A DNA stretch of 64,000 nt from an uncultured Gemmatimonadales bacterium (lineage in GTDB: Bacteria > Gemmatimonadota > Gemmatimonadetes > JACCXV01 > JAHWKZ01). Location of the stretch: assembly GCA_947259315.1 (NCBI GenBank), contig CAMYLR010000019.1, positions 74,033 to 138,032 on the forward strand. Reading direction: 5' to 3'. Shown here in pieces: positions 1-64,000 of this stretch. The notes below the pieces were generated by a model. That model saw nothing but the letters and a program-made list of their open reading frames with translations, did no database searches and was not told where the DNA came from. Numbering within the stretch: position 1 is the stretch's first letter; each line of letters starts with the position of its first letter. The translations under genes and the position numbers were made by a program.

Positions 1-1203
1 GCGGCCGGGCTGATCACCGCCGCTCCAACCGGCGAGCACGAGCAGTCGCTCGACGACGTTCTCGAGCTCGCGGACGTTCCCCGGCCAGTCGTAGGCGCAA
101 AGCGCCTCCCAGGAGCGTTTGGTGAAGATCTTGTCCTGAGAGCGGTTTCCACCAGGCAGCGAATCCGGGAACCCGGCGCGTGTCAGCACGTGATCGAGCA
201 GGTCGGGGATGTCCTCCGGCCGCCCCCGCAGCGGTGGAATCGTGATCGGGATGACGTTTAGCCGATAGAAGAGGTCCTGACGGAATTCTTCGCGCTCGAC
301 CTCTTTTTCCAAATCTTTATTGGTGGCCGCCAAGATCCGCACGTCAACCGGGACCGCTTCGGTCGCCCCGACGGGTATGATCTCCCGTTCCTGAAGCACG
401 CGCAGGAGCTTGACCTGAATCGCTGGGCTCGTATCAGCGATCTCGTCCAGAAACAGAGTTCCACCAGCCGCGACTGTGAACAACCCTTCCTTGTCTCGGA
501 TGGCGCCCGTGAAGGAGCCCTTGACGTGGCCAAATAGTTCCGATTCCAACAATGACTCGGGGAGCGCTCCGCAGTTGATGGGCACGAAGGGCCCCTTGCC
601 ACGACTCGAGTGATCGTGGATGTACCGCGCGAACAGCTCCTTACCGGTGCCGCTCTCCCCCATCAGCAGCACGGTGCTCTCTGCCGGCGCGACTTGGGTG
701 GCGATCTCGAGCACTCGTTGGAAGGCGATGCTTTGACCCACTGGTTCGACCTCTGCCTCACTCCCGGCTCGCCGTGCCAACGCTTGATTCTCGCGAGAGA
801 GCTTGACGTTCCGCTCCTCCAGTGCGTGCATCTCGATCGCCTGGCGCGCGTTCAGAATCAACTCCTGGTTCTTGTACGGCTTTCTCAAGTACCGGAACGC
901 GCCTTCGTTGCAGGCCTGCATGGCGAAATCCTCGTCACCCTGGGCAGTGATCAAGATCACTTTGGCGAGCGGATCCTGAGATCGAGCCTGCTTCAGGACC
1001 GCTATGCCATCGCGCCCTGGCAGGCGGAGATCGGTCACCACGAGATCGATGGGGCCGTTCTCTTCGAGCCATCCGACAGCCTCGTCACCGGTTCCGGTGG
1101 CGGTCACCTCGAAACCGTTGCGCTCGAACAGCACCGAGAGCGCTTCGAGCACGCTTGGCTCGTCATCGACCAGGAGCACGCGTGGGGATCTGGACTTTTT
1201 CAT
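1..1203 (-). CDS. Sigma54-dependent NtrC/PilR-type response regulator (C-terminus cut by window edge)
   Basis: About 401 codons are visible; the frame stays open to base 1, so the DNA-binding helix-turn-helix is missing. The N-terminal receiver has the acidic pair D13-D14 and the phospho-acceptor D58 in TDLRLPG. The AAA+ domain has Walker A GESGTGKEL near residue 182, the sigma54-contact loop as GSFTGA (229-234, a usual variant of GAFTGA) and Walker B GGTLFLDEI. The product should activate RNA polymerase-sigma54 when phosphorylated. The kinase gene ends 80 bp upstream, so the two form a two-component pair. The ATG at 1203 puts the receiver fold at the right distance from the N-terminus. PilR is the favoured reading because pilus motor genes lie on the same strand nearby; NtrC-, AtoC- or ZraR-like roles are possible. 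Family assignment is firm, target genes unknown. Confidence 0.93.
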   Translation of the reverse strand, partial: MKKSRSPRVLLVDDEPSVLEALSVLFERNGFEVTATGTGDEAVGWLEENGPIDLVVTDLRLPGRDGIAVLKQARSQDPLAKVILITAQGDEDFAMQACNEGAFRYLRKPYKNQELILNARQAIEMHALEERNVKLSRENQALARRAGSEAEVEPVGQSIAFQRVLEIATQVAPAESTVLLMGESGTGKELFARYIHDHSSRGKGPFVPINCGALPESLLESELFGHVKGSFTGAIRDKEGLFTVAAGGTLFLDEIADTSPAIQVKLLRVLQEREIIPVGATEAVPVDVRILAATNKDLEKEVEREEFRQDLFYRLNVIPITIPPLRGRPEDIPDLLDHVLTRAGFPDSLPGGNRSQDKIFTKRSWEALCAYDWPGNVRELENVVERLLVLAGWSGGDQPGR

Positions 1204-1283
1204 CTTGCGCTTCGCCGTTTCATCACGCGGGTTGTAAGAGATTCGGGGGGCTCACCAATATACCGCGGCCGGGCATCCAACGC

Positions 1284-2987
1284 CTACGAACTGCGAGGCA
1301 GCGCGACTCGAAATCTCGACCCGCGGCCGCGATCGCTATCGGCCCAAACCATTCCCCCGTGTAGCTCTACGATTCGGTGTACGATTGCAAGACCCATTCC
1401 GAAACCCGTCTGGCGGGTGGTAAAGAAAGGATCGAAGACCCGGTCTTTCACCTCGGGATCGATCCCCGGGCCGTTGTCGCGCACCTCCAGCGCCACGAAG
1501 GGCCCGGCGCCCTCCAGCTCTGGGAGCATCGCGTCGCCGCCAACTCGCACTTCAACCTGCGGGTCAGCCACGCCGTCGACCGCCGCCCTGGCATTGCTCA
1601 GCAGGTTGAGGCAAACCTGTTTGATCAGATTGTGATCGCCCTCGATCCGGTGGGGCGCCCCGGGTCGCACAAACACCGTTCGCGGACCGCTGTCTCCGGC
1701 TGCCATGCGATCCACCTCGATCGCGTCCTCGACCACCGCCACGACATCCACCGGTTCGAGTTTTCGGATCCTAACGCCAGAGAACTCCTTGAAATCATCG
1801 ATTAGCGCGGTTAGCCGGTCGGTTTCACGAATCGTGAGGTTGATCAGCCGCGACTCATCGCGCTCACCGGCGCTGCCGCCAGCGCCCAATAGCTCGACAG
1901 CTGATCGGATCGCCGCCAGTGGGTTCTGAATCTCGTGTGCCAATCCAGCCGAGAGCTCGTTTACCGCGCGCAATCGATCCGCCTGCCGCGCGAGCTCCTC
2001 GAGACGCTTCACGTTCTCAACATCCCTGACGATCGCCGCCGCTCCGCGCCTCCCGCCGCGTGGATCGTACAGTACAGTGGTAGTCACACCAACCGCTCGA
2101 GAATCGCCCTCCTCGTCGGCAAAGCTCAACTCTGTGTACTCGACCTCGCGCTCAGAGCGCAGCGTACCCAGCAGCAACCGATAGAGGGTCGCCAGGCCGG
2201 ATTTCTCTGTTCGTTCTGGTACCGTCCCGCCCAGCGGAATGCCCTTGATTCCGAGTTGCGCGCGGGCCGTAGAGTTTATGAAATCGATCTCTTCACGGTC
2301 ATTGATCGACAGCACGCCACTCTCGATCGTATTGAGCAGGTTTTCGACGTCAAGCGGGGATCGAGCGAGCTGCATTTCCAGCTCCATCAACCGATCGCGC
2401 TGCGCCAGCATCCGTCGTCCGACGATCCCGCTCGCCACACCGACGACTAGGAATACGATAACCGACAAAGCGAGGCTCCACAGGATCGTAGTCACCTGTC
2501 CGGAGATGTTCGGCAGTACGACCGCCCCCGATTCTGCACCCAGCTGGGGGGCGATCTGCCAATAAGCAGTGGCCAAGTACACAATCACCACGGTCACCGC
2601 GGTCACCATGGCACCACGAAGACCGAGCAGCAAACCAGCCGCCGCCACGAGCAGGATGTAAAACAGCGCGAACTCGCTCCCGACCCCACCGGTCAGGAGA
2701 ACCGCGATGGTAATCAGTGACAGATCGTGAATGACCTGGGCGCCCAGGAAACGGGAGCCTGGCTGGTGGCTCTTGCCGTAAATCCAGGAAGCCAGGGTGA
2801 AAACGGTTGGTACACCCACGATCAGGAGGACCAGCGGGGTAGATGACGGCTCGGCAACGGTTGTCGTGCGAACGACCGTAGCCGCCAGCGCCAACGCGTA
2901 CGCCACCGCCAGTCGGGCCGCATAGACCCCAGAGAGGAGACTGCGCTCGTCGAGCGTGCGAAGGGAACTTTGGAGGGTTTGGGCCAT
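1284..2987 (-). CDS. Membrane PAS sensor histidine kinase (PilS/NtrB-like)
   Basis: 567 residues from the ATG at 2987, chosen because an upstream extension would run toward the end of the DUF1501 gene and has no signal of its own. The first ~175 residues hold about six hydrophobic segments. A coiled stretch and a PAS-like domain follow, then a HisKA domain with H351 in AHEIQNPLAAI. The ATPase domain shows N-box LLSNARAAV, G1 DNGPGID and G2 GFGMGLAIVHRIVELHGG. Six transmembrane helices plus PAS plus HisKA is the layout of PilS, and the adjacent downstream gene is a sigma54 regulator. It should autophosphorylate on H351 and pass the phosphate to D58 of that regulator. The stimulus is unknown. 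A pilus role is inferred from pilB/pilT/pilC about 6 kb upstream. Confidence 0.92.
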   Translation of the reverse strand: MAQTLQSSLRTLDERSLLSGVYAARLAVAYALALAATVVRTTTVAEPSSTPLVLLIVGVPTVFTLASWIYGKSHQPGSRFLGAQVIHDLSLITIAVLLTGGVGSEFALFYILLVAAAGLLLGLRGAMVTAVTVVIVYLATAYWQIAPQLGAESGAVVLPNISGQVTTILWSLALSVIVFLVVGVASGIVGRRMLAQRDRLMELEMQLARSPLDVENLLNTIESGVLSINDREEIDFINSTARAQLGIKGIPLGGTVPERTEKSGLATLYRLLLGTLRSEREVEYTELSFADEEGDSRAVGVTTTVLYDPRGGRRGAAAIVRDVENVKRLEELARQADRLRAVNELSAGLAHEIQNPLAAIRSAVELLGAGGSAGERDESRLINLTIRETDRLTALIDDFKEFSGVRIRKLEPVDVVAVVEDAIEVDRMAAGDSGPRTVFVRPGAPHRIEGDHNLIKQVCLNLLSNARAAVDGVADPQVEVRVGGDAMLPELEGAGPFVALEVRDNGPGIDPEVKDRVFDPFFTTRQTGFGMGLAIVHRIVELHGGMVWADSDRGRGSRFRVALPRSS

Positions 2988-3051
2988 GAGCTGTAAACAT
3001 GACCCTTCAAGGTCTATGCCGACACCCCACCCCCAGGAGGCGCCTGCCGAG

Positions 3052-4380
3052 CTAGGCCAGCACTCCGCGGAAGCGTCGCGAATCGATGGTATAACCAGGG
3101 AAGACGCGATCCGTGTTGCGGGCACCTAGATGACGGACAACGACCTCACCGAAAACGTCGCGGAAGTCGGTCGTGATCGCCAAATCGCGCCGCTCGTAGA
3201 GCTGGCCGGCTTCGAGCCCGGGCCACGTGCCGAACACGCTACCGCCGGACACGGCGCCACCGAGGATCAGCATGCAATTGCCGTGGCCGTGATCGGTGCC
3301 GCCGCTGCCGTTTTCGGCCACCGTGCGACCAAACTCAGACATCGTGATCACCACCACGTCGTCCATACGCTCGTCCAGATCTCCGTAGAGAGCCGCGATC
3401 CCAGCTGCGAGCTCGCGTAGCCGGTTGGCCAGCTGGCCTCTCGACCCACCCTGAGCCAAGTGAGTGTCCCAACCCCCGAGATCGGCGAACGCCACCTCGA
3501 GACCGACATCGGCTTTGACGAGTTGAGCGATCTGTTGAAGTGAACGGCCAAACGGCGTGCGCGGGTACTCCACGCCATCCCGCGGTGAGTAGCGCGTCGG
3601 ATCGGCCTGGCGCAGGAGCTCGATCGCATCAAACGACTGATCCGCGGCACCGCTCACGACATCGCCCGATGAGCCGCGGTACAATTCCGAGAACGTCGTC
3701 TCGAGCGATCGGTCCCTCCCCCCCGCCACCCCAAACCGCTGCAGATCGGGGATGGCCAACGTCGGGTAGGCGCCACGCAGTGCCAACGGTAGCTCCGGGG
3801 CGATGGCGATACCGCGCAAGAGATCACTCGCCAGGCCTGCCTGCCCCGCGGCATGGTCGGCAGCGTGGGCGTTGCCACCGGCCAACGTGCGGCCGTCACA
3901 TTCGACGCATCGATTCTCAGCAAGCAACCGGTTCAACCACCCGTCACGCGTCGTCTTGACCCCCGGTGCGGCCGTCTCCATGAAGTCTTGGGCTTCAAAG
4001 TGAGAACGCGTCGGGTGCGGTGATCCGCAGGCGTGAACCACCGCCAGCTCACCCCGCCGCCAGAACGGCAGAACCGGCTCAAGAGACGGATGGAGCCCAA
4101 AGAAGCCGTCCAGATCGAGCGCACCCTCTTCCGCGCTGGCGCGTGGTGGATCGATCGCGATTGATCGCCGCACTCGGTAATACGCTTTCTCGCCAAATGG
4201 CACGACCATGTTGAGCCCGTCGACAGCGCCACGCTGGAAGATGCAGATGAGCGTCTTCTTTCGAGTGGCGGCCGCCGTATCCGCCAGCAGTGCTCGGGTG
4301 AGGAACTCGGGTGGCATTCCTAAGGTCAAGAGCGCCAAACCGCTGTTTTTCAGAAACATCCGTCTCGGTATCGTGCGCAT
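3052..4380 (-). CDS. DUF1501 family Tat-exported protein
   Basis: 442 residues. The ATG at 4380 is preceded by GGAGG with good spacing and begins MRTIPRRMFLKNSG, a twin-arginine signal followed by a hydrophobic stretch, so export is folded through Tat. A longer open frame upstream overlaps the DUF1800 gene and is rejected. The body has features of DUF1501 proteins, which are alkaline-phosphatase/sulfatase-fold relatives: FQRGAVDGLNMVVP near the N-terminus, DLGGWDTH in the middle and MSEFGRTVAENGSGGTDHG toward the C-terminus, rich in potential metal ligands. The gene starts 22 bp after the DUF1800 stop. These two families are commonly paired, with no settled biochemical function. Secreted hydrolase is a reasonable guess only. 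Confidence 0.92.
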   Translation of the reverse strand: MRTIPRRMFLKNSGLALLTLGMPPEFLTRALLADTAAATRKKTLICIFQRGAVDGLNMVVPFGEKAYYRVRRSIAIDPPRASAEEGALDLDGFFGLHPSLEPVLPFWRRGELAVVHACGSPHPTRSHFEAQDFMETAAPGVKTTRDGWLNRLLAENRCVECDGRTLAGGNAHAADHAAGQAGLASDLLRGIAIAPELPLALRGAYPTLAIPDLQRFGVAGGRDRSLETTFSELYRGSSGDVVSGAADQSFDAIELLRQADPTRYSPRDGVEYPRTPFGRSLQQIAQLVKADVGLEVAFADLGGWDTHLAQGGSRGQLANRLRELAAGIAALYGDLDERMDDVVVITMSEFGRTVAENGSGGTDHGHGNCMLILGGAVSGGSVFGTWPGLEAGQLYERRDLAITTDFRDVFGEVVVRHLGARNTDRVFPGYTIDSRRFRGVLA

Positions 4381-4402
4381 TTCTTCGCCTCCGGCGGTCC
4401 TG

Positions 4403-6031
4403 TCAGTGGTATTGAAAGTCCGGCGAACCGAGGACGAGACCGATCGTCCGCATGTTTCGCTCGCGAGTTGTATGGGCATTCATCTCGAGATCGGCTCGCA
4501 CCACGGATTCAAGTTGCTTGGTGTCAGCCGCCGGCAATAGCGCATCCAGCACGGTCACCACCGGGTCGATCGTCATCGCTGACTCGGCAAGGAGGTTTAG
4601 GTCGACGTTGTCAAACTGTCCGGCCGCCAACCCCAGCCCGAGGTTCAACCGCTGCAGCATGGCCCCGCTACTTACCCACTCTGGGTCGGTGTCGGGATAA
4701 CCAGTGGGGGCGGGCTCTAAGTACGGCACGTGGTCGAGTTCACGCAGGGCACCAAACAACCGGCGCGAGGGTCCGACATCGGCCCCACTCATACGCAGTG
4801 CGCTTGCGATGAGCTCGAACGGCGATTTCACCTTGGCGTCGATGTAATCCCGATCGTAGAACTGCTCTGCAGTGAACAACGCTCTCGTGACGGCGCCAAG
4901 GTCGCCCTCGGTCTTGAGGTAGACCCCAGCGATCTCATCGATCAGGGCTGTTGGCGGGCTATCCGAGACGAACGCCTGTGCCAGCTTTGTCGCGAGGTGA
5001 CGGGCCGTGGACGGGTGGAGCGCCAACATGTGCAATACCTGTAGGCCGTCCTCGACGCCACGCCCTGCCGGCAAGGAATGCCCCAGAACGGTCTTCGAAC
5101 CCATGTCATGCATCGGTGACCGAAACTCGAACTCTACCCTCTCCGGCATGCCACGCCGGGGCTGGTTCGGCTCGCGTCGCATGGTGCGTCCCCGTTCTCT
5201 GCCGTCATCCAGGGTCCAGCCAGTAAACGCGCGTGCCACCTCGACCACGTCTTCCTGCGTATACCCGCCTTCCACGCCCAGCGTGTGAAGCTCGAGGAGC
5301 TCGCGCGCATAGTTCTCATTCAGCCCCAACGTTCCTCCCCGGCGACCAACGAATCGGGCAGCCTGGGACTCGGCGCCTGCCGACCGCCAATTGTCGAGAA
5401 AGATCAACATCGCGGGGTGAGAAGCGGTCGCTTGCAGCATCTCTTCGAACTTGCCGAACACATATGGTCGGATCGCCTCGCTCTCATAGTCACCGACCAG
5501 CCAACGGGTGGGGCCCTTGGCCCAAAAAACGTTGAAATGGTTGAACCAAAACTCGGTCATTACGGCTTCCAGCTGTCGTTCCGAATAGACGGCGCGTTGC
5601 AGACGCACGCTCGCCAACTCGCCCAGAATCCGACCGGGCGGCGAGACCCCGCGCTCCCGCATGAGCTGGCGAAGGCGCTCCGGGGTCAGCGAGTCCTCTG
5701 CGCCTAGTTGTTCTTGCAAGACTCGAGGTGGCGGGTACTCCGCTAGCAGCTCCGTTGGGGTCATCGTCGCTGCGTCGTAGGCGCTGAGCCGGGTCTCAAA
5801 CACTGTGTCGTCGATATGTGTGGGACGCATCTGCGAATCGAGCCACGCCTCTGCGCCGATCTCCATCACCTTCGCTATGTCATCGGGGCGGGGCCCGTAC
5901 GTAGCCCGTTTGAGGAGGTGCACGGCTTCTGTCTCCGAGGTCTCGCTCTGCGCGACCGCAGGCCGATCCCATCCGAAGAGTGCAATGGTCAACATCAGCT
6001 GACCCAACACGAACCGATTCATTCTGACCAT
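4403..6031 (-). CDS. DUF1800 family exported protein
   Basis: 542 residues with an N-terminal signal peptide (about 28 residues, ending near PAVAQ). The ATG at 6031 follows GGGAGCG at suitable spacing; a second in-frame ATG is three codons on. DUF1800 hallmarks seen are LLKRATYGPRPDD after the signal, EFWFNHFNVF, NENYARELLELHTLG and FTGWTLDD. These proteins are large, secreted and of unknown activity, and are typically encoded directly before a DUF1501 gene as here. The pair is likely co-transcribed and may form one exported functional unit. The M28 peptidase gene ends about 95 bp upstream on the same strand. Confidence 0.92.
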   Translation of the reverse strand: MVRMNRFVLGQLMLTIALFGWDRPAVAQSETSETEAVHLLKRATYGPRPDDIAKVMEIGAEAWLDSQMRPTHIDDTVFETRLSAYDAATMTPTELLAEYPPPRVLQEQLGAEDSLTPERLRQLMRERGVSPPGRILGELASVRLQRAVYSERQLEAVMTEFWFNHFNVFWAKGPTRWLVGDYESEAIRPYVFGKFEEMLQATASHPAMLIFLDNWRSAGAESQAARFVGRRGGTLGLNENYARELLELHTLGVEGGYTQEDVVEVARAFTGWTLDDGRERGRTMRREPNQPRRGMPERVEFEFRSPMHDMGSKTVLGHSLPAGRGVEDGLQVLHMLALHPSTARHLATKLAQAFVSDSPPTALIDEIAGVYLKTEGDLGAVTRALFTAEQFYDRDYIDAKVKSPFELIASALRMSGADVGPSRRLFGALRELDHVPYLEPAPTGYPDTDPEWVSSGAMLQRLNLGLGLAAGQFDNVDLNLLAESAMTIDPVVTVLDALLPAADTKQLESVVRADLEMNAHTTRERNMRTIGLVLGSPDFQYH

Positions 6032-6126
6032 GTAATCGCTCCCATCGGATGTTCGAAAACTTGGACACCGTCGACGGGAACTTTGTTAACCGGTGAGCAA
6101 CCGGTATGCGCTCGGAAGGCGGTTAT

Positions 6127-7686
6127 CTAGCGGGTCAACGCCCGGATCTGGGTCAGTCCTTCCTCCGTCCACTCAGGGGGGCTCGCATCATCGGCGATCG
6201 CATGCGCGGTGTGGAAGATCAGCCGCGCCACACGTGCTGCCTTGTCGGCATCGATCTTATCCACTTCGTCCGAGGGCTGGTGGTAGTCCTCGTGCACGCC
6301 GGCAAAAAAGAACAAGGCGGGGATCTCTTTGCGGGCGAAGTTGAAGTGATCGCTGCGGAAAAAGAAACGCTCCTCCGGCCACGGGTCGGGGACCACGGTG
6401 AGGCCCAGCGACGTATTCTCCGAAGCGACCGCACGCACGAGCGGTCCGAGCGACGAGTACTCCTGACCGATCACCACAACGCTGTCGGGAGCGTTGCGGG
6501 CGATCATGTCTACGTTGATGTTGGCCACGATGCTCTTCAGTGGCACTGTCGGATGATCGCTGAAGTAGCGTGAACCAAGAAGCCCCTTCTCCTCGCCGCT
6601 GACGGCCAGAAAGAGCAGCGATCTCGCCGGCGGTTCTTCGAGCGTCGCAAATGCCTCCGCAACCTCCACCAGCGCCGCTGTTCCCGAGGCATCATCGTCG
6701 GCCCCGTTATAGATCGAATCCCCGGTTGCGTCAGCGGTACCGATGCCGACGTGGTCCATATGTGCGCTGAAGACCACGTACTCGTCGCGCAATTGGGGAT
6801 CGCTGCCACGGATGACGGCTACGACGTTCGGTGGGCGGGAATCTTCAAACGTCGACGGGAAGGCTGCGAAGTGTGCTTCTATGCCCGCAATGGGCACCCC
6901 GTCCGCGTTTGGACTCGGCGCTGCAGTGAACTCAGCTCGGTCCAGAATACTAGTGGCGGCCGTATTCGAGACGTAGAACACGGGGATCTCATCGGGGTTG
7001 GCGAGTACCCGTCTCGGTTGAGCCGACAGTTCCGCCATGCGGCCGATCATCTCTGCGGGAAACTCGGCGCCAAGCATCAAGAGTAGCGCTGACGCGCCAC
7101 CCTCCTCGGCTTGGCGTCGAGCGCTTGCCGCGCGGAGACGAAAGTCACGATCCGGAGCGCCGGGCAGGGACACAACCATGACGCTTCCTCGAACGTCGGC
7201 CGACGCGGGCAGTCCGGCTTCCGGCAAATCACCGAAATACACCAACGACCCGTGTTGCATGTCCTGCCCCACGCGATCGACCGCCGGCGAGGCGAAGAAG
7301 TCGACCCCATACTCCAACATCTGGTTGTTCGAGCCATCGGCGTTCACGACACCGAAGTGGACCGACTCCGTATCGAGCGCTCGCAGCGGCAGCGAGTAGC
7401 GTTGCAGGAAGCTCCCCCCGTCACCGCCGGGCTCGAGGCGCAACGCTTGGAATTGTCCGGCCAAGTATTCAGCTGCCATCTCCAGTCCAGGGCTCGGGGT
7501 GTCCCGTCCAGCCAACTCATCGCTCGCCAGGTAGGCGATCCTGGCGCGCATGTCTTCCGCGGTAATGGTCGCCTCTGCGGCCCTGAGAAGGTCATGATCG
7601 GTGTTGGGCTCCGAATTAACCCCGGACCGGGTACACGCGCTCGACAGCGCCACAAGCGTGACCACAAAGAGGGTACGCGGGCGCAT
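6127..7686 (-). CDS. M28 family zinc aminopeptidase, lipoprotein-like
   Basis: 519 residues from the ATG at 7686, which overlaps the cupin stop as TGATG; a GTG one codon upstream is possible. The signal peptide ends in LSSAC, a loose lipobox, so membrane anchoring is likely but not certain. The catalytic domain carries the M28 two-zinc set: HMDHVG (His, Asp), NGADDDASG (bridging Asp), SGEEKGLLGS (general-base Glu pair), NVDMIAR (Asp) and a late His in HEDYHQPSDE. A longer central insertion between the signal and catalytic region fits a protease-associated domain. It should remove N-terminal amino acids from peptides outside the cytoplasm. Substrate preference cannot be read. Confidence 0.92.
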   Translation of the reverse strand: MRPRTLFVVTLVALSSACTRSGVNSEPNTDHDLLRAAEATITAEDMRARIAYLASDELAGRDTPSPGLEMAAEYLAGQFQALRLEPGGDGGSFLQRYSLPLRALDTESVHFGVVNADGSNNQMLEYGVDFFASPAVDRVGQDMQHGSLVYFGDLPEAGLPASADVRGSVMVVSLPGAPDRDFRLRAASARRQAEEGGASALLLMLGAEFPAEMIGRMAELSAQPRRVLANPDEIPVFYVSNTAATSILDRAEFTAAPSPNADGVPIAGIEAHFAAFPSTFEDSRPPNVVAVIRGSDPQLRDEYVVFSAHMDHVGIGTADATGDSIYNGADDDASGTAALVEVAEAFATLEEPPARSLLFLAVSGEEKGLLGSRYFSDHPTVPLKSIVANINVDMIARNAPDSVVVIGQEYSSLGPLVRAVASENTSLGLTVVPDPWPEERFFFRSDHFNFARKEIPALFFFAGVHEDYHQPSDEVDKIDADKAARVARLIFHTAHAIADDASPPEWTEEGLTQIRALTR

Positions 7687-8426
7687 CACTCAGCCCCCCC
7701 CGCCTCCCAGAGGATGAGGACGTCAAGATCACCCTCCAGCGAGTCGAAGGAGTGATCGGACCCGGCCCTCACAAACACGATCGAACCGGGTTCAACATCG
7801 ATCGCGTCGTCATCGATGCGAAACCTCCCCTTGCCGTTCACTACGAAGTTCACCTCGTCGAAAGCGTGTACCAGCGTCTTGTCTCCACCGAGCTGTTCGG
7901 GCAACATGTACATCCCAAACCTGAGCGAAGGCAGATCGAGAAACAAGCTCCAGACGTTCCGCCCAGCGTCTCGGTCATCAACGATATCCGTCATCTGAAA
8001 CCCCTCCCAAGCAGGCCCAGCCTCGGCCGGGGGACCGTTAACGAACACGACCAAGGTACGCAGGTCCTCGATGATCTCCACGAAGCGGTGGCTGGCCTCG
8101 GCCTCGACGTACACGATCGAGCCGGGCTCGATCGAGAACGCGTCGTCCTCCACTTCGATCACAGCTCGACCGGAAACGACATAGTAGACCTCATCTCGAC
8201 GATGTGGAGATTGTCGATCGATCGCGCCGGCGGGCAGGTCGTACAGCCCGACGCTGAACGAGGCACGATCTACAAAGCTCAGGTAGTTGCGCCCGCTAGC
8301 CTCGCGCCGCTCGATCAGATCCGCCAGCCGATGCGCCTCCCAAGCCGGTTGCCCCTGTGCATGCGCCGTCACGGCACCGGAGATCCCCAGACACAGCGAG
8401 AATATTGCGGTCGGTAAGAAGCGCAC
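7686..8426 (-). CDS. Exported double-cupin protein
   Basis: 246 residues if started at the GTG at 8426, which gives a clean signal peptide (RFLPTAIFSLCLG to AHAQ). The frame is open to 8675 but that extension overlaps pilC and looks non-coding. No clear Shine-Dalgarno precedes the GTG, so the exact start is uncertain. The mature protein has two similar cupin halves, each with the run EVYYVVSGRAVIEVEDD or VNFVVNGKGRFRIDDD, then a PGSIVYV or PGSIVFV turn and a late His (ASHRFVE, SDHSFDS). This is the bicupin beta-barrel fold. The usual HxH metal pair is not obvious, so it may bind a ligand rather than catalyse. It overlaps the M28 peptidase start and is probably co-translated with it. Confidence 0.8.
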   Translation of the reverse strand: MRFLPTAIFSLCLGISGAVTAHAQGQPAWEAHRLADLIERREASGRNYLSFVDRASFSVGLYDLPAGAIDRQSPHRRDEVYYVVSGRAVIEVEDDAFSIEPGSIVYVEAEASHRFVEIIEDLRTLVVFVNGPPAEAGPAWEGFQMTDIVDDRDAGRNVWSLFLDLPSLRFGMYMLPEQLGGDKTLVHAFDEVNFVVNGKGRFRIDDDAIDVEPGSIVFVRAGSDHSFDSLEGDLDVLILWEAGGAE

Positions 8427-8604
8427 AGCAGCTAGGACGAGCCAACCCCGCTCCGCGCTCAATGCTACTGTTGTCCCGAACTTCAAGGCGGCGATAGGCG
8501 ACACGAGTCGAGGCGCTCGAGAAAGACAAGCGAGGCGTACCGAGGTACGCCACAGCGCAGCCTGACGAGCGGAACGAAGACCCGTGCCGCCTTGCGCTGC
8601 CTCT

Positions 8605-9804
8605 CTACTGGACGGTTTTGATGAGGTCGAAAATCGGCAGATACAACGCCACCAGCATACCGCCCACAAGACCACCTAAGACAACGATCATGACCGGTTC
8701 CAGAATTGACGTCAGCCCAGTAACCGATGTCTCGACCTCATCGTCGTAGAAGTCCGCGATCTTTTCAAGCATCTCGTCGAGACCACCCGTCTGTTCGCCA
8801 ACGTTGATCATCTGCACAACCATCGGGGGGAACACCCCACTTCGACCCAAGGGATCGGAGATCGTGTCGCCACCCGCGATCGACACTCGGCTCTCCATGA
8901 CCGCGTTTTCGATCACGCGATTACCGGTCGTCCGGGCCGTGATCTCGAGTCCCTCCAGGATCGGGACACCGCTCTGAACGAGCGTGCCCAGGGTGCGGCT
9001 AAAACGAGCGATAGCGGCCTTCCTCAGCACCGGACCCATCAGCGGTAAGCGCAACAAGAGCCGATCGATGGTAAGACGTCCGTTCGAGGTCATGTAATAA
9101 GCGCGGATGGCGTAGCCAATCAGGGCCACACCAGCCAACAGTGCCCACCAGTAGGCGATGAGGAAGTCGGAGACCGCGACCAGCAAACGTGTCGGCCACG
9201 GAAGTGCTACGCCGGCACCGCTGAAAAACACCGAGAAAGTCGGGATCACGAACACCAGTAAGATGGCGATCGCGATAACGGCGACGAGGATAACCACCGC
9301 CGGGTACAACATCGCTGTCCTGACTTTGCGCTTGAGGCGGCCAGCGGCCTCCATGTAATCAGCCAGTCGCAGCAGAATCGTGTCCAAAACGCCGCCGATT
9401 TCACCCGCGGCAACCATGCTGACGTAGATGTCGTTGAAGAATTCCTTTTGACGTCGCATCGCATCGGCGAGTGTCGTTCCAGACTCCACGTCCCGAAGCA
9501 GCGAACGAATCTGATCCCCCACCACGGGTCGCGTTTGCTGCTGAGCCAGAATGTCCAGCGACCGAACCAACGGCAAGCCAGCGTTGATCATCGTTGCGAA
9601 CTGACGGGTGAAATGAATCCGATCCTTGGCGCGAATACGGTTTCCGAACGGGATCGCGATTTCCCGTGGCTTTGTTCTTACGCTAATGACGATCAGCCTG
9701 CGGCGTCGAAGCTGACCCACCACCTCCTGCTCGCTGGCGGCGGTCATCTCCCCTGACTGGCTCTCGCCGGTCACACTGCGGGCCTTCCACAGGTACGTTC
9801 TCAC
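8605..9804 (-). CDS. pilC: Type IV pilus inner-membrane platform protein PilC
   Basis: 399 residues, normal for PilC/GspF. The GTG at 9804 has AAGGA a few bases upstream. Two GspF domains are visible. The first begins FTRQFATMINAGLPLVRSL and contains MVAAGEIGGVLD; the second begins FSRTLGTLVQSGVPILEGL and contains MINVGEQTGGLDEMLEKI. Three hydrophobic segments occur: about residues 170-195, 215-235 and near the C-terminus (MIVVLGGLVGGMLVALYLP). PilC couples the cytoplasmic ATPases to pilin assembly. It follows pilT by 17 bp. The 178 bp between its stop and the next gene holds only a short hairpin without a T-tract. Confidence 0.96.
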   Translation of the reverse strand: MRTYLWKARSVTGESQSGEMTAASEQEVVGQLRRRRLIVISVRTKPREIAIPFGNRIRAKDRIHFTRQFATMINAGLPLVRSLDILAQQQTRPVVGDQIRSLLRDVESGTTLADAMRRQKEFFNDIYVSMVAAGEIGGVLDTILLRLADYMEAAGRLKRKVRTAMLYPAVVILVAVIAIAILLVFVIPTFSVFFSGAGVALPWPTRLLVAVSDFLIAYWWALLAGVALIGYAIRAYYMTSNGRLTIDRLLLRLPLMGPVLRKAAIARFSRTLGTLVQSGVPILEGLEITARTTGNRVIENAVMESRVSIAGGDTISDPLGRSGVFPPMVVQMINVGEQTGGLDEMLEKIADFYDDEVETSVTGLTSILEPVMIVVLGGLVGGMLVALYLPIFDLIKTVQ

Positions 9805-9821
9805 GGCGAGTCCTTACGCCT

Positions 9822-10943
9822 CTATCGCCCGTTGCCCACAGCGGGCGCGTACTCGCCGATCAGGCGCCTGAGCTCATCCGGTTCTTCGCTCCGGCTCAAA
9901 GCCTCTTCCATCGTCACCGAACCCTGTCGGTAGAGTCCGAACAGCGCGTGATTCATGGTCTGCATGCCGTGTTTCGACCCAGCCTGCATCGCCGAGTAGA
10001 TCTGATGGGTCTTATCCTCACGGATCATCGCGCGAATGGCGTTCGTCACCACCAGCACCTCGGCGGCCATGATTAATCCGCCACCGACCTTGGGCAGCAA
10101 CTGCTGTGTTACAACCCCCTCGAGCACGGCAGCGAGCTGAGTTCGGATCTGTGGTTGTTGGGTAGGCGCGAAGACATCGATCATGCGATCGACCGACTCG
10201 GCTGCTGAGTTGCTGTGCAAGGTGGCAAACACAAGATGCCCCGTCTCGGCCATTGTGATCGCGGCGGCGATCGTCTCCGGATCCCGCATCTCACCAATCA
10301 AGACGACATCTGGATCTTGCCGCAACGCGTACTTCAGCGCCGCGGTGAACGAGTTGGTATCCGTTCCGACCTCGCGCTGATTTACCATACTCAGTTGATG
10401 ATTGTGCACGAACTCGATCGGGTCCTCGATCGTCAAGATGTGGACCCTGCGTTCGCGATTGATTTTGTCGATCAGCGCGGCAAGTGTCGTCGATTTGCCT
10501 GATCCGGTCGCTCCGGTGACGAGTACCATCCCATTTGGTCGGCCGGCAAAATCAGACACGTGAAAGGGGAGCCCGAGCGATTCGAAGCTCGGGATCCCGA
10601 ACGGGATCGTGCGAATCGCCACGGCCGTTGCGCCGCGCTGGCGGTACACGTTGGCCCGAAACCGCGCCAGGCCTGCGATCCCGAACGAAAAATCGAACTC
10701 CGAGGCCATATCAAACTGTTCTCTTAGCTGGTCGGTTAGCAGCGCGTCTGTTGCGGCAACCGTATCCATCGGCCCTAGCACCGAGCGCCACACAGCGCTG
10801 TCTTGCAGCACACCTTGGATGCGCAGCTTTGGTGGCTGACCAACCGTTAGGTGGAGGTCTGACCCGCCCAGCTGAACCAGCTCTTCGAGCAGGGCTCGGA
10901 CATCGAGCGTGGCACTTTCATCACTGCGCTCTTGGAAATTCAT
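9822..10943 (-). CDS. pilT: Pilus retraction ATPase PilT
   Basis: 373 residues. The ATG at 10943 overlaps the pilB stop as TGATG. Present are Walker A GATGSGKSTTLAAL, the Asp-box VHILTIEDPIEFVH, Walker B VVLIGEMRDPET and the His-box ETGHLVFATLHSNSA. The C-terminal PilT signature is AIRAMIREDKTHQIYSAMQ followed by GMQTMNHAL, which separates PilT from the extension ATPase. The hexameric enzyme disassembles the pilus fibre and powers twitching or DNA uptake. It is sandwiched between pilB and pilC in one transcription unit. No pilin gene is in the window. Confidence 0.96.
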   Translation of the reverse strand: MNFQERSDESATLDVRALLEELVQLGGSDLHLTVGQPPKLRIQGVLQDSAVWRSVLGPMDTVAATDALLTDQLREQFDMASEFDFSFGIAGLARFRANVYRQRGATAVAIRTIPFGIPSFESLGLPFHVSDFAGRPNGMVLVTGATGSGKSTTLAALIDKINRERRVHILTIEDPIEFVHNHQLSMVNQREVGTDTNSFTAALKYALRQDPDVVLIGEMRDPETIAAAITMAETGHLVFATLHSNSAAESVDRMIDVFAPTQQPQIRTQLAAVLEGVVTQQLLPKVGGGLIMAAEVLVVTNAIRAMIREDKTHQIYSAMQAGSKHGMQTMNHALFGLYRQGSVTMEEALSRSEEPDELRRLIGEYAPAVGNGR

Positions 10944-12736
10944 CAGACGAGCGCCGTTTCTCGAAGAACTTCGTCGAGCGTTGTCATCCCCTGCATCATC
11001 TTCGCTAGACCGTCTTCGCGCAGCGTGACCAGGCCGTTCTTGAGAGCGTGAGCCCGGATCTCGTCAGTGGTGGCGTGATTGGTGATCAGCTGCCGGAGTG
11101 GACCGGTTATTCGCATGACCTCATACAAACCGATCCGGCCGCGATAGCCGGTATCGTCGCATTCGTCGCAACCCGCCCCTTCGTAATAGACGGCATCGAG
11201 TCCTGGGCCCTCGATTCCAGCATCCTCGAGCGCTTCGCGGGCGTACTGATGCGGCTTCTTGCAAGCCAGACAGATCTTGCGCACGAGTCTCTGAGCGACG
11301 ATGCAGCGCATCGCGGTGGCCACCAAGAATGGTTGCATGCCCATATCGACCAGACGGTTGACGGTCGAAGGAGCGTCGTTGGTATGAATCGTAGACAGCA
11401 CGAGGTGACCCGTCAGTGCGGCTTTGATGGCTATCGATGCGGTCTCGAGGTCCCGGACCTCGCCAACCATGATGATGTTCGGGTCTTGTCGTAGAAACGC
11501 TCGCAGCGATTGCGCGAAATCGAGGCCTATCTCTTCTCGAATCTGGACCTGGTTAATTCCCTTGAGGTTGTATTCAACCGGGTCCTCTGCCGTCATGATG
11601 TTGACCCCCGGTTGATTGAGACGCGTCAGTGCCGAGTACAAGGTGGTTGTCTTTCCCGAGCCCGTCGGGCCGGTAACCAGGATGATCCCAAAGGGGGCCT
11701 CGATCGAATCGAGAAAATCGTGCAGCGCCTCTACCGGGAACCCGAGCCGCTCGAGATCGAGCGTGAGATTCCCCTTATCGAGGATCCGCATCACGATCTT
11801 CTCGCCAAACAACGTGGGCAGCGTAGATACGCGAAAGTCGATGACTCGTTTCGCCATCCTGAGCTTGATTCGACCATCTTGAGGCACGCGCCGTTCGGCG
11901 ATGTTCAAGTCAGCGAGGATCTTGATGCGGGATATCAAAGCCGCTTTCATGCGCGGCGGCGGGGAGATCATTTGGCGCAACACCCCGTCGATGCGGTACC
12001 GAATCCGTAGTTCGTCCTCATACGGTTCGACATGGATGTCCGATGCCCCGCGCTGAACAGCGTCCGCGAGCAACGAATTGATGAACTTGACAACCGGCGC
12101 GGCCTCGACTTGCGCCGCCAGTACGCCGAGGTCTTCGTCCTCCGGTGTCTCTTCGATGACCTCGAGCTCGAACTCGCCGAGATCCTCGAGCAACCTGCGA
12201 TAGGAGCCCTCGCCTTCCTCGTCGTAGTGAGTATCGATCGCCTCGAGAATCGAGTACTCATCGGCGACTCTCGGCTCGATGTCGTAGCCGGTGAGGAACT
12301 TGAGATCATCGATCGCCGTCCACTCCCTAGGATCGGTCATGGCGAGCACGATCATGCTGCCGTCGCGGCTTACGGGGAACACCTCGTACTTTCGAGCGAT
12401 TTCCGGCGGGATCAACTTGAGCGCGGATGGATCGATCTCGACGTCAGCGAGGTCGATACCATCGATGCCAAACTGGCGCTCGAGAAGTGTGGTAATCGTT
12501 TGTGGCTCGACGTAGCCAAGCTCGATCAGATTGTAACCGAGTCGGTGACCACTCGTTTTCTGCCTGGCGTGGGCCTTGGATATCTGCTCGGCAGTGACAA
12601 ACCCCCCGCGAAGCAACATCCCGGGGATCGTCTCACCGCTCTGCAGACGAGCTTCTACGTCCGGTGATCTCTCCTCATCCGTGGTTCCCGAGTCGGGGTC
12701 GGACGCCTTGTTGGCTCGAGCCGAGGCACGCATCAT
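10943..12736 (-). CDS. pilB: Pilus extension ATPase PilB
   Basis: 597 residues. The ATG at 12736 overlaps the upstream stop and is preceded by AAGGGA. The N-terminal MshEN-type region (about 50-160) has repeats such as GYNLIELGYV. The motor domain has Walker A TGPTGSGKTTTLYSAL near residue 355, Walker B NIIMVGEVRDLETA and the His-box TGHLVLSTIHTNDAPS. A four-Cys zinc site is seen as CLACKK and CDECDDTGYRGR near residues 495-555, typical of PilB/GspE and absent in PilT. It should drive pilin polymerisation through PilC. With pilT immediately after it, assignment to a type IV pilus rather than to type II secretion is strong. Confidence 0.96.
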   Translation of the reverse strand: MMRASARANKASDPDSGTTDEERSPDVEARLQSGETIPGMLLRGGFVTAEQISKAHARQKTSGHRLGYNLIELGYVEPQTITTLLERQFGIDGIDLADVEIDPSALKLIPPEIARKYEVFPVSRDGSMIVLAMTDPREWTAIDDLKFLTGYDIEPRVADEYSILEAIDTHYDEEGEGSYRRLLEDLGEFELEVIEETPEDEDLGVLAAQVEAAPVVKFINSLLADAVQRGASDIHVEPYEDELRIRYRIDGVLRQMISPPPRMKAALISRIKILADLNIAERRVPQDGRIKLRMAKRVIDFRVSTLPTLFGEKIVMRILDKGNLTLDLERLGFPVEALHDFLDSIEAPFGIILVTGPTGSGKTTTLYSALTRLNQPGVNIMTAEDPVEYNLKGINQVQIREEIGLDFAQSLRAFLRQDPNIIMVGEVRDLETASIAIKAALTGHLVLSTIHTNDAPSTVNRLVDMGMQPFLVATAMRCIVAQRLVRKICLACKKPHQYAREALEDAGIEGPGLDAVYYEGAGCDECDDTGYRGRIGLYEVMRITGPLRQLITNHATTDEIRAHALKNGLVTLREDGLAKMMQGMTTLDEVLRETALV

Positions 12737-13455
12737 CGTTTCCCTTCGGGGTCGGAGGCCCTCGCTCGAGACGAGATGGCCAACCGGGTGGCGCGTTGCA
12801 GGATGCCCAGCTTTGCTGGCCCAATCCCTTGGATAGCAAGGACTTCGCCCCAGTTGCGAAAGCCCCGCTGCCGTATCCGTTCGCGTACTATTGACTTAGC
12901 AAGTTTCGGACCGATCCCAGGCAACGCCTCCAGGAATGCACCGTCGACCCGGTTCAAATCGGGCTGAAGCTGGCGATCAGCGGCCCCCGGCGTGACGCCC
13001 TCCATGGGCCATTCCAGGTACGGTTGCAGCCGATCCAGCGTCTTCGGCCCGATACCCGGCACCGCCAGCAAGTCGTCTGCGTCGTCAAACCGACCGTGGC
13101 GAGTCCGGTGTTCCAAAATCGCCGCCGCCGTCTTCGGCCCGATGCCCGGTAGCCGGTCCCAAGCCACTTGATCGGCGAGGTTCGGGTTGATCAGCTCTGG
13201 CGGTGCGTCGGCCAGCTTGCGCTCGGCTCGCAGCTCGAGCGCCGCGGCGTAAAGCTGAGTCAGCCAATCGTCGGGTCCCAACCGAGCGGCTACCGCTTCG
13301 ATCGATGCCAACGGCGGATCGAGCTGCCGCTCGACGAATTCGACCAAAATCGAAGGCCACGCGGCCCACCCAGCCACCACACCAAGACCCCATGCCGACA
13401 CGATGAGGGTTAGCGCGCGCTGCTCGACAGCCGTCAAGCGGTGTTGAAATCGCAT
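12733..13455 (-). CDS. Membrane-anchored protein with two ComEA-type helix-hairpin-helix units
   Basis: 240 residues. One hydrophobic segment lies at about residues 12-35. A variable region follows, then two double-HhH units. The first has LPGIGPKTAAAIL and VPGIGPKTLDRL (about 102-150); the second has LPGIGPKLAKSIV and IQGIGPAKLGIL (about 178-225). ComEA is a single-pass protein whose HhH domain binds incoming double-stranded DNA on the periplasmic side; here that unit is duplicated. The gene heads the pilB-pilT-pilC run and overlaps pilB (ATGA/TGATG), so it is probably co-expressed with the pilus motors. This suggests DNA uptake. It is not a canonical ComEA, and a cytoplasmic repair role cannot be excluded. 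Confidence 0.85.
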   Translation of the reverse strand: MRFQHRLTAVEQRALTLIVSAWGLGVVAGWAAWPSILVEFVERQLDPPLASIEAVAARLGPDDWLTQLYAAALELRAERKLADAPPELINPNLADQVAWDRLPGIGPKTAAAILEHRTRHGRFDDADDLLAVPGIGPKTLDRLQPYLEWPMEGVTPGAADRQLQPDLNRVDGAFLEALPGIGPKLAKSIVRERIRQRGFRNWGEVLAIQGIGPAKLGILQRATRLAISSRARASDPEGKR

Positions 13456-13580
13456 CCGTGTGCAGGTGTCATATAATCGACGATTCGTTCCTCTTGGTGC
13501 TCTCCGTGTGTCAAGATTCGAGCCACGCGACGTCTGTTCGTGTTCGGGCCAGCAGCTGCGCGCTAACTACATTCCTGACG

Positions 13581-14303
13581 ATGAAGAGTGACGACACCCC
13601 GGTCGCTCAGCACAACAGCGATCGATCGTGGAGAGGTTTCTGGGAGTCGGCGAGCAGCTGCCGGTTGAACCACGCCGAGGCCGAGCACTTCATCGAGGCC
13701 CTGCAGCAGCATGTCGGTCTTGAGCCCACCTGGCGCGTGCTCGACTTCGGCTGTGGCTTCGGCTTCACAGCCGGCTTGATGGCCCCGAGGGTGGCATCGG
13801 TCTCCGTCTGGGACTCAGCCGCCAATATGCGTGCGCACGCCCGCGATCATCTCGCCCCGCATGGCAATGTGAGTTTTCTCGATCTCGGGACCGGAATCGC
13901 GCTACCCAACGGGGTGCGCTTCGATCTCATTGTCGTAAACAGCGTTGTCCAGTACATGTCCGCGGACGAGCTGGCTGGCTGGCTAACCGCGTGGCGCGAC
14001 GGATTGGCTCCGGAGGGCAGGCTCGTTCTGTCGGACTTGATCCCGCGCGGGTACGATGTCCGCCGCGACATTCCAGCGGTGCTGCTGTTCAGCTTGCGCC
14101 GTGGAACGCTGTTCCGCGCCTTGATCGAGGGCGTGAAGGAGTGGCGCCGCTATCGACAGGTGCACCGCTCCGTATCACTGTTGACGATCGCCTCGGAGGA
14201 GTTCGCCGAGCAGGCGAGGGGGCTCGGACTTGAGACCGAGGTTCTGCCCGCGAACCTGAGTCCGCATCCGGCTCGGGTGAGTCTCGTTTTGACCCCCGGT
14301 TAG
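13581..14303 (+). CDS. Class I SAM-dependent methyltransferase
   Basis: 240 residues from the ATG at 13581 (MKSDDTPVAQHN). An open extension back to 13458 covers the promoter region and is not protein-like. Motif I is VLDFGCGFGFTAGLM, about residues 52-66. A motif II/III-like IVVNSVVQYMSADELAGWL and a post-motif LVLSDLIPRGYD follow. These match the Methyltransf_11/25 type that act on small molecules or lipids. The substrate is not readable. A perfect TATAAT at 13472-13477 upstream could be its -10 box, though no well-spaced -35 was seen. Only 7 bp separate it from the NADH dehydrogenase gene, so the two are likely one operon. Confidence 0.87.
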   Translation: MKSDDTPVAQHNSDRSWRGFWESASSCRLNHAEAEHFIEALQQHVGLEPTWRVLDFGCGFGFTAGLMAPRVASVSVWDSAANMRAHARDHLAPHGNVSFLDLGTGIALPNGVRFDLIVVNSVVQYMSADELAGWLTAWRDGLAPEGRLVLSDLIPRGYDVRRDIPAVLLFSLRRGTLFRALIEGVKEWRRYRQVHRSVSLLTIASEEFAEQARGLGLETEVLPANLSPHPARVSLVLTPG

Positions 14304-14310
14304 CGCCGAC

Positions 14311-15576
14311 GTGGCCCGCCATCATGACCGGGCGAGACCCAAGGTAGTCATCGTTGGCGCCGGATTCGGCGGCCTTCAGTGTGCACTCCGCCTCGCCAGT
14401 AAACCCGTTGACGTCTTGCTGATCGATCGAAACAACTACCATCTCTTCACCCCGTTGCTGTATCAAGTCGCGAGCTCGCTTCTGAACCCTAGCGAGATCG
14501 CGATCCCCGTGCGGTCAGTCGTGAGCCGAGCACGAAACGTGCGCTTCCGACTGGGAAACGTGACCGGCGTTGACTTCAAAACCCGACGCCTACAGATCAC
14601 CGACGGAGCCGACATCGCCTACGATTATTTGGTGCTCGCCGTCGGGTGTGCCACCAATTACTTCAACCTTGACCCCCAACGGGATGGCCTTTCGGGGGTC
14701 AAGGACTTACCCGAGGCACTGGCGCTTCGCAATCGAGTGCTCGAACAATTCGAGATCGCTCTGACGGAACCGGACGAGGAGAAGCGGACTAAGCTGATGA
14801 GCTTTGTCATCGTCGGTGGAGGCCCAACCGGCGTCGAGTACGCAGGTGCGTTAGCCGAGCTCTTCCGTCGTGTGCTGGTTCACGATTTTCCCGATCTCGA
14901 CCTGACCCGAGCGCGGGTCGTTCTCATTGAAGGCCGAGATCGATTGCTGATCGATTTCCCGTCGCCTCTCGGGAACTATGCCCGCGAGCGGCTTCAAAAA
15001 CTAGGCGTCGAAGTTCGTCTCGGGTCACTCGTTCAGGGCTACGAAAACCGATTCGCACATCTCGACAATGGCGAGCGGATTCCGGCTGGTACTCTGATCT
15101 GGGCGGCGGGGGTTCAACCAACCGGTCTCACTCAGCATCTGACAGTGCCTCGTGCGACAGCCGGCCGCGTAGAGGTCGACGATTTTCTACGAGTCGCTGG
15201 CCAGGATCGCGTTTACGCGATCGGGGATATGGCAGCCGTGCGCGATGCGAGTGGGCTTCTTCCCATGATGGCCCCGCCTGCCATGCAAGCTGGGCGGCAT
15301 GCGGCGGACAACATCCTGCGCGACGTTCGCGACCAGCCCGCACAACGATTTCGATATCGAGACAAGGGGATCATGGCGACAATCGGGCGCAACGCGGGCG
15401 TAGCCCGTATCGGGCGGTTAAGGCTCAAGGGGTTTGTCGGGTGGGTCGCGTGGTTGCTAATCCACTTGTATTTCCTCATCGGGTTTCGGAATCGCGTGGC
15501 GGTGTTGCTTCAGTGGGGGTGGAACTACTTCAAGTACGATCGCCCGATCCGAATCATAACCCGCAGTGATAACTGA
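14311..15576 (+). CDS. ndh: Type II NADH:quinone oxidoreductase (NDH-2)
   Basis: 421 residues from a GTG at 14311. The FAD Rossmann motif VVIVGAGFGGLQCALRL is near the N-terminus, the NADH-binding Rossmann motif FVIVGGGPTGVEYAGALAEL is near residue 170, and the FAD motif VYAIGDMAAV is near residue 305. The C-terminus has the amphipathic/hydrophobic membrane-attachment segment (GWVAWLLIHLYFLIGFRNR) and ends in the family's NYFKYDRP-type tail. It transfers electrons from NADH to quinone without pumping protons, on the cytoplasmic face of the inner membrane. Length and motif order are fully typical. Confidence 0.95.
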   Translation: MARHHDRARPKVVIVGAGFGGLQCALRLASKPVDVLLIDRNNYHLFTPLLYQVASSLLNPSEIAIPVRSVVSRARNVRFRLGNVTGVDFKTRRLQITDGADIAYDYLVLAVGCATNYFNLDPQRDGLSGVKDLPEALALRNRVLEQFEIALTEPDEEKRTKLMSFVIVGGGPTGVEYAGALAELFRRVLVHDFPDLDLTRARVVLIEGRDRLLIDFPSPLGNYARERLQKLGVEVRLGSLVQGYENRFAHLDNGERIPAGTLIWAAGVQPTGLTQHLTVPRATAGRVEVDDFLRVAGQDRVYAIGDMAAVRDASGLLPMMAPPAMQAGRHAADNILRDVRDQPAQRFRYRDKGIMATIGRNAGVARIGRLRLKGFVGWVAWLLIHLYFLIGFRNRVAVLLQWGWNYFKYDRPIRIITRSDN

Positions 15577-15582
15577 TTACCG

Positions 15583-16533
15583 TTATTGACCGCCCTGGCG
15601 CCGGATCATCGTCAGCACCACGTCGCCAACGATTTCGAGTGTGGCCGAGGAGACTTTGTCGAGGGTGTCTTCGGGGGTATGCCAGAACGGGTAGTCGAAG
15701 TCGATGATGTTGATCGTGCGGATCCCGGCCTCGTTGAGCGGCACGTGATCATCGGTGATCGGCTGTCCCGGGGGACTCGCAGGGAAGACTGCCGCGTACC
15801 CCAGCTCGTGTGCAAGATCCCACACTCGGTCCACGACCTCGGGTGCAAACTGCAAGCTGAAACCCTCCTTCGGGAACCTCGGGTCCTGGTCACCGACGAG
15901 GTCGAGCAAGATCCCGTAGAGTGGCCGATACGTATCGCCGCGAATCTCGGCGAAGTGTCTTGCGCCTAAAAACATATCGGGCGTAAAGGTGGCCAGCGTG
16001 ACGGGATCGTGACCCCAATCCTCTCCGTCCGTCAACAACAAGTCGACACCGATCTCGGGTGGCCTTTCCGCCAACGCATCGGCGATCGCGAGAACGATCG
16101 CCACTCCCGACGCTCCATCGTTGGCACCCGGTATCGGATTGTCACGGTCGGCGGGATCTGCCGCCCTCTCGGCCACTGGTCGAGTATCCCAATGGGCAAG
16201 GACCAATACGCGCGACGTCGCTTCGGGCTTGAAGCTCGCCCAGACGTTCGTGAGCGACAGCGTTTCGCCCTCCTGCGTTACGTGCGTGAACCCCATCTGC
16301 TCGGTGACATCTGCACGTGCTTCCAGAAACGTCGTCATCCAAGCCAGTGCTTCGGTGTGAGCAGTGGTGCCCGGAACCCGCGGTCCGAATGCTACCTGAC
16401 GCTGAACGAGCGTGTCCGCGAGCTGGCGGTCGAACTCCATCGTGCGACCCGACGGCGTGGGCCCCCCGTCACAGCTTCCCACTACCAGCACTAGGACAAG
16501 CACACGCAGGAGCCCAACGAGCCGGTTCAACAT
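15583..16533 (-). CDS. M28-type lipoprotein, glutaminyl-peptide cyclotransferase-like
   Basis: 316 residues from the ATG at 16533, which gives a lipoprotein signal peptide ending VVGSC. A longer frame starts at 16575 with a GGTGGGAG almost touching the ATG, so that start remains possible. The motifs are LAHWDTRPVAE, IPGANDGASGVAIVL and LLTDGEDWG, then a late DDHVPLNEAG and FDYPFWHTPEDTLDKVS. This HWDTRP / GANDGASG / DGEDxG pattern belongs to the bacterial M28 subfamily related to glutaminyl cyclases, rather than to the aminopeptidases with an EE pair. It may form N-terminal pyroglutamate or act as a peptidase in the periplasm. It lies just downstream of sprA on the same strand. Confidence 0.87.
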   Translation of the reverse strand: MLNRLVGLLRVLVLVLVVGSCDGGPTPSGRTMEFDRQLADTLVQRQVAFGPRVPGTTAHTEALAWMTTFLEARADVTEQMGFTHVTQEGETLSLTNVWASFKPEATSRVLVLAHWDTRPVAERAADPADRDNPIPGANDGASGVAIVLAIADALAERPPEIGVDLLLTDGEDWGHDPVTLATFTPDMFLGARHFAEIRGDTYRPLYGILLDLVGDQDPRFPKEGFSLQFAPEVVDRVWDLAHELGYAAVFPASPPGQPITDDHVPLNEAGIRTINIIDFDYPFWHTPEDTLDKVSSATLEIVGDVVLTMIRRQGGQ

Positions 16534-16583
16534 GACAGCGTTGCTTGACAATCGCGGTACAATAAGATCAGTCATTCTCCCAC

Positions 16584-19500
16584 CTAGAAAAGAAAATCGA
16601 GAAATGCCTCCATTCCCACCGTTGTATTCCGTAGATCTCGTTTTCGATCATCTCGCGACAGGTAGCTGACCGCAAACCCCGATACCACCCGTCCAAACTC
16701 ATACGCCACCGAAGGGCGAATCTCCGTCGTCAGTGTTTCGACGTTCAAGACTGGTTCTTCTTCGCCCGCCAGCACGGTTGAGTCCTCTCGGAAACGTCGG
16801 TTGAACGACACCGATGTCAACAACGGCTGTCTCAGCTTCGCCTTCCACAGTGTCGGAAATGGAATGTACAACGTAGTACCAGGACGGATGTTGTAGTTGA
16901 AATTGACCGAGAAATCAGTGGACAATTTCTCCCGACGATTGTCCACCTCTTCACCCCTGATCGCTGCAGTGATCGTCTCACTGTGCGAAGCGCGAAAATC
17001 GGTCGACATCCCATTGACCCACGTGAGTCGAACCGCAACCACCGGATCCCACAATCGACGATCGACGTCACCCAGCAGTTGATCATTCGAGGTGTCGCTA
17101 GTCGTTCGACGCTCGAAGCTGGACGAAATCGTTGCGCCCGCGATCGTCCTACGTACCGGGCCCGGTAACCAGAGATCGGTCCATCTGACGCTAACATCGG
17201 GCCAAGTGCGCACCGATTGCTCGTTCACGCCTTGTAGATATCGACTGACATTGTCCGTCTCTCGATAAGCTCCTCGAATTTGAAGGGTCCGTACCGGCTG
17301 GAGCGTAGTAGAGAGACCCCAGTCATCGCTCTCTGTGAAACTCTGAGGTTCCTCGGCGCTTTCGTTGTCAAGGCTCCCGAAGCCCCACCCGAAGCCAAAA
17401 CTGGGGTCATCCTCCTCCTGCACGTACAACACGCTCTCGCGCTGGCGACGATCAAAGCGGATCGGTCCCAAGAATCGGCTCCACCAAGCGGTCCGAGAGG
17501 GGGCAGGTGTAGCGCTCCCTTCCCCGGACGACCCCAACGCCTGAATGAGTCCAACGACTTGGAACTGTATCGAAAGAGACCTGTTTCTCGTCGCCGCGAA
17601 GTCGCGAAGATCAAGACTGTCGAGGCTTCGACTGGCGGCACGAGTGTGATTCCTGTTCGACGTCGTTCGGTAGCTGTAGCGAGGCGTGAGCCAACTCGCG
17701 ATCGGAATCGTCCAGTCAAAGTCGAACGACTGGCCGCGCAGTGCTTCCACCCCCAGCGTCTCTCTCGAGATTACCGTTTCCGGGAACACGAGATCACGCG
17801 TTGTGTCCCATCTGAGACTGGTCCGCATAGATGAAAACAGCTGGAAGTCTATCTGGGCGTTGCCGGTCACGTTCTGCGTCGTATCGGCGGTGAAATCAGT
17901 CCCACTCGCCAGGAACTTGTTACTGTTGCGTTCCTCGAACAGGGTCCTGGTGCTGAGCGCGACAGTGGCCGGGACGAGGTTCAGATCGGCTGCGGCCAAC
18001 TTTTGAAGCGCTTCGCTGCCCTTGATCGCTTTGGGGAATGGCAGTTTCGCTATCCAGCCCAAGCCGAGCGGAAGTCCCCGTTTCCTGAACCCGCTCCGAT
18101 ACGCAACCAGGGTTTCCCACCGTTTGCGGTCCGTGTCGAGATCCACAGATTTCGAATCTTCTCCTCGGAAAGTCAGGCGAGCCTCTAACTTGTCCAGTGT
18201 CGCAGCAACAATCGGATTTGAAGATCGTCTCGTTCGGAAGGCACGCAGTGAAACGATATCGCGGGTACTCGTTCGCTCCAGCGAGTCTTCCTGCGCGCTG
18301 GTGGTAACGAGGATATCAGACCCCACCGCGTACAGCGGGATGTCCTTTGTTCCGAAGTGATCGTACGCGAGGGGCAAAGCGATGCCCCATGACTCCGGAA
18401 ACATCTTCTCAAGATCTAATGTCATACTCAGATCAAAGTCGCCGCTATCGAAGTTATTGCGAACCGCGTTTAGATTGCGATATCGACCATCGCGGGTCTC
18501 AAACGTCAGGTTGACGCGCCCGAGATCGGCAAACACCGCCCGGGCGCTGATGAAACCGGCCCCGCCCCCCTCTCTGAGCGGTGCCGTTAGCCGCCACTCG
18601 TCGATCCAGAATGAACCGGTGACGGGAGACCCGGTCGTGTTTTCGACTCCGATCGTGAGTTGGCTCACTTCGGTGATCGTCGGGGCTGGCGTTGTCGATG
18701 ATGCGATGCGGACACGGTAGCGGCCGTCATCTGATACGGCGCTTCCGGTATCCGCTCCCACCGTGGCAAGGCTGTCGAGCAAGGTTCGCTTCAGCTCGGT
18801 AAAGATATCAAAGTCGATGATATGTTCTTCCCAATCGAGATCACGCAGAGGGGCGGTGTACTCGTAGGCATTCAGCGTGTCGATCCCAAACGCAACGAAA
18901 AAATTCGGCTGTTGCCCAGTATCGACATCACGACCCTGAACCCAAAGCCGCATTTCCTCGTAATCGATGTAGGACTCTCGATCGAATAACGGCCGGAAGA
19001 TCGTTCCACGTGCGCCCATCGGAAGTCCGCGGTACCCGAACTCGAGCGACTGCTCGCGGACAATCGTGTTGACCCCAGCGATCTCATCAGCCCTGTCTTG
19101 CTGCGCGATTACTCCCGGAGGACTCCGATACTCGGGGTTCTCGACATCGTTGATCGCGGTGATTTGAAGGCTGTCACTATCCTGGCCAGCGATCGGAAAA
19201 CCATCGGCGTCGACAATGCCGCGCTGCAGAAACGTCGACCCAACGATCTCGAGGTTGACGATCTCAAACTCGGTTGGACTCTCGACACCGGTAAACGTCA
19301 GCCTGATGGCGCGCACATTGCGCAAGTCCGGAGACCCGATCGACTGATCGGGAGACACGAGCGGCAGCCGAATGCGACGGAACCCAGTCGCAGGGTTTCG
19401 GCTACCTGGCACCTCGAACCGATCCCCGGACAGGTCGAACTCCCAACGGATGATGTCTTCCTGCCGGTCGAGAAGACCGTTCAGGTTGTTGTCCTCGGTA

Positions 19501-22379
19501 TCGAGAATCGAGTTGTCCTCGGTTCCGTTAGGATTGGCTGGGAAATTGCCGGCGCCGAAAGACTCGTTGAAATCATCTGTCCCATCATCACCGGCAACAT
19601 TGATGAAGTCGTTTCCCTCGATTCCATCCAGGCCGACGTCCTCCTCGAAATCCAAGTTGTTGTCTCGCGTATTCGGGTCCGTCTCCTCGGTATCCAAGAC
19701 GCCGATCCCAACCGGAACCCCGTCGCGGTCGATCCGAACCGTGTCCTCATCGATCGTGCCGAGATCGACGATCATCGTGCCCCGGTTTCCGCGCAGGAAG
19801 AACTCGACAAACTTCTGCCGGGTCAGATCCTCGCCGGTGGTGGAGACGAGGGTCTGAATCGAGCGCCAAGAAGAGGACCTTTCGCCGGGTGTTTCACCCC
19901 GCGGCTCGAGAAGCACAACGAATTCACTGTCACCAACGTCAACTCCACGCACGGTGCCTGTCACCTGCTGCTGGTCGATCGCGAAGGTGAACCACCGGGC
20001 GTCTGCGTACTCAGCCAAGCTTAACGTGGTTTGACTCGGTACCGACGCGAAGGTCCACGCACGGAAGAACAGGTTCAGCCGTTTCGCCACTTCGATGTTC
20101 TCGAAATCGTTCAGGAAGACTTCCCCATCGGTATTTGGATCGGGATTGCTCCAGGCGAGCTCACCACGCAAGGTGAATGTCGACTGTTGTGCACCATCGA
20201 CACCGGGTAGCCCGTCGAGCCAACGACTCATGAAGGGCATCCTGCCGGTGTAGACGCCGTCCACCGCTCCGATGACCGTTTGGAACGGTTCGGCTCCGAG
20301 AATCGGTCGGTTGGCCAAGCTCTCCTGATTCTGCACCATTAGGGTCGAGTTGATCGTCATGTTGGGAGCGGGCGCGTACGACCCCGCCGCGCCGTATAAC
20401 GTCGTCGGAGCCAAGTTGAACAAGGGAGCGACCTCGAAATTGATGTCTAGCCGGTCGTTCGGATATCGCTCGGCGAGCCCAGCGGGATCAGTCAGAACGA
20501 CGCGCCCGAAATCGTAAAAGATCTGGTAGTCCTCCCCGCGGGTGAGCACCTCTCCGCCGATCGTGATTCGCTCTGAGCCATCGATCAGATTGGCCGCTCC
20601 GAGCTCGATCTCGCCGGTCAACCCACCGCGAGAGAGGTAAGTCGCCTCGATGAAGTAGACCTGATCGTTCAGCGCCGTCCGATTGGGATCGCTGTTGAAA
20701 TACAGTTGTCGGTTTGGACGCTCGATCAGAATCGGTGTACCGATTTCGTCGGTAGGCTCGAAGAACGGTCGGATATTGGGCAACACGAGATAATCCGGGC
20801 CCCCGAAAGGATCGCGTAGGATCCGTGGCACGCTCACGCGTTCATTCACGTCGGTCACACCGAAGATCTCTGAGTATTTGCGTGATTCACCGTCGATCGT
20901 CTCAAACGTCTCTTTGAGATCCTGAGCGCCGCGGTAGATCGTCAACTCTAGAGCGCCCAGCTGAATGTTCGGCTCCCGCAGCGAGTAGACATTTCTGAGC
21001 GTGTAATCCCACGTGAAGTCCAGCGTGTCGGGATTGATCGGTTTGATCAGTTTGAGGATTTGATCGTCGGCCTCTTGCGGTGTCCCCACCTCTGTCCCAT
21101 CCGTTGTCACGTAAGCAACGGCTAGGACCTCATTGTCGTTGAGCTGCCGACTCATCTGGATAATGACACCGTCCGAGATGACATAATCGTCCCCCTCGAT
21201 CAGTAGATCGAAGAACCCGGCATGCGATTGATCGGCGAGTGTGTCGGGAAGCGTGGGATTGATGAACGCCGTTCCCGGCTTCGAAGCCAGCTCGCGGTTG
21301 TTGCTAAAGTTCCCGTCGTCCAACCACACGTTGAAAGAGCCGAGCTCGGGCAGCGACGAAGGGGTGAGCAGAGACGTCCCCGCGCTTGGATACAGGATCC
21401 GACCAGGAACGAGGGAGTCTGGGTGAAACAAGAGAAAGAACCGGTCATTCTGAAACTGCGTGTCTTTGATGTCGAGGCTCACCTCGGATAGGACGCCATC
21501 TCCGCTGGGCTCGATCGAGAGGGACCGCGTGGTCGTCTGTCCCTCTTTGCGGGAGCCGAGAACTCGCAGATCGACCGGGCCAAGTTGAGCCACCGCTTGA
21601 GCTCCGAATGTTCCCTGTGCAACACCGCTCCCCAGGAATCGAGACGGCGGCAGCGCAACCCGTATGTCCCCAACATCGACCTGTTTGAAGATCTCGTCGT
21701 CCGTCCCCGCGTACGCAAGCGAGATCAGCTGCTTGGATTCCAGCTCACGCTGTGAGTTGAAGTCGACGGTTACGTCGAGCTTCGTTCCAACGGTCCCCAG
21801 GATCTTGAGATCAAGTGTTTGATCCAGATCGAGATCGAAACCGCCTGCCGCTCGCCTAAGGAGCTCGGGACGGATATCGGGGTCTTGAGTACTGCGCGAT
21901 CCGAGCGCACCTAGGTGCAGCTTGCCCTGCACATCGAACACCGACCCCTCACCAAATACAGCCGCTAACGGGGCCGGGACCCTGAGCGGATTTTCCAGCT
22001 CGGGTATCAAACCTTCGGCAGCCTGGGACCGGCCGGAGAGCCGGCCGACCACGATGCTCGCCCATAGCTCCTCACGCGCACGAGCCTGGGCACGTCGTGT
22101 GTAGGCATCGAGGCTGAAGCCCATGGCGGCTGGACGGCGCGCTCCAGCGGAGGGCACATCGGCACCCTGCGGAACGACAGAACCCAACCGCGGATCAAAC
22201 TCGAGCAGGCTGTCGGCCGGGAGACGCACCACGCTGGGCTGCCAACGCTCCGTTCGCCAGACAAGACCAGGGGTCCGTTGCTCTTGCTGCGCAGATAGTG
22301 GGCTGGCGACCGCCACTGCCAGGGCAACGCCCCAGATCAGGCGGGTCACACATCGAGTCGGGGGAGCAGTCAGACTCAT
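16584..22379 (-). CDS. sprA: SprA-type giant outer-membrane protein (T9SS translocon homologue)
   Basis: 1,931 residues from the ATG at 22379, which opens a signal peptide ending PLSAQ. SprA of Bacteroidota forms the very large single-chain barrel through which the type IX secretion system exports cargo; typical length is about 2,400 residues, so this copy is shorter. Recognised SprA-like stretches are LDYEEMRLWVQGR-type (here YIDYEEMRLWVQGRD), the bilobed YEYTAPLRDLDWE, the lectin-like SFWIDEWRLTAPL followed by ADLGRVNLTF, and an Asp/Asn-rich run around 19500-19700 (LDTEDNNLNG). Alternating beta strands fill the C-terminal half and the chain ends in aromatic FLDFLF, as outer-membrane barrels do. 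The only gene clearly linked is the M28 lipoprotein after it. No PorV, SprE or GldKLMN gene is in the window. Confidence 0.82.
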   Translation of the reverse strand: MSLTAPPTRCVTRLIWGVALAVAVASPLSAQQEQRTPGLVWRTERWQPSVVRLPADSLLEFDPRLGSVVPQGADVPSAGARRPAAMGFSLDAYTRRAQARAREELWASIVVGRLSGRSQAAEGLIPELENPLRVPAPLAAVFGEGSVFDVQGKLHLGALGSRSTQDPDIRPELLRRAAGGFDLDLDQTLDLKILGTVGTKLDVTVDFNSQRELESKQLISLAYAGTDDEIFKQVDVGDIRVALPPSRFLGSGVAQGTFGAQAVAQLGPVDLRVLGSRKEGQTTTRSLSIEPSGDGVLSEVSLDIKDTQFQNDRFFLLFHPDSLVPGRILYPSAGTSLLTPSSLPELGSFNVWLDDGNFSNNRELASKPGTAFINPTLPDTLADQSHAGFFDLLIEGDDYVISDGVIIQMSRQLNDNEVLAVAYVTTDGTEVGTPQEADDQILKLIKPINPDTLDFTWDYTLRNVYSLREPNIQLGALELTIYRGAQDLKETFETIDGESRKYSEIFGVTDVNERVSVPRILRDPFGGPDYLVLPNIRPFFEPTDEIGTPILIERPNRQLYFNSDPNRTALNDQVYFIEATYLSRGGLTGEIELGAANLIDGSERITIGGEVLTRGEDYQIFYDFGRVVLTDPAGLAERYPNDRLDINFEVAPLFNLAPTTLYGAAGSYAPAPNMTINSTLMVQNQESLANRPILGAEPFQTVIGAVDGVYTGRMPFMSRWLDGLPGVDGAQQSTFTLRGELAWSNPDPNTDGEVFLNDFENIEVAKRLNLFFRAWTFASVPSQTTLSLAEYADARWFTFAIDQQQVTGTVRGVDVGDSEFVVLLEPRGETPGERSSSWRSIQTLVSTTGEDLTRQKFVEFFLRGNRGTMIVDLGTIDEDTVRIDRDGVPVGIGVLDTEETDPNTRDNNLDFEEDVGLDGIEGNDFINVAGDDGTDDFNESFGAGNFPANPNGTEDNSILDTEDNNLNGLLDRQEDIIRWEFDLSGDRFEVPGSRNPATGFRRIRLPLVSPDQSIGSPDLRNVRAIRLTFTGVESPTEFEIVNLEIVGSTFLQRGIVDADGFPIAGQDSDSLQITAINDVENPEYRSPPGVIAQQDRADEIAGVNTIVREQSLEFGYRGLPMGARGTIFRPLFDRESYIDYEEMRLWVQGRDVDTGQQPNFFVAFGIDTLNAYEYTAPLRDLDWEEHIIDFDIFTELKRTLLDSLATVGADTGSAVSDDGRYRVRIASSTTPAPTITEVSQLTIGVENTTGSPVTGSFWIDEWRLTAPLREGGGAGFISARAVFADLGRVNLTFETRDGRYRNLNAVRNNFDSGDFDLSMTLDLEKMFPESWGIALPLAYDHFGTKDIPLYAVGSDILVTTSAQEDSLERTSTRDIVSLRAFRTRRSSNPIVAATLDKLEARLTFRGEDSKSVDLDTDRKRWETLVAYRSGFRKRGLPLGLGWIAKLPFPKAIKGSEALQKLAAADLNLVPATVALSTRTLFEERNSNKFLASGTDFTADTTQNVTGNAQIDFQLFSSMRTSLRWDTTRDLVFPETVISRETLGVEALRGQSFDFDWTIPIASWLTPRYSYRTTSNRNHTRAASRSLDSLDLRDFAATRNRSLSIQFQVVGLIQALGSSGEGSATPAPSRTAWWSRFLGPIRFDRRQRESVLYVQEEDDPSFGFGWGFGSLDNESAEEPQSFTESDDWGLSTTLQPVRTLQIRGAYRETDNVSRYLQGVNEQSVRTWPDVSVRWTDLWLPGPVRRTIAGATISSSFERRTTSDTSNDQLLGDVDRRLWDPVVAVRLTWVNGMSTDFRASHSETITAAIRGEEVDNRREKLSTDFSVNFNYNIRPGTTLYIPFPTLWKAKLRQPLLTSVSFNRRFREDSTVLAGEEEPVLNVETLTTEIRPSVAYEFGRVVSGFAVSYLSRDDRKRDLRNTTVGMEAFLDFLF

Positions 22380-22574
22380 GCAGGGTATACGAATCACAGT
22401 GGTCCCGCAGGCGCGGGGCAAGACATCAATATTACTTTGGCCTTGACTCTAGCGCCGAAACAGAGTCGACACCTGAGATTCGCGCGACAGTGGGTTGGCA
22501 GACGTGCACACTTTTGAATATAGATCCAGCCGTTTAGCGGGCCACTTGGCGCCCACAGCTTGAGGACCCCCTTT

Positions 22575-23966
22575 ATGAGCCGTTGGCAAGAGTGGATCAG
22601 CGCCCGCACGCTGTCCCTGTACACGCTTCGCGAACACCTCGGTCCGTTCGTCTTCGGGCTCGTCATTTTCACGTTTATCATGCTCATGAATCAGGTGGCC
22701 CGGCAATTTCAGTCGCTCGCCGGCAAGGGATTGGGTGCCAAGGTGATCATCGAGATCTTCCTACTCTCGATTCCGCTCACGGTAGCTGTGACGATCCCTA
22801 TGGCCGTCTTGGTCGCCACGATGGCGGCCTTTGGAAGGCTGGCCGGCGACAACGAGATCACCGCGATGCGGGCCAACGGGGTTGGCTTTCACCAGATATT
22901 GATGCCAACGATCATGGCTGCCCTATTGCTCTCTTTTGCAACAATCTGGTTCAACGACACCATCTTGCCAGATAGCAACCATCGCTTGAGTCGACTCATG
23001 CAAGACATCCAGCGTACGAAACCCACCGTAGTCCTGGAAGAGAAACGGTTCAACGATCCGACCGGTTTGGGAGATTACCGGATATTGCCAGACCGGCTGA
23101 ACCGTGAGACCAATATGATGTACGGACTCAGAATCCTCGACATGTCGGACTTGAGCGTGCAGCGCACCATCTTCGCCGACTCGGGTCGACTCGACTACAC
23201 AACCAATCAAGAAGATGCTGTCCTGACACTATGGGATGGCCGGGTCCACCACCGCGATATTACTCAACCTGGCGAGTACGAGATGCTCGACTTCGAGCAA
23301 CAACAATTGGTCATGCGTGGTGTGTCGTCGCGGCTCGACCGCGCCCGCGAAGACTCCGGCATGCGCAGCGACCGCGAGATGAATCTCGGCACACTGCTGG
23401 AGAACGTCCGTGTTGAACAAGCGAGAATCGACACCGCACGCCAGGAACTGAGTGGAGTGGTCACTGCCCACGTGGCCACTCTGATCGGAGACACGCTTGT
23501 GCTAGCGGCCAAGGACACCATCGGTTTTGGAGCCCTAAGAAGCCAGGCACCGATTGATCAGGAACGCTTCCGGGCCAACACTGTGGAGCGACTGAGCCAG
23601 GGGGTCGACTACGCATTGCGCCAGCGAAGCAAGTACCTGGTCGAGTACCACAAGAAGTTCGCCATCCCTTTCGCTTGTTTGATCTTCATTCTGGTTGGGG
23701 CCCCCATCGGAGTGCGCGCCAAGCGCGGGGGGTACGGTTTCGCAATGGGTTTGAGCACGTTGGCATTTGTCTTCTACTACATGGCGCTGACTGGTGGCGA
23801 GGATCTAGCCGATCGGCGCCTTTTGCCTCCGTGGTTGGCGATGTGGTTGGCCAACATCGTGTTTCTCGCGTTCGGGATTTGGCTGTTTAGTCGCGCGTCC
23901 CGGGACGCAAGAACGCACAAGCTCAGGTTGCCCAAGTGGTGGCCCCGGAGAAAGTTGACGGCATGA
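22575..23966 (+). CDS. lptF: LPS export permease LptF (YjgP/YjgQ family)
   Basis: 463 residues from the ATG at 22575, preceded by TTGAGGA; an in-frame TTG at 22560 is unnecessary. Three N-terminal hydrophobic segments include FVFGLVIFTFIMLMNQVARQ, LTVAVTIPMAVLVATM and a segment near residue 110. A long periplasmic beta-jellyroll region follows, then three C-terminal helices. The conserved cytoplasmic motif GRLAGDNEITAMRANGV contacts the LptB ATPase. With LptG it extracts lipopolysaccharide from the inner membrane. The periplasmic insert (about 260-360) is longer than in E. coli and carries an Arg/Glu-rich helix-like stretch. Its stop overlaps lptG as ATGA. Confidence 0.92.
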   Translation: MSRWQEWISARTLSLYTLREHLGPFVFGLVIFTFIMLMNQVARQFQSLAGKGLGAKVIIEIFLLSIPLTVAVTIPMAVLVATMAAFGRLAGDNEITAMRANGVGFHQILMPTIMAALLLSFATIWFNDTILPDSNHRLSRLMQDIQRTKPTVVLEEKRFNDPTGLGDYRILPDRLNRETNMMYGLRILDMSDLSVQRTIFADSGRLDYTTNQEDAVLTLWDGRVHHRDITQPGEYEMLDFEQQQLVMRGVSSRLDRAREDSGMRSDREMNLGTLLENVRVEQARIDTARQELSGVVTAHVATLIGDTLVLAAKDTIGFGALRSQAPIDQERFRANTVERLSQGVDYALRQRSKYLVEYHKKFAIPFACLIFILVGAPIGVRAKRGGYGFAMGLSTLAFVFYYMALTGGEDLADRRLLPPWLAMWLANIVFLAFGIWLFSRASRDARTHKLRLPKWWPRRKLTA

Positions 23967-25087
23967 TTTTCATGCGTCGCCTCGACCGGCACGTGATGGG
24001 AGAGTTCCTCAAGATCCTCGGTCTTGCGTTGTTCGCGTTCACGGCAATTTTCGTAATGATTCACTTGATGGATCACATCGACCTCTACCTCGACCAGGAA
24101 GCTCCCTGGAGCGCGATCAGCAAGTACTACTTCTACCAAACTCCATACAACCTGTTGTTGACGCTTCCAATGGCGATGTTGGTCGCGACGATCTTGTCGA
24201 TCGGCGATTTGGGTCGACACGGTGAACTGACAGCCATGAAATCGAGCGGGCTCAGCCTCTATCGGATCACTCTACCGGTGATTCTGTTCTCATTTCTCGT
24301 CAGTCTCGCTGGTCTCGTCTTTGGTGAAACCTGGATTCCGGTCTTGAACGCCAGGGTCAACGATGTTTATGAGGAGGAGATCATCGGCGAGGGGCCCAGG
24401 CGCGACGACTATCGCGGCAACTTCGTCTATCAGAACGAGCAGGGTTACACGTACATCGTGCGAGCGCTGTTCGTCGAAGAAGGCGACACGATTCAAACCG
24501 GAGCATCAGCTGACCAGGTCGAGATTCAGCGCCAGTTCAAAGACGGAACGTTCCTTCGTATCAACGCGCCACAAATGGTATGGGAGCCACAAACCGAAAC
24601 GTGGGTGCTCCAACGTGGAGAGATGCGCCTGTTTCCAGCCGACGGCGACGAGCGGATGTTCACGTTCTCGCTACTGCGATCGCCGGAGTTTGTCGATCGG
24701 CCCGAAGAACTTCTAGCAGAAGACAGGGAGCCCGAGGAGATGGGCTACGCGGATCTCGATGCATATATCGCCAAGCGACGTCAACTCGGCGCTGATACAC
24801 TGGAAGAAGAAGTCGATCTCCAGATGAAGCTGTCGTACCCGTTCGCGAACTTGATCATCGTCTTGTTCGGAGTTGCGCTCGTCGGGTCCGCTGCCCACAC
24901 GAGTCGACACGGAGGAGCGATGGGTTTCGGCATCGCGCTCTTTCTGACGATCGTATTCTGGGGGTTTCTGCGGGTTGGGCAGGGGATCGGCTACGGGGGC
25001 GGATTGGGGCCGGTGTGGGCGGCATGGCTTGCAAACGGCGTGTTCTTCGTGGTCGCTCTGATCTTGCTGTCGCGGGCTCGGACCTAG
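23963..25087 (+). CDS. lptG: LPS export permease LptG (YjgP/YjgQ family)
   Basis: 374 residues from the ATG at 23963, overlapping the lptF stop (ATGA) with GGAGA upstream. The membrane and coupling motifs mirror those of LptF: FVMIHLMDHIDLYLDQ, TLPMAMLVATILSIGDLGRHGELTAMKSSG and C-terminal FANLIIVLFGVALVG. A periplasmic jellyroll occupies about residues 125-290. LptF and LptG pair as the two halves of the LptB2FG transporter. Which of the two genes is F and which is G is assigned by order and similarity only. The TAG stop sits in a CTAG palindrome shared with the stop of the convergent gene. Confidence 0.92.
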   Translation: MIFMRRLDRHVMGEFLKILGLALFAFTAIFVMIHLMDHIDLYLDQEAPWSAISKYYFYQTPYNLLLTLPMAMLVATILSIGDLGRHGELTAMKSSGLSLYRITLPVILFSFLVSLAGLVFGETWIPVLNARVNDVYEEEIIGEGPRRDDYRGNFVYQNEQGYTYIVRALFVEEGDTIQTGASADQVEIQRQFKDGTFLRINAPQMVWEPQTETWVLQRGEMRLFPADGDERMFTFSLLRSPEFVDRPEELLAEDREPEEMGYADLDAYIAKRRQLGADTLEEEVDLQMKLSYPFANLIIVLFGVALVGSAAHTSRHGGAMGFGIALFLTIVFWGFLRVGQGIGYGGGLGPVWAAWLANGVFFVVALILLSRART

Positions 25088-25791
25088 CGCGTCTCCAACC
25101 GCGCTGTGAGCCGCGCTTGCACGGTGCGCGCTTCATCGGTCGCCGCCTGCATCAGCTCACGTGTTGCGTCATCAGCCGCCGGATGGCTCCAGAGCGCATT
25201 GGATTCCGAGGCTGCCTCGGTTGAGCCTCGCGAGCCATAGACAACGCGCCAAGCGTTCGCGTAATCGTTCCACGGACCCCGCGGGTCGATGCGGGCAGCT
25301 GGTATCAGCGCCAACGGCACGATGACCGGCCAAGCCAGGCCACCCACCTCGCCTAGCCTCCCCCACGGTCCACCGTCGCCAAACTCCTGGTCGAGCGCAT
25401 CCATCACGATCTCGAGCCGATCAGGCCCGAGCGACCCCAGCGCCTCATGAGCGGCGGCCACTAAACCATCCGCCGCGAGCAGCGTGCCGGCCGCGCCGTC
25501 GACCGCTGTACCGGGTGTTCGACCTACATCTACACCCGACGCAATGCTGGTGCTGGCGCCTTCCAGACCACCGGCCAGCGCTCCGACGGCGATCCCCCAG
25601 ACCAGCGATTCAGAGTCCCCCCATCCAGACCGTCGTGCCGCTGTGCCGCCGATCGCGGCTGGCCACGGTGCGCCGCCAGAACAAACGTCCGCCATCTCGC
25701 CGGCCAGCGATTCAGGCAGCGTGAAGCTGGTCAGCCACTCGCTGAGTGCCACCGCGAAAGAGTCGACCTCGGGTGGGCGAGTCTGGTTCAA
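25084..25791 (-). CDS. Hypothetical Ala/Gly-rich protein coupled to alaS
   Basis: Up to 235 residues. The longest start is a TTG at 25791 overlapping the alaS stop as TTGA; a GTG about 13 codons on is an alternative. I do not recognise the family. The chain is rich in Ala, Gly, Asp and Trp. It has a helical stretch LAADGLVAAAHEAL, a DRLEIVMDALDQEF stretch and a moderately hydrophobic segment LAWPVIVPLALIPAARI. No signal peptide or nucleotide-binding motif is visible. It is surely co-transcribed with alaS, and its stop shares the CTAG palindrome with lptG. Reality as a gene is supported by the tight overlaps and lack of a better frame. Confidence 0.62.
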   Translation of the reverse strand: MNQTRPPEVDSFAVALSEWLTSFTLPESLAGEMADVCSGGAPWPAAIGGTAARRSGWGDSESLVWGIAVGALAGGLEGASTSIASGVDVGRTPGTAVDGAAGTLLAADGLVAAAHEALGSLGPDRLEIVMDALDQEFGDGGPWGRLGEVGGLAWPVIVPLALIPAARIDPRGPWNDYANAWRVVYGSRGSTEAASESNALWSHPAADDATRELMQAATDEARTVQARLTARLETR

Positions 25792-28391
25792 CCGCGAACC
25801 AGCGAGGCCACTATTGCCGGCGCTTGCTCGAGCGCTGCATCGATCTTCTCGACGTCCTTTCCCCCGGCCTGCGCCATGTGTTTCTTGCCCCCACCGCGGC
25901 CTCCAATCAACGGCGCCAACTCGCCAATCACTTGGGGCGCATCGAGCGTGCCGGCTTCGATCAGATCGTCGGTGACGACCGTCAGAAGGTTGGCCTTCCC
26001 CTCCAGCGCAGCGCCAATAACCCCGACCCCCGAGCCGATTTGTTCACGAACGGTGTCACCGATCGTTCGCAAATCGTCCATCGAGACGGGTTCGGCTCGG
26101 AGCGTCACCACTTCAAACCCGTTCACGGTCGTTGAGCGCTGAGCGAGTCCGCTCGTTCCGCCCCGCATCGCCTGGCGCCGAGCAGCCTCGAAACGCTTTT
26201 CGATCTCGCGCTTCTCTTCGACCAAGCGATCGATACGAGTCGGTAGCTCTTCTTGGGACACTTTTAGCCGTTGGGAAGCCTCGGCCAGTAGCCGCTCGGC
26301 TTGCCTGAATTCTTCGAGCGCGCGGAAGCCGGTAACCACCTCGAGACGCCGGATGCCACCGGCGACGCTCGACTCGGAAAGGATCTTGACCGCTCCGATC
26401 TCACCTGTTCGCGCGACATGGCAACCTCCGCACAACTCGATCGATTCATCGTCACCGATCGCAACAACTCTCACCCGGTCGCCATACTTCTCGCCGAAGA
26501 GTGCGATCGCACCGCGCGACTTGGCGTCGTCAAACCCCATGATCGCCTTATCGACCGGCAGATCGGATAAGACCCATGCGTTGGCCTCATCCTCGATCAT
26601 GCCGATCTCCTGCGTCGTCAGTGCCTTGGGGTGCGAGAAATCAAATCGCATGCGGTCGGGCGCGACCAGCGAGCCTTGCTGCCGGACGTGTCCTCCGAGG
26701 CGATTCCTAAGGATCGCGTGAATCACGTGTGTCACCGTGTGATGGCGCTCGGTGTCACGGCGTTGTGCTTCGTCCACCATTGCGCGCACCGTCGCACCTA
26801 CGACGACATTGTCGGCATCACCCTCGACGACCTCGGCCACAGGCACAAACACTTCACCGTGCCGCTCGACGTCGCAGACAGCCAGCCCAAACCCTTCCCC
26901 ATCGATCACGCCGGTATCGGCCACTTGTCCACCACCGGTCGCGTAGAATGGGTTCTCGCGCAAAACCAACCTGAGACGATCACCGTCTGGTTCGACGTGC
27001 TCGATGGTCGTATCGACCTCAAGCCGATCGTAGCCGACGAACTTCGAGTCTGCCTCTAGCCTCGGACCCACCGCGTCAACGTCTGCTGTTTCAAAACCGC
27101 TCGCTTTGCGAGCCCTCTCGCGCTGCTCCATCATGCGCTTCTGATAGCCTCGGTCATCGACACCGTGACCTCGCTCTCTGGCGATTAACTCGGTCAGATC
27201 GGGTGGAAAACCGTAGGTGTCGTAGAGCGTAAAGACGTCATCGCCGGGTACATCGGTACCTGCCGGCGTCGTCGCCAGGAGCTTGTCCAGAATCTCCATC
27301 CCCTGATCGATCGTCTGAAGAAAGCGTTCCTCCTCGGCTTCGAGGATCACCCGGATCTGTTGTTCATGGGTTGCCAGCTCCGGGAACGACGCGCCCATTT
27401 CAGCGACAACCGTTGGAACGATTTCGTGGAGCACCGGCCGATGAACGTCGAGCATCCAGTAGTGGCGCACGGCTCGACGGATGATCCGCCTCAGGACGTA
27501 ACCGCGACCCTCGTTGGTTGGATACACACCATCCCCGATTAGAAACGCCGCCGCGCGGCCGTGATCGGCGAGGACCCGAAATGAAACGCCGACCTCGGTG
27601 TCCGGCTCGTACGTCCGATCGGTCTTTGATGCGATCGCCGCGAGCAAGGGTGTGAACAGATCGCTGTCGTAGTTCGAGTACACGTCTTGAACGACGGCCG
27701 CGATCCGTTCCAGCCCCATCCCCGTGTCGACAGACGGTCGCGGCAGATCGATTCGCGTGCCATCGGCCCGACTCTCGAACTGCATGAACACCAGATTCCA
27801 GATCTCGAGGTACCGACCCTCGTTGTCGGCTGGCGTGCCATCGCCGTACGCGGGGCCGAAATCCCAGAAGATCTCCGAGCAAGGACCACAGGGGCCCGTG
27901 TCTCCCATCGCCCAGAAATTGTCTTTGTCGCCCATGCGCAGAACTCGCTCCGCAGGGATCCCGGCGACCTGGGGCCAGAGATCAGCCGCCTCATCGTCGC
28001 TCTCATGGACGCTGGCCCAAAGTCGATCCGCCGGCAACTCGAGATCTTGGGTGAGGAACTCCCACGCCAGCGCGATCGCCTCGCGCTTGAAGTAGTCACC
28101 AAACGAAAAGTTCCCCAGCATCTCAAAGAACGTATGGTGCCGCGGCGTATATCCCACGTTTTCAAAGTCGTTGTGCTTGCCCGATACCCGGAGACACTTC
28201 TGTGATGACACTGCGCGTGCGTAATCGACCGAGCGCTGACCGGTGAAGATGTCCTTGAACGGCACCATGCCCGCGTTCACAAACAACAACGTCGGGTCGT
28301 CCTCAGGCACAAGCGGCGCCGAGCCTACCTGCTCGTGGCCGTTGGCGACAAAGAAATCGAGGAATCGCTGGCGGAGTTCGTGACCGGTCAT
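25788..28391 (-). CDS. alaS: Alanyl-tRNA synthetase
   Basis: 867 residues, a normal full length. The catalytic class II domain is at the N-terminus (RQRFLDFFVANGHEQV, FVNAGMVPFKD, GKHNDFENVGYTPRHHTFFE). The editing domain has HHTVTHVIHAIL (HxxxH zinc/editing motif) and CGGCHVARTGEIG; the second Cys replaces the commoner Thr of CGGTH but the zinc Cys and His are kept. The C-terminal DHHA1 domain has the Gly-rich IGGRGGGKKHMAQAGG. It charges tRNA-Ala and clears mischarged Ser/Gly. No T-box-like leader was seen in the 184 bp before it, a space shared with the divergent Hcp-like gene. Confidence 0.97.
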   Translation of the reverse strand: MTGHELRQRFLDFFVANGHEQVGSAPLVPEDDPTLLFVNAGMVPFKDIFTGQRSVDYARAVSSQKCLRVSGKHNDFENVGYTPRHHTFFEMLGNFSFGDYFKREAIALAWEFLTQDLELPADRLWASVHESDDEAADLWPQVAGIPAERVLRMGDKDNFWAMGDTGPCGPCSEIFWDFGPAYGDGTPADNEGRYLEIWNLVFMQFESRADGTRIDLPRPSVDTGMGLERIAAVVQDVYSNYDSDLFTPLLAAIASKTDRTYEPDTEVGVSFRVLADHGRAAAFLIGDGVYPTNEGRGYVLRRIIRRAVRHYWMLDVHRPVLHEIVPTVVAEMGASFPELATHEQQIRVILEAEEERFLQTIDQGMEILDKLLATTPAGTDVPGDDVFTLYDTYGFPPDLTELIARERGHGVDDRGYQKRMMEQRERARKASGFETADVDAVGPRLEADSKFVGYDRLEVDTTIEHVEPDGDRLRLVLRENPFYATGGGQVADTGVIDGEGFGLAVCDVERHGEVFVPVAEVVEGDADNVVVGATVRAMVDEAQRRDTERHHTVTHVIHAILRNRLGGHVRQQGSLVAPDRMRFDFSHPKALTTQEIGMIEDEANAWVLSDLPVDKAIMGFDDAKSRGAIALFGEKYGDRVRVVAIGDDESIELCGGCHVARTGEIGAVKILSESSVAGGIRRLEVVTGFRALEEFRQAERLLAEASQRLKVSQEELPTRIDRLVEEKREIEKRFEAARRQAMRGGTSGLAQRSTTVNGFEVVTLRAEPVSMDDLRTIGDTVREQIGSGVGVIGAALEGKANLLTVVTDDLIEAGTLDAPQVIGELAPLIGGRGGGKKHMAQAGGKDVEKIDAALEQAPAIVASLVRG

Positions 28392-28575
28392 GGGTACCGT
28401 CGGAAATACGAAGGGGCGGCATTACCCGCCCTGCTATGTGGTTGCTGCATGGGGACTTGACTCAAGATACAGGCCACCTTGCGAAGCTGCAAAGGGCACC
28501 TACACAAATAGTCGGTGTATCGCGGGTACATCAACTCAGGGTCAACAAGAAAGCAACGCTTCAAGAGAGGAAACC

Positions 28576-29178
28576 ATGTTCGCTCAGTACTCAGCCCGCA
28601 AGCTCCACCCCTTTGCTTACGCCGCCGGGTTTGGACTCGCCCTGCTGATCGCGTTCGTACCCAGCGCCAAAGCCCAGGGTGACCCCGACCGGCCGGTCAT
28701 CACGGGTCGTGTTCCCACACCACCGACCGCCGCCGTCGATATGTACATCAAGCTCCCCGACATCGATGGCGAATCCGTGGACGAGAATCACGATAAGTGG
28801 ATCGACGTTCTGTCGATCGACTGGGGAGCGCACAAGCCCGGTGCGACAAATGACGCGGCACGGCGCCGCGGCGATGTGAAGCTCGGAGACATAACCATGA
28901 CGAAGGGATACGACGCCTCATCCCCGAAAATAATGTTGGCGTGTGCCAACGGGACGCATTTCCCGAGCGTCGAGCTCGAGGCGCCGGAGCGCCGGGGTGC
29001 CCAGGCGACATACATGAAGTACAAGCTCGAGAACGTCATGATCACGAGCTACAGTATCGACGCCACCGGCGAGCGACCGATGGAGACGATCACGATGACG
29101 TACGAGAAGGTCGAGGCGGCCGCGATCGACGAGAGCTCTCGGGTGAAAGTGAGGCAGAGCTGGGATCGAGACGACTAG
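28576..29178 (+). CDS. hcp: Hcp-family (T6SS tube-like) protein with Sec signal peptide
   Basis: 200 residues from the ATG at 28576, with GAGAGG five bases upstream. A signal peptide occupies residues 1 to about 34 (hydrophobic core FGLALLIAFVPSA, cleavage near AKAQ). The mature part has the Hcp pattern: DMYIKLPDIDGESVDENH, then WIDVLSIDWGAHKP, DITMTKGYDASSPKIMLACA, a beta-rich YMKYKLENVMITSYSI and a terminal METITMTYEKVEA. Hcp normally forms the hexameric inner tube of type VI secretion and stays cytoplasmic until fired, so a Sec signal is unexpected. No other T6SS gene is nearby. It might be an exported structural protein using the Hcp ring fold. The longer open frame back to 28390 is rejected. 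Confidence 0.88.
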   Translation: MFAQYSARKLHPFAYAAGFGLALLIAFVPSAKAQGDPDRPVITGRVPTPPTAAVDMYIKLPDIDGESVDENHDKWIDVLSIDWGAHKPGATNDAARRRGDVKLGDITMTKGYDASSPKIMLACANGTHFPSVELEAPERRGAQATYMKYKLENVMITSYSIDATGERPMETITMTYEKVEAAAIDESSRVKVRQSWDRDD

Positions 29179-29191
29179 GCCTTGGCTAGTC
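29173..29191. terminator. Possible two-way terminator hairpin spanning convergent stops
   Basis: GACTAG at 29173-29178 and CTAGTC at 29186-29191 form a 6-bp inverted repeat with a 7-nt loop. The arms contain the stop codons of the Hcp-like gene and of tag. There is no U-tract, so termination is only a suggestion. Confidence 0.3.
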
Positions 29192-29764
29192 CCGCTGAGC
29201 CAGGGCCGCGCACTCAGCGTGGCGGTAACAATCCACGGTGTGATCGTTGACCATGCCAGCGGCCTGCATAAACGCATAACAGATGGTGGGACCGACGAAA
29301 CCAAAACCGCGGCGTTTCAAGTCCATGCTCATCGCTTCAGACTCGGCGGTCTTGGCTGGAATTTGGGATAGCGTTCGCCACTCGTTCTGGATTGTGTCGC
29401 CACCGACGAACTGCCAGATGTAGGCGTCAAACGTTCCGTACTCGGCCTGAATCTCCAGGAACGCGCACGCGTTCTTGACTGCTGACGCGATCTTCTGACG
29501 ATTGCGAACGATACCCGGGTCACTGAGTAGCTGTTTTGTTTTCTCGTCGTCGTATCGAGCGATCGTCTCGGGCGCGAAATCATTGAATGCCCTTCGATAG
29601 TTCTCGCGCTTCTTCAAGATCGTCTCCCATGATAGACCGGCTTGTGCGCTATCGAGCAGCAGAAACTCGAATAACCGGCGATCATCGTGAAGTGGAACAC
29701 CCCACTCTTCGTCGTGATAGACGATCATCAGATCCGACCCTACCCAACCGCAGCGCCGCTTCAC
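29186..29764 (-). CDS. tag: DNA-3-methyladenine glycosylase I
   Basis: 192 residues, normal for Tag. It begins with the zinc-site Cys of RCGWVG, followed by YHDEEWGVPLHDDRRLFEFL and AGLSWETILKKRENYR. The C-terminal metal ligands are in GFGFVGPTICYAFMQAAG, NDHTVDCYRH and the following Cys. Tag excises 3-methyladenine from alkylated DNA in the cytoplasm. Its ATG overlaps the stop of the alcohol dehydrogenase gene as ATGA, so it is expressed as the last gene of that run. Function is secure. Confidence 0.96.
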   Translation of the reverse strand: MKRRCGWVGSDLMIVYHDEEWGVPLHDDRRLFEFLLLDSAQAGLSWETILKKRENYRRAFNDFAPETIARYDDEKTKQLLSDPGIVRNRQKIASAVKNACAFLEIQAEYGTFDAYIWQFVGGDTIQNEWRTLSQIPAKTAESEAMSMDLKRRGFGFVGPTICYAFMQAAGMVNDHTVDCYRHAECAALAQRD

Positions 29765-30849
29765 GGCTCGACAACCGCCTTGACGACGCGTCCGTGTTCG
29801 ACATCACCAAGAGCCTCGTTCATCTCATCCAATCGATAGCGGCGCGTAATCATCCGCTCCCAATCGAACCGGTCCCCGTGGCGGTGGAGGATCCCGACCA
29901 TGCGATAGAAGTGGTTGAAGTCGGCGCCCCAAGCACCACGGATCTCGAGGTGCTTCAGGTTGATATCGGTGTGCGGGTTGATCGTCGCTTCACCAGCATC
30001 CGTGTAGTGACCAACGATTACGTAGCGTCCCGCATCGCGCGTCATGCCGAGCCCTTCGCGAACGGCTGACGGTACGCCCGTGGCCTCGATCGTCACGTCG
30101 GCGCCGCGCCCACCCGTCAACTCGCGAACCGCCTCGACGCGCTCGGTTGGAGACGTCTCCGACACCGATATCACGTGATCCACTCCGAACGCACGGGCGG
30201 TTGCGAGCCGTTCGGCCGGGTCACCAACGACGATCACCGGATCGGCGCCCGATAGCAGCGCCAGAATCGCTGCGCCAAGGCCAACGGGTCCGCTTCCTTG
30301 AACGGAAACCGCATCGCCGACTCGAATCCCTGCGCGGTCGACGGCGTGAATCGCGGTCGCCAGCCCACAGCCGGCCGCGATCAATCGGTCTGGTGACACA
30401 CTCTCCGGCAGGGGAATCACCTTGACACCCGGCTTGAGATAGATCGATTCGCTCCACCCACCGAGCAATCCATCTTCAGCGCCATAGGTAACTCCGTACA
30501 CCTTACGGGAAGGGCACCGGTTGGGGGCCCGAGCGACCTGACAGTACCAGCACGCGTGACATGTCTCGTGCACGTCATGAAACGTTGCGACGTCGCCCTC
30601 GCGAACCGAGTGCCCATCGATGTCGACCACCTCGCCCGCGACCTCGACCACGCGACCAACCGACACGTGGCCGGGAATGATCGGATATGGCACACCAGCC
30701 AAGCGGCCATGATGGAGATGCACATCGGTGCCGCACACTTCCGAGTAGATCGTCTCGAGAAGCACAGATCCCGGCTCTAAATCGCCGGCCGGCCGATCTT
30801 GCACTTCGATTGGCCGTCCGGGACCGGTCATAATCGCCGCGCGGGGCAT
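29761..30849 (-). CDS. Zinc-dependent medium-chain alcohol dehydrogenase
   Basis: 362 residues from the ATG at 30849, with GAGGG eight bases upstream. Catalytic zinc Cys is in EVCGTDVHLHHG. The usual GHE motif reads PGHVSVGRV: the zinc His is kept but the Glu is replaced by Val. The structural zinc Cys set is in CHACWYCQVARAPNRC, and the NAD(P) Rossmann loop is VQGSGPVGLGAAIL near residue 185. The fold is the threonine/sorbitol dehydrogenase-like group of the MDR superfamily. Substrate is unknown. It starts 2 bp after recX and overlaps tag, but neither neighbour hints at a pathway. Confidence 0.9.
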   Translation of the reverse strand: MPRAAIMTGPGRPIEVQDRPAGDLEPGSVLLETIYSEVCGTDVHLHHGRLAGVPYPIIPGHVSVGRVVEVAGEVVDIDGHSVREGDVATFHDVHETCHACWYCQVARAPNRCPSRKVYGVTYGAEDGLLGGWSESIYLKPGVKVIPLPESVSPDRLIAAGCGLATAIHAVDRAGIRVGDAVSVQGSGPVGLGAAILALLSGADPVIVVGDPAERLATARAFGVDHVISVSETSPTERVEAVRELTGGRGADVTIEATGVPSAVREGLGMTRDAGRYVIVGHYTDAGEATINPHTDINLKHLEIRGAWGADFNHFYRMVGILHRHGDRFDWERMITRRYRLDEMNEALGDVEHGRVVKAVVEP

Positions 30850-30851
30850 AG

Positions 30852-31316
30852 CTAACCCTCCGGCTCCGGTAGAACCTCGCGGCAAACGTCGTAGATCAGC
30901 ATGTTGTCAAATCCGCGCCGTTGGAGGTATCCAGCCAGCCGTCGCCATCGTGCTGCGTCGGGTTTGTCGTAAAGGCGGGGCAAGTACCGCTCGGCCACGC
31001 GCCGTGCGAGATCACCGTCATCGACGTTTTCATCCGAGAATACCTCATCGACCGCCTGCGCAGCGGTCCGCGCCGGAACACCCTTATCGACCAGCTCGCT
31101 CACGACCTGCCGCCGAGCCCGGGGCTTGAGCCTTACACTATCCAACGTGTACGCCGACGCGTAGCGAAGATCCGAGACCAACTCCTTGCGTGCCAACTCG
31201 TCGATGACCGATCGCACAATAGACACATCGACGTCACCGCCGCGACTCAACTTCTGACCGAGCTCTTTGACCGTGTGCTCGCGGCGCGCGAGCAGCCGCA
31301 ACGCCCGCTCCCGCAC
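30852..31316 (-). CDS. recX: RecX-like regulatory protein
   Basis: 154 residues from the GTG at 31316, which has GGAGG 11 bases upstream. The frame is open far upstream but overlaps msrA and is not protein-like there. It is a small, helical, Arg-rich chain with RecX-type three-helix repeats: RALRLLARREHTVKELGQKL, then ELARKELVSDLRYASAYT and VSELVDKGVPARTAAQAV, ending LAGYLQRRGFDNMLIYDV. RecX inhibits RecA filaments. No recA is adjacent, which is common outside a few phyla. Confidence 0.85.
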   Translation of the reverse strand: MRERALRLLARREHTVKELGQKLSRGGDVDVSIVRSVIDELARKELVSDLRYASAYTLDSVRLKPRARRQVVSELVDKGVPARTAAQAVDEVFSDENVDDGDLARRVAERYLPRLYDKPDAARWRRLAGYLQRRGFDNMLIYDVCREVLPEPEG

Positions 31317-31335
31317 TCGCTGGATCGCCTCCGGC

Positions 31336-31836
31336 TCAGTCGTGATCGTCGTTGCTCGCCGGGACCGTGCATTGTGCGAGCCCGCGCTTCTCCAGGTATC
31401 GCTGGTGATACTCCTCGGCTCGATAAAATGTCGCCGCAGGCTCGATCTCGGTTGCGATCGGATGCTTGAATCGGCCTGCGCGCTCGAGTTCCGCCTTCGA
31501 TCTCCGGGCAGCGTCCTCCTGCTCAGGCGAGTGGAAAAAGACAGCCGACCGGTACTGGGTTCCAACATCGGGGCCCTGGCGGTTGACCTGGGTCGGGTCG
31601 TGTGATCGCCAGAACACGTCCAGTAACTGCTCGTAGGAGACCAACTGCGGGTCAAACTCGACTTGAACGACCTCGGCATGCCCCGTCGTGTCGGTGCAGA
31701 CATCTTCGTAGGATGGATTCTCGGTCTTCCCACCCATAAAACCGACCGCCGTTCTGGTCACGCCATCGATCTGGGCGTAGGTGACCTCGATGCCCCAAAA
31801 ACAACCCGCCCCGAACGTCGCCTTCTCCGTTTGCAC
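31336..31836 (-). CDS. msrA: Peptide methionine-S-sulfoxide reductase A
   Basis: 166 residues from a GTG at 31836 with AGGAGG seven bases upstream. The catalytic motif is [18 protein letters not shown], with the active Cys at residue 12, followed by [17 protein letters not shown] and [12 protein letters not shown] further Cys in GLAQCTVP near the C-terminus could act as the resolving residue. It repairs oxidised methionine, probably in the cytoplasm since no signal peptide is present. The downstream recX follows closely. Confidence 0.96.
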
Positions 31837-31869
31837 GTGCTACCTCCTATACGATGTGAGACAACTTCG

Positions 31870-34182
31870 TTATGGCGCCGTCTCGCCTGCGCCCAGGATC
31901 GAGCTGATTTCCCGCCTCATTGGTCCCGGTTTCACATGTTGCTTCAAGTAGCGGGTCAACAGCGAGTACAAATGAAGGGTCGTGTTCTGGCCCTCGAAGA
32001 TCCCGTGCGATCGATTTGGGTAGACCATGACACTGAACGGCTTGTTGGCCTCCACTAGTGCGTTGATTAACCGTTCCGTCCCTTGATAGTGAACGTTGTC
32101 GTCACCGGTCCCGTGGACGAGTAGGAGATTGCCTTCCAACCGGTCGGCAAACGTGAGCGGCGAGCTACTCTCGTACGCTTCGGGCTCGTCCTGAGGGAGA
32201 CCCATGTACCGCTCCTGATAGATCGTGTCGTACAAGCGGATGTCGGGGACGGGTGCGACGGCCATCGCCGTCCCGAAGATATCTGGGTAGCGGAAGATCG
32301 CGTTCAGGCTCTGCGAGCCACCACCACTCCACCCCCAAGTCGCGACCCGCGACGGGTCCACGTAGGGTTGTGCGAGTATCTCTCTGGCACCGGCGGCCAG
32401 ATCGGCCGACGTCAACGTTCCGAGGCGTTTATAAATCGTCTTGCGCCACTCCCGACCCCGCGGTGCGGGCGTGCCACGCGGATCGAGGCTGGCGACGAGA
32501 TACCCTTGTTGCGTGAGCATCAAGTGCCACAAGTAGCGACCACCGCCCCAGACATCGCGGACGGTCTGACCCCACGGTTCGCCATACACGTAGAACAACA
32601 CGGGGTATTGTTGCCCGGGATCGAAGTCGGGCGGCTTCATGATCCATCCGTCGAGCGTGACGTCACCGGCATCGACTTGGAAAAACTCCATCGGCCCGCG
32701 ATCGAGCCCCTTCACGTAGGCTCGCAGCTCCGCGTTGTCGACCAACGTACGCGCGGAAGTATGATCTGGAAGATGGACCAGATCGGTAACGGGAGGATTC
32801 CCAAACGACGACCACGTGTGAAGCGCCCATTCGCCGCCTGGAGCGACGTCATAGCGGTGCGAGCCCGGCTGATCGATTGGAGTCAACCGTTCGGGCGCGC
32901 TCGAGCCGTCCAGAGCGACACGAAACAAATATCGATGCACGGCGTCGTCTGGCGAGGCCAGGTAGTAAAGCCAGCCGCCTTCTACATCGATCTTCTCGAC
33001 CGTGATGATGTCCGTTGGGCCCGGGGTCAGTGTGCGTACCACAGTGCCATCTCGTGAAATCACGTGCGCGTGACGCCAGCCATCGATTTCGCTGATCCAA
33101 ACGAACTCCTGGCCACCGGGCAACCACGCGAGTGCGTTCTCGCGCATATCGACCCACGCACTATCGCGCTCCGTGTAGACCGTTCTGACTGAGCCATCGG
33201 CAGATTGACCGAGCATGATCTGGAGTGTGTTCTGCAACCGATTCAGGTGTTGGATCACGACCTCGTCCGAGTTGGCAGCCCAATCCATTCGGGCGATGTA
33301 GTTGTTTCGCGGGTCGCCGGGAACATCCAACCAACGCGTGGATTGATCGTCAATGCCCACGACTCCGACGCGGGCCGCCGAGTTGGTGGAACCCGCTTTC
33401 GGGTACTGGATCGGGATCGTGTATGAGTACAGCGAGTCCGTGTTGTTGATGAGCAGGAAGTCGCGCACACCCGAAGCGTCGAGTTGCCAATACGCGATCT
33501 CTTGGCCGTCGGGGCTCCAACGCCAGCCGTCTTGCAGGTCTAACTCTTCCTCGTAGACCCAATCGAAGGTGCCATTGATGATTGTGCGTGAACCGTCCGT
33601 CGTGAGCTGTGCGATCTGGCCAGTAGCCAACGTCTCGACGTAAACGTTGTTCTCGCGGACATACCCGACCCGGCTGCCGTCGGGTGAGAACTTGGCGAAC
33701 ATAAGGGTCGACGGCTCGGCATCACCGCCGAGCTGGATCAGCTCGCCGGTCTCGCGATCGAAAACCCAGAAATCGCCGCGCGTGTTCTCGCGCCACACCC
33801 GGCGCGAATTGGTGAACACCAGCAGCTTCCGAAAGTCGTCAGACCACGTATAGCCTTGAACCGCCAACGGAAGATCGGCGTCCTCGGGGACTAGATCTTT
33901 GGCTGATATCAGGACTCTGCTCTCACCAGTGCGGGCGTCGTGCTGAACGATATCGCGTCCGTCGGCTAGGTCCGGAGACGGCTCGACGGTCGTGTAAGCG
34001 GAGCCGTTGAGCCACTGCACGGGGCCAAGGAAGTCTCCATGAATCCTGTCCTCTCCAAACAGGCGTTCGAGCGTGACTAGGGACGGATCGGCAGCATCAA
34101 CGGCTGGCTCTTGACCAATCGTGGGCGCCGGGATCGTCAACGAAACGAACCCGAGCAGTATGATCGAGATCAGACGTCGCAT
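31870..34182 (-). CDS. Secreted S9 (DPP-IV-like) prolyl oligopeptidase family peptidase
   Basis: 770 residues from the ATG at 34182, with AGGA upstream and a signal peptide ending PTIGQ. The N-terminal half is the DPP-IV beta-propeller, with FDWVYEEELDLQDGWRWSPDG, the family's double-Glu region, and IAYWQLDASGVRDFLLIN. The alpha/beta-hydrolase domain carries the triad: Ser in GWSGGGSQSL (usually GWSYGG), Asp in HGTGDDNVHYQ and His in YPNRSHGI. It should cleave dipeptides, classically X-Pro, from peptides outside the cytoplasm. Together with the two M28 enzymes it suggests a peptide-scavenging lifestyle. Confidence 0.93.
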   Translation of the reverse strand: MRRLISIILLGFVSLTIPAPTIGQEPAVDAADPSLVTLERLFGEDRIHGDFLGPVQWLNGSAYTTVEPSPDLADGRDIVQHDARTGESRVLISAKDLVPEDADLPLAVQGYTWSDDFRKLLVFTNSRRVWRENTRGDFWVFDRETGELIQLGGDAEPSTLMFAKFSPDGSRVGYVRENNVYVETLATGQIAQLTTDGSRTIINGTFDWVYEEELDLQDGWRWSPDGQEIAYWQLDASGVRDFLLINNTDSLYSYTIPIQYPKAGSTNSAARVGVVGIDDQSTRWLDVPGDPRNNYIARMDWAANSDEVVIQHLNRLQNTLQIMLGQSADGSVRTVYTERDSAWVDMRENALAWLPGGQEFVWISEIDGWRHAHVISRDGTVVRTLTPGPTDIITVEKIDVEGGWLYYLASPDDAVHRYLFRVALDGSSAPERLTPIDQPGSHRYDVAPGGEWALHTWSSFGNPPVTDLVHLPDHTSARTLVDNAELRAYVKGLDRGPMEFFQVDAGDVTLDGWIMKPPDFDPGQQYPVLFYVYGEPWGQTVRDVWGGGRYLWHLMLTQQGYLVASLDPRGTPAPRGREWRKTIYKRLGTLTSADLAAGAREILAQPYVDPSRVATWGWSGGGSQSLNAIFRYPDIFGTAMAVAPVPDIRLYDTIYQERYMGLPQDEPEAYESSSPLTFADRLEGNLLLVHGTGDDNVHYQGTERLINALVEANKPFSVMVYPNRSHGIFEGQNTTLHLYSLLTRYLKQHVKPGPMRREISSILGAGETAP

Positions 34183-34440
34183 TCTGCATCCTGTCGGAGA
34201 TTGTCCGAATATCTCACGCCCCACTCACGCTATCGCAGTAGAAATTCCTCGGCCAGCGGACTCGAACCGGAAACTGCGTTCCGATGAGACTCTCGATCGT
34301 GATTTACTCTTCGGCTGGGAGCCCCGCGCGAACTCACCTTCAACAAACACGCAGACGTTACGACTATCGACGTCACCCGCCTCGATGCGCTCAACAAAGA
34401 TCGTCCCGTACAGGAGATCAATGCCAAGCGACGGCCGCGC
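34183..34440. other. Intergenic stretch between ppdK and the S9 peptidase gene
   Basis: About 258 bp without a recognised gene. On the minus strand the ppdK frame continues open for some 71 codons after its TGA stop, with no start codon placement or family match that supports a gene. A GGTTCGAGTCC-like string near 34257 resembles a tRNA T-loop, but no tRNA folds around it. Confidence 0.5.
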
Positions 34441-37281
34441 TCAAGTACGGTTGTCTACAGAGCCACCCGAGTCAACGTTGGCGTGCGCCGCGGCTAGGCG
34501 GGCCACGGGGATGCGTGGCGGTGAGCACGAGACGTAGTCGAGCCCGATCTCATGACAGAAGCGAATGGAATCCGGATGGCCGCCATGCTCGCCGCAGATC
34601 CCGACCTCCAGGTCGGGCTGCTTCGATCTCCCCCACTCCACTGTGAGCGCCATCAGTCGACCCAAGCCCATGCGATCCAAAACCTCGAACGGGTTGTCCT
34701 GCAAGATCTCTCGATCATTGTAGAGGGGTAAGAACTTCGTCTCTGCGTCTTCGCGGCTGAAGGAGAACGCCGCCTGTGTCAGGTCGTTCGTGCCGAAGGA
34801 AAAGAAATCCGCTACCTCGGCTAGGCTCTCCGCGCGCAAGCAAGCGCGGACCACCTCGATCATTGTGCCAAACGCGAAGTCGACCGCCACGCCATACTCC
34901 TTCCGCACCTCGGCTTCCGCTTCCTTGACGTACTCTTTGACCCGTGTCAGTTCCTGTGACGTGCACACCTGCGGGACCATAATCTCCGGGCGCACCCGAA
35001 CGCCTTCCTTCAGGCACTCAGCCGCAGCCTCGAGCACGGCCCTCACCTGCATCTTGTAGATTTCGGGATAGGTGAGCCCGAGCCGCACCCCCCGGTGTCC
35101 CAGCATCGGATTGGTCTCACGAAGCTCCTGGGAGCGTCGCAGCATCGCTTCCTTGCGCGCGATCACGCGGTCGACGCGTCGCACGTCTGCCAGCTCTTTA
35201 GCAGCGTCGGAGAATCCGTTATCGGTCTTGGGGGCTCGATCCTCCAGAGACTTCATGGTGCTCGTCAGCACGTCCATCCCCCGCAACGCATCTCGGAGCC
35301 GGTGGAGCTGGTCGATTTCCTCCTCCAGGCGCGCCCGCGCCGGAAGGAACTCGTGGATCGGCGGATCAAGGAGCCGGATGATCACCGGTCGGGGCGACAT
35401 CGCCTCGAAGATCCCCCGAAAATCGGCCCGCTGCATCGGCAGCAAGCGACCGAGCGCTGCCGCTCGCTGCTCGTCGTCCTCCGCGATGATCATGTCCACC
35501 ACGATCGGCAACCGCTCTGGCGCGTTGAACATCCGCTCGGTGCGACAGAGCCCGATGCCCATCGCTCCGTAGCTGATCGCTCGCAACGCGTCCTCGGGCG
35601 TGTCCGCGTTCGCCATCACCTGGAGCCGGGCTGCACCGTCGGCCCAGGTCAACAATGTGTCCAACTCGTCGAAAAACTCGGCCTCGACGGTAGGGACGTC
35701 GCCCAGGTAGATGTGACCGGCCGCCCCGTCGATCGTGATGATGTCGCCTTCCTTCACCACGACTTCACCGCTTATCGCCTGCGCGCGATCCTCGTCCACC
35801 ATGAGCCCTTCAGCTCCGACGACACACGGCTTGCCCATTCCTCGAGCGACAACCGCGGCATGGGAGGTTCCGCCTCCGCGGCTCGTCAGAATCCCCTGAG
35901 CTGCAAAAAAGCCATGGATGTCCTCCGGCTTCGTCTCTTGACGCACCAGGATCACGTTGACACCCTGCCGCCCCAGCAACTGGGCCCGATCGGCGTCAAA
36001 GATGACCTGCCCGCAAGCTGCACCCGGCGAAGCGCCGAGCCCGCTAGCGAGAGGGCTGCCGTCAAAGCTGGGATCGATCCGCGGGTATAGGATCTGCTCG
36101 AGATCGTCTGGTGTCACGCGCAAAAGCGCGCCTTCCCGATCGATCAGCTCCTCGTCGACCATCTCGACCGATGTCTTGACACGCGCGACCGCATTCATCT
36201 TCCCGTTGCGCGTCTGCAGACAGTAGAGAGTGCCGCGCTCGTTCGTGAACTCGAAGTCCTGCACCTCGCGGTAATGCTCCTCGAGCTTCCTGCTGAGCTC
36301 GAGCAGCTGCTCGTACATGCTCGGCATCTCCTCAGCCATCTCCCGAATCGGCTTGGGGGTTCGAATCCCGGCCACTACATCCTCGCCCTGAGCGTTCACC
36401 AGGTACTCACCGTACAGCACGTTCTCCCCGGTTCCAGGGTCTCGGGTGAAGGCAACCCCCGTGCTGCTGTCCGGCCCCATGTTGCCGAAGACCATCGCGA
36501 CGACGTTGGCCGCCGTCCCGTGAGCCATCTCGGAAGTAATTCCGAACTCGCGTCGGTACTCCACCGCGCGCCGCCCCATCCAGGACCCAAAGACAGCCTT
36601 GATGGCGATCTCGAGCTGGTCATAGGGATCACTCGGGAATGGACGACCGGTGTGCTTACGCACGACCTGAAGGAAGCGGCGGACTATTTCCTCGAGATCT
36701 TCAGCCTGCAGATCGACGTCAGACTCCACGCCCGCCAGCTCCTTCACCGACTCGAACTGCTCATCGAATTTTTCATCCGGAATGTCAAAGGCGACCTTGC
36801 CAAACAGCTGGATGAGCCGGCGATACGCGTCGTAGCCGAACCGCGGATCGCCGGTTTGCGCGATCAGCCCGGCGAGGCTGTGCTCATTGAGACCGAGGTT
36901 GAGGATGGTGTCCATCATCCCCGGCATCGACAGGGCGGACCCGGAGCGTACCGAGACCAGCAACGGATCATTGGGGTCCCCAAAGCTCTTTCCGGTCGCT
37001 GCTTTGAGCCGTGCCATCTCGTCCCGCGCTTGCTCCATTACCCCAGCAGGTAGGTCACCCTGGGGAGATTCCAGGTAGGCGAGGCAGGCCGCCGTGGTGA
37101 CGACGAAGCCTGGCGGCACGTTGATGCCGATCTGAGTCATCTCACACAGGTTGGCGCCCTTCCCTCCCAGAAGTCGCTTGTCCTTTCCGTCGCCTTCCGC
37201 GAAGGACCAAACCCATCTCGTGCCCTTGGTCCCCGCCCCTTCGTCCGAGGTCACTCTCGGTTTGGCTATCGGCTTGCTCAT
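34441..37281 (-). CDS. ppdK: Pyruvate, phosphate dikinase
   Basis: 946 residues from the ATG at 37281, with GAGG five bases upstream (MSKPIAKPRVTS). The N-terminal ATP-grasp region has LLGGKGANLCEMTQIG and GSALSMPGMMDTILNLG. The central swivelling domain has the phospho-His motif GGGTSHAAVVARGMGKPCV. The C-terminal TIM barrel has GIGLCRTERMF, HRGVRLGLTYPEIY and SFGTNDLTQAAFSFSRED, then the catalytic Cys loop GICGEHGGHP. It interconverts pyruvate, ATP and phosphate with PEP, AMP and pyrophosphate, and likely serves gluconeogenesis or PPi-linked glycolysis. Length is normal with a short extra C-terminal tail. Confidence 0.97.
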   Translation of the reverse strand: MSKPIAKPRVTSDEGAGTKGTRWVWSFAEGDGKDKRLLGGKGANLCEMTQIGINVPPGFVVTTAACLAYLESPQGDLPAGVMEQARDEMARLKAATGKSFGDPNDPLLVSVRSGSALSMPGMMDTILNLGLNEHSLAGLIAQTGDPRFGYDAYRRLIQLFGKVAFDIPDEKFDEQFESVKELAGVESDVDLQAEDLEEIVRRFLQVVRKHTGRPFPSDPYDQLEIAIKAVFGSWMGRRAVEYRREFGITSEMAHGTAANVVAMVFGNMGPDSSTGVAFTRDPGTGENVLYGEYLVNAQGEDVVAGIRTPKPIREMAEEMPSMYEQLLELSRKLEEHYREVQDFEFTNERGTLYCLQTRNGKMNAVARVKTSVEMVDEELIDREGALLRVTPDDLEQILYPRIDPSFDGSPLASGLGASPGAACGQVIFDADRAQLLGRQGVNVILVRQETKPEDIHGFFAAQGILTSRGGGTSHAAVVARGMGKPCVVGAEGLMVDEDRAQAISGEVVVKEGDIITIDGAAGHIYLGDVPTVEAEFFDELDTLLTWADGAARLQVMANADTPEDALRAISYGAMGIGLCRTERMFNAPERLPIVVDMIIAEDDEQRAAALGRLLPMQRADFRGIFEAMSPRPVIIRLLDPPIHEFLPARARLEEEIDQLHRLRDALRGMDVLTSTMKSLEDRAPKTDNGFSDAAKELADVRRVDRVIARKEAMLRRSQELRETNPMLGHRGVRLGLTYPEIYKMQVRAVLEAAAECLKEGVRVRPEIMVPQVCTSQELTRVKEYVKEAEAEVRKEYGVAVDFAFGTMIEVVRACLRAESLAEVADFFSFGTNDLTQAAFSFSREDAETKFLPLYNDREILQDNPFEVLDRMGLGRLMALTVEWGRSKQPDLEVGICGEHGGHPDSIRFCHEIGLDYVSCSPPRIPVARLAAAHANVDSGGSVDNRT

Positions 37282-37304
37282 CGGCACCTCATCGCGATTG
37301 TCAA

Positions 37305-38144
37305 TCAGCACCCTCGTGAATGATACCACACCCAGGGCCCTCTCTCGGGCCCTCGCCAGCGTACCCACCCCTCATCGACACGCACCTCGGGCGGGTTCCA
37401 GCAGTGATCAGACGGTTGTTTGACGCGAACCCGCATCCAGTCACCCCGAACCTCGAGCGGCTCGAGCAGGTACTCGTGTTTGGCAACCGGAATCCAAAGA
37501 ACGCGCTCACTTTCAGCGGCCGGTTGAGACCGTAGGGCGTGTCGCACATCGGTTCGAAAATAGAGTGGCCATCCATCGCGCATGAACCAATCGGCCCACC
37601 GCACGTACTCGACCGGTAGCCGCCCGCCTGCCAGTTGACAAGGGTGCACCCAGGCAGTCCCGTCACGAGAATCGGTGGCGGTCGCGTAGCGGAAACGCAA
37701 CCAGCCGTCACCGCGTTCTTCGAGTACGATGAAACTCGGTATCTCATAGCCCGTCTCGACCATCCCCGAGGCGTCGATCGCGAGGGGTTCCACCCCCGGC
37801 CTTTCGGTCTCGACCAACCACCCGTTTGCCAACCACGCCCACGGCACCTCACCGGGCCGCTCCGTGAGCGGAAGCCAAACGGCATGGTGCCAGAGCCACC
37901 ACTCGGGCAGCGTATTGACTGCCAGCATGAGATGCCCAACGCCTAGATTCGCGTCGCTAAACCCGTGCATCGGCAAGTACGTCGGGTCAGCCGGGGGCTT
38001 TTCTGGAGCCCCGGCCGGTGGATTCAGTACGGCGATCGACCGATCAGCGCACTCGAGCGGACTCCATTCCTGAATGGCGGTGGCGTGATCCACCGCCATG
38101 ACACCAATGACAGCAAAAGCGGCAAGGGCCCGCGTCGATTTCAT
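37305..38144 (-). CDS. Secreted protein with SH3-like repeats
   Basis: 279 residues from the ATG at 38144, which overlaps the lat stop (ATGA). A signal peptide is present (ALAAFAVIGVMAVDHATA). The mature chain is very rich in Trp and Arg and appears to have two or three SH3b-like beta modules: WLANGWLVETERPGVEPL, DGWLRFRYATATDSRDGTAWV and DWMRVRVKQPSDHCWNPPE followed by DEGWVRW. Such modules often bind cell-wall peptides. No enzymatic domain is seen. The longer frame to 38579 overlaps lat and is rejected. Function is unknown. Confidence 0.75.
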   Translation of the reverse strand: MKSTRALAAFAVIGVMAVDHATAIQEWSPLECADRSIAVLNPPAGAPEKPPADPTYLPMHGFSDANLGVGHLMLAVNTLPEWWLWHHAVWLPLTERPGEVPWAWLANGWLVETERPGVEPLAIDASGMVETGYEIPSFIVLEERGDGWLRFRYATATDSRDGTAWVHPCQLAGGRLPVEYVRWADWFMRDGWPLYFRTDVRHALRSQPAAESERVLWIPVAKHEYLLEPLEVRGDWMRVRVKQPSDHCWNPPEVRVDEGWVRWRGPERGPWVWYHSRGC

Positions 38145-39457
38145 TCCACTTCGCGTGCCAAGACCCCGCGCAGAATCGTCATCGCTCGCTGGGCGTCGAC
38201 CTCGCTGAACGTCAGCGTCGGTCTGAACCGGAGCGACCTGGGTCCACACGCCAGCGTGGCCAACCCCGCTTCCCAACACGCCTTTCGCACTCGGCTCCGG
38301 TGCGCTGTGTTCGGGAGGTCGATCGCCAACAGAAAACCTCGACCGCGGGCATTCGTCACTATATCGAACTCGGCCTCGATCGCCTGGAGTCCCTCTAATA
38401 ACACCTTGCCGACCCAGGCCACATTCTCGACGAGCCGATCTTCCTTGATGATCTGCAGGTAGCGAGCACAGCGGACCATATCGACCAGGTTGCCACCCCA
38501 GGTCGAGTTGATACGGGACGACACCTTGAAGACGTTGCTCTCCACATCGTCGATTCGACCGGTGCTCATCATCCCGCATACCTGACTCTTCTTGCCGAAT
38601 GCGATGATATCCGGGATCGGTCCAAGCTGCTCAAAAGCCCACATCGTTCCGGTAATCCCCATCCCAGTCTGGACCTCGTCGTAGATCAAGAGGGCCTCAT
38701 GATGGTCGGCCAACCCCCGCAACCGGTGGAGGAAATCCGGGCGAAAGTGATTGTCCCCGCCCTCACTCTGAATCGGTTCGATCAGAATCGCCGCAATTCC
38801 GTGAGGATCACGCTCAAAGGCAGCCTCGATCTCGGCAACCGACCGATCTTCAGCGGCGGCGACTTTCTGTTCGTCGATGGGGAACTCGATCTTAGGATTG
38901 GAGACGCGAGGCCAATCGAACTTCGGATAGTCGTCAGTCTTTGTCGGGTCGGTGTTTGTAACGGTTAGCGTGTAACCGCTGCGGCCGTGGAACGCGTCAC
39001 GAAAGTGTAGGATCTTGTCGGCGCCGCCGTCGATTCCCTTGTCGCGGTTTTTCTGCGCTTTCCAATCAAACGCCGCCTTCATGGCGTTTTCGACCGCGAG
39101 TGTCCCACCCGCGATAAAAAACAAGTGCTCGAAGGTCTCGGGAACCGCGATCTCCCGGAATGTCTTGACGAACCCGGCATACTCTCTGCTGTACACGTCG
39201 CTGTTGGCGGGGTTGGCGAGCGCGGCCCTCAAGAGCGAGGCCTGAAAGCCCTCGTCTTTCATCTTCGGATGGTTGTGTCCGATTGGCAGGGTCGCGAAGT
39301 ACGAGTAGCAGTCGAGGTACTCCTCCCCAGTAACGGCATTTACCATCGTCGTCCCGTGGGAGTTCTCGAGATCGATGACGAAATGGAAGCCATCCACCAG
39401 AATGTTGCTTCTGAGGATCGGGAAGACCTGGTCTGCCGGTACCGTGATCTCTGGCAT
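38141..39457 (-). CDS. lat: L-lysine 6-aminotransferase
   Basis: 438 residues from the ATG at 39457, preceded by GGAGG. It is a class III PLP aminotransferase. The family-specific signs are TVPADQVFPILRSNILVDGF near the N-terminus, FFIAGGTLAVENAMKAAFDW, FRDAFHGRSGYTLT, IYDEVQTGMGITG and the PLP lysine in AFGKKSQVCGMM. These match lysine epsilon-aminotransferases (LAT) rather than ornithine or GABA aminotransferases. It makes alpha-aminoadipate semialdehyde (piperideine-6-carboxylate) and glutamate. No partner dehydrogenase is next to it. The more upstream open frame is not supported. Confidence 0.93.
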   Translation of the reverse strand: MPEITVPADQVFPILRSNILVDGFHFVIDLENSHGTTMVNAVTGEEYLDCYSYFATLPIGHNHPKMKDEGFQASLLRAALANPANSDVYSREYAGFVKTFREIAVPETFEHLFFIAGGTLAVENAMKAAFDWKAQKNRDKGIDGGADKILHFRDAFHGRSGYTLTVTNTDPTKTDDYPKFDWPRVSNPKIEFPIDEQKVAAAEDRSVAEIEAAFERDPHGIAAILIEPIQSEGGDNHFRPDFLHRLRGLADHHEALLIYDEVQTGMGITGTMWAFEQLGPIPDIIAFGKKSQVCGMMSTGRIDDVESNVFKVSSRINSTWGGNLVDMVRCARYLQIIKEDRLVENVAWVGKVLLEGLQAIEAEFDIVTNARGRGFLLAIDLPNTAHRSRVRKACWEAGLATLACGPRSLRFRPTLTFSEVDAQRAMTILRGVLAREVE

Positions 39458-39767
39458 ATCGCCCTCCGCTAGCTGAGTTGGACCAAACGCAACAAACGAA
39501 TCGCGGCGACTGGCCAGCGTAAGGGATCGTTCGGCTACGCTGGCGGGCTCGTGGGCGCCGCGCCTTGGCCCACGTTCGGGGGCGCAAAGATCGCCGGACG
39601 CGCTTCCGAGGGGAGGAAGACTCGGCCTAGGGAGAGGGTTTTCGGCACGTGCTTCACGATAGAAACCTATCATCGACCGGCCGAGATTGGTAGCCCCGTA
39701 TCGGACCCGTTAGGTTCAGCGTTACCTGAGGGTCAGAACTAACAAACAAAGCAACAAGGAGCAGATT
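39458..39767. other. Divergent intergenic region between lat and the LysM gene
   Basis: 310 bp with no supported gene. Both neighbouring genes read outward, so two promoters must lie here. I cannot pick convincing -35/-10 pairs. The AAGGAG at about 39758 is the ribosome-binding site of the LysM gene. Confidence 0.6.
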
Positions 39768-40235
39768 TTGGGCATCTTCGACTTCGTAAAGGAAGCCGGT
39801 GAGGCGATCGGCATTATCAAGGACAAGGAAAAAGAGGCCCGCGAGGAAGCGGCCGAAGAACGTGGCATAGCCAACAAACTCACGCAGGTCGTTGTTCGTC
39901 TGGGCCTCGACATCAAGGATCTCCGGATCGATTTCGACGACGCCGTGGCAACGATTCATGGTACAACCGAGACGAACGCTGAACGCGAAAAGGTCATCCT
40001 GGCCGTCGGAAACAGCAGCGGCGTGGCGAAGGTCGATGACCGCATCCAGGTCGTGGCGCCCGAGCCAGAAGCCACGATGTACACGGTTGTCAAGGGAGAC
40101 ACCCTCTCCAAGATCTCGAAAGATCACTACGGTGACGCGATGCAGTACAGCAAGATATTCGAAGCCAACAAACCAATGCTGACCAACCCAGACCTCATCT
40201 ACCCGGGTCAGGTGCTGCGAATCCCGCCCGCGTAG
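39768..40235 (+). CDS. BON-LysM protein (YgaU/Kbp-like)
   Basis: 155 residues from a TTG at 39768 preceded by AAGGAG; no ATG is available in frame at the right place. The N-terminus has a charged helix (DKEKEAREEAAEERG), the middle is a BON-type domain (about 40-95, with VATIHGTTETNAEREKVILA and VAKVDDRIQVV), and the C-terminus is a LysM domain (YTVVKGDTLSKISKDHYG to YPGQVLRIPP). This is the architecture of E. coli YgaU/Kbp, a small potassium-binding protein induced by osmotic stress. There is no signal peptide, again like Kbp. A strong terminator follows, so it is a single-gene unit. Confidence 0.9.
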   Translation: MGIFDFVKEAGEAIGIIKDKEKEAREEAAEERGIANKLTQVVVRLGLDIKDLRIDFDDAVATIHGTTETNAEREKVILAVGNSSGVAKVDDRIQVVAPEPEATMYTVVKGDTLSKISKDHYGDAMQYSKIFEANKPMLTNPDLIYPGQVLRIPPA

Positions 40236-40259
40236 AAAGCGAGCGCAGTACAGTGTCGG

Positions 40260-40290
40260 AGGGGCCTCTCGGGTTCCGGGGGGCCCCTTT
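40260..40290 (+). terminator. Rho-independent terminator after the LysM gene
   Basis: AGGGGCC at 40260-40266 pairs with GGCCCCT at 40282-40288 around a 15-nt loop, ending in a short T run (40288-40290). It starts 25 bp after the stop and just before the kinase gene. Confidence 0.75.
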
Positions 40291-40302
40291 GATCAATCGC
40301 GA

Positions 40303-41754
40303 ATGCAGAACCGACTAATAATTCTCTTCGAGACCCAATTCGGCGCCCGACCCGAAGCCGTACTCCCAGTGGCCGCAGATGGCTCGGAGAGGACCTATCA
40401 CCGGTTGGTGGCACCCGACGGGCGCACCGCGATCGGCGCGTTCGGGCCCGACCACGAGGAGAATCGGGCTTTCCTTTCGTTTTCGCGTGCCTTCAACCGG
40501 GCTGGGCTCCCGGTGCCAGAGCTCTATGACGACGATGAAGAAGCTGGTGTCTGGCTGATCGAAGACTTGGGCGACACCACGCTGTTCCGAGCTCGGCAAG
40601 AGGCTCGCGAGGGTGGTCACGAGTTCGACCCCGCGATCCTCGATGCGTACCGCCGCGTGGTGGAAATCCTCCCGCGGTTCCAGGTCGAGGGCGACAAAAT
40701 CGTCGACTATTCAGTGGCTTACCCGCGGGCTGCATTCGACCGGCAATCGATCATCTGGGATCTCAATTACTTCAAGTACCATTTCCTCAAACTGGCTCAA
40801 ATACCGTTCAACGAAGCCAAGCTCGAGAGGGACTTTGATACATTAGCGACGTACCTACTCACGGCTGACACCGAGCACTTTCTTTATCGTGACTTTCAGT
40901 CGCGAAACATCATGCTTCGCGATGGCGAGCCATGGTTCATCGACTACCAGGGGGGGCGTCGGGGGGCGTTGCAGTACGACATCGCCTCGCTGCTATATGA
41001 TGCCAAAGCGGACATCCCCGAAACTGTTCGAGCCGAGCTGCTCGACCATTACCTATCATCCTTGGCGCAACACCTCGACTTCGATCGAGCGACGTTCCTG
41101 GAGCAATATCACGGGTATGTGCTGGTACGGGTCCTTCAGGCGATGGGCGCATACGGTTATCGCGGTTTTTTCGAACGCAAGCCGCGCTTTCTTCAGAGTG
41201 TTCCCTACGCGGCTCGTAACATCGAACGAATACTGGACGAGGGCATGCCGATCCCACTACCGGAGATGGAGCGGGTCCTGCGCAGCATTATCGCCGAGTG
41301 GGGTGATGCCAGCAGCGAGCCCGATAGCGCTCAACTCACCGTGTACGTCTACAGCTTCAGCTATCGACGTGGTTATCCCCAGGATCAAGGGGGGCACGGA
41401 GGAGGGTTCGTCTTCGACTGCCGGGGACTGACGAACCCGGGTCGCCTGCCGGAGTACGTCGCGCTCACCGGACGCGATTCGGAAGTTGCCGACTACATCG
41501 CGGGCCTGAGCGAGCTCGAGCCATTCTGGGAGAACGCTCGCGCGCTGACCGAAGCCCACGTCGAGGCCTACGAGCAGCGGGGCTTCACCAGTCTGAGCGT
41601 CTCTTTTGGGTGCACCGGCGGACAACACCGCTCGGTGTATCTGGCTGAGAAAATGGCGGGGCATCTCGAGGCTCGTTTCCCAGAGATTCGCGTTCGGCTC
41701 CTTCATCGCGAGGAGCCGAGCTGGCCGCGGATCGCAACGACTCCGGCGGGTTAG
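40303..41754 (+). CDS. AmgK-like amino-sugar kinase fused to a RapZ C-terminal domain
   Basis: 483 residues. Residues 1 to about 335 are an aminoglycoside-phosphotransferase-fold kinase of the AmgK type: GSERTYHRL (nucleotide loop), WLIEDLGDTTLF, catalytic D197 in YRDFQSRNIML and metal D214 in FIDYQGGRRGAL. Residues about 345-475 are a RapZ C-terminal domain, with TVYVYSFSYRRGYP at its start and the signature GCTGGQHRSVYLAE at 436-449. The RapZ ATPase N-terminal domain is absent. AmgK phosphorylates MurNAc/GlcNAc at the anomeric carbon for cell-wall recycling. In RapZ this domain binds glucosamine-6-phosphate. The next gene, 5 bp on, is the matching uridylyltransferase, which supports the pathway. 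Domain calls are firm; control of the kinase by amino sugars is inference. Confidence 0.9.
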   Translation: MQNRLIILFETQFGARPEAVLPVAADGSERTYHRLVAPDGRTAIGAFGPDHEENRAFLSFSRAFNRAGLPVPELYDDDEEAGVWLIEDLGDTTLFRARQEAREGGHEFDPAILDAYRRVVEILPRFQVEGDKIVDYSVAYPRAAFDRQSIIWDLNYFKYHFLKLAQIPFNEAKLERDFDTLATYLLTADTEHFLYRDFQSRNIMLRDGEPWFIDYQGGRRGALQYDIASLLYDAKADIPETVRAELLDHYLSSLAQHLDFDRATFLEQYHGYVLVRVLQAMGAYGYRGFFERKPRFLQSVPYAARNIERILDEGMPIPLPEMERVLRSIIAEWGDASSEPDSAQLTVYVYSFSYRRGYPQDQGGHGGGFVFDCRGLTNPGRLPEYVALTGRDSEVADYIAGLSELEPFWENARALTEAHVEAYEQRGFTSLSVSFGCTGGQHRSVYLAEKMAGHLEARFPEIRVRLLHREEPSWPRIATTPAG

Positions 41755-41759
41755 AGATC

Positions 41760-42512
41760 TTGGACGCCATGGTACTCGCCGCCGGACTCGGTACACGCCT
41801 GAGACCATTCACCAACGATACGCCGAAGGCGCTGATCGAGGTCGATGGCGTTCCGATCCTCGAACGAATCATCCGTTATCTCACGGCGGCAGGGGCCGAT
41901 CGGGTCATCGTCAACACGCACCATCATTCCCACCAGATAGAGCATTACGTCGCCGATCGAAAAGACCGCGAAGTGGAAATCCTACTGTCGGCCGAGCCCG
42001 ACCGGCCGTTAGGAACCGGGGGTGGCTTGTTGAACGCAGCATCGTTCTTTCGGCGTGACGAGCCATTCGTGCTGTACAACGGGGATATCATTACCGATCT
42101 CGATCTCGTGGCGATGAACCGCGCGCACCAAGCCGATGATCGGCTGGCCACTTTGGCGGTCAATCGTCGAGAGACATCTCGATGTCTGCTCTTCGACGAC
42201 GAAGGTCTGTACGGGTGGGCAAACCTATCGACTGGTGAGTCGGAAACGTCGCGTCCGACGTGCGGCGAGAACCGCTCAATCCCGTTCGCGGGCGTTCACG
42301 TCCTCTCTCCAAGGATCTTCGACTTGATCAGTGAGCGTGGCGCCTTCTCGATTATCCCGGTCTACCTTCGACTCGCGCAAGCTGGGTATCGTATCCTACC
42401 ACACGATGTTAGCGCCGCGTTGTGGCTCGAGATCGGCAACCCAGAGCGGCTCGAGACAGCGCGCCGCGTACTCTCGAAGCTCAAGGATCGAAACGGTCTT
42501 TCTCCAGAATAA
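41760..42512 (+). CDS. murU: MurNAc-1-phosphate uridylyltransferase-like nucleotidyltransferase
   Basis: 250 residues from a TTG at 41760; an internal ATG three codons later is possible but would shorten the first strand. The sugar-nucleotide signature is VLAAGLGTRLRPFTNDTPKA, then VNTHHHSHQIEHY, the donor loop EPDRPLGTGGGLLNA and metal Asp in LYNGDIITDLD. This is the short pyrophosphorylase type of MurU and HddC. Its position right after an AmgK-like kinase makes UTP + MurNAc-1-P to UDP-MurNAc the likely reaction, giving a bypass to peptidoglycan precursors. Its last 32 bp overlap the convergent lipoprotein gene. Confidence 0.88.
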   Translation: MDAMVLAAGLGTRLRPFTNDTPKALIEVDGVPILERIIRYLTAAGADRVIVNTHHHSHQIEHYVADRKDREVEILLSAEPDRPLGTGGGLLNAASFFRRDEPFVLYNGDIITDLDLVAMNRAHQADDRLATLAVNRRETSRCLLFDDEGLYGWANLSTGESETSRPTCGENRSIPFAGVHVLSPRIFDLISERGAFSIIPVYLRLAQAGYRILPHDVSAALWLEIGNPERLETARRVLSKLKDRNGLSPE

Positions 42513-42837
42513 CTGCGCCTGACTCGCCACCGAACGTAAACACCGATCTGAACGTTCCCTCAACACCGACCTCGGCACCCTCACGTGGAGCTCCCAACTC
42601 CCGACTCACCACGTTCATCGTTCCGGTACCGTCGTCGATCCGGTAAGCACCCTGCCCAAGAGCGCCAAACGCGCGCGTTACTTCACCCTTCACGCGCACC
42701 GTTTCGCCCTCGTAACGGCCGGGATCGTCGAGCAGAGACTGGATCGACATCGTGCCGCGACAAGCCGAGGTGAGCGCGGCGCCGGCGGCCACCGCGCCAA
42801 CCAACAACATGGTACGAGATCGAACTGGAATGGACAT
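42481..42837 (-). CDS. Small OB-fold-like lipoprotein
   Basis: 118 residues. The signal peptide ends in LTSAC, a good lipobox with Cys at about residue 26. The mature part, with YEGETVRVKGEVTRAF, YRIDDGTGTMNVVSRE and AEVGVEGTFRSV, has the strand pattern of OB-fold stress proteins or tRNA_anti-like domains. A partner or ligand cannot be named. It reads against murU and overlaps its 3' end. Confidence 0.78.
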   Translation of the reverse strand: MSIPVRSRTMLLVGAVAAGAALTSACRGTMSIQSLLDDPGRYEGETVRVKGEVTRAFGALGQGAYRIDDGTGTMNVVSRELGAPREGAEVGVEGTFRSVFTFGGESGAVILEKDRFDP

Positions 42838-42899
42838 CGCAGACTCCTGGTTGAGGCTTGATGTTTTGCTACGATTCCGACGGAGGATAGCTTTTTAGC

Positions 42900-43397
42900 G
42901 TGACCGATTCCACGACCGCCAGCAACCGCATTCAGATCGTGACCTACCGTGATGAGTTCCAGCCGGCGTTCGAGTCGCTCAATCTCGACTGGATCGAAGA
43001 GCATTTCTGGGTCGAGGAGATCGACCGCCAGGTGTTGAGCGATCCCAAGGGCACGATCATTGACCGTGGCGGAGAGGTTTTCTTCGCCCTCAAAGACGGA
43101 AACGCCATTGGAACATGCGCGCTCATCCAGCATGATAATCGAGTCTACGAGCTATCGAAGATGGCGGTTCACCCGTCAGCTCAAGGACAGGGTCTGGGAA
43201 ACCTACTGATGGATGCGATGATCGCGTGGGCTCGGCAGCGTCACGCAAAGCAGATTTTCCTCGAATCCAACACCGTTCTGGGGATAGCCATCACGCTGTA
43301 CGAGAAGTACGGGTTTGAGACCACCCGCCTAGGCGAGGGGGACGAGTACGAGCGCTCCAACATCCGGATGACGCTCGCGCTTTCCGAGCCGACTTAA
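42900..43397 (+). CDS. GNAT-family N-acetyltransferase
   Basis: 165 residues from a GTG at 42900, with GGAGG about 13 bases upstream. The acetyl-CoA loop is AVHPSAQGQGLGNLLMDAMI near residues 90-110, followed by IFLESNTVLGIAITLYEKYGFE, the usual C-terminal GNAT strand and helix. The N-terminus has an Asp/Glu-rich region that may set substrate choice. Substrate is unknown. It is a stand-alone gene. Confidence 0.9.
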   Translation: MTDSTTASNRIQIVTYRDEFQPAFESLNLDWIEEHFWVEEIDRQVLSDPKGTIIDRGGEVFFALKDGNAIGTCALIQHDNRVYELSKMAVHPSAQGQGLGNLLMDAMIAWARQRHAKQIFLESNTVLGIAITLYEKYGFETTRLGEGDEYERSNIRMTLALSEPT

Positions 43398-43463
43398 CAT
43401 TTGCGTCCCTCCTTCGTCCGACTCTGTAGACGGAAGGTCTGACACGACACGGATAGAGGAGGC

Positions 43464-43823
43464 ATGATGTTTCGCTTGAGAACGTTGGTCCTGGCTACTG
43501 CGGCGCTGCTACTCATTGGGGCCCCGGCTCGGGCACAGGACGACGGCCAGGTCGTCATCGACAACCCCGGCGACAGACTTGAAGATTTCTGGGATCGACG
43601 CGAAGACGTCAGGGACCGACGTGAGGACCGCCGGGACCGGGCCGAGGACGTGGCCGACCGGCGCGAGGACATTCGCGACCGACAACACGATGGCGGAGCG
43701 CGTGATCGCATCGAAGACCGGATTGACCGACGCGAAGACTATTTCGATCGGCGTGAGAATCGGCGGGATCGACGCGAAGACGTTCGCGACCGGCGCGAAG
43801 ATCGGCGCGATCGGCGCACCTGA
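43464..43823 (+). CDS. Secreted protein with charged Arg-Glu-Asp repeats
   Basis: 119 residues from the ATG at 43464. GAGGAGG sits directly before it, so the second ATG, at 43467, may be the true start by spacing. A signal peptide ends near APARAQ. After about residue 38 nearly all residues are Asp, Arg or Glu in a seven-residue pattern of the type DRREDxR, repeated about ten times. Such a pattern predicts one long, highly charged helix. I know of no function. It may be a periplasmic or extracellular ion- or nucleic-acid-binding polymer. Confidence 0.72.
   Translation: MMFRLRTLVLATAALLLIGAPARAQDDGQVVIDNPGDRLEDFWDRREDVRDRREDRRDRAEDVADRREDIRDRQHDGGARDRIEDRIDRREDYFDRRENRRDRREDVRDRREDRRDRRT
43598..43820 (+). 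repeat. Degenerate 21-bp coding repeat
   Basis: GACCGACGTGAGGAC and GATCGACGCGAAGAC type units recur in frame with a 21-bp period through most of the preceding gene. Units differ mainly at third codon positions, so the protein repeat is better kept than the DNA repeat. Confidence 0.7.
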
Positions 43824-43832
43824 TCATCAAAG

Positions 43833-44318
43833 CTAGGAGGGGTTCGCGCCGGCTCCGTTTCCTCGGAAGGACGCGAACCACTCCGCGCGCGGGAAAGAGA
43901 ACACCATCCCAGCCAGCATCAAAACAACCGCCGCAACCAACATGCTTCGCTGTCCCGTCAGCAGCGCGACCGTGACACCGAGAAGCGCCGCCCCTTCGAG
44001 CATCGCCCACGCAACGATGAGCAAACGAATCACTCGTTCAGGCCCTCCGGTCACCGGGCGCGACGCGGGCGAGTCGGTGTGGCACGTCGCCTTGCGCCAC
44101 ACCACGTACCAGCCCGCCACCAAGATCGCGGCCACGCCGTACCAAGGCTTGACCAGGAACTGCCAATCTCCCTCGCTCCCATCGATTGGAGAACCGGATC
44201 CCGTCACCACGTAGACGACCCCCGCGAACAAGAGCACGCCCAACAAAAGCGAAATCGCCAGTATCCGAGAAACACGTAATGCCTGATCGGCGTCTATCCC
44301 AGTATTAGCCACGCGCAT
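43833..44318 (-). CDS. Four-helix integral membrane protein
   Basis: 161 residues from the ATG at 44318, whose first 14 bases overlap the cupin gene. Four hydrophobic segments are seen: ILAISLLLGVLLFAGVVYVV, GVAAILVAGWYVVW, LLIVAWAMLEGAALLGVTVAL and MLVAAVVLMLAGMVFSFP. No catalytic motif or family is recognised. The longer open frame to 44462 lies in the cupin gene and is rejected. Confidence 0.72.
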   Translation of the reverse strand: MRVANTGIDADQALRVSRILAISLLLGVLLFAGVVYVVTGSGSPIDGSEGDWQFLVKPWYGVAAILVAGWYVVWRKATCHTDSPASRPVTGGPERVIRLLIVAWAMLEGAALLGVTVALLTGQRSMLVAAVVLMLAGMVFSFPRAEWFASFRGNGAGANPS

Positions 44319-44658
44319 AATCCTCAGCGCCCATGAAGTGCAGCGACACGTAAGGCTCGTCGCCCTCGACCCAGCTGTCGTGGCCGGGGGGAATGGCACA
44401 CAGAACCCCGGGGGTGATCTCAAACTCAGCACCATCGTCCATCCGGACCTTGGCGCACCCACTCACACCCAGAACCACATGGGCAACCTCACAGGTCGTC
44501 TGACCCAATCCCGGGCCAACGTGCCGGGACCATTTCCACCCTGGCTGATAGGTGGCCCGACCAACTGTAAGCTCTCCGACCTTCACCAGCTCGAAGGTCC
44601 CTTTTTCGAACGCGCGCTTTTCGTCCGGCGAGTCCAAGCTCTTCGTGATCAGATCCAT
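44305..44658 (-). CDS. Single-domain cupin protein
   Basis: 117 residues, cytoplasmic (no signal). The cupin core runs from KWSRHVGPGLG through VAHVVLGVSGCAKVRMDDG to ITPGVLCAIPPGHDSWVEGD. A His in each half could bind a metal. A small cupin of this type may modify or bind a small molecule. It starts 7 bp after the downstream end of the lipoprotein gene and overlaps the membrane protein, forming a three-gene minus run. Confidence 0.85.
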   Translation of the reverse strand: MDLITKSLDSPDEKRAFEKGTFELVKVGELTVGRATYQPGWKWSRHVGPGLGQTTCEVAHVVLGVSGCAKVRMDDGAEFEITPGVLCAIPPGHDSWVEGDEPYVSLHFMGAEDYARG

Positions 44659-44664
44659 ATCACT

Positions 44665-45132
44665 CTACTGGCCGCGATAGGCACGCATGGCATTCGACAT
44701 GACCATGACGAGCTCTGGGTCAGTGGAGATTCGGACCATCTCCTTGCCCAGCTCAGCCGTCAATTGCGTGACCTGAGAGTGCTCGTCCATGAACTCGCTT
44801 CGCAACTCCGCCGGATCGATGCCGCCCAGAGCCTCGCCAAGCTCGTTTAATTCTTTCGCCTTTTGCTCAAAAACCGGCGCGTTCTCTTTGGCCGTGGCTT
44901 CATCGGTTATGTTGCGAGCGATCTCGACCAGCTCTTCTAAACTCACCAGGTATATCTCGATCGCCTCCGCGGCATTTGATGGCGCGGGGTTTGTTCCACC
45001 CGATCGGTCCTCGCTGATCTCGGTCTGATCGTTGCTCGAAGCGCCAGTGTCGCTCTCGCTTTCGTTCGTTGAGCAAGCGCCTGTCAACAGCACCGCCAGC
45101 CCCAAAACCAAGTGACTCCCCCACTTGTTCAT
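44665..45132 (-). CDS. Small helical lipoprotein
   Basis: 155 residues from the ATG at 45132, just after GGGGGAA. The signal peptide ends in LLTGAC, a clean lipobox. A Ser/Glu/Asp-rich linker follows, then a helical domain (AAEAIEIYLVSLEELVEIARN and ELRSEFMDEHSQVTQLTAEL). No family is recognised. The longer frame upstream to 45303 is not coding-like. Confidence 0.75.
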   Translation of the reverse strand: MNKWGSHLVLGLAVLLTGACSTNESESDTGASSNDQTEISEDRSGGTNPAPSNAAEAIEIYLVSLEELVEIARNITDEATAKENAPVFEQKAKELNELGEALGGIDPAELRSEFMDEHSQVTQLTAELGKEMVRISTDPELVMVMSNAMRAYRGQ

Positions 45133-45293
45133 AGGGTTCCCCCAAACAATTAGAGTGCGCTGATATGACAATGGCGGACTCCAAAAGGTATCTACGGGAG
45201 ACGTGAGTGGCGAACAGCGCTTGACGGATGGCATTCGTATCTGCAGACTCACCGCCTCAGTTGTTTCCTCACCTATTCCATGGAGGCATCCCT

Positions 45294-45890
45294 GTGGGCT
45301 CAATCGTCGAGATTCTGATGCAACAACTGGCCGGTAGCGCTTCTAGTGATATCGGAAAATCGTTGGGTACTAACCAGCAGACGACTCAGACCGCGATCGC
45401 GGCCGCGTTACCCCTGTTGCTTGGCGCATTGGCCCGAAACTCCGACGATGCCCAAGGCGCCGAAGCTCTCCACAGTGCACTAGCCAAAGATCACGACGGA
45501 AGCGTATTGGACAACCTCACCGATTACATCGGGGCGCCAAACCTCGATGACGGCACCGGCATTCTTCGTCATGCGTTTGGAGATCGTCAGGCTGCGGTTG
45601 AGCGTGGGGTCAGCAAGGCGAGCGGTCTTGATACGGCCAACGCCGCGAAGTTGCTCGCCGTCCTAGCCCCGGTCGTCATGGGGATGCTCGGACGCAATCA
45701 GCGCCAACAGGGACTGAACCCGACGGGATTGGCCGAACTTCTGACTGGTGAGCGCAAGCAGGTCGAGCAGCGGGATGCCGCAGCAGCCGGCCTTGGTCGG
45801 TTGCTCGATTCCGACGGCGACGGAGACATCAGCGATGATATCGCCAAGCTTGGCAAGGGACTGCTCGAGGGATTCCTGAGATCCCGCTAG
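45294..45890 (+). CDS. DUF937 (YidB-like) protein with an acidic metal-loop
   Basis: 198 residues from the GTG at 45294, with GGAGG seven bases upstream; a 22-residue extension upstream is unsupported. The DUF937 start is IVEILMQQLAGSASSDIG, followed by the helical repeat TAIAAALPLLLGALARNSDD. Near the C-terminus the loop DSDGDGDISDDIAKLG has the spacing of an EF-hand or dockerin calcium site. The family is of unknown role. No signal peptide is present. Confidence 0.85.
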   Translation: MGSIVEILMQQLAGSASSDIGKSLGTNQQTTQTAIAAALPLLLGALARNSDDAQGAEALHSALAKDHDGSVLDNLTDYIGAPNLDDGTGILRHAFGDRQAAVERGVSKASGLDTANAAKLLAVLAPVVMGMLGRNQRQQGLNPTGLAELLTGERKQVEQRDAAAAGLGRLLDSDGDGDISDDIAKLGKGLLEGFLRSR

Positions 45891-45893
45891 CGC

Positions 45894-46631
45894 TCAGCGG
45901 TCGGGTGTGACACCGAGAGCGTAAAACGCGGCTGCCACGCTGGTGGCAAGGTTCAAACTCGACACGCCTTCTCGCATGGGGATCGCCAGGCGCTGATCCG
46001 CTCGTCCGAGGAGTTCATCGCTCAAACCGCTGCGCTCGGACCCAAAGGCCAGGATCACGTCGTCCGGTATGGTGGCGGTACTCAATGACTGACCGCAGGG
46101 GTCCAGAGCGACGATCGGTCGATCAGCCGTGAGAAGCGCGACCGACCTGGCGATCGGCAGCGCGAACTGGAGACCCGCTCCACCACGCAGGGCCTCTGGG
46201 TGCCAGGGGTCGTGGGGTCCGATCGCAATGACACCGGCCGCTTTCGCAGCCGCGGCGACTCGGATGGCAGCACCGAGGTTGCCCAACCGGGAGGGGTTTT
46301 CGAGCAGTACCACCCGACCCGGCTGAGCCAATACTTCCGCCGACGTCGATATCTTGCGGCGAGCGATAGCAACGATCGGCGTGGCGGGGGGCGTCGGAAC
46401 CAACCGGTTGAAAACCTCCCCGCTTACGACCGTAGACTCTGCATTCAAGAACTCGATGACATCGGGCGCCAGCGCGGTCGCAAGATCAACGAGCGCGTCG
46501 GGGTCATCAACCGCGATCGCCACCAGTTCGGCTTCAAAACGGATCGCGTGCTTGACGGGATGAAATCCTTCGAGGACCGCGAGGCGCTCATCGGTACGGG
46601 CGCGCCGAAACTGGTCGACCAAATCCTTCAA
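45894..46631 (-). CDS. SpoU/TrmH family RNA 2'-O-methyltransferase
   Basis: 245 residues from a TTG at 46631 that overlaps the stop of the upstream metallophosphatase (TTGA). The three SPOUT motifs are present: NPSRLGNLGAAIRVAAA (motif 1), VILAFGSERSGLSDELL (motif 2) and IPMREGVSSLNLATSVAAAF (motif 3, with knot). The N-terminal part is a small substrate-binding domain. It methylates a ribose in tRNA or rRNA; the target base is not readable. Convergent with the DUF937 gene, leaving 3 bp between stops. Confidence 0.92.
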   Translation of the reverse strand: MKDLVDQFRRARTDERLAVLEGFHPVKHAIRFEAELVAIAVDDPDALVDLATALAPDVIEFLNAESTVVSGEVFNRLVPTPPATPIVAIARRKISTSAEVLAQPGRVVLLENPSRLGNLGAAIRVAAAAKAAGVIAIGPHDPWHPEALRGGAGLQFALPIARSVALLTADRPIVALDPCGQSLSTATIPDDVILAFGSERSGLSDELLGRADQRLAIPMREGVSSLNLATSVAAAFYALGVTPDR

Positions 46632-48091
46632 GCGTCAGTTTGCAGTCGATCGAGCTCTCGTCGCCGCTTAATTCGACGATGCAACGACGCACCCAGATCG
46701 TCCCAAACAGCAGCCCGGTTGGTTCGATCGACGCCCCCACGCAACCGCTCTTCCAAGGTCGCACCAAACGCGCTGCCACCGGGCTGCCCCTGGGCATCGT
46801 GGACGTCAAGCAACACCGTGCCGCCGCCGGGACCGTCGTTGTAAATCCGCAGCGAGGCGACGTCGAGCGCGTCGTTCATAAACACGATCGCGGCTCCAAT
46901 CTGTTCGAACGGACGCCGCGAATCGATCGTCCACCCACCGGTGTTAAAAACCTTCACCTTGCGCTCGACACCCTTCGGGGACACGATGCTCTCGAACGGT
47001 TTATGGGTATGGCCAAACACGACTGTCAGGTCCTCGGGAACGTGCCCGATCGCCTCCTCCAACTGTCGGAATGACGGCCCAAACACGTACTTCTGTAGTC
47101 CCTTCATCGTGCTCTTGGAGTACGGTCCGTCGCGAACGAATCGCTCAGTGACGAACCGCCCAGCATACCAGTCGAGACTCTTCTTGATCACCATGCGTTC
47201 GAGCCGTTCCGACGGCAGTAATGGAAGGTCGAGTGCCTTAGCCATGCGCGCTGCAAGCTCGCTGGCGCGAGCCCGAACGTGGTCGGGATTTCGAAGCGTC
47301 AGGAACAAAGCCTCGAAGTCCCGGCCGGCTGCGCCCGAGCGCCCCAGCAACGACCAGACGAAATCGACCCATGCGTAGTTCTCGTTCTCGATCTCCTCGA
47401 CCGTCGCTGGTTCCGGACGTCCAGGAAAGAGCGCACGTCGCGCGATGCTGAAGAACCGGTAGACGTCTTCGGCATAATGTCCGTGGTGAATCAGCACGCA
47501 CCGATCGCTCGACTCTCGCACCAGTGCCAGATTCGGGTAGATCACCTCGACGCTCGTGACCGGCTTCTCTCCGCCACCGATTCGAGTGGCCAGACTATTC
47601 AACAAGTCCGACGGCAATCCCGCACTGAGCAGTGGGGACGTGACATGCGACGATGGCGGAAGAGCGCGTTGTTTGTCGCTGTCCCCGACCTGGCGCGCGT
47701 AGCCGGCTTCGCGTGCGAGCTCCCAGATGTGATGATCGTGATTGCCGGGGATGTACACGATCGAGTCACACAGCTCGGCGCCAGGTTTGAACAGGCTTTC
47801 CATGAGGAAGCCAAATAGCGTAAGCGTCTCCTGGTAGGACCCGAAGGCGAGCCCGAGCCCGTCGCCCGCTACGATCAGCGTCGGGAGCTGATCACCTTCG
47901 TTTTGTTCTACGAGGTGCCGCAAACACGTAGCCAACCGCTCCAACATGGGTGCGGCGGTGGGCACGCCGTTCCCGGCACCTGGTGGTTTGAGGGGTGTCA
48001 GGACGCTCTCCTGCTCCCCCAGATGGAGGTCCGAAAGGCACACGTAGCGAATGTCGTGGCCTGGGGCTGGCACTACTCGTGCTGTCGACAA
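46628..48091 (-). CDS. Calcineurin-like metallophosphatase with an altered metal motif
   Basis: 487 residues from the TTG at 48091; a GTG at 48073 overlaps the VOC stop as TAGTG and could equally be used. Metal motifs are DLHLGE, AGDGLGLAFGS, PGNHDHHIWELA, IHHGHYAEDVY and VFGHTHKPFE. In most relatives the second motif is GDxxD; here the last Asp is Gly (GDGLG), so the second metal site may be weakened. The chain after about residue 180 is longer than in simple family members. Substrate is unknown. No signal peptide is seen. Confidence 0.85.
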   Translation of the reverse strand: MSTARVVPAPGHDIRYVCLSDLHLGEQESVLTPLKPPGAGNGVPTAAPMLERLATCLRHLVEQNEGDQLPTLIVAGDGLGLAFGSYQETLTLFGFLMESLFKPGAELCDSIVYIPGNHDHHIWELAREAGYARQVGDSDKQRALPPSSHVTSPLLSAGLPSDLLNSLATRIGGGEKPVTSVEVIYPNLALVRESSDRCVLIHHGHYAEDVYRFFSIARRALFPGRPEPATVEEIENENYAWVDFVWSLLGRSGAAGRDFEALFLTLRNPDHVRARASELAARMAKALDLPLLPSERLERMVIKKSLDWYAGRFVTERFVRDGPYSKSTMKGLQKYVFGPSFRQLEEAIGHVPEDLTVVFGHTHKPFESIVSPKGVERKVKVFNTGGWTIDSRRPFEQIGAAIVFMNDALDVASLRIYNDGPGGGTVLLDVHDAQGQPGGSAFGATLEERLRGGVDRTNRAAVWDDLGASLHRRIKRRRELDRLQTDA

Positions 48092-48444
48092 ACGGCTTCT
48101 ACGTTATTGCCGTCGGGATCCAGAACGAACGCGCCATAGTAGTCGGGAGAATACATCTCGCGAATCCCGGGCGGGCCGTTGTCCTCGCCACCGGCCGCGA
48201 TCGCGGCCGCGTAGAACGCGTCTACAAGTTCCCGATTCGGACAACCAAAGGCGACGTGGACTCTCGTGTGAAGCGGCTCGCGCTGAACGACCCAGAAGTC
48301 GGGCTTCCCCGTCTCCTTGTGCCCAAACCCGGCAGCCACGAGAAACTCTTTCACAACCTCGTACCCGAGCGGGGCTAAGGCCCGCTCGTAGAACAATCGA
48401 CTTCGAGCCAGGTCAGTTACGTTCAGAGTTACATGATCGATCAT
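48073..48444 (-). CDS. VOC-superfamily (glyoxalase-like) protein
   Basis: 123 residues from the ATG at 48444 (MIDHVTLNV), one base after the upstream stop. The paired beta-alpha-beta-beta-beta pattern is visible: IDHVTLNVTDLARSRLFYER at the start and DYYGAFVLDPDGNNVEAVC at the end, with metal-ligand candidates His4 and Glu near the C-terminus. Members include glyoxalase, dioxygenases and antibiotic-binding proteins. Substrate is unknown. Confidence 0.9.
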   Translation of the reverse strand: MIDHVTLNVTDLARSRLFYERALAPLGYEVVKEFLVAAGFGHKETGKPDFWVVQREPLHTRVHVAFGCPNRELVDAFYAAAIAAGGEDNGPPGIREMYSPDYYGAFVLDPDGNNVEAVCRQHE

Positions 48445-48445
48445 C

Positions 48446-48790
48446 TCACTGCTCCGTGGTGTGGGACCAGACAAACCCTTCTTGTTCAGGATCGTAGATC
48501 CAGATCTTGTGCCAAGGTTCGCCTCGTGCCTCGCCGCCTAGCACTCGAAGGTCCGGGTGACCGTCCCCGTCGACATCAGTCAACTCAGTAGCGCCTGGTT
48601 CCGACGGATTGATGCTGTTGCGAACCTCGATGATCTGAACGACGGCCCGGTCTTCCTTCCGAATCACATCGAGCTCGTAATTCATGTCTTGCTGGTGGCG
48701 CACCTGGATCTCGTGACTTGGCTGATTCACGCCGTCGGTACAATCGATGGCTAACAGAACCGCGCATATCGTCAACGCCTGCCTATTCAT
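48446..48790 (-). CDS. Small exported protein with a VCBS-like Asp loop
   Basis: 114 residues from the ATG at 48790, which overlaps the stop of the AhpD-like selenoprotein gene (ATGA). An N-terminal hydrophobic segment with a Cys (VLLAIDC) could be a poor lipobox. The later region TDVDGDGHPDLRVLGG is the Asp/Gly loop of XAC2610-type or FG-GAP proteins and may bind calcium. The start WHKIWIYDPEQEGFVW is also consistent with that small family. The call is tentative. Confidence 0.7.
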   Translation of the reverse strand: MNRQALTICAVLLAIDCTDGVNQPSHEIQVRHQQDMNYELDVIRKEDRAVVQIIEVRNSINPSEPGATELTDVDGDGHPDLRVLGGEARGEPWHKIWIYDPEQEGFVWSHTTEQ

Positions 48791-49383
48791 CCCGTTTCCT
48801 TTGGCGTGCCACCCCACGTAGGAATAAACGTCTCCGCCTCGACGCCCAACGCGTCGGCGATGCGGCTGATGTAGTTGAAGTAACCGATCACTTGGACCGC
48901 GTCGTGTATCGCATCATCACCAAGTCCGTGCTCCCGCAGCGCATCCAGGTCCGCGGGTGCCATATCGTGTTGCTGGTGGGTCAGCTTGGTCGCGAACACA
49001 CAAAGCTCGCGATCAACTTCTGACAACCGAGCTGAGCGCCAATCTCTCGCTACCGCATGCACGTAGGCATCGGCCTCATCTCCCGCCGTGAACTGATCCG
49101 CGATCTCTTCCCGGAGATCGTTGGCATGGGCTTGCGTTCAATAGTGACAGTCGAGCTCGGAGGAAACAACGGTCGCCAAGAGCTCTCGCTGTGCGCGCGT
49201 TAGCGGCGACCGGCCGCGCATTATGTCGATGTACAACCGCATGCTCGACTCCAGTACGCGCGGGTTGAGGCTCATGATGTGAACGATGTTCCACACCCGA
49301 CCGGCACGACGGATGGCGGCATCGAAATGCTCGCGCAGCCGACCGGTAGCGTGGTCGATCGGAACTTGGTGAATCCAAGGCAT
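48787..49383 (-). CDS. AhpD-like carboxymuconolactone-decarboxylase-fold selenoprotein (CHYU)
   Basis: Read through the TGA at 49138-49140, the frame gives 198 residues from the ATG at 49383 to the TGA at 48787. Residues 1-81 and 83-198 together match one AhpD/peroxidase-related protein: WIHQVPIDHATGRLREHFDA, IVHIMSLNPRVLESSMRLY, SPLTRAQRELLATVVSSELD, then C79-H-Y-U82, and later LREHGLGDDAIHDAVQVIGY and FNYISRIADALGV. The TGA is where the second redox Cys of CxxC belongs, and the conserved His four residues on is kept (H86). A SECIS-like hairpin follows. A plain stop would remove over half of the fold, yet codon periodicity and motifs continue. Such proteins reduce peroxides or act as thiol-disulfide partners. 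A C-to-U replacement is the best reading; a base error cannot be excluded. Confidence 0.85.
49101..49120 (-). promoter_or_regulatory. SECIS-like hairpin just after the in-frame TGA
   Basis: On the minus strand CGATCTC pairs perfectly with GAGATCG around a six-base loop CGGGAA. The stem begins 17 nt, and the loop 24 nt, after the TGA. Bacterial SECIS elements need a loop some 16-37 nt after UGA with G among its first bases, and this fits both. Confidence 0.7.
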
Positions 49384-49392
49384 GCCTGTTCT

Positions 49393-50949
49393 CTACTTTC
49401 GCGGGTCGATCGGTGTCAACACACCGAGCTCGTTCTCGATCGCCTCGGCGGCGTCCAAACACAAGTCCTCCCGATAGAGCGGGCCGATCACCTGAACGGC
49501 CTGCGGTAGCCCGTTAGCGAGTCCCACTGGCACGGCGGCCGCCGGAAGCCCGAGCAAGTTCGCGGTCACGACAAGCCGCATCGAGCGAAGTAATAACAAA
49601 ACGGCGTCCGTTCCCCTCAGATCAGCACCGACGGCGAACGGTTGCTGGGTGGAAACGGGACCCAGAACCAACGGATACTCCTGCGCGAAGTGCGTCCACT
49701 GGCGCGCGATCCCGTTTCGATCCGCTAACGCGCGCATGTAGCCGCGCAAGCTCAACTCGGGCACCACCGAGAAAAAGTCGTCCAGCATCCTGTACGAATC
49801 CCGAGCCAAGAGTTCTTGCACCGCGGGTACGAAATCGGTACTCAGCTCGGCTGCCACCAAGCGAGCCCAGAGAGCAGCCGCTTCATCGACCGCCGGCAGA
49901 TCCACCTCCTCGACCGCATAGCCAGCGTTCGACAACACGTCGGCCGCCTTTCGCACACCATCGGCGATGTCCGGATCGGTTCCCTGTCCACCCGGATCCG
50001 TCGTCACCGCCACTCTGATCGGACCACCCACGGACGGTCCCTCGAGCGGGGCCGGGACCCACCAGGGATCCCGTGGGTCTGGCCCGCTCATCGCGGCAAG
50101 AGCGACCCGTAGATCGCGAACGTGGCGTGCCATCGGCCCGTTGGTCGCAAACAGCTGAATGGTGATCGAAAACTCGGCCGGCGCCATCGCTGACCTGTCG
50201 GGAACGCGCCCCCGCGTAGGCCGAATCGAGCACACCCCGCAACATTGAGCTGGGTAGCGAAGCGAGCCGCCGTAGTCGTTTCCGACACCCAGCGGGGTCA
50301 TTCCCAACGCCAGAGCGACGGCCTCACCGCCACTCGATCCGCCAGGAGTCCGCGTGCGGACCCACGGGTTCGCCGTCGCCCCACGCAGCGAGCTCTTGGT
50401 ATGCCACCGCAACGCGAAGTCAGGCATATTCGTGCGCGCCAGCGGGATCGCGCCGGCGGCCTTGAGCTGGGCGACGAGCGGCGCGTCAACCGGCGGAATT
50501 TCTCCTTCAAGTCCAAGAACACCCATCGTCGTCGCCGACCCCGCGACATCGATGTTCTCCTTGATCGTGAACGGAACACCGTGCAACGGACCGATCTCTT
50601 TCCCGAAGTCGATGGCCCGGTCCGCTTCTTCTGCGGCTCGCATCGCTGGTTCCTCGAGCACCACCGTAATCGCGTTTACCGCCGAATTGACCTTCTCGAT
50701 CCGCTCCAGGTGGGACTCTACAACAGCTCGGCTGGTGATCCGGCGATCGCGGATCGCAGCCGCCAATTCGGATGCCGACATTACCCACGGCTCATCGCCC
50801 ATCGTCGGCGTGGGTTGTGGAACTCGAGCAGATTGCGTTGTAGTCGCCCACAGCTCATCCAACCGCAAATCGGGGATGAGCGCCGCGGTCGATGATGCGA
50901 GCCCGTAACCGAGCAGCGCACGACGGGAGATCGGACCCTTGATATCCAT
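49393..50949 (-). CDS. Tat-exported amidase-signature family amidase
   Basis: 518 residues. The N-terminus has a Tat-like signal ([18 protein letters not shown]). The Ser-cisSer-Lys triad is complete: Lys in PFTIKENID, Ser in [16 protein letters not shown] and Ser in [12 protein letters not shown]. The family hydrolyses amides, from amino-acid amides to peptides and xenobiotics, here probably in the periplasm. Substrate is unknown. The stop is 10 bp before the ATG of the selenoprotein gene, so they may be co-transcribed. Confidence 0.92.
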
Positions 50950-51041
50950 GATGGCGCTCCAGTTTGCTGGATGATTCCAGATCGCGCGTACGGATTGACC
51001 AAACTCAATAATAGATGCGAAATGCCCGCTCGGCAGCGGAC

Positions 51042-51076
51042 AAAAAACGCGCGCCCGACGAACGGTCAGGCGCGCG
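51042..51076 (-). terminator. Rho-independent terminator of the large lipoprotein gene
   Basis: CGCGCGCC at 51048-51055 pairs with GGCGCGCG at 51069-51076. The A6 run at 51042-51047 is a U-tract on the minus-strand transcript. It lies 28 bp beyond the stop at 51104. Confidence 0.88.
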
Positions 51077-51103
51077 CCTAGAAGGACCGCTGTTCGTGCA
51101 GTC

Positions 51104-52201
51104 TTAGAAGAGGATACCCAACAGAATGATCAATCCTACCGGGGCCGTGAGATCGCCGAACAGAGTGAACAGATCCTCGGCCAGATCGTAGATCTGAAAG
51201 AGAACCAGGAACTCCTCCGGCGTTAGTGGTTCACCATCGGCGCCCAAGATCGAAGGATCATCGGGATCGCCACTGGCGGTCGCGAACAGCTCACCGTTGA
51301 GATAGAACTCCGCTTCCAGCGAATCATCTGACCCCTCGATCTCGATCGTGACCGACTGGTCCCCGTAGTGCACTTCGAGTCCGATCTCGCCCGCGTCGAG
51401 CTCACCATCGATCGACGCATCAACGCGAAAATCGCTGGACGCATTCTCCACCTGGACGTCGAGCTCGAATCCCTCGATGTCACCTTCAGCTGCCAGGTCG
51501 AAGTCGAGCCGATCGTTATCACCCTGAACAAAGCCCTCGATACCGATCGAGCCAGATCCGTTGTCGCCCTCGGCGCGAATCGAGTAATCGAGGAACGTCT
51601 GCCCTTCATTGACGACCTCGAACCTGAGATCGATCCCATTCACACCCGCACCGTTGTCGATCAAGTCAGCGTGACCTGTTTCCTGCGTGACATCGGGCTC
51701 ACCGATTGAGGTCGTCGCGTAGAGGATCAACCGGATCCCATTTGCGGGAGCACCGGTACGCAACGGATCGGCGACGTACTTGTTCTGGGCTGGATCGTAA
51801 ACAAACGTCATGCCGAGCGAACTATCGGAAATCAGTTGATCGGCTCGGATACCACCGTCGATCAAACCACGCATCGCTCGAATCGTTCCGGCCCGAGCCT
51901 CGGACCGTTCCGGCGACCCGACCAACGCTTCCAACGTGCTCGGCTCGATCAAGAAACCAAAATCGCCCAGGTCGATCGGGACGCTCAGCGCGCGGAAGCT
52001 CGCCCAGTCATCGTCGCCAAACACCGCATCGATACGATTCAGCTCTGCGCTGGCGGTGGCTACATCGAGCGCTTCCGGCTCGGTTGTCCCAACGGGACCC
52101 GCGGGGCCATCGCTGTCCTCAGAGCAGGCCGCCAGAAACCCGACCACGAGCACACCAACAACGACGCGTTCCACTAACGGCCTGACTCCAGAGATCGTCA
52201 T
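51104..52201 (-). CDS. Large acidic lipoprotein of unknown function
   Basis: 365 residues. Signal peptide with lipobox FLAAC (Cys near residue 26), then an Asp/Gly-rich linker. The body is beta-rich with a run of strands rich in Asp, Glu and Gly (ENASSDFRVDASIDGELDAG, YGDQSVTIEIEGSDDSL), which suggests a calcium-tolerant beta-sandwich. The C-terminus is hydrophobic (APVGLIILLGILF), which is unusual for a lipoprotein and may embed in a membrane. It is an isolated gene with its own strong terminator. Confidence 0.82.
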   Translation of the reverse strand: MTISGVRPLVERVVVGVLVVGFLAACSEDSDGPAGPVGTTEPEALDVATASAELNRIDAVFGDDDWASFRALSVPIDLGDFGFLIEPSTLEALVGSPERSEARAGTIRAMRGLIDGGIRADQLISDSSLGMTFVYDPAQNKYVADPLRTGAPANGIRLILYATTSIGEPDVTQETGHADLIDNGAGVNGIDLRFEVVNEGQTFLDYSIRAEGDNGSGSIGIEGFVQGDNDRLDFDLAAEGDIEGFELDVQVENASSDFRVDASIDGELDAGEIGLEVHYGDQSVTIEIEGSDDSLEAEFYLNGELFATASGDPDDPSILGADGEPLTPEEFLVLFQIYDLAEDLFTLFGDLTAPVGLIILLGILF

Positions 52202-52336
52202 GAATGACCCTCCTTCTCATCGTGATCGCAACCCATGGTCGGGTACTACCCCGAACCCACCGATGAGTGTCACGAGGAGCGAGGATGTATGACAGTGAAC
52301 GTGCCGAAACGGGGCGACGCGAAACCTGGCGCTCGC

Positions 52337-53098
52337 CTACAACACCTGAGGCAGGTTCTCCCAAAGGATGAAAATCGCGACGGGGATGAGGAACACAGCA
52401 AACGCCTTTTTCAACACCAGTTGTGGTACGCGTGTCCCGATCGCGCGCCCGACAAAAGTGCCCACGATTCCGAAGACCAGAAACAGGCCGATGATCGACC
52501 AGTCGATGCTGAGGCCAAGTTCTGACAGGACACCCAAGTACTTGACAAAACCGCTGGCCGACTTGAGCGCGATGATCATCAGGCTCGTGCCGACCGCCCG
52601 ATGCATCGGCAATCCACCGAGCACCGCGAGCGCAGGCACGATCAAGAACCCTCCACCCACACCGACGAAACCCGTCAAGATGCCGACAATGACGCCATCG
52701 AACCCGAGCTTCCAAACGTGACGCTCGCCATGATCCTTCTGGAAACGGGCCGGTGTGCGAAACATCAACCCAGAGGCCAGCAACATGACGGCCGCAAACA
52801 CCGCGAGCTGTGCCGACCCAGAGACGAACTTGGCCAACCATGCGCCCCCATACGTACCGGCCATCCCGGGGACTCCGAAGAACAGAACGCTGCGCCAGTC
52901 GACCAGCCGCCGACGGGCATAGAGAAGGGCGCCGGACAGCGCGACCCCCCCGACGATCCCGAGCGAGCCGGCGATCGCGACCTTCTCGCTCTGGCCTACC
53001 AGATAGACCAACACCGGCACGGTCACGATTGAACCCCCTGAACCCAAAAGCCCCAGGCTCAGGCCGATCGCGATCGCGCCGATCCAGGCTAAGAACAT
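52337..53098 (-). CDS. TauE/SafE-family sulfite/anion exporter
   Basis: 253 residues, about eight hydrophobic segments. The two halves are repeats: IGLSLGLLGSGGSIVTVPVL at the start and VGILTGFVGVGGGFLIVPAL in the middle, the family's paired Gly-rich motifs. Members export sulfite or organosulfonates, or take up related anions. The start overlaps the ABC ATPase stop by about 10 bp, so it is the last gene of that transcription unit. Confidence 0.92.
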   Translation of the reverse strand: MFLAWIGAIAIGLSLGLLGSGGSIVTVPVLVYLVGQSEKVAIAGSLGIVGGVALSGALLYARRRLVDWRSVLFFGVPGMAGTYGGAWLAKFVSGSAQLAVFAAVMLLASGLMFRTPARFQKDHGERHVWKLGFDGVIVGILTGFVGVGGGFLIVPALAVLGGLPMHRAVGTSLMIIALKSASGFVKYLGVLSELGLSIDWSIIGLFLVFGIVGTFVGRAIGTRVPQLVLKKAFAVFLIPVAIFILWENLPQVL

Positions 53099-53835
53099 GT
53101 CATCGCCGAAATCAGCCGTTCGACGGTCGCTTCTTGAGACGAGAAATCGCCCACGACACAGCCATGGCGCAAGACGACGAACCGATTCCCGACGGGTGCC
53201 GCATGGCGCGGGTTGTGGGTGATCAACACGATGCCGACACCACGATCTCGGGCCCGCCGCACCTGCTCGAGCACGATCTCCGCTTGCCGCACACCCATCG
53301 CCGCCGTCGGCTCGTCCAGCAACAGCACCTCCGCACCCCCGTACAGCGCTCGAGCGATCGCGCCGGCCTGACGTTCACCGCCCGAAAGTGTGCCCACCGA
53401 TTGATCGGGTTCGCGAACCGTGATGCCAAGCTGTTCGAGCTGCTCCGTGGCGACCGCCCGGCACCGTTGCACGTCGATCCGACGCAGCGGGCCAACTCCA
53501 ACCGTCGGTTCACTCCCCAAGAAGAAATTGCGCCACACCGGCATGAGCGGAATCAGCGCCAGATCCTGATATACTGTCGCGATTCCGTGCTCGCGGGCAT
53601 CGCGCGGGGATGAGAAAGTGATCGGTCGACCGTCGACGCGGAGCTCGCCGCCGGTCGGCGAGTGAACGCCGGCCAGGATCTTGACCAGCGTTGATTTGCC
53701 AGCGCCGTTGTCGCCTAACAGACATGTCACCTCGCCCCGCTCGACCGCCAGCGACACATCGTTCAGCGCGGTCACGGCGCCAAACCGTTTCGATACACAA
53801 TCAGCTTCGAGCAAGGGCGCGTACACGGTAGTCAC
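53089..53835 (-). CDS. Sugar-type ABC transporter ATPase (single NBD)
   Basis: 248 residues from the GTG at 53835, which overlaps the permease stop (GTGA); the long frame upstream to 54552 covers the permease and is rejected. Motifs: Walker [18 protein letters not shown]-loop [11 protein letters not shown], signature [16 protein letters not shown], Walker [13 protein letters not shown] and His loop ITHNPRHA. A single nucleotide-binding domain is typical of the FrcA/short RbsA types. It pairs with the RbsC-like permease. Confidence 0.94.
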
Positions 53836-54824
53836 GCCGAGAGCGCCCGTTGCCGAAGCGTATGGTTGACGATGACCGCCGCCAGCAGGACAATGCCCAA
53901 GAAGACCTGAAACCAGTCCGCATCGACTCGCGTCATGACGATCCCCTGCTGCACCATGCCAAAAATGAGAGCCCCCAGTGCGGCTCCAACCGCCGATCCG
54001 TAACCACCGGTCAAGAGCGTGCCTCCGATCACCGCCGCAGCGATAGCGCGAAACTCCTGCAGCTCCCCGCGCAGAACATCCGCTCCGGTGAAGCGCACCG
54101 TCTGCAGTACCGCCACCAGACACGCGGCCAACGCGGTGGTAACAAACAAGCCCAGCTTGACCCGGTCCACCGGAACGCCCGAACTGCGGGCGGCCCGGGC
54201 ATCCCCACCGACCGCGAAGATCCAGTTTCCAAGTGGTGTTCTCAGCAGAACCCAAGTCGCGGCTGCGATCAGGAGCAGCCACCAGACGATCGAGACACGA
54301 AACACGCCGAACACGTCGCTGGCGAAGAGCTGACGTGCGGGATCGTAGCCGGAGACTGAGTCGAGTCCGCCGAGCTGCGTGCGACCCGTCCAATGGCGGC
54401 TCAGGGCGATCGTGAGACCGCGGAAGGCGAACAGCGTACCCAGCGTCACAATGAACGAAGGCAGACCCGTGCGGACGACCAACAAGCCGTTGAACAAGCC
54501 AACCAGAGCAGATAGCACGAAGACCGCTCCGATGGCGGGCCACAGCGGCCAACCAAAATGAGTCGTCAAGAGCATCAGCGACATGGAAGCGAAACCGATG
54601 ATCGACCCGACCGAGAGGTCGAACTCACCGCCGATCATCAGCAGCGAAACGGCGACCGCGAGGATGCCGAGTGGTGCCGCCGCGTTCAAGTAGGCGGCCA
54701 TTCCGAGCGTGCTGCGGAACGGTTCGCCCGCAGCGAGCGCAAAGAAACCCCACACGGCAAAAGCGGCCGCTACCGCGCCAAGCTCTGGTCGCCGGGCTAC
54801 AGCGCTTGTCAGGCGCAGAGACAT
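53832..54824 (-). CDS. RbsC-type ABC transporter permease
   Basis: 330 residues with about nine hydrophobic segments. The conserved motif [17 protein letters not shown] and the later [10 protein letters not shown] and [20 protein letters not shown] are RbsC/FrcC-like. It transports a sugar or related solute with the ATPase next to it; the matching binding protein is encoded at 61151-62209, on the far side of the efflux genes. Its start overlaps the PII-like gene by 16 bp, placing it in the efflux transcription unit. Confidence 0.93.
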
Positions 54825-55111
54825 TCGGTCACCCTTTCGACGTCCACTTGAACAGCACGAATCGGGTGACGAGAGTCCTCGATGTTACGGCATCCCTCGA
54901 CCGCCGCCAGCAGGTCCGACGCCGCTTCGTCGGCCAGGACAACCATAATGAGACCCGCTTGATGTGGCGCGGTCTCGCCATACCAACCTTGAGTCCCGGG
55001 TGAGTGCCCCTCCATGGAGAAACGACTAAACAACCGGATCTCCTGTCCCGCGAGCAGGTCCTCGACCGACCCCTGATCCTCTTCGAGATACATCAACAAT
55101 ATGAGCTTCAC
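54809..55111 (-). CDS. PII-like transporter-associated protein (DUF3240/PG0541 type)
   Basis: 100 residues. The pattern [47 protein letters not shown] and [13 protein letters not shown] is that of small PII-like ferredoxin-fold proteins commonly encoded beside heavy-metal or drug RND pumps. Its ATG overlaps the rnd stop (ATGA). It may sense a ligand or metal and control the pump. Family identity is by pattern and context. Confidence 0.75.
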
Positions 55112-58100
55112 GGTTTGTCCAGCTCCTCCTCATCCGTCTTGCGCATTAGGAAGTAGATCCCGGGAACAACGACCAATGTCAGCACCGTTGATGCCAGCGC
55201 ACCGGCGATAAGCGAAACGGCGAGACCCTCAAAGATCGGGTCAAACAAGATCACAAAGGCACCTATGACAACCGTTCCTGCTGTCAAAGCGATTGGCCGC
55301 GTTCGTACAGCGCCGGCTTCAATCACAGCGTTTTTCAGAGGGGTCCCCACCGCCAATCGCGCCTCGAGATAGTCGATCAACAGAATTCCGTTTCGCACCA
55401 TGATACCGGCCAGTGCGATCATCCCAATCATCGATGTTGCGGTGAAGAAAGCACCGAGCGCCACATGACCCGGAGCGATCCCGGCTAGAGTCAGCGGAAT
55501 TGCGGCCATCATCACAAGGGGTGTCGTAAACGAGCCGAACCAGGCGACGATCAAACCGTAGATCAGCAACAACGCTCCGGCGAAAGCGATCCCAAGGTCA
55601 CGGAAAACCTCGTAGGTGATCTGCCACTCGCCGTCCCATTTCATTAGCGGTTGTTCGATGAATCCGGGTTGACGTGTATAGAGTTGTCCAAGACGTGAAC
55701 CCGATGGTAGCTCGATCTGACCGATCTGCTCCCGAAGATCTAGGATGGCGTAGACTGGACTCTCTTGGCTGCCAGCTACGTCGCCAGTTACGTACACAAC
55801 GCGCTGACCGTTCTTGCGGTCGATCACCTGAGGTGCGCTCCCCTCATCGACCGTAATGAGCTCTCCGACCGGTACCATCTCGCCCGTGTCTGACCTCACG
55901 TGGAGGCCCGACAGGCGATCGATACCCGAGCGCGAGGCTTCGGCGAGACGAACCCGGACGGGAACCGGTGACCTCCAGGACGGGTCGGAAAGATGAGTGG
56001 CAACCTGGCCTCCCAACGCGATCTGAATCGCCTCGACCACTCCTGCCTTGGTGACGTTCGAGAGTGACGCTTTCTCTTCATCGACAACGAGTCGGCGCTC
56101 ATTCTGGGCGCTCTGGAGGGACCAATCCACGTCCACAATCCCCTCGCTCGACTCCAAGATCTCCCGCACCTCTCTTGCTGCCGCGTGCTGAGCTTCCACG
56201 TCGCTCCCATAGACCTCTGCAACGAGGGTTGCCAGGACCGGCGGCCCCGGTGGGACTTCGACCACTTTGGAACGCGCATCGGTCAACGATCGGTCGACCA
56301 CGCGCTCTACGATCGGTCGCACGCGCTTTGCGATGTCATGACTCTGATCCCGGCGCTCTCCCTTGTCGATCAGGTTCAGCTGCAGATCGGCGACGTTGGG
56401 TCCGCTCCGCAGGTAGTAGTGTCGGATCATGCCATTGAAGTTGAACGGCGCGGCGGTCCCGGCGTACACCTCGACACTCGAAATCTCACGCACCTCTGAA
56501 AGCGCTCGGACGATGTCCGTAGCAAGCGCGGTTGTCGTCTCTAGCGCCGTACCCTCTGGCGCATCCACGATGACTTGGATCTCGTTCTTGTCGTCAAACG
56601 GGAGCATCTTCACCGCAACCAGGCGCGTCGCGAACATAGCGATCGAGATCAAGAGCAAGACAAGCACCCCGGTCAAGGTCCACCACATGCGCTTGGGTTG
56701 ATCGAGGAGGGGCCTCATCACGCGGCCGTAAGCTCTATAGATATTCGTCTCCTCTAGCACATACTCCCGATCGGGTCGGTCCTCGTCTCGAGGGAGCCAC
56801 CGGAACGCAAGCCAAGGCGTGACAATCAACGCGACGAGCAGCGAGAACGTCATCGCTACGGTTGCGCCGATCGGCATCGGGCTCATGTAGGGACCCATGA
56901 GGCCCGAGACGAACAGCATTGGGAGGACCGCGGAGATGACTGTCAATGTGGCCAAGATTGTTGGGTTGCCGACCTCATCCACGGCAGCGCGCGCGGCAGC
57001 GCGAAGCGGGCGGTCTCGCATCGCGAAGTGGCGATGCATGTTCTCGGCAACGATGATCGAGTCGTCAATCACGATCCCCGTTACAAAGATCAGCGCGAAC
57101 AGCGTAACGCGATTAAGAGTGTAGCCGAAGATGTGATAAACAAAGAGCGTTAGCGCGAACGTCACCGGTACCGCCGTCATGACGACGATTCCGGCACGCC
57201 ACCCCATCGCGATCGCTACGACAAGACCGACCGCCAAGATCGCCAGCAGCAGATGCGCTTTGAGAGTGTTGATCTTTTCGCGTGCGGTTTCCCCGTAGTT
57301 GCGTGTGATAGCCACGTGTACATCGTGCGGAACGACTCGCCCAACCATCTTCTCGATGCGGTCGGTGAGTGCCTCCCCGACGGCTGAGGCGTCAGCGCCC
57401 GGTCGTTTTGCGATAGCCAAAGTGACCATCGGGTCAAGCTCGGTGCCGGGCACACCGTAAAAGGTGTACGACGACACCTCGGCGGGACCGTCAGTCACGT
57501 CTGCCAGATCACCAACCTGGACCAACGCTCCATCACGAACATCGAGTACGACCGACTCAACATCACGAACGGTCGTAAGAAACGGGCCGGCGGTAACGCG
57601 TACGACCTCTCCCCCACGCGTAAAGGATCCGGCATCGGCCTCGGAATTCGCCGCCTGCAACGCCGCGGCGACGTCACGGGGGTCGAGACCGAAGACTGCC
57701 AGTTTTTCCGGGTTGAGCTGAACGCGGATCTCCCTTGGTTCGCCGCCGATGATTCTCGTTTCACGTACATCCGGGACGCTTTCGAGCTCGACTTCGATCT
57801 CCTCAGCGATCGCGCGCAGCCTAGCATGGTCGTACGCGTCCCCAGAGAGAATCGCAGTCAAGAAGGGTACGTCATCGATCGTGACTGGCTTGACCAGCGG
57901 CAGTCCAAACCCCGGCGGCATGCGATCCGCGTTTTTGAGCAGTGTACTGTGGAGCTGAACCAGACTCTCCTCCATGTCGCGACCAACTTCAAAACGCACT
58001 GTCACCAGCCCAAACCCCTGCTGCGCGTGACTGTACACGTACTCCACGCCCTCTATTCCGGAGAGGACGTTCTCGAGTGGGATGAGCAAACGGTTTTCGA

Positions 58101-58290
58101 TCTCGTCAGGCGAGCGACCAGGAAAGGGGAGGTAGAGATCAGCGAGAGGCACGATGATCTGGGGCTCCTCCTCACTCGGCATCGTCAATACCGACCATCC
58201 CCCGATCGCCAACGAACCGACGAGCAGTAGCGGAGTCAGCTTGGAGTGAAGGAAAGCATCCGCAAGCCGACCGGCGATCCGAGTCTTCAC
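55108..58290 (-). CDS. RND-family efflux pump inner-membrane protein
   Basis: 1060 residues from the GTG at 58290, overlapping the MFP stop (GTGA). It has the standard twelve-helix, two-docking-domain plan: TM1 LLLVGSLAIGGWSVLTMPSE, N-terminal ARQFPG-like porter region, the proton-relay Asp pair in VTGIVIDDSIIVAENMHRHF (TM4) and a second repeat starting near IYRAYGRVMRPLLDQP. HAE-1 (drug) or HME (metal) type is not decidable by eye, though the ArsR-type repressor upstream hints at a metal or toxic ion. It pumps substrate with the MFP and TolC-type channel next to it. Confidence 0.95.
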   Translation of the reverse strand: MKTRIAGRLADAFLHSKLTPLLLVGSLAIGGWSVLTMPSEEEPQIIVPLADLYLPFPGRSPDEIENRLLIPLENVLSGIEGVEYVYSHAQQGFGLVTVRFEVGRDMEESLVQLHSTLLKNADRMPPGFGLPLVKPVTIDDVPFLTAILSGDAYDHARLRAIAEEIEVELESVPDVRETRIIGGEPREIRVQLNPEKLAVFGLDPRDVAAALQAANSEADAGSFTRGGEVVRVTAGPFLTTVRDVESVVLDVRDGALVQVGDLADVTDGPAEVSSYTFYGVPGTELDPMVTLAIAKRPGADASAVGEALTDRIEKMVGRVVPHDVHVAITRNYGETAREKINTLKAHLLLAILAVGLVVAIAMGWRAGIVVMTAVPVTFALTLFVYHIFGYTLNRVTLFALIFVTGIVIDDSIIVAENMHRHFAMRDRPLRAAARAAVDEVGNPTILATLTVISAVLPMLFVSGLMGPYMSPMPIGATVAMTFSLLVALIVTPWLAFRWLPRDEDRPDREYVLEETNIYRAYGRVMRPLLDQPKRMWWTLTGVLVLLLISIAMFATRLVAVKMLPFDDKNEIQVIVDAPEGTALETTTALATDIVRALSEVREISSVEVYAGTAAPFNFNGMIRHYYLRSGPNVADLQLNLIDKGERRDQSHDIAKRVRPIVERVVDRSLTDARSKVVEVPPGPPVLATLVAEVYGSDVEAQHAAAREVREILESSEGIVDVDWSLQSAQNERRLVVDEEKASLSNVTKAGVVEAIQIALGGQVATHLSDPSWRSPVPVRVRLAEASRSGIDRLSGLHVRSDTGEMVPVGELITVDEGSAPQVIDRKNGQRVVYVTGDVAGSQESPVYAILDLREQIGQIELPSGSRLGQLYTRQPGFIEQPLMKWDGEWQITYEVFRDLGIAFAGALLLIYGLIVAWFGSFTTPLVMMAAIPLTLAGIAPGHVALGAFFTATSMIGMIALAGIMVRNGILLIDYLEARLAVGTPLKNAVIEAGAVRTRPIALTAGTVVIGAFVILFDPIFEGLAVSLIAGALASTVLTLVVVPGIYFLMRKTDEEELDKP

Positions 58291-59375
58291 CGCTTCATCC
58301 CTGCGCTGTCCGAAGCCGGATCGTTGGGAATCGGAGCACCGGAGACAGGCGACCAAGGCTCAGTCTCGACCGCTTCAACGGCGGTGCCATCCGCCAGGTT
58401 CGCCACCGGCCGACGCACCACCAAGGTCTCCGTATCGAGACCAGCGAGGAGCTCAACCGCGTCGGCTCGGGCTCGGCCGAGCCGAACCCAACGCAGTCGC
58501 AACGTGTCGTTTTCGACTGTGAAGACGCCCCGGAGCTGCCCACGACTCACGACTGCGTCGGTTGGGATCCAAACCGTCTTGGTTTCGGCGTCTGCAACCT
58601 CAAGGCGAACGTAGGAGCCGGGTGGGGGCGGATCGATATCACCCTTGAACTCTGCCTGGACTCGGAACCTACGCGTCGTTTTTTCGAGGACGGGCACGAC
58701 GCTTGTGATCGTAACCGCCCATCGGTTTTTGCTGTCAACGTTCGCAACCGTTGCAAAATCCCCAAGCACCACGCGGCCCGCTGCAGCAGCGGGAAGATCG
58801 GCAACGATCTTGACGTCGTCCGGTGCTGAGAGGGCCAGTGCTACTTGCCCGGGGACGACCAAGTCCCCCGGGTCGACGTGTCGTTCCGTGACTACGGCGG
58901 AGACCGGTGCGGTCAGTCGCACGTACGATAGCTGCGTCTTCGCGTTTTGCAGTCGAGCATCGGCGGCTGCGAGGCCGGCTCTCGCCTCGTCGAGCTCTTG
59001 CGATGTCGCCGCGCCGTCTCGCTCAAGCGATTCGATTCGATCATAGTAGCGGCGTGCGAGTCGGGCCTCGGCCTCCGCAGCCGTCACACTCGCACCCACA
59101 TCACCACTTTCGATCGCAACAAGTAGCTCGCCGGTCCTCACAGGATCTCCAACATCAACGCGTACCTGTCTCACGATCCCGCTAGCACGGGTTGCAAGCT
59201 CCACTTCCCGAGCCGATGCGACTCGCGCAGGAAATACCATTGCATCAGCTTCAGAACTGACCTGCGAAACGATGACGGAAACCTGCTGCAGTGCTACTAC
59301 CCTGCCCGGTTCTTCTCTCCCACAAGACATCAACAGGGAGCCGAGCGCAATGACGCAGATGAACCAGCTGTGCAT
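58287..59375 (-). CDS. RND efflux periplasmic adaptor (MFP/HlyD family)
   Basis: 362 residues. The lipobox LLMSC gives a lipoprotein anchor near residue 18. A lipoyl half-motif is RASGIVRQVRVDVGDPVRTGE, then a helical hairpin (EAEARLARRYYDRIESLER to TQLSYVRL), lipoyl half APVSAVVTERHVDPGDLV and beta-barrel and membrane-proximal domains. It bridges pump and channel. Its ATG overlaps the TolC-type stop (TAATG). Confidence 0.95.
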   Translation of the reverse strand: MHSWFICVIALGSLLMSCGREEPGRVVALQQVSVIVSQVSSEADAMVFPARVASAREVELATRASGIVRQVRVDVGDPVRTGELLVAIESGDVGASVTAAEAEARLARRYYDRIESLERDGAATSQELDEARAGLAAADARLQNAKTQLSYVRLTAPVSAVVTERHVDPGDLVVPGQVALALSAPDDVKIVADLPAAAAGRVVLGDFATVANVDSKNRWAVTITSVVPVLEKTTRRFRVQAEFKGDIDPPPPGSYVRLEVADAETKTVWIPTDAVVSRGQLRGVFTVENDTLRLRWVRLGRARADAVELLAGLDTETLVVRRPVANLADGTAVEAVETEPWSPVSGAPIPNDPASDSAGMKR

Positions 59376-60766
59376 TATGGGACTCCTTCAAGGCCGACTT
59401 GGGACCGCGCAAGTTCAACTCGCGCGACAGCGATGTGATAAGCGGCCAAAGCATCGATGGCTTGACCGCGTGTGTTCGAGAGTTGTGCCTCGCTCATGAG
59501 AAGTTCGGCAGGTGTAGCAAGCCCTTCTTCGAATCGTCGGCGCATTAGCTCGGTCGATGCGTTCGCTGCCTTGCGCGCAACTGCTGTGGCTTCGAACCGC
59601 TCTACAGCTGTCATTACCGCTCGAATCGCTTGATCGACTTCGATCTCAGCGTCACGTCTCGCCTGTTCGTACAACCCACGTGCGATTCGCTCCTCGCCTC
59701 GCGCGCGATCTCGCTCCGCCGACCTCCGAAAACCGGTAAAGGCCGGCCACCGGAGGACGACCCCGAGGCTCCAATCCGTCGACTCCGAGCTCAGAGGATC
59801 CTCAGAATGGGAGGCGATGGCGCCAACCGCGTCAATCGCTGGGACAAAGGCTAGCGTCGCCCGGCGTCGCTCAGCGCTTGCTGCTCGCCACGCCGCTTCA
59901 AGGCTCCTTACGTCCGATCGCGCATCCGCGTCGAACGGCTGTTTGACCATTGGCGCGGGTACAACCAGAGTATCCATCGGCACCGGGAGCACTTCTGATT
60001 CCCAACCTAGGAAGGACCCGAGCCGTTGCCTTGACTCGAGCTCCACGCGCTGACTCTCGACGCGCATCGCTCGGGCCGTGGCGAAGCTGGCCTCAGCCTG
60101 TAACTCATCCGCTTCCGTCAGCAGCCCTTGGACCCTCCGCCTTCGGAACCGTTCGGCGGTCGCGCTCGCGGCCTCCTCGGCAAGCTCGGCAGCAACTCGA
60201 TGCGCAGACGCGCGAATGGCTCTCAAGTACAGCTCGCGTGCGCGGAACAAAGTCTCCTCTCTCGTTCGCACCGAGGCGAACTCGGCTGACCGAACCGCTT
60301 CGCCCGCCGCCGACAATGCCGTCCATCGAGTGGGACTGAGCACACCCCACCGGAGGTCTATTTGACTGCTCCAATTCTCGATCGGATCGGGATCGTTGAG
60401 CGGATCGAGCTCGAAGTCGCTCTCAGTGAATCGAGCTTGGCGCAGCTTCGTTCCAAAGGCGAACACCGGATCCGTTGAGCGGATGAGCCGACTCTCAACT
60501 CCGATCTCGGGCCACACGAAGGCTCGCGCGCGACTCTTGTCAGCAACAGCGATGCGTGTCTGCTCCTCCGCAATCAATACGCCGAGGTTTCCACTCAACG
60601 CTTCTTGCTCTAACTGCTCGAGAGTGATGGGGCGCTCTTCTAGAGCGATTCCGCCCTGGATCGGCTGCTGCGCGAGCGCGGGGGTAACCGTGCAGCAGGC
60701 GGCCAGCAAGAGCACAGCTGCTAGCGCGCGGTTAGAGATCGCAGTCTCGCAAGCAATCAAGCACAC
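59375..60766 (-). CDS. TolC-family outer-membrane channel
   Basis: 463 residues with a signal peptide ending near PALAQ. The start used is a GTG at 60766, overlapping the arsR 3' end by 35 bp; a TTG two codons later is close enough not to matter. Two long helical repeats typical of OEP domains are seen, for example LEQEALSGNLGVLIAEEQTR and the later YEQARRDAEIEVDQAIRAVM. It completes the tripartite pump with the MFP and RND proteins. Confidence 0.93.
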   Translation of the reverse strand: MCLIACETAISNRALAAVLLLAACCTVTPALAQQPIQGGIALEERPITLEQLEQEALSGNLGVLIAEEQTRIAVADKSRARAFVWPEIGVESRLIRSTDPVFAFGTKLRQARFTESDFELDPLNDPDPIENWSSQIDLRWGVLSPTRWTALSAAGEAVRSAEFASVRTREETLFRARELYLRAIRASAHRVAAELAEEAASATAERFRRRRVQGLLTEADELQAEASFATARAMRVESQRVELESRQRLGSFLGWESEVLPVPMDTLVVPAPMVKQPFDADARSDVRSLEAAWRAASAERRRATLAFVPAIDAVGAIASHSEDPLSSESTDWSLGVVLRWPAFTGFRRSAERDRARGEERIARGLYEQARRDAEIEVDQAIRAVMTAVERFEATAVARKAANASTELMRRRFEEGLATPAELLMSEAQLSNTRGQAIDALAAYHIAVARVELARSQVGLEGVP

Positions 60767-61037
60767 GAATGACCTTCTCGTCTTTGATTTGGTAGTAGAC
60801 GTTGACCCCCTCGCGCCGACTCGCCAGGATTCCCCGATCGCGCATAAGACCGAGATGCTGAGATGCGGTGGGTTGATCGATGTCGAGTCGATCGTGAACC
60901 TGGGTCACCGTTTGCTCACCGCTCTGATCGAGCAACTCGAGGATCTCTAGCCGCACAGGATGCCCAATACATTTGAGAACCTCCGCAGCGTTTAGGATCA
61001 TTTTGGAGCTGATGGCGGGATGGCTACTAGGGGACAT
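60732..61037 (-). CDS. ArsR/SmtB-family repressor of the efflux operon
   Basis: 101 residues from the ATG at 61037. The winged helix has EVLKCIGHPVRLEILELL and the recognition helix in DQPTASQHLGLMRDRGILAS, then a wing RREGVNVYYQI. Cys are found in KCIGHP and in the C-terminal LDCLRDCDL, which could bind a metal or metalloid. A TTG three codons before would lie at or before the likely transcription start, so the ATG is preferred. It is the first gene of the efflux unit and should repress it. Confidence 0.9.
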   Translation of the reverse strand: MSPSSHPAISSKMILNAAEVLKCIGHPVRLEILELLDQSGEQTVTQVHDRLDIDQPTASQHLGLMRDRGILASRREGVNVYYQIKDEKVIRVLDCLRDCDL

Positions 61038-61049
61038 TATATACAAATA

Positions 61050-61077
61050 AGTATATATATTTATGTATCTATGTCAA
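61050..61077 (-). promoter_or_regulatory. arsR promoter with overlapping operator-like dyad
   Basis: On the minus strand TTGACA (61077-61072) and TATACT (61055-61050) are 16 bp apart, a near-ideal sigma70 promoter in a strikingly AT-rich patch. An imperfect inverted repeat (ATACATAAATA and TATTTGTAT) overlaps the -10 region. The ATG at 61037 is only about 13 bp past the -10, so the message is nearly leaderless. Confidence 0.8.
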
Positions 61078-61150
61078 GTCTGGCACTCGTCGACCGTTGC
61101 CTCAACTACGTGGCTAGGCTGAGCTGTAGAAAGCGGCGCGCACGCCGAGG

Positions 61151-62209
61151 TTAGCGAATGCCACGTGCGGAAAGATCGATCACGTCGGCGGCCGTCTCCT
61201 GGGTTACAAACCCGGGCCCGGTACGAATGACGTCGCCACCACCCGGGATCGTCCCGGTCTCCAGATACTTCACCAGAAACACGACCGGCAGATAACCCTG
61301 CAAGTACTGCTGCTGATCGACGGCAAAGTTCATCTCGCCGTCGCGAATCGCCTCGAGCACCTCGGGTGACAGATCGAACGTCGCCAACGCCACTTCGCCG
61401 ATCTTTCCGGTTTGACGAAGCGCCGCTAACGCCGGAGCAGCGCCGTTCGGCCCGAGTGTCAGGATGCCGTCGATCGCCGGGCCAGTCGTGATCGCGCCGG
61501 CGATTCGCTGCTGGGTGTCGTCGGGGTCGGCCAGGTTCACCACCAACGCGTAGGCGACAGCGCGACGCTCGCCTAGAGCGTCCCGGAACCCCTTACAACG
61601 TTCATCTAGGGCGGTGTTCCCGACTTCGTGATTGACACAAAGCGCCTGACGTACGCCAGCCCGCGCGAGCCGCACTCCGCTCTCGTAGCCAGCCTCATAC
61701 TCGGTCTGCCCGATATGTGCGAGCACGCCGAGATCACGGTACACATCGCCACCTGAGTTGATCGAGACGACCGGTATGCCGGCATCGATGGCATCGCGAA
61801 TCGCCGCGTCAAGCGCCGCCGCATCGGGGATCGAGACCACCAATCCATCGGGTCGTGAGGCGACAACGGCTGCGATTCGATCGCTCATCTCGACCATGTC
61901 GAACTTGAGTGGCGCGTGGTACTCAACCGCTACACCCAAGTCAGCGGCCGCGTCACCCGCGCCGTTTATCACCACCGACCAGAACGGATCACTCGATTGA
62001 CCGTGTGTGACGAAGACGATTCGGATCTCTTCGTCGGCCGGGACGGCTTCAGGTTCAGGTTCAGAACGTGATGTCTCGGGAGGCGATGCTTCGCCGACGA
62101 CCGCCGTGTCGGGTGAACCGTTGGGATCGTCAGGTGATTCCGCGCACGACAAAGCCACCGCCAACGCGCCACACACGGCGATCGGTACAAGTCTCGCGAT
62201 CAAATGCAT
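61151..62209 (-). CDS. Ribose-type ABC transporter substrate-binding lipoprotein
   Basis: 352 residues from the ATG at 62209. Lipobox VALSC, then a Glu/Pro/Ser-rich linker. The periplasmic-binding-protein I fold starts with [19 protein letters not shown], then [50 protein letters not shown] and [19 protein letters not shown]. The pattern matches sugar (ribose, AI-2 or inositol) binding proteins. The permease and ATPase it should serve are 6 kb downstream, beyond the efflux genes. PspC lies upstream on the same strand. Confidence 0.92.
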
Positions 62210-62242
62210 CGATCCCGATTCTAGCACGCCGGCCGGTGAGGG

Positions 62243-62467
62243 CTAGCCGGCGGGTGCGGCCAGCTCGCCGTTTCCGCTAGGGATGATCACCCACAGCAGC
62301 AGGTAGACGAGAATACCTGGGAAGGCTACCGACAGGACCGACACCACCACGTAGACGATCCGGAGCAGGGTGACGTTGAGCCCGAAGTGTTCGGCGATGC
62401 CGCCTATGACGCCAGCGATGATGCGATGATCGCTGGAGCGTCTAAGGGGTGCGCTGCTTCTTTGCAT
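62243..62467 (-). CDS. PspC-domain small membrane protein
   Basis: 74 residues with GAGGAGG at good spacing before the ATG. The PspC pattern is seen: IAGVIGGIAEHFGLNVTLLR then a hydrophobic segment IVYVVVSVLSVAFPGILVYL. PspC senses envelope stress and controls the phage-shock response in some bacteria; stand-alone copies are common. The 33 bp to the next gene contain a GC-rich inverted repeat. Confidence 0.9.
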   Translation of the reverse strand: MQRSSAPLRRSSDHRIIAGVIGGIAEHFGLNVTLLRIVYVVVSVLSVAFPGILVYLLLWVIIPSGNGELAAPAG

Positions 62468-62516
62468 TGATTGGTTCCTCCTCAGTTTTCCCTACGCCCG
62501 GGGTGAGCTCCCGGTT

Positions 62517-63167
62517 TCAATCGAGCGGCGGATCGTCGAGGTACTCTTGGAAACGGCGGAAGAACTCGCCGACGTGCAATCCATCCACTAGAGCGTGGTG
62601 GACCTCGACCGACAACGGCATGCGCTCAGCCCCAGGGTCACCGTGACGCCGGCCAAAGACGATCTTGGGCACTGACTCTTCGGTGCCCCAACGCCGAGCG
62701 TGGGAAAAGCTCGTAAACGCGATCCACGGAATCACCGAGTAGTGAATCATGTCATCCCGATCGGGCTCGTCCTCGAGCGCACCGGAGCCCTTTCGGGCTA
62801 CTGCGACCACTTCTTCCACCTGGGTCCGAAACGGGCCAAAATCCGAACTGTAATCGAAGTACCCAAACCCAAACGTTCCGTCGTCGCGCAGGATCGTCGA
62901 ACCGGCATGAATTGCGTCGTACACCACTACGTCATCACCGTGGATACGATACCGGAAGGGCTCGACATCGTTGACAGCCCGAAGCGACAGGTATAGCGAC
63001 GCTGCGAAGAACGAAGGGCCCCCATCCGCGCGGCACGCTTCGGCCACCATCGAGACGTCAACGTCCGCGCACAGATTGAAGAAAGGATTGTCATAACCGC
63101 GGAAAAAGTGGAAATGCTCTCGACGACTCCACGTGTCGAGGTCGAGCAACGAAAACGCGTTAGGCAC
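62517..63167 (-). CDS. Chloramphenicol acetyltransferase-like acyltransferase
   Basis: 216 residues from a GTG at 63167, with GAGGA about eight bases upstream; the frame overlaps the DUF5655 stop by 8 bp. The catalytic His motif is EVHHALVDGLHVGEFF near the C-terminus, with the CAT signs FFRGYDNPFFNLCADVDV and FTSFSHARRW. The size matches the type A CAT trimer family. The three-dimensional fold is likely acetyl-CoA-dependent O-acyl transfer; chloramphenicol resistance is not implied. Confidence 0.88.
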   Translation of the reverse strand: MPNAFSLLDLDTWSRREHFHFFRGYDNPFFNLCADVDVSMVAEACRADGGPSFFAASLYLSLRAVNDVEPFRYRIHGDDVVVYDAIHAGSTILRDDGTFGFGYFDYSSDFGPFRTQVEEVVAVARKGSGALEDEPDRDDMIHYSVIPWIAFTSFSHARRWGTEESVPKIVFGRRHGDPGAERMPLSVEVHHALVDGLHVGEFFRRFQEYLDDPPLD

Positions 63168-63606
63168 CCTTGTTTTCCTCCAGCGATCGTTGCGCTCCGA
63201 CTGCGTAAGCGCGTCGGATCCATGCCATAAACTCGTCGTCGAGCTCTTCCAGTTTCTCGAGTCGAAAGCTGTGCGCGTGGGCACGCGGTCCAAACGACTC
63301 GATTTTTGTGAACCGATCGCTTTTGATCGGCTCATCGAGGATCAACCCGCCTACTACGTGTGATTTGTACGGCGTCAGAGTCGCGAACCGAGTGCGAACC
63401 TGAAACGCGATGCGCGTCTTTTGAGGAATGATACGAACCGGGCCGCACGACCGAACCATCCCGGCGAACTTCTGATACATCAGCTCCACTTCCTCATCGG
63501 CGCCCTCGAAGTGAGCGTCCAGATCGAACTGCCCGCATGAGTGCCACTGATTCGGCGTGGTGAACGTGTTACCACACTGCGGGCAGGTCCAGAGCTTTGG
63601 CGTCAT
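63160..63606 (-). CDS. DUF5655 protein with N-terminal zinc ribbon
   Basis: 148 residues from the ATG at 63606, which overlaps the DUF3052 stop (ATGA). A short zinc-ribbon is seen at the start (WTCPQCGNTF and SCGQFD). The DUF5655 part has VRIIPQKTRIAFQVRTRFAT and AHSFRLEKLEELDDEF. Family function is unknown. Confidence 0.85.
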   Translation of the reverse strand: MTPKLWTCPQCGNTFTTPNQWHSCGQFDLDAHFEGADEEVELMYQKFAGMVRSCGPVRIIPQKTRIAFQVRTRFATLTPYKSHVVGGLILDEPIKSDRFTKIESFGPRAHAHSFRLEKLEELDDEFMAWIRRAYAVGAQRSLEENKGA

Positions 63607-64000
63607 GGTTCCCCTCGACGACGAGCGAACTTGAGCCCAGACCAAATCTCATCGACGGCGCAGATCTTATAGTCGACCAACCCGGCCGCGAGACCGGTCT
63701 CCCGCACGACTTGTTCGCTTACATCGGTCACGACCCCAGAAGCCTTCTTGGGCCAAATGATCCACAATCCATCTTTGGCGAACGAGCCCATCCTGTCAAC
63801 TCGTCGCTCGAGGTCGTTTCGAGACTTGGTGAACCATAGCGCCAGATCGCACCTACCGCGAGCGCTTTTCCGAAGCGTAACCCCCTCGGGGATCTCACCC
63901 AGCGTCGCAACGAAATCGGGCGGCGCGCCGACCAGTGCGACGACCGAGTCGGGTTTAATGCCGAGCTTCTTCGGTAATGGCGTCCCAGAGTAACCCGCCA
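63603..64000 (-). CDS. DUF3052 protein (N-terminus cut by window edge)
   Basis: 131 residues are visible; the frame stays open to the right edge. The first complete residues are AGYSGTPLPKKLGIKPDS, close to the usual N-terminus of this family, so only a few residues are missing. DUF3052 motifs are VVALVGAPPDFVATLG and LALWFTKSRNDLERRVD, then GLWIIWPKKASGV and VDYKICAVDEIWSGLKF. Function is unknown; some relatives are small single-domain proteins near stress genes. Confidence 0.88.
   Translation of the reverse strand, partial: AGYSGTPLPKKLGIKPDSVVALVGAPPDFVATLGEIPEGVTLRKSARGRCDLALWFTKSRNDLERRVDRMGSFAKDGLWIIWPKKASGVVTDVSEQVVRETGLAAGLVDYKICAVDEIWSGLKFARRRGEP

Follow-up and report, generated by a model that had tools for sequence, protein, structure and literature searches.

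An AhpD-Like Gene with an In-Frame UGA in a Gemmatimonadales Genome: A Predicted CxxU Selenoprotein with Relatives in Two SECIS Registers

We analyzed a stretch of 64,000 nucleotides from an uncultured Gemmatimonadales bacterium (henceforth the window), in which a gene on the minus strand is interrupted by an in-frame TGA. With a probability that we put at about 0.93, this gene encodes an AhpD-like (COG2128/TIGR01926) selenoprotein in which a SECIS element directs Sec to the UGA and in which C79 and Sec form a C79-x-x-U82 redox pair. The features on which this reading is based, and the neighboring genes, are as follows, all on the minus strand:

48787..49383 (-), predicted AhpD-like selenoprotein gene; ATG 49383-49381, terminator TGA 48789-48787; 198 residues, Sec at 82
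49138..49140 (-), in-frame UGA, predicted Sec codon U82, second position of the CxxC; TGA in all orthologs found
49147..49149 (-), codon of Cys79, the presumed resolving thiol, at the first position of CHYU; invariant in the family alignment
49183..49185 (-), codon of Glu67, proton-relay Glu 12 residues before Cys79; invariant in the alignment (relay, PMC3141380)
49126..49128 (-), codon of His86, proton-relay His four residues past U82; invariant in the alignment (PMC3141380)
49101..49120 (-), predicted SECIS hairpin CGATCTC-CGGGAA-GAGATCG; stem kept in 93/97 orthologs
49393..50949 (-), amidase gene, 518 aa, PF01425; stop 9 nt upstream of the AhpD ATG
48446..48790 (-), gene of a small putative secreted protein, 114 aa; start overlaps the AhpD stop by ATGA
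48073..48444 (-), gene of a glyoxalase/VOC-fold protein of 123 aa, counted from its ATG; follows in the presumed operon

The Split Reading Frame and Its Neighbors

On the minus strand, an 81-aa ORF (49383-49138) closes at the TGA at 49140-49138, and past this internal TGA the same frame contains no further stop until the TGA at 48789-48787, giving a protein of 198 residues. A preliminary description of this DNA had joined two frames of the same phase, split only by the TGA, into one 198-residue protein of the AhpD fold, and our analysis confirms this for the minus strand. It had also placed the TGA at the second Cys of a CHYC motif with the His four residues later retained; with the TGA read as Sec, the motif is indeed CHYU (C79-H80-Y81-U82), and His86 lies four residues beyond U82. 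A mechanical ORF caller splits the gene and lists the pieces, the 81-aa ORF and a 91-aa ORF starting from GTG 49062, as separate ORFs, as would be expected if the UGA were a true stop and two genes were present, the first encoding a protein that ends at Tyr81. However, such a boundary would cut inside the catalytic helix (H80-93 in the structural model), leaving the first protein without its second redox residue and relay His, and the stretch between the UGA and the GTG is conserved as coding sequence (HANDLREE) and bears the conserved hairpin; we therefore regard two separate genes as extremely improbable.

The amidase gene and the AhpD-like gene are likely on the same transcript, and co-transcription of the AhpD-like gene probably includes the downstream gene of the small secreted protein as well, which is likely translationally coupled to it. 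The order amidase-AhpD-small protein-VOC is kept only within the genus (L003/L079). When ORFs within about 6 kb were clustered, no conserved neighbor was found in more than 12 of 81 loci and, for that reason, we do not infer a functional partner; frequent neighbors within local groups are ThyX, an aldehyde dehydrogenase, and a radical-SAM protein.

Orthologs and the Sec Machinery

Every ortholog that we collected has a TGA at the site (118 loci representing 97 distinct DNAs from at least five phyla). TGA orthologs were identified in Gemmatimonadota, Chloroflexota, Actinomycetota, Planctomycetota, and Krumholzibacteriota (phylum names follow the records), and their identity to the window protein ranges from 86% in the same genus down to about 54%. 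None of the 118 orthologous loci encodes Cys at position 82; because the script that read the site accepted TGC and TGT besides TGA, this absence is not a filter effect. Likewise, in 41 related genomes and a 395-genome sample of the phylum, every site-spanning match of ~50% identity or more has the in-frame TGA, and in a scan of 85,000 species genomes a TGA is present in all of the best 80 of 182 relatives. Cys forms are found only farther out, in a clade adjoining the paralogous group with 37-39% identity, and the Sec/Cys label changes once on the tree. Inspection of close homologs for Cys or Sec had been proposed as a check in the preliminary description, and its outcome is that all have TGA and none has Cys. 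From this distribution, Sec appears to have been kept rather than exchanged in the subgroup.

These comparisons also bear on the reading of the gene as a pseudogene, in which the TGA is a nonsense mutation or a sequencing error in a decaying Cys gene. An in-frame stop in a single sequence is what such a reading has in its favor, and there is nothing else; against it, the TGA is found at the identical position in the congener and in all other orthologs from several phyla, the frame is without another stop, and synonymous constraint downstream is strong. The orthologs thus refute the pseudogene, to which we assign a negligible probability. A sequencing error at the TGA, named earlier as a finding that would overturn the selenoprotein, is excluded because the same-genus ortholog (86% identical) and the orthologs of other phyla all have TGA. 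On the whole of the evidence, the product of the gene is almost certainly a selenoprotein.

Three orthologous loci have structural peculiarities. L176 (G010:C1:140292-142099) is broken by an insert of about 1.2 kb that encodes, on the opposite strand, an IS110-like (MTEHTVGIDISKAWLDAY...) transposase-like protein; the selenoprotein gene is thus disrupted in a genome that otherwise decodes Sec. In L022 (G019:C5:62699-63361), about 30 residues, acidic and rich in Gly, are inserted right past the SECIS region. L177 (G143:C5:37869-38439) has an apparent frameshift just past the Sec codon, with query residues 1-87 in one frame and 83-191 in another, which could be an assembly error.

The genome that harbors the gene (2.40 Mb, 96% complete, the window belonging to its contig 19) encodes SelA (472 bits), SelB (372 bits, full length of the model), and SelD (366 bits), the gene of the last itself having an in-frame TGA, at CAGU; its tRNA-Sec (75 bits) is called tRNA-SeC with anticodon tca (UCA) by ARAGORN. 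All four components for which the preliminary description had suggested a search, selA, selB, selD, and selC, are thus present. The same genome contains a second CMD/AhpD-family gene with TGA at the CxxU (L002, G000:C31:85203-85739, CHYU, 45% identical) and a third gene of the family with TGA at the second Cys (L165/L078, G000:C3:48014-48337, PF02627, CPFU). The CPFU gene, which scores below the TIGR01926 cut-off and has a GCTGC-CGGGA-GCAGC hairpin after its TGA, probably encodes another selenoprotein.

Among the 41 related genomes, 26 encode a TGA-bearing member of the family, and selA was identified in all 26 of these; selA is absent from six relatives, none of which has a TGA-AhpD gene (Fisher P about 0.001). 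Two of these six (G004 and G005) are incomplete assemblies with a tRNA-Sec, and the other four have neither selA nor a tRNA-Sec. G039 (L180, L191) has selA and a TGA ortholog, but a search of its assembly, a single contig that is 93% complete, turned up no tRNA-Sec, which points to either missing sequence or an unusual tRNA-Sec. Rfam matches to tRNA-Sec below the cut-off were seen in five relatives; those in G039 turned out to be tRNA-Ser, tRNA-Leu, and others, and such matches were rejected.

In other systems, Cys is known to be inserted at UGA when Se is limiting. This is a precedent for reading the UGA as another residue, whether it is reassigned or decoded as Cys, Trp, or another amino acid, for example as Cys on tRNA-Sec when Se is scarce. 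We nevertheless consider such decoding very unlikely here, given that TGA (48789-48787) terminates the same gene, that selA, selB, selC, and selD are all present, and that the TGA is found only at the redox site and together with a SECIS element.

The SECIS Hairpin and Its Two Registers

The hairpin downstream of the TGA consists of a 7-bp stem (CGATCTC/GAGATCG) and the loop CGGGAA at 49113-49108; its 5' arm begins 17 nt and its loop 24 nt after the TGA. A perfect 7-bp stem with this loop, starting 17 nt past the TGA, had been described before, and we find it at 49120-49101. The distance of 16-37 nt to the loop and the G early in the loop that were cited at the time as marks of bacterial SECIS elements agree with the published bSECIS rules (PMC13188914), which call for a spacing of 16-37 nt, a stem of 4-16 bp, and a loop of 3-9 nt with G among its first two positions, and the spacing of 24 nt, the loop CGGGAA, and the stem of 7 bp of the window hairpin fall within these rules. 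At the gathering threshold, Rfam has no match within the 64-kb window. As evidence on its own, the hairpin is weaker than had been assumed: when the protein is recoded synonymously, 19% of the resulting sequences contain a stem of at least 7 bp that meets SECIS-like rules (P = 0.19), and the free energy is unremarkable (P = 0.27). We therefore dropped the significance of the single sequence as an argument.

The hairpin is significant only by comparison, because the 6-bp core stem is present at a fixed register in 93 of the 97 distinct orthologous DNAs, compared with 12.0 +/- 3.4 (maximum 24) expected from 500 synonymous-recoding simulations. In the true register 98.6% of cells are paired versus 28-50% in slid registers. 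The segment 19-36 nt past the UGA encodes D-L-R-x-E-V/I in the 97 distinct DNAs. Leu is encoded by CTC and Glu by GAG in 97/97, compared with 34% and 66%, respectively, in the rest of these genes, and the Arg codon is CGG or CGT in 97/97 and never CGC, which accounts for 41% in the rest of the genes. This constancy is not an artifact of collection because the search patterns specified amino acids and not codons. Asp is encoded by GAT where Ile is present (9 of 10 sequences) and never where Val is (0 of 85; Fisher 8.5e-12, uncorrected for kinship), with the consequence that stem pair 3 stays U-A or C-G. On the tree, the Asp-codon and V/I traits undergo about six changes and nearly always change together, as seen in three well-supported independent pairs, which are too few for a sign test. 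Judging from these patterns of codon use, the codons that follow the UGA are under constraint at the RNA level.

In the sister clades (51 sequences, including the C31 gene of the same genome), the stem is located at 11-16/22-27 nt with the loop NGGNN at 17-21, and this stem (B) is intact in 47 of 51 sequences, with 0.9 expected from recoding. The loop thus starts 16 nt after the UGA, 8 nt nearer than the 24 nt of the clade of the window gene (clade A), and the difference is seen even between paralogs of one genome, the hairpin of L002 having 16 nt to the loop and that at window 49101-49120 having 24 nt. Counting at least five pairs, none of the 97 clade A sequences has the B stem and none of the 51 B sequences has the A stem. 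In both clades LR is encoded at equal distance from U without gaps; in clade A the Leu-Arg codons (CTC-CGK) close the 5' arm and run into the loop, and in the sister clades they form the 3' arm. A covarying change in L197, in which pair 4 goes from G-C to C-G, supports the B stem. Clade C, the sister of clade A at 85% support, has the B register, which suggests, with the direction not rooted, that the A register may be derived. It is quite likely, in our assessment, that the SECIS hairpin of this one orthologous coding region has two registers, each excluding the other, and that SECIS elements can relocate with the roles of the arms swapped while Sec is kept. We found no description of a SECIS register shift of this sort in the literature, of which our coverage is incomplete. 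A more distant AhpD-like group of the same class (L025-L027, families f5 and f7), with CVFU/CLFU at the site, has the hairpin GCCGC-GGTC-GCGGC, which is a third SECIS type in the superfamily.

Fold, Predicted Chemistry, and Relation to Known Selenoproteins

The protein scores 120.4 bits with TIGR01926 (peroxidase-related enzyme; curated cut-off 81.8, E 6.9e-35) and is above the cut-off of PF02627 (CMD); with 76 bits against a cut-off of 175 it is not a member of NF041238 (AhpD_rel_CFYUT). Its AlphaFold2 model (pLDDT 95.4) is all-helical and matches 2oyo, 2prr, 6k40, 2pfx, and 3c1l with Z about 25 over 180 residues. In an alignment of 49 diverse members, E67, C79, U82, and H86 are invariant and Y81 is nearly so. 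These five residues correspond to Glu36, Cys48, Tyr50, Cys51, and His55, which form the proton relay of PA0269 (PMC3141380), and all five relay positions are therefore retained in the window protein. A Deinococcus radiodurans mutant without the 6k40 protein is sensitive to H2O2 and is poorly complemented by CxxC mutants (PMC8945050). Because of the fold match, the retained relay residues, and the data on the D. radiodurans mutant, the protein is, by analogy, probably a selenol-based, peroxide-reducing CxxU enzyme with C79 as the resolving thiol.

According to this proposal, the hairpin 17-37 nt past the UGA would act as a bacterial SECIS element whose CGGG loop would be bound by SelB with Sec-tRNA(Sec), and selenocysteine would be inserted at the UGA (49140-49138) to yield the 198-residue protein with its C79-x-x-U82 pair. 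By analogy with AhpD, the U82 selenol, activated by the E67/C79/Y81/H86 relay, would attack peroxide or a similar electrophile, C79 would resolve the selenenic acid, forming a selenenylsulfide, and the enzyme would be recycled by a thiol reductant of the cell.

Alternatively, the selenoprotein may carry out other thiol/selenol chemistry, such as reductive dehalogenation of the Bmp8 type, or act on another peroxidase as its reducing adaptor. The fold is similar to that of the Bmp8 debrominase (Z 18.8), M. tuberculosis AhpD is an adaptor for AhpC (PMC8945050, PMC3141380), and the search for a conserved partner gene found none, all of which would fit such a role; yet the closest solved relatives (6k40, 2oyo, 2pfx, 3c1l, and 2prr) are peroxidase-related and the complete relay is kept, so we give this alternative a fair chance but consider it less likely than a peroxide-reducing enzyme.

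The gene belongs to an already catalogued AhpD-like CxxU family known since 2005. Reports of such COG2128 selenoproteins date from 2005 (27 sequences), 2006, and 2008 (299 forms with Sec and 902 with Cys), and a 2026 catalogue lists the AhpD-like family as TIGR01926, CxxU (PMC1088965, PMC2398784, PMC13188914). The statement in the preliminary description that AhpD-like selenoproteins have been reported from environmental surveys is thus borne out by the COG2128/TIGR01926 CxxU family of the Sargasso Sea and GOS surveys. The window protein resembles that family in its TIGR01926 score above the cut-off, the placement of the CxxU, and the SECIS after the UGA; however, whereas the survey family comes mainly from marine reads and has ~3 Cys forms per Sec form, the subgroup of the window protein is anchored in genomes and no Cys form of it was found. 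With DR_1765 (6k40) and the JCSG structures 2oyo, 2pfx, 2prr, and 3c1l the protein shares the whole-length fold (Z 25) and the pattern E-x11-C-x-Y-C/U-x3-H, but these proteins, at 22-33% identity, have Cys where the window protein has Sec. The five-residue proton relay around the CxxC is also common to M. tuberculosis AhpD and P. aeruginosa PA0269 (PMC3141380), although both are distant from the window protein (Z 11 and 17, respectively), and M. tuberculosis AhpD, unlike the window protein, has an internal repeat, its site in the C-terminal half, and His for Tyr. NF041238 AhpD_rel_CFYUT (Sargasso hypothetical protein 1) and the distant AhpD homolog NF041047 are also CxxU selenoproteins of the wider AhpD fold.

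To this family our analysis adds a genome context, proof of the SECIS at the level of codons, a subgroup with Sec only, and the shift between registers. A selenoprotein family from environmental surveys is now placed in defined genomes with the full Sec machinery, and it includes a subgroup without a Cys version among the best 80 of 182 relatives from ~85,000 species genomes scanned. The two SECIS registers constitute a natural experiment on a coding-region RNA signal that moves under protein constraint, and the tested loop pattern for SelB in these phyla (CGKG.. / NGGNN) could improve the annotation of selenoproteins in uncultured bacteria.
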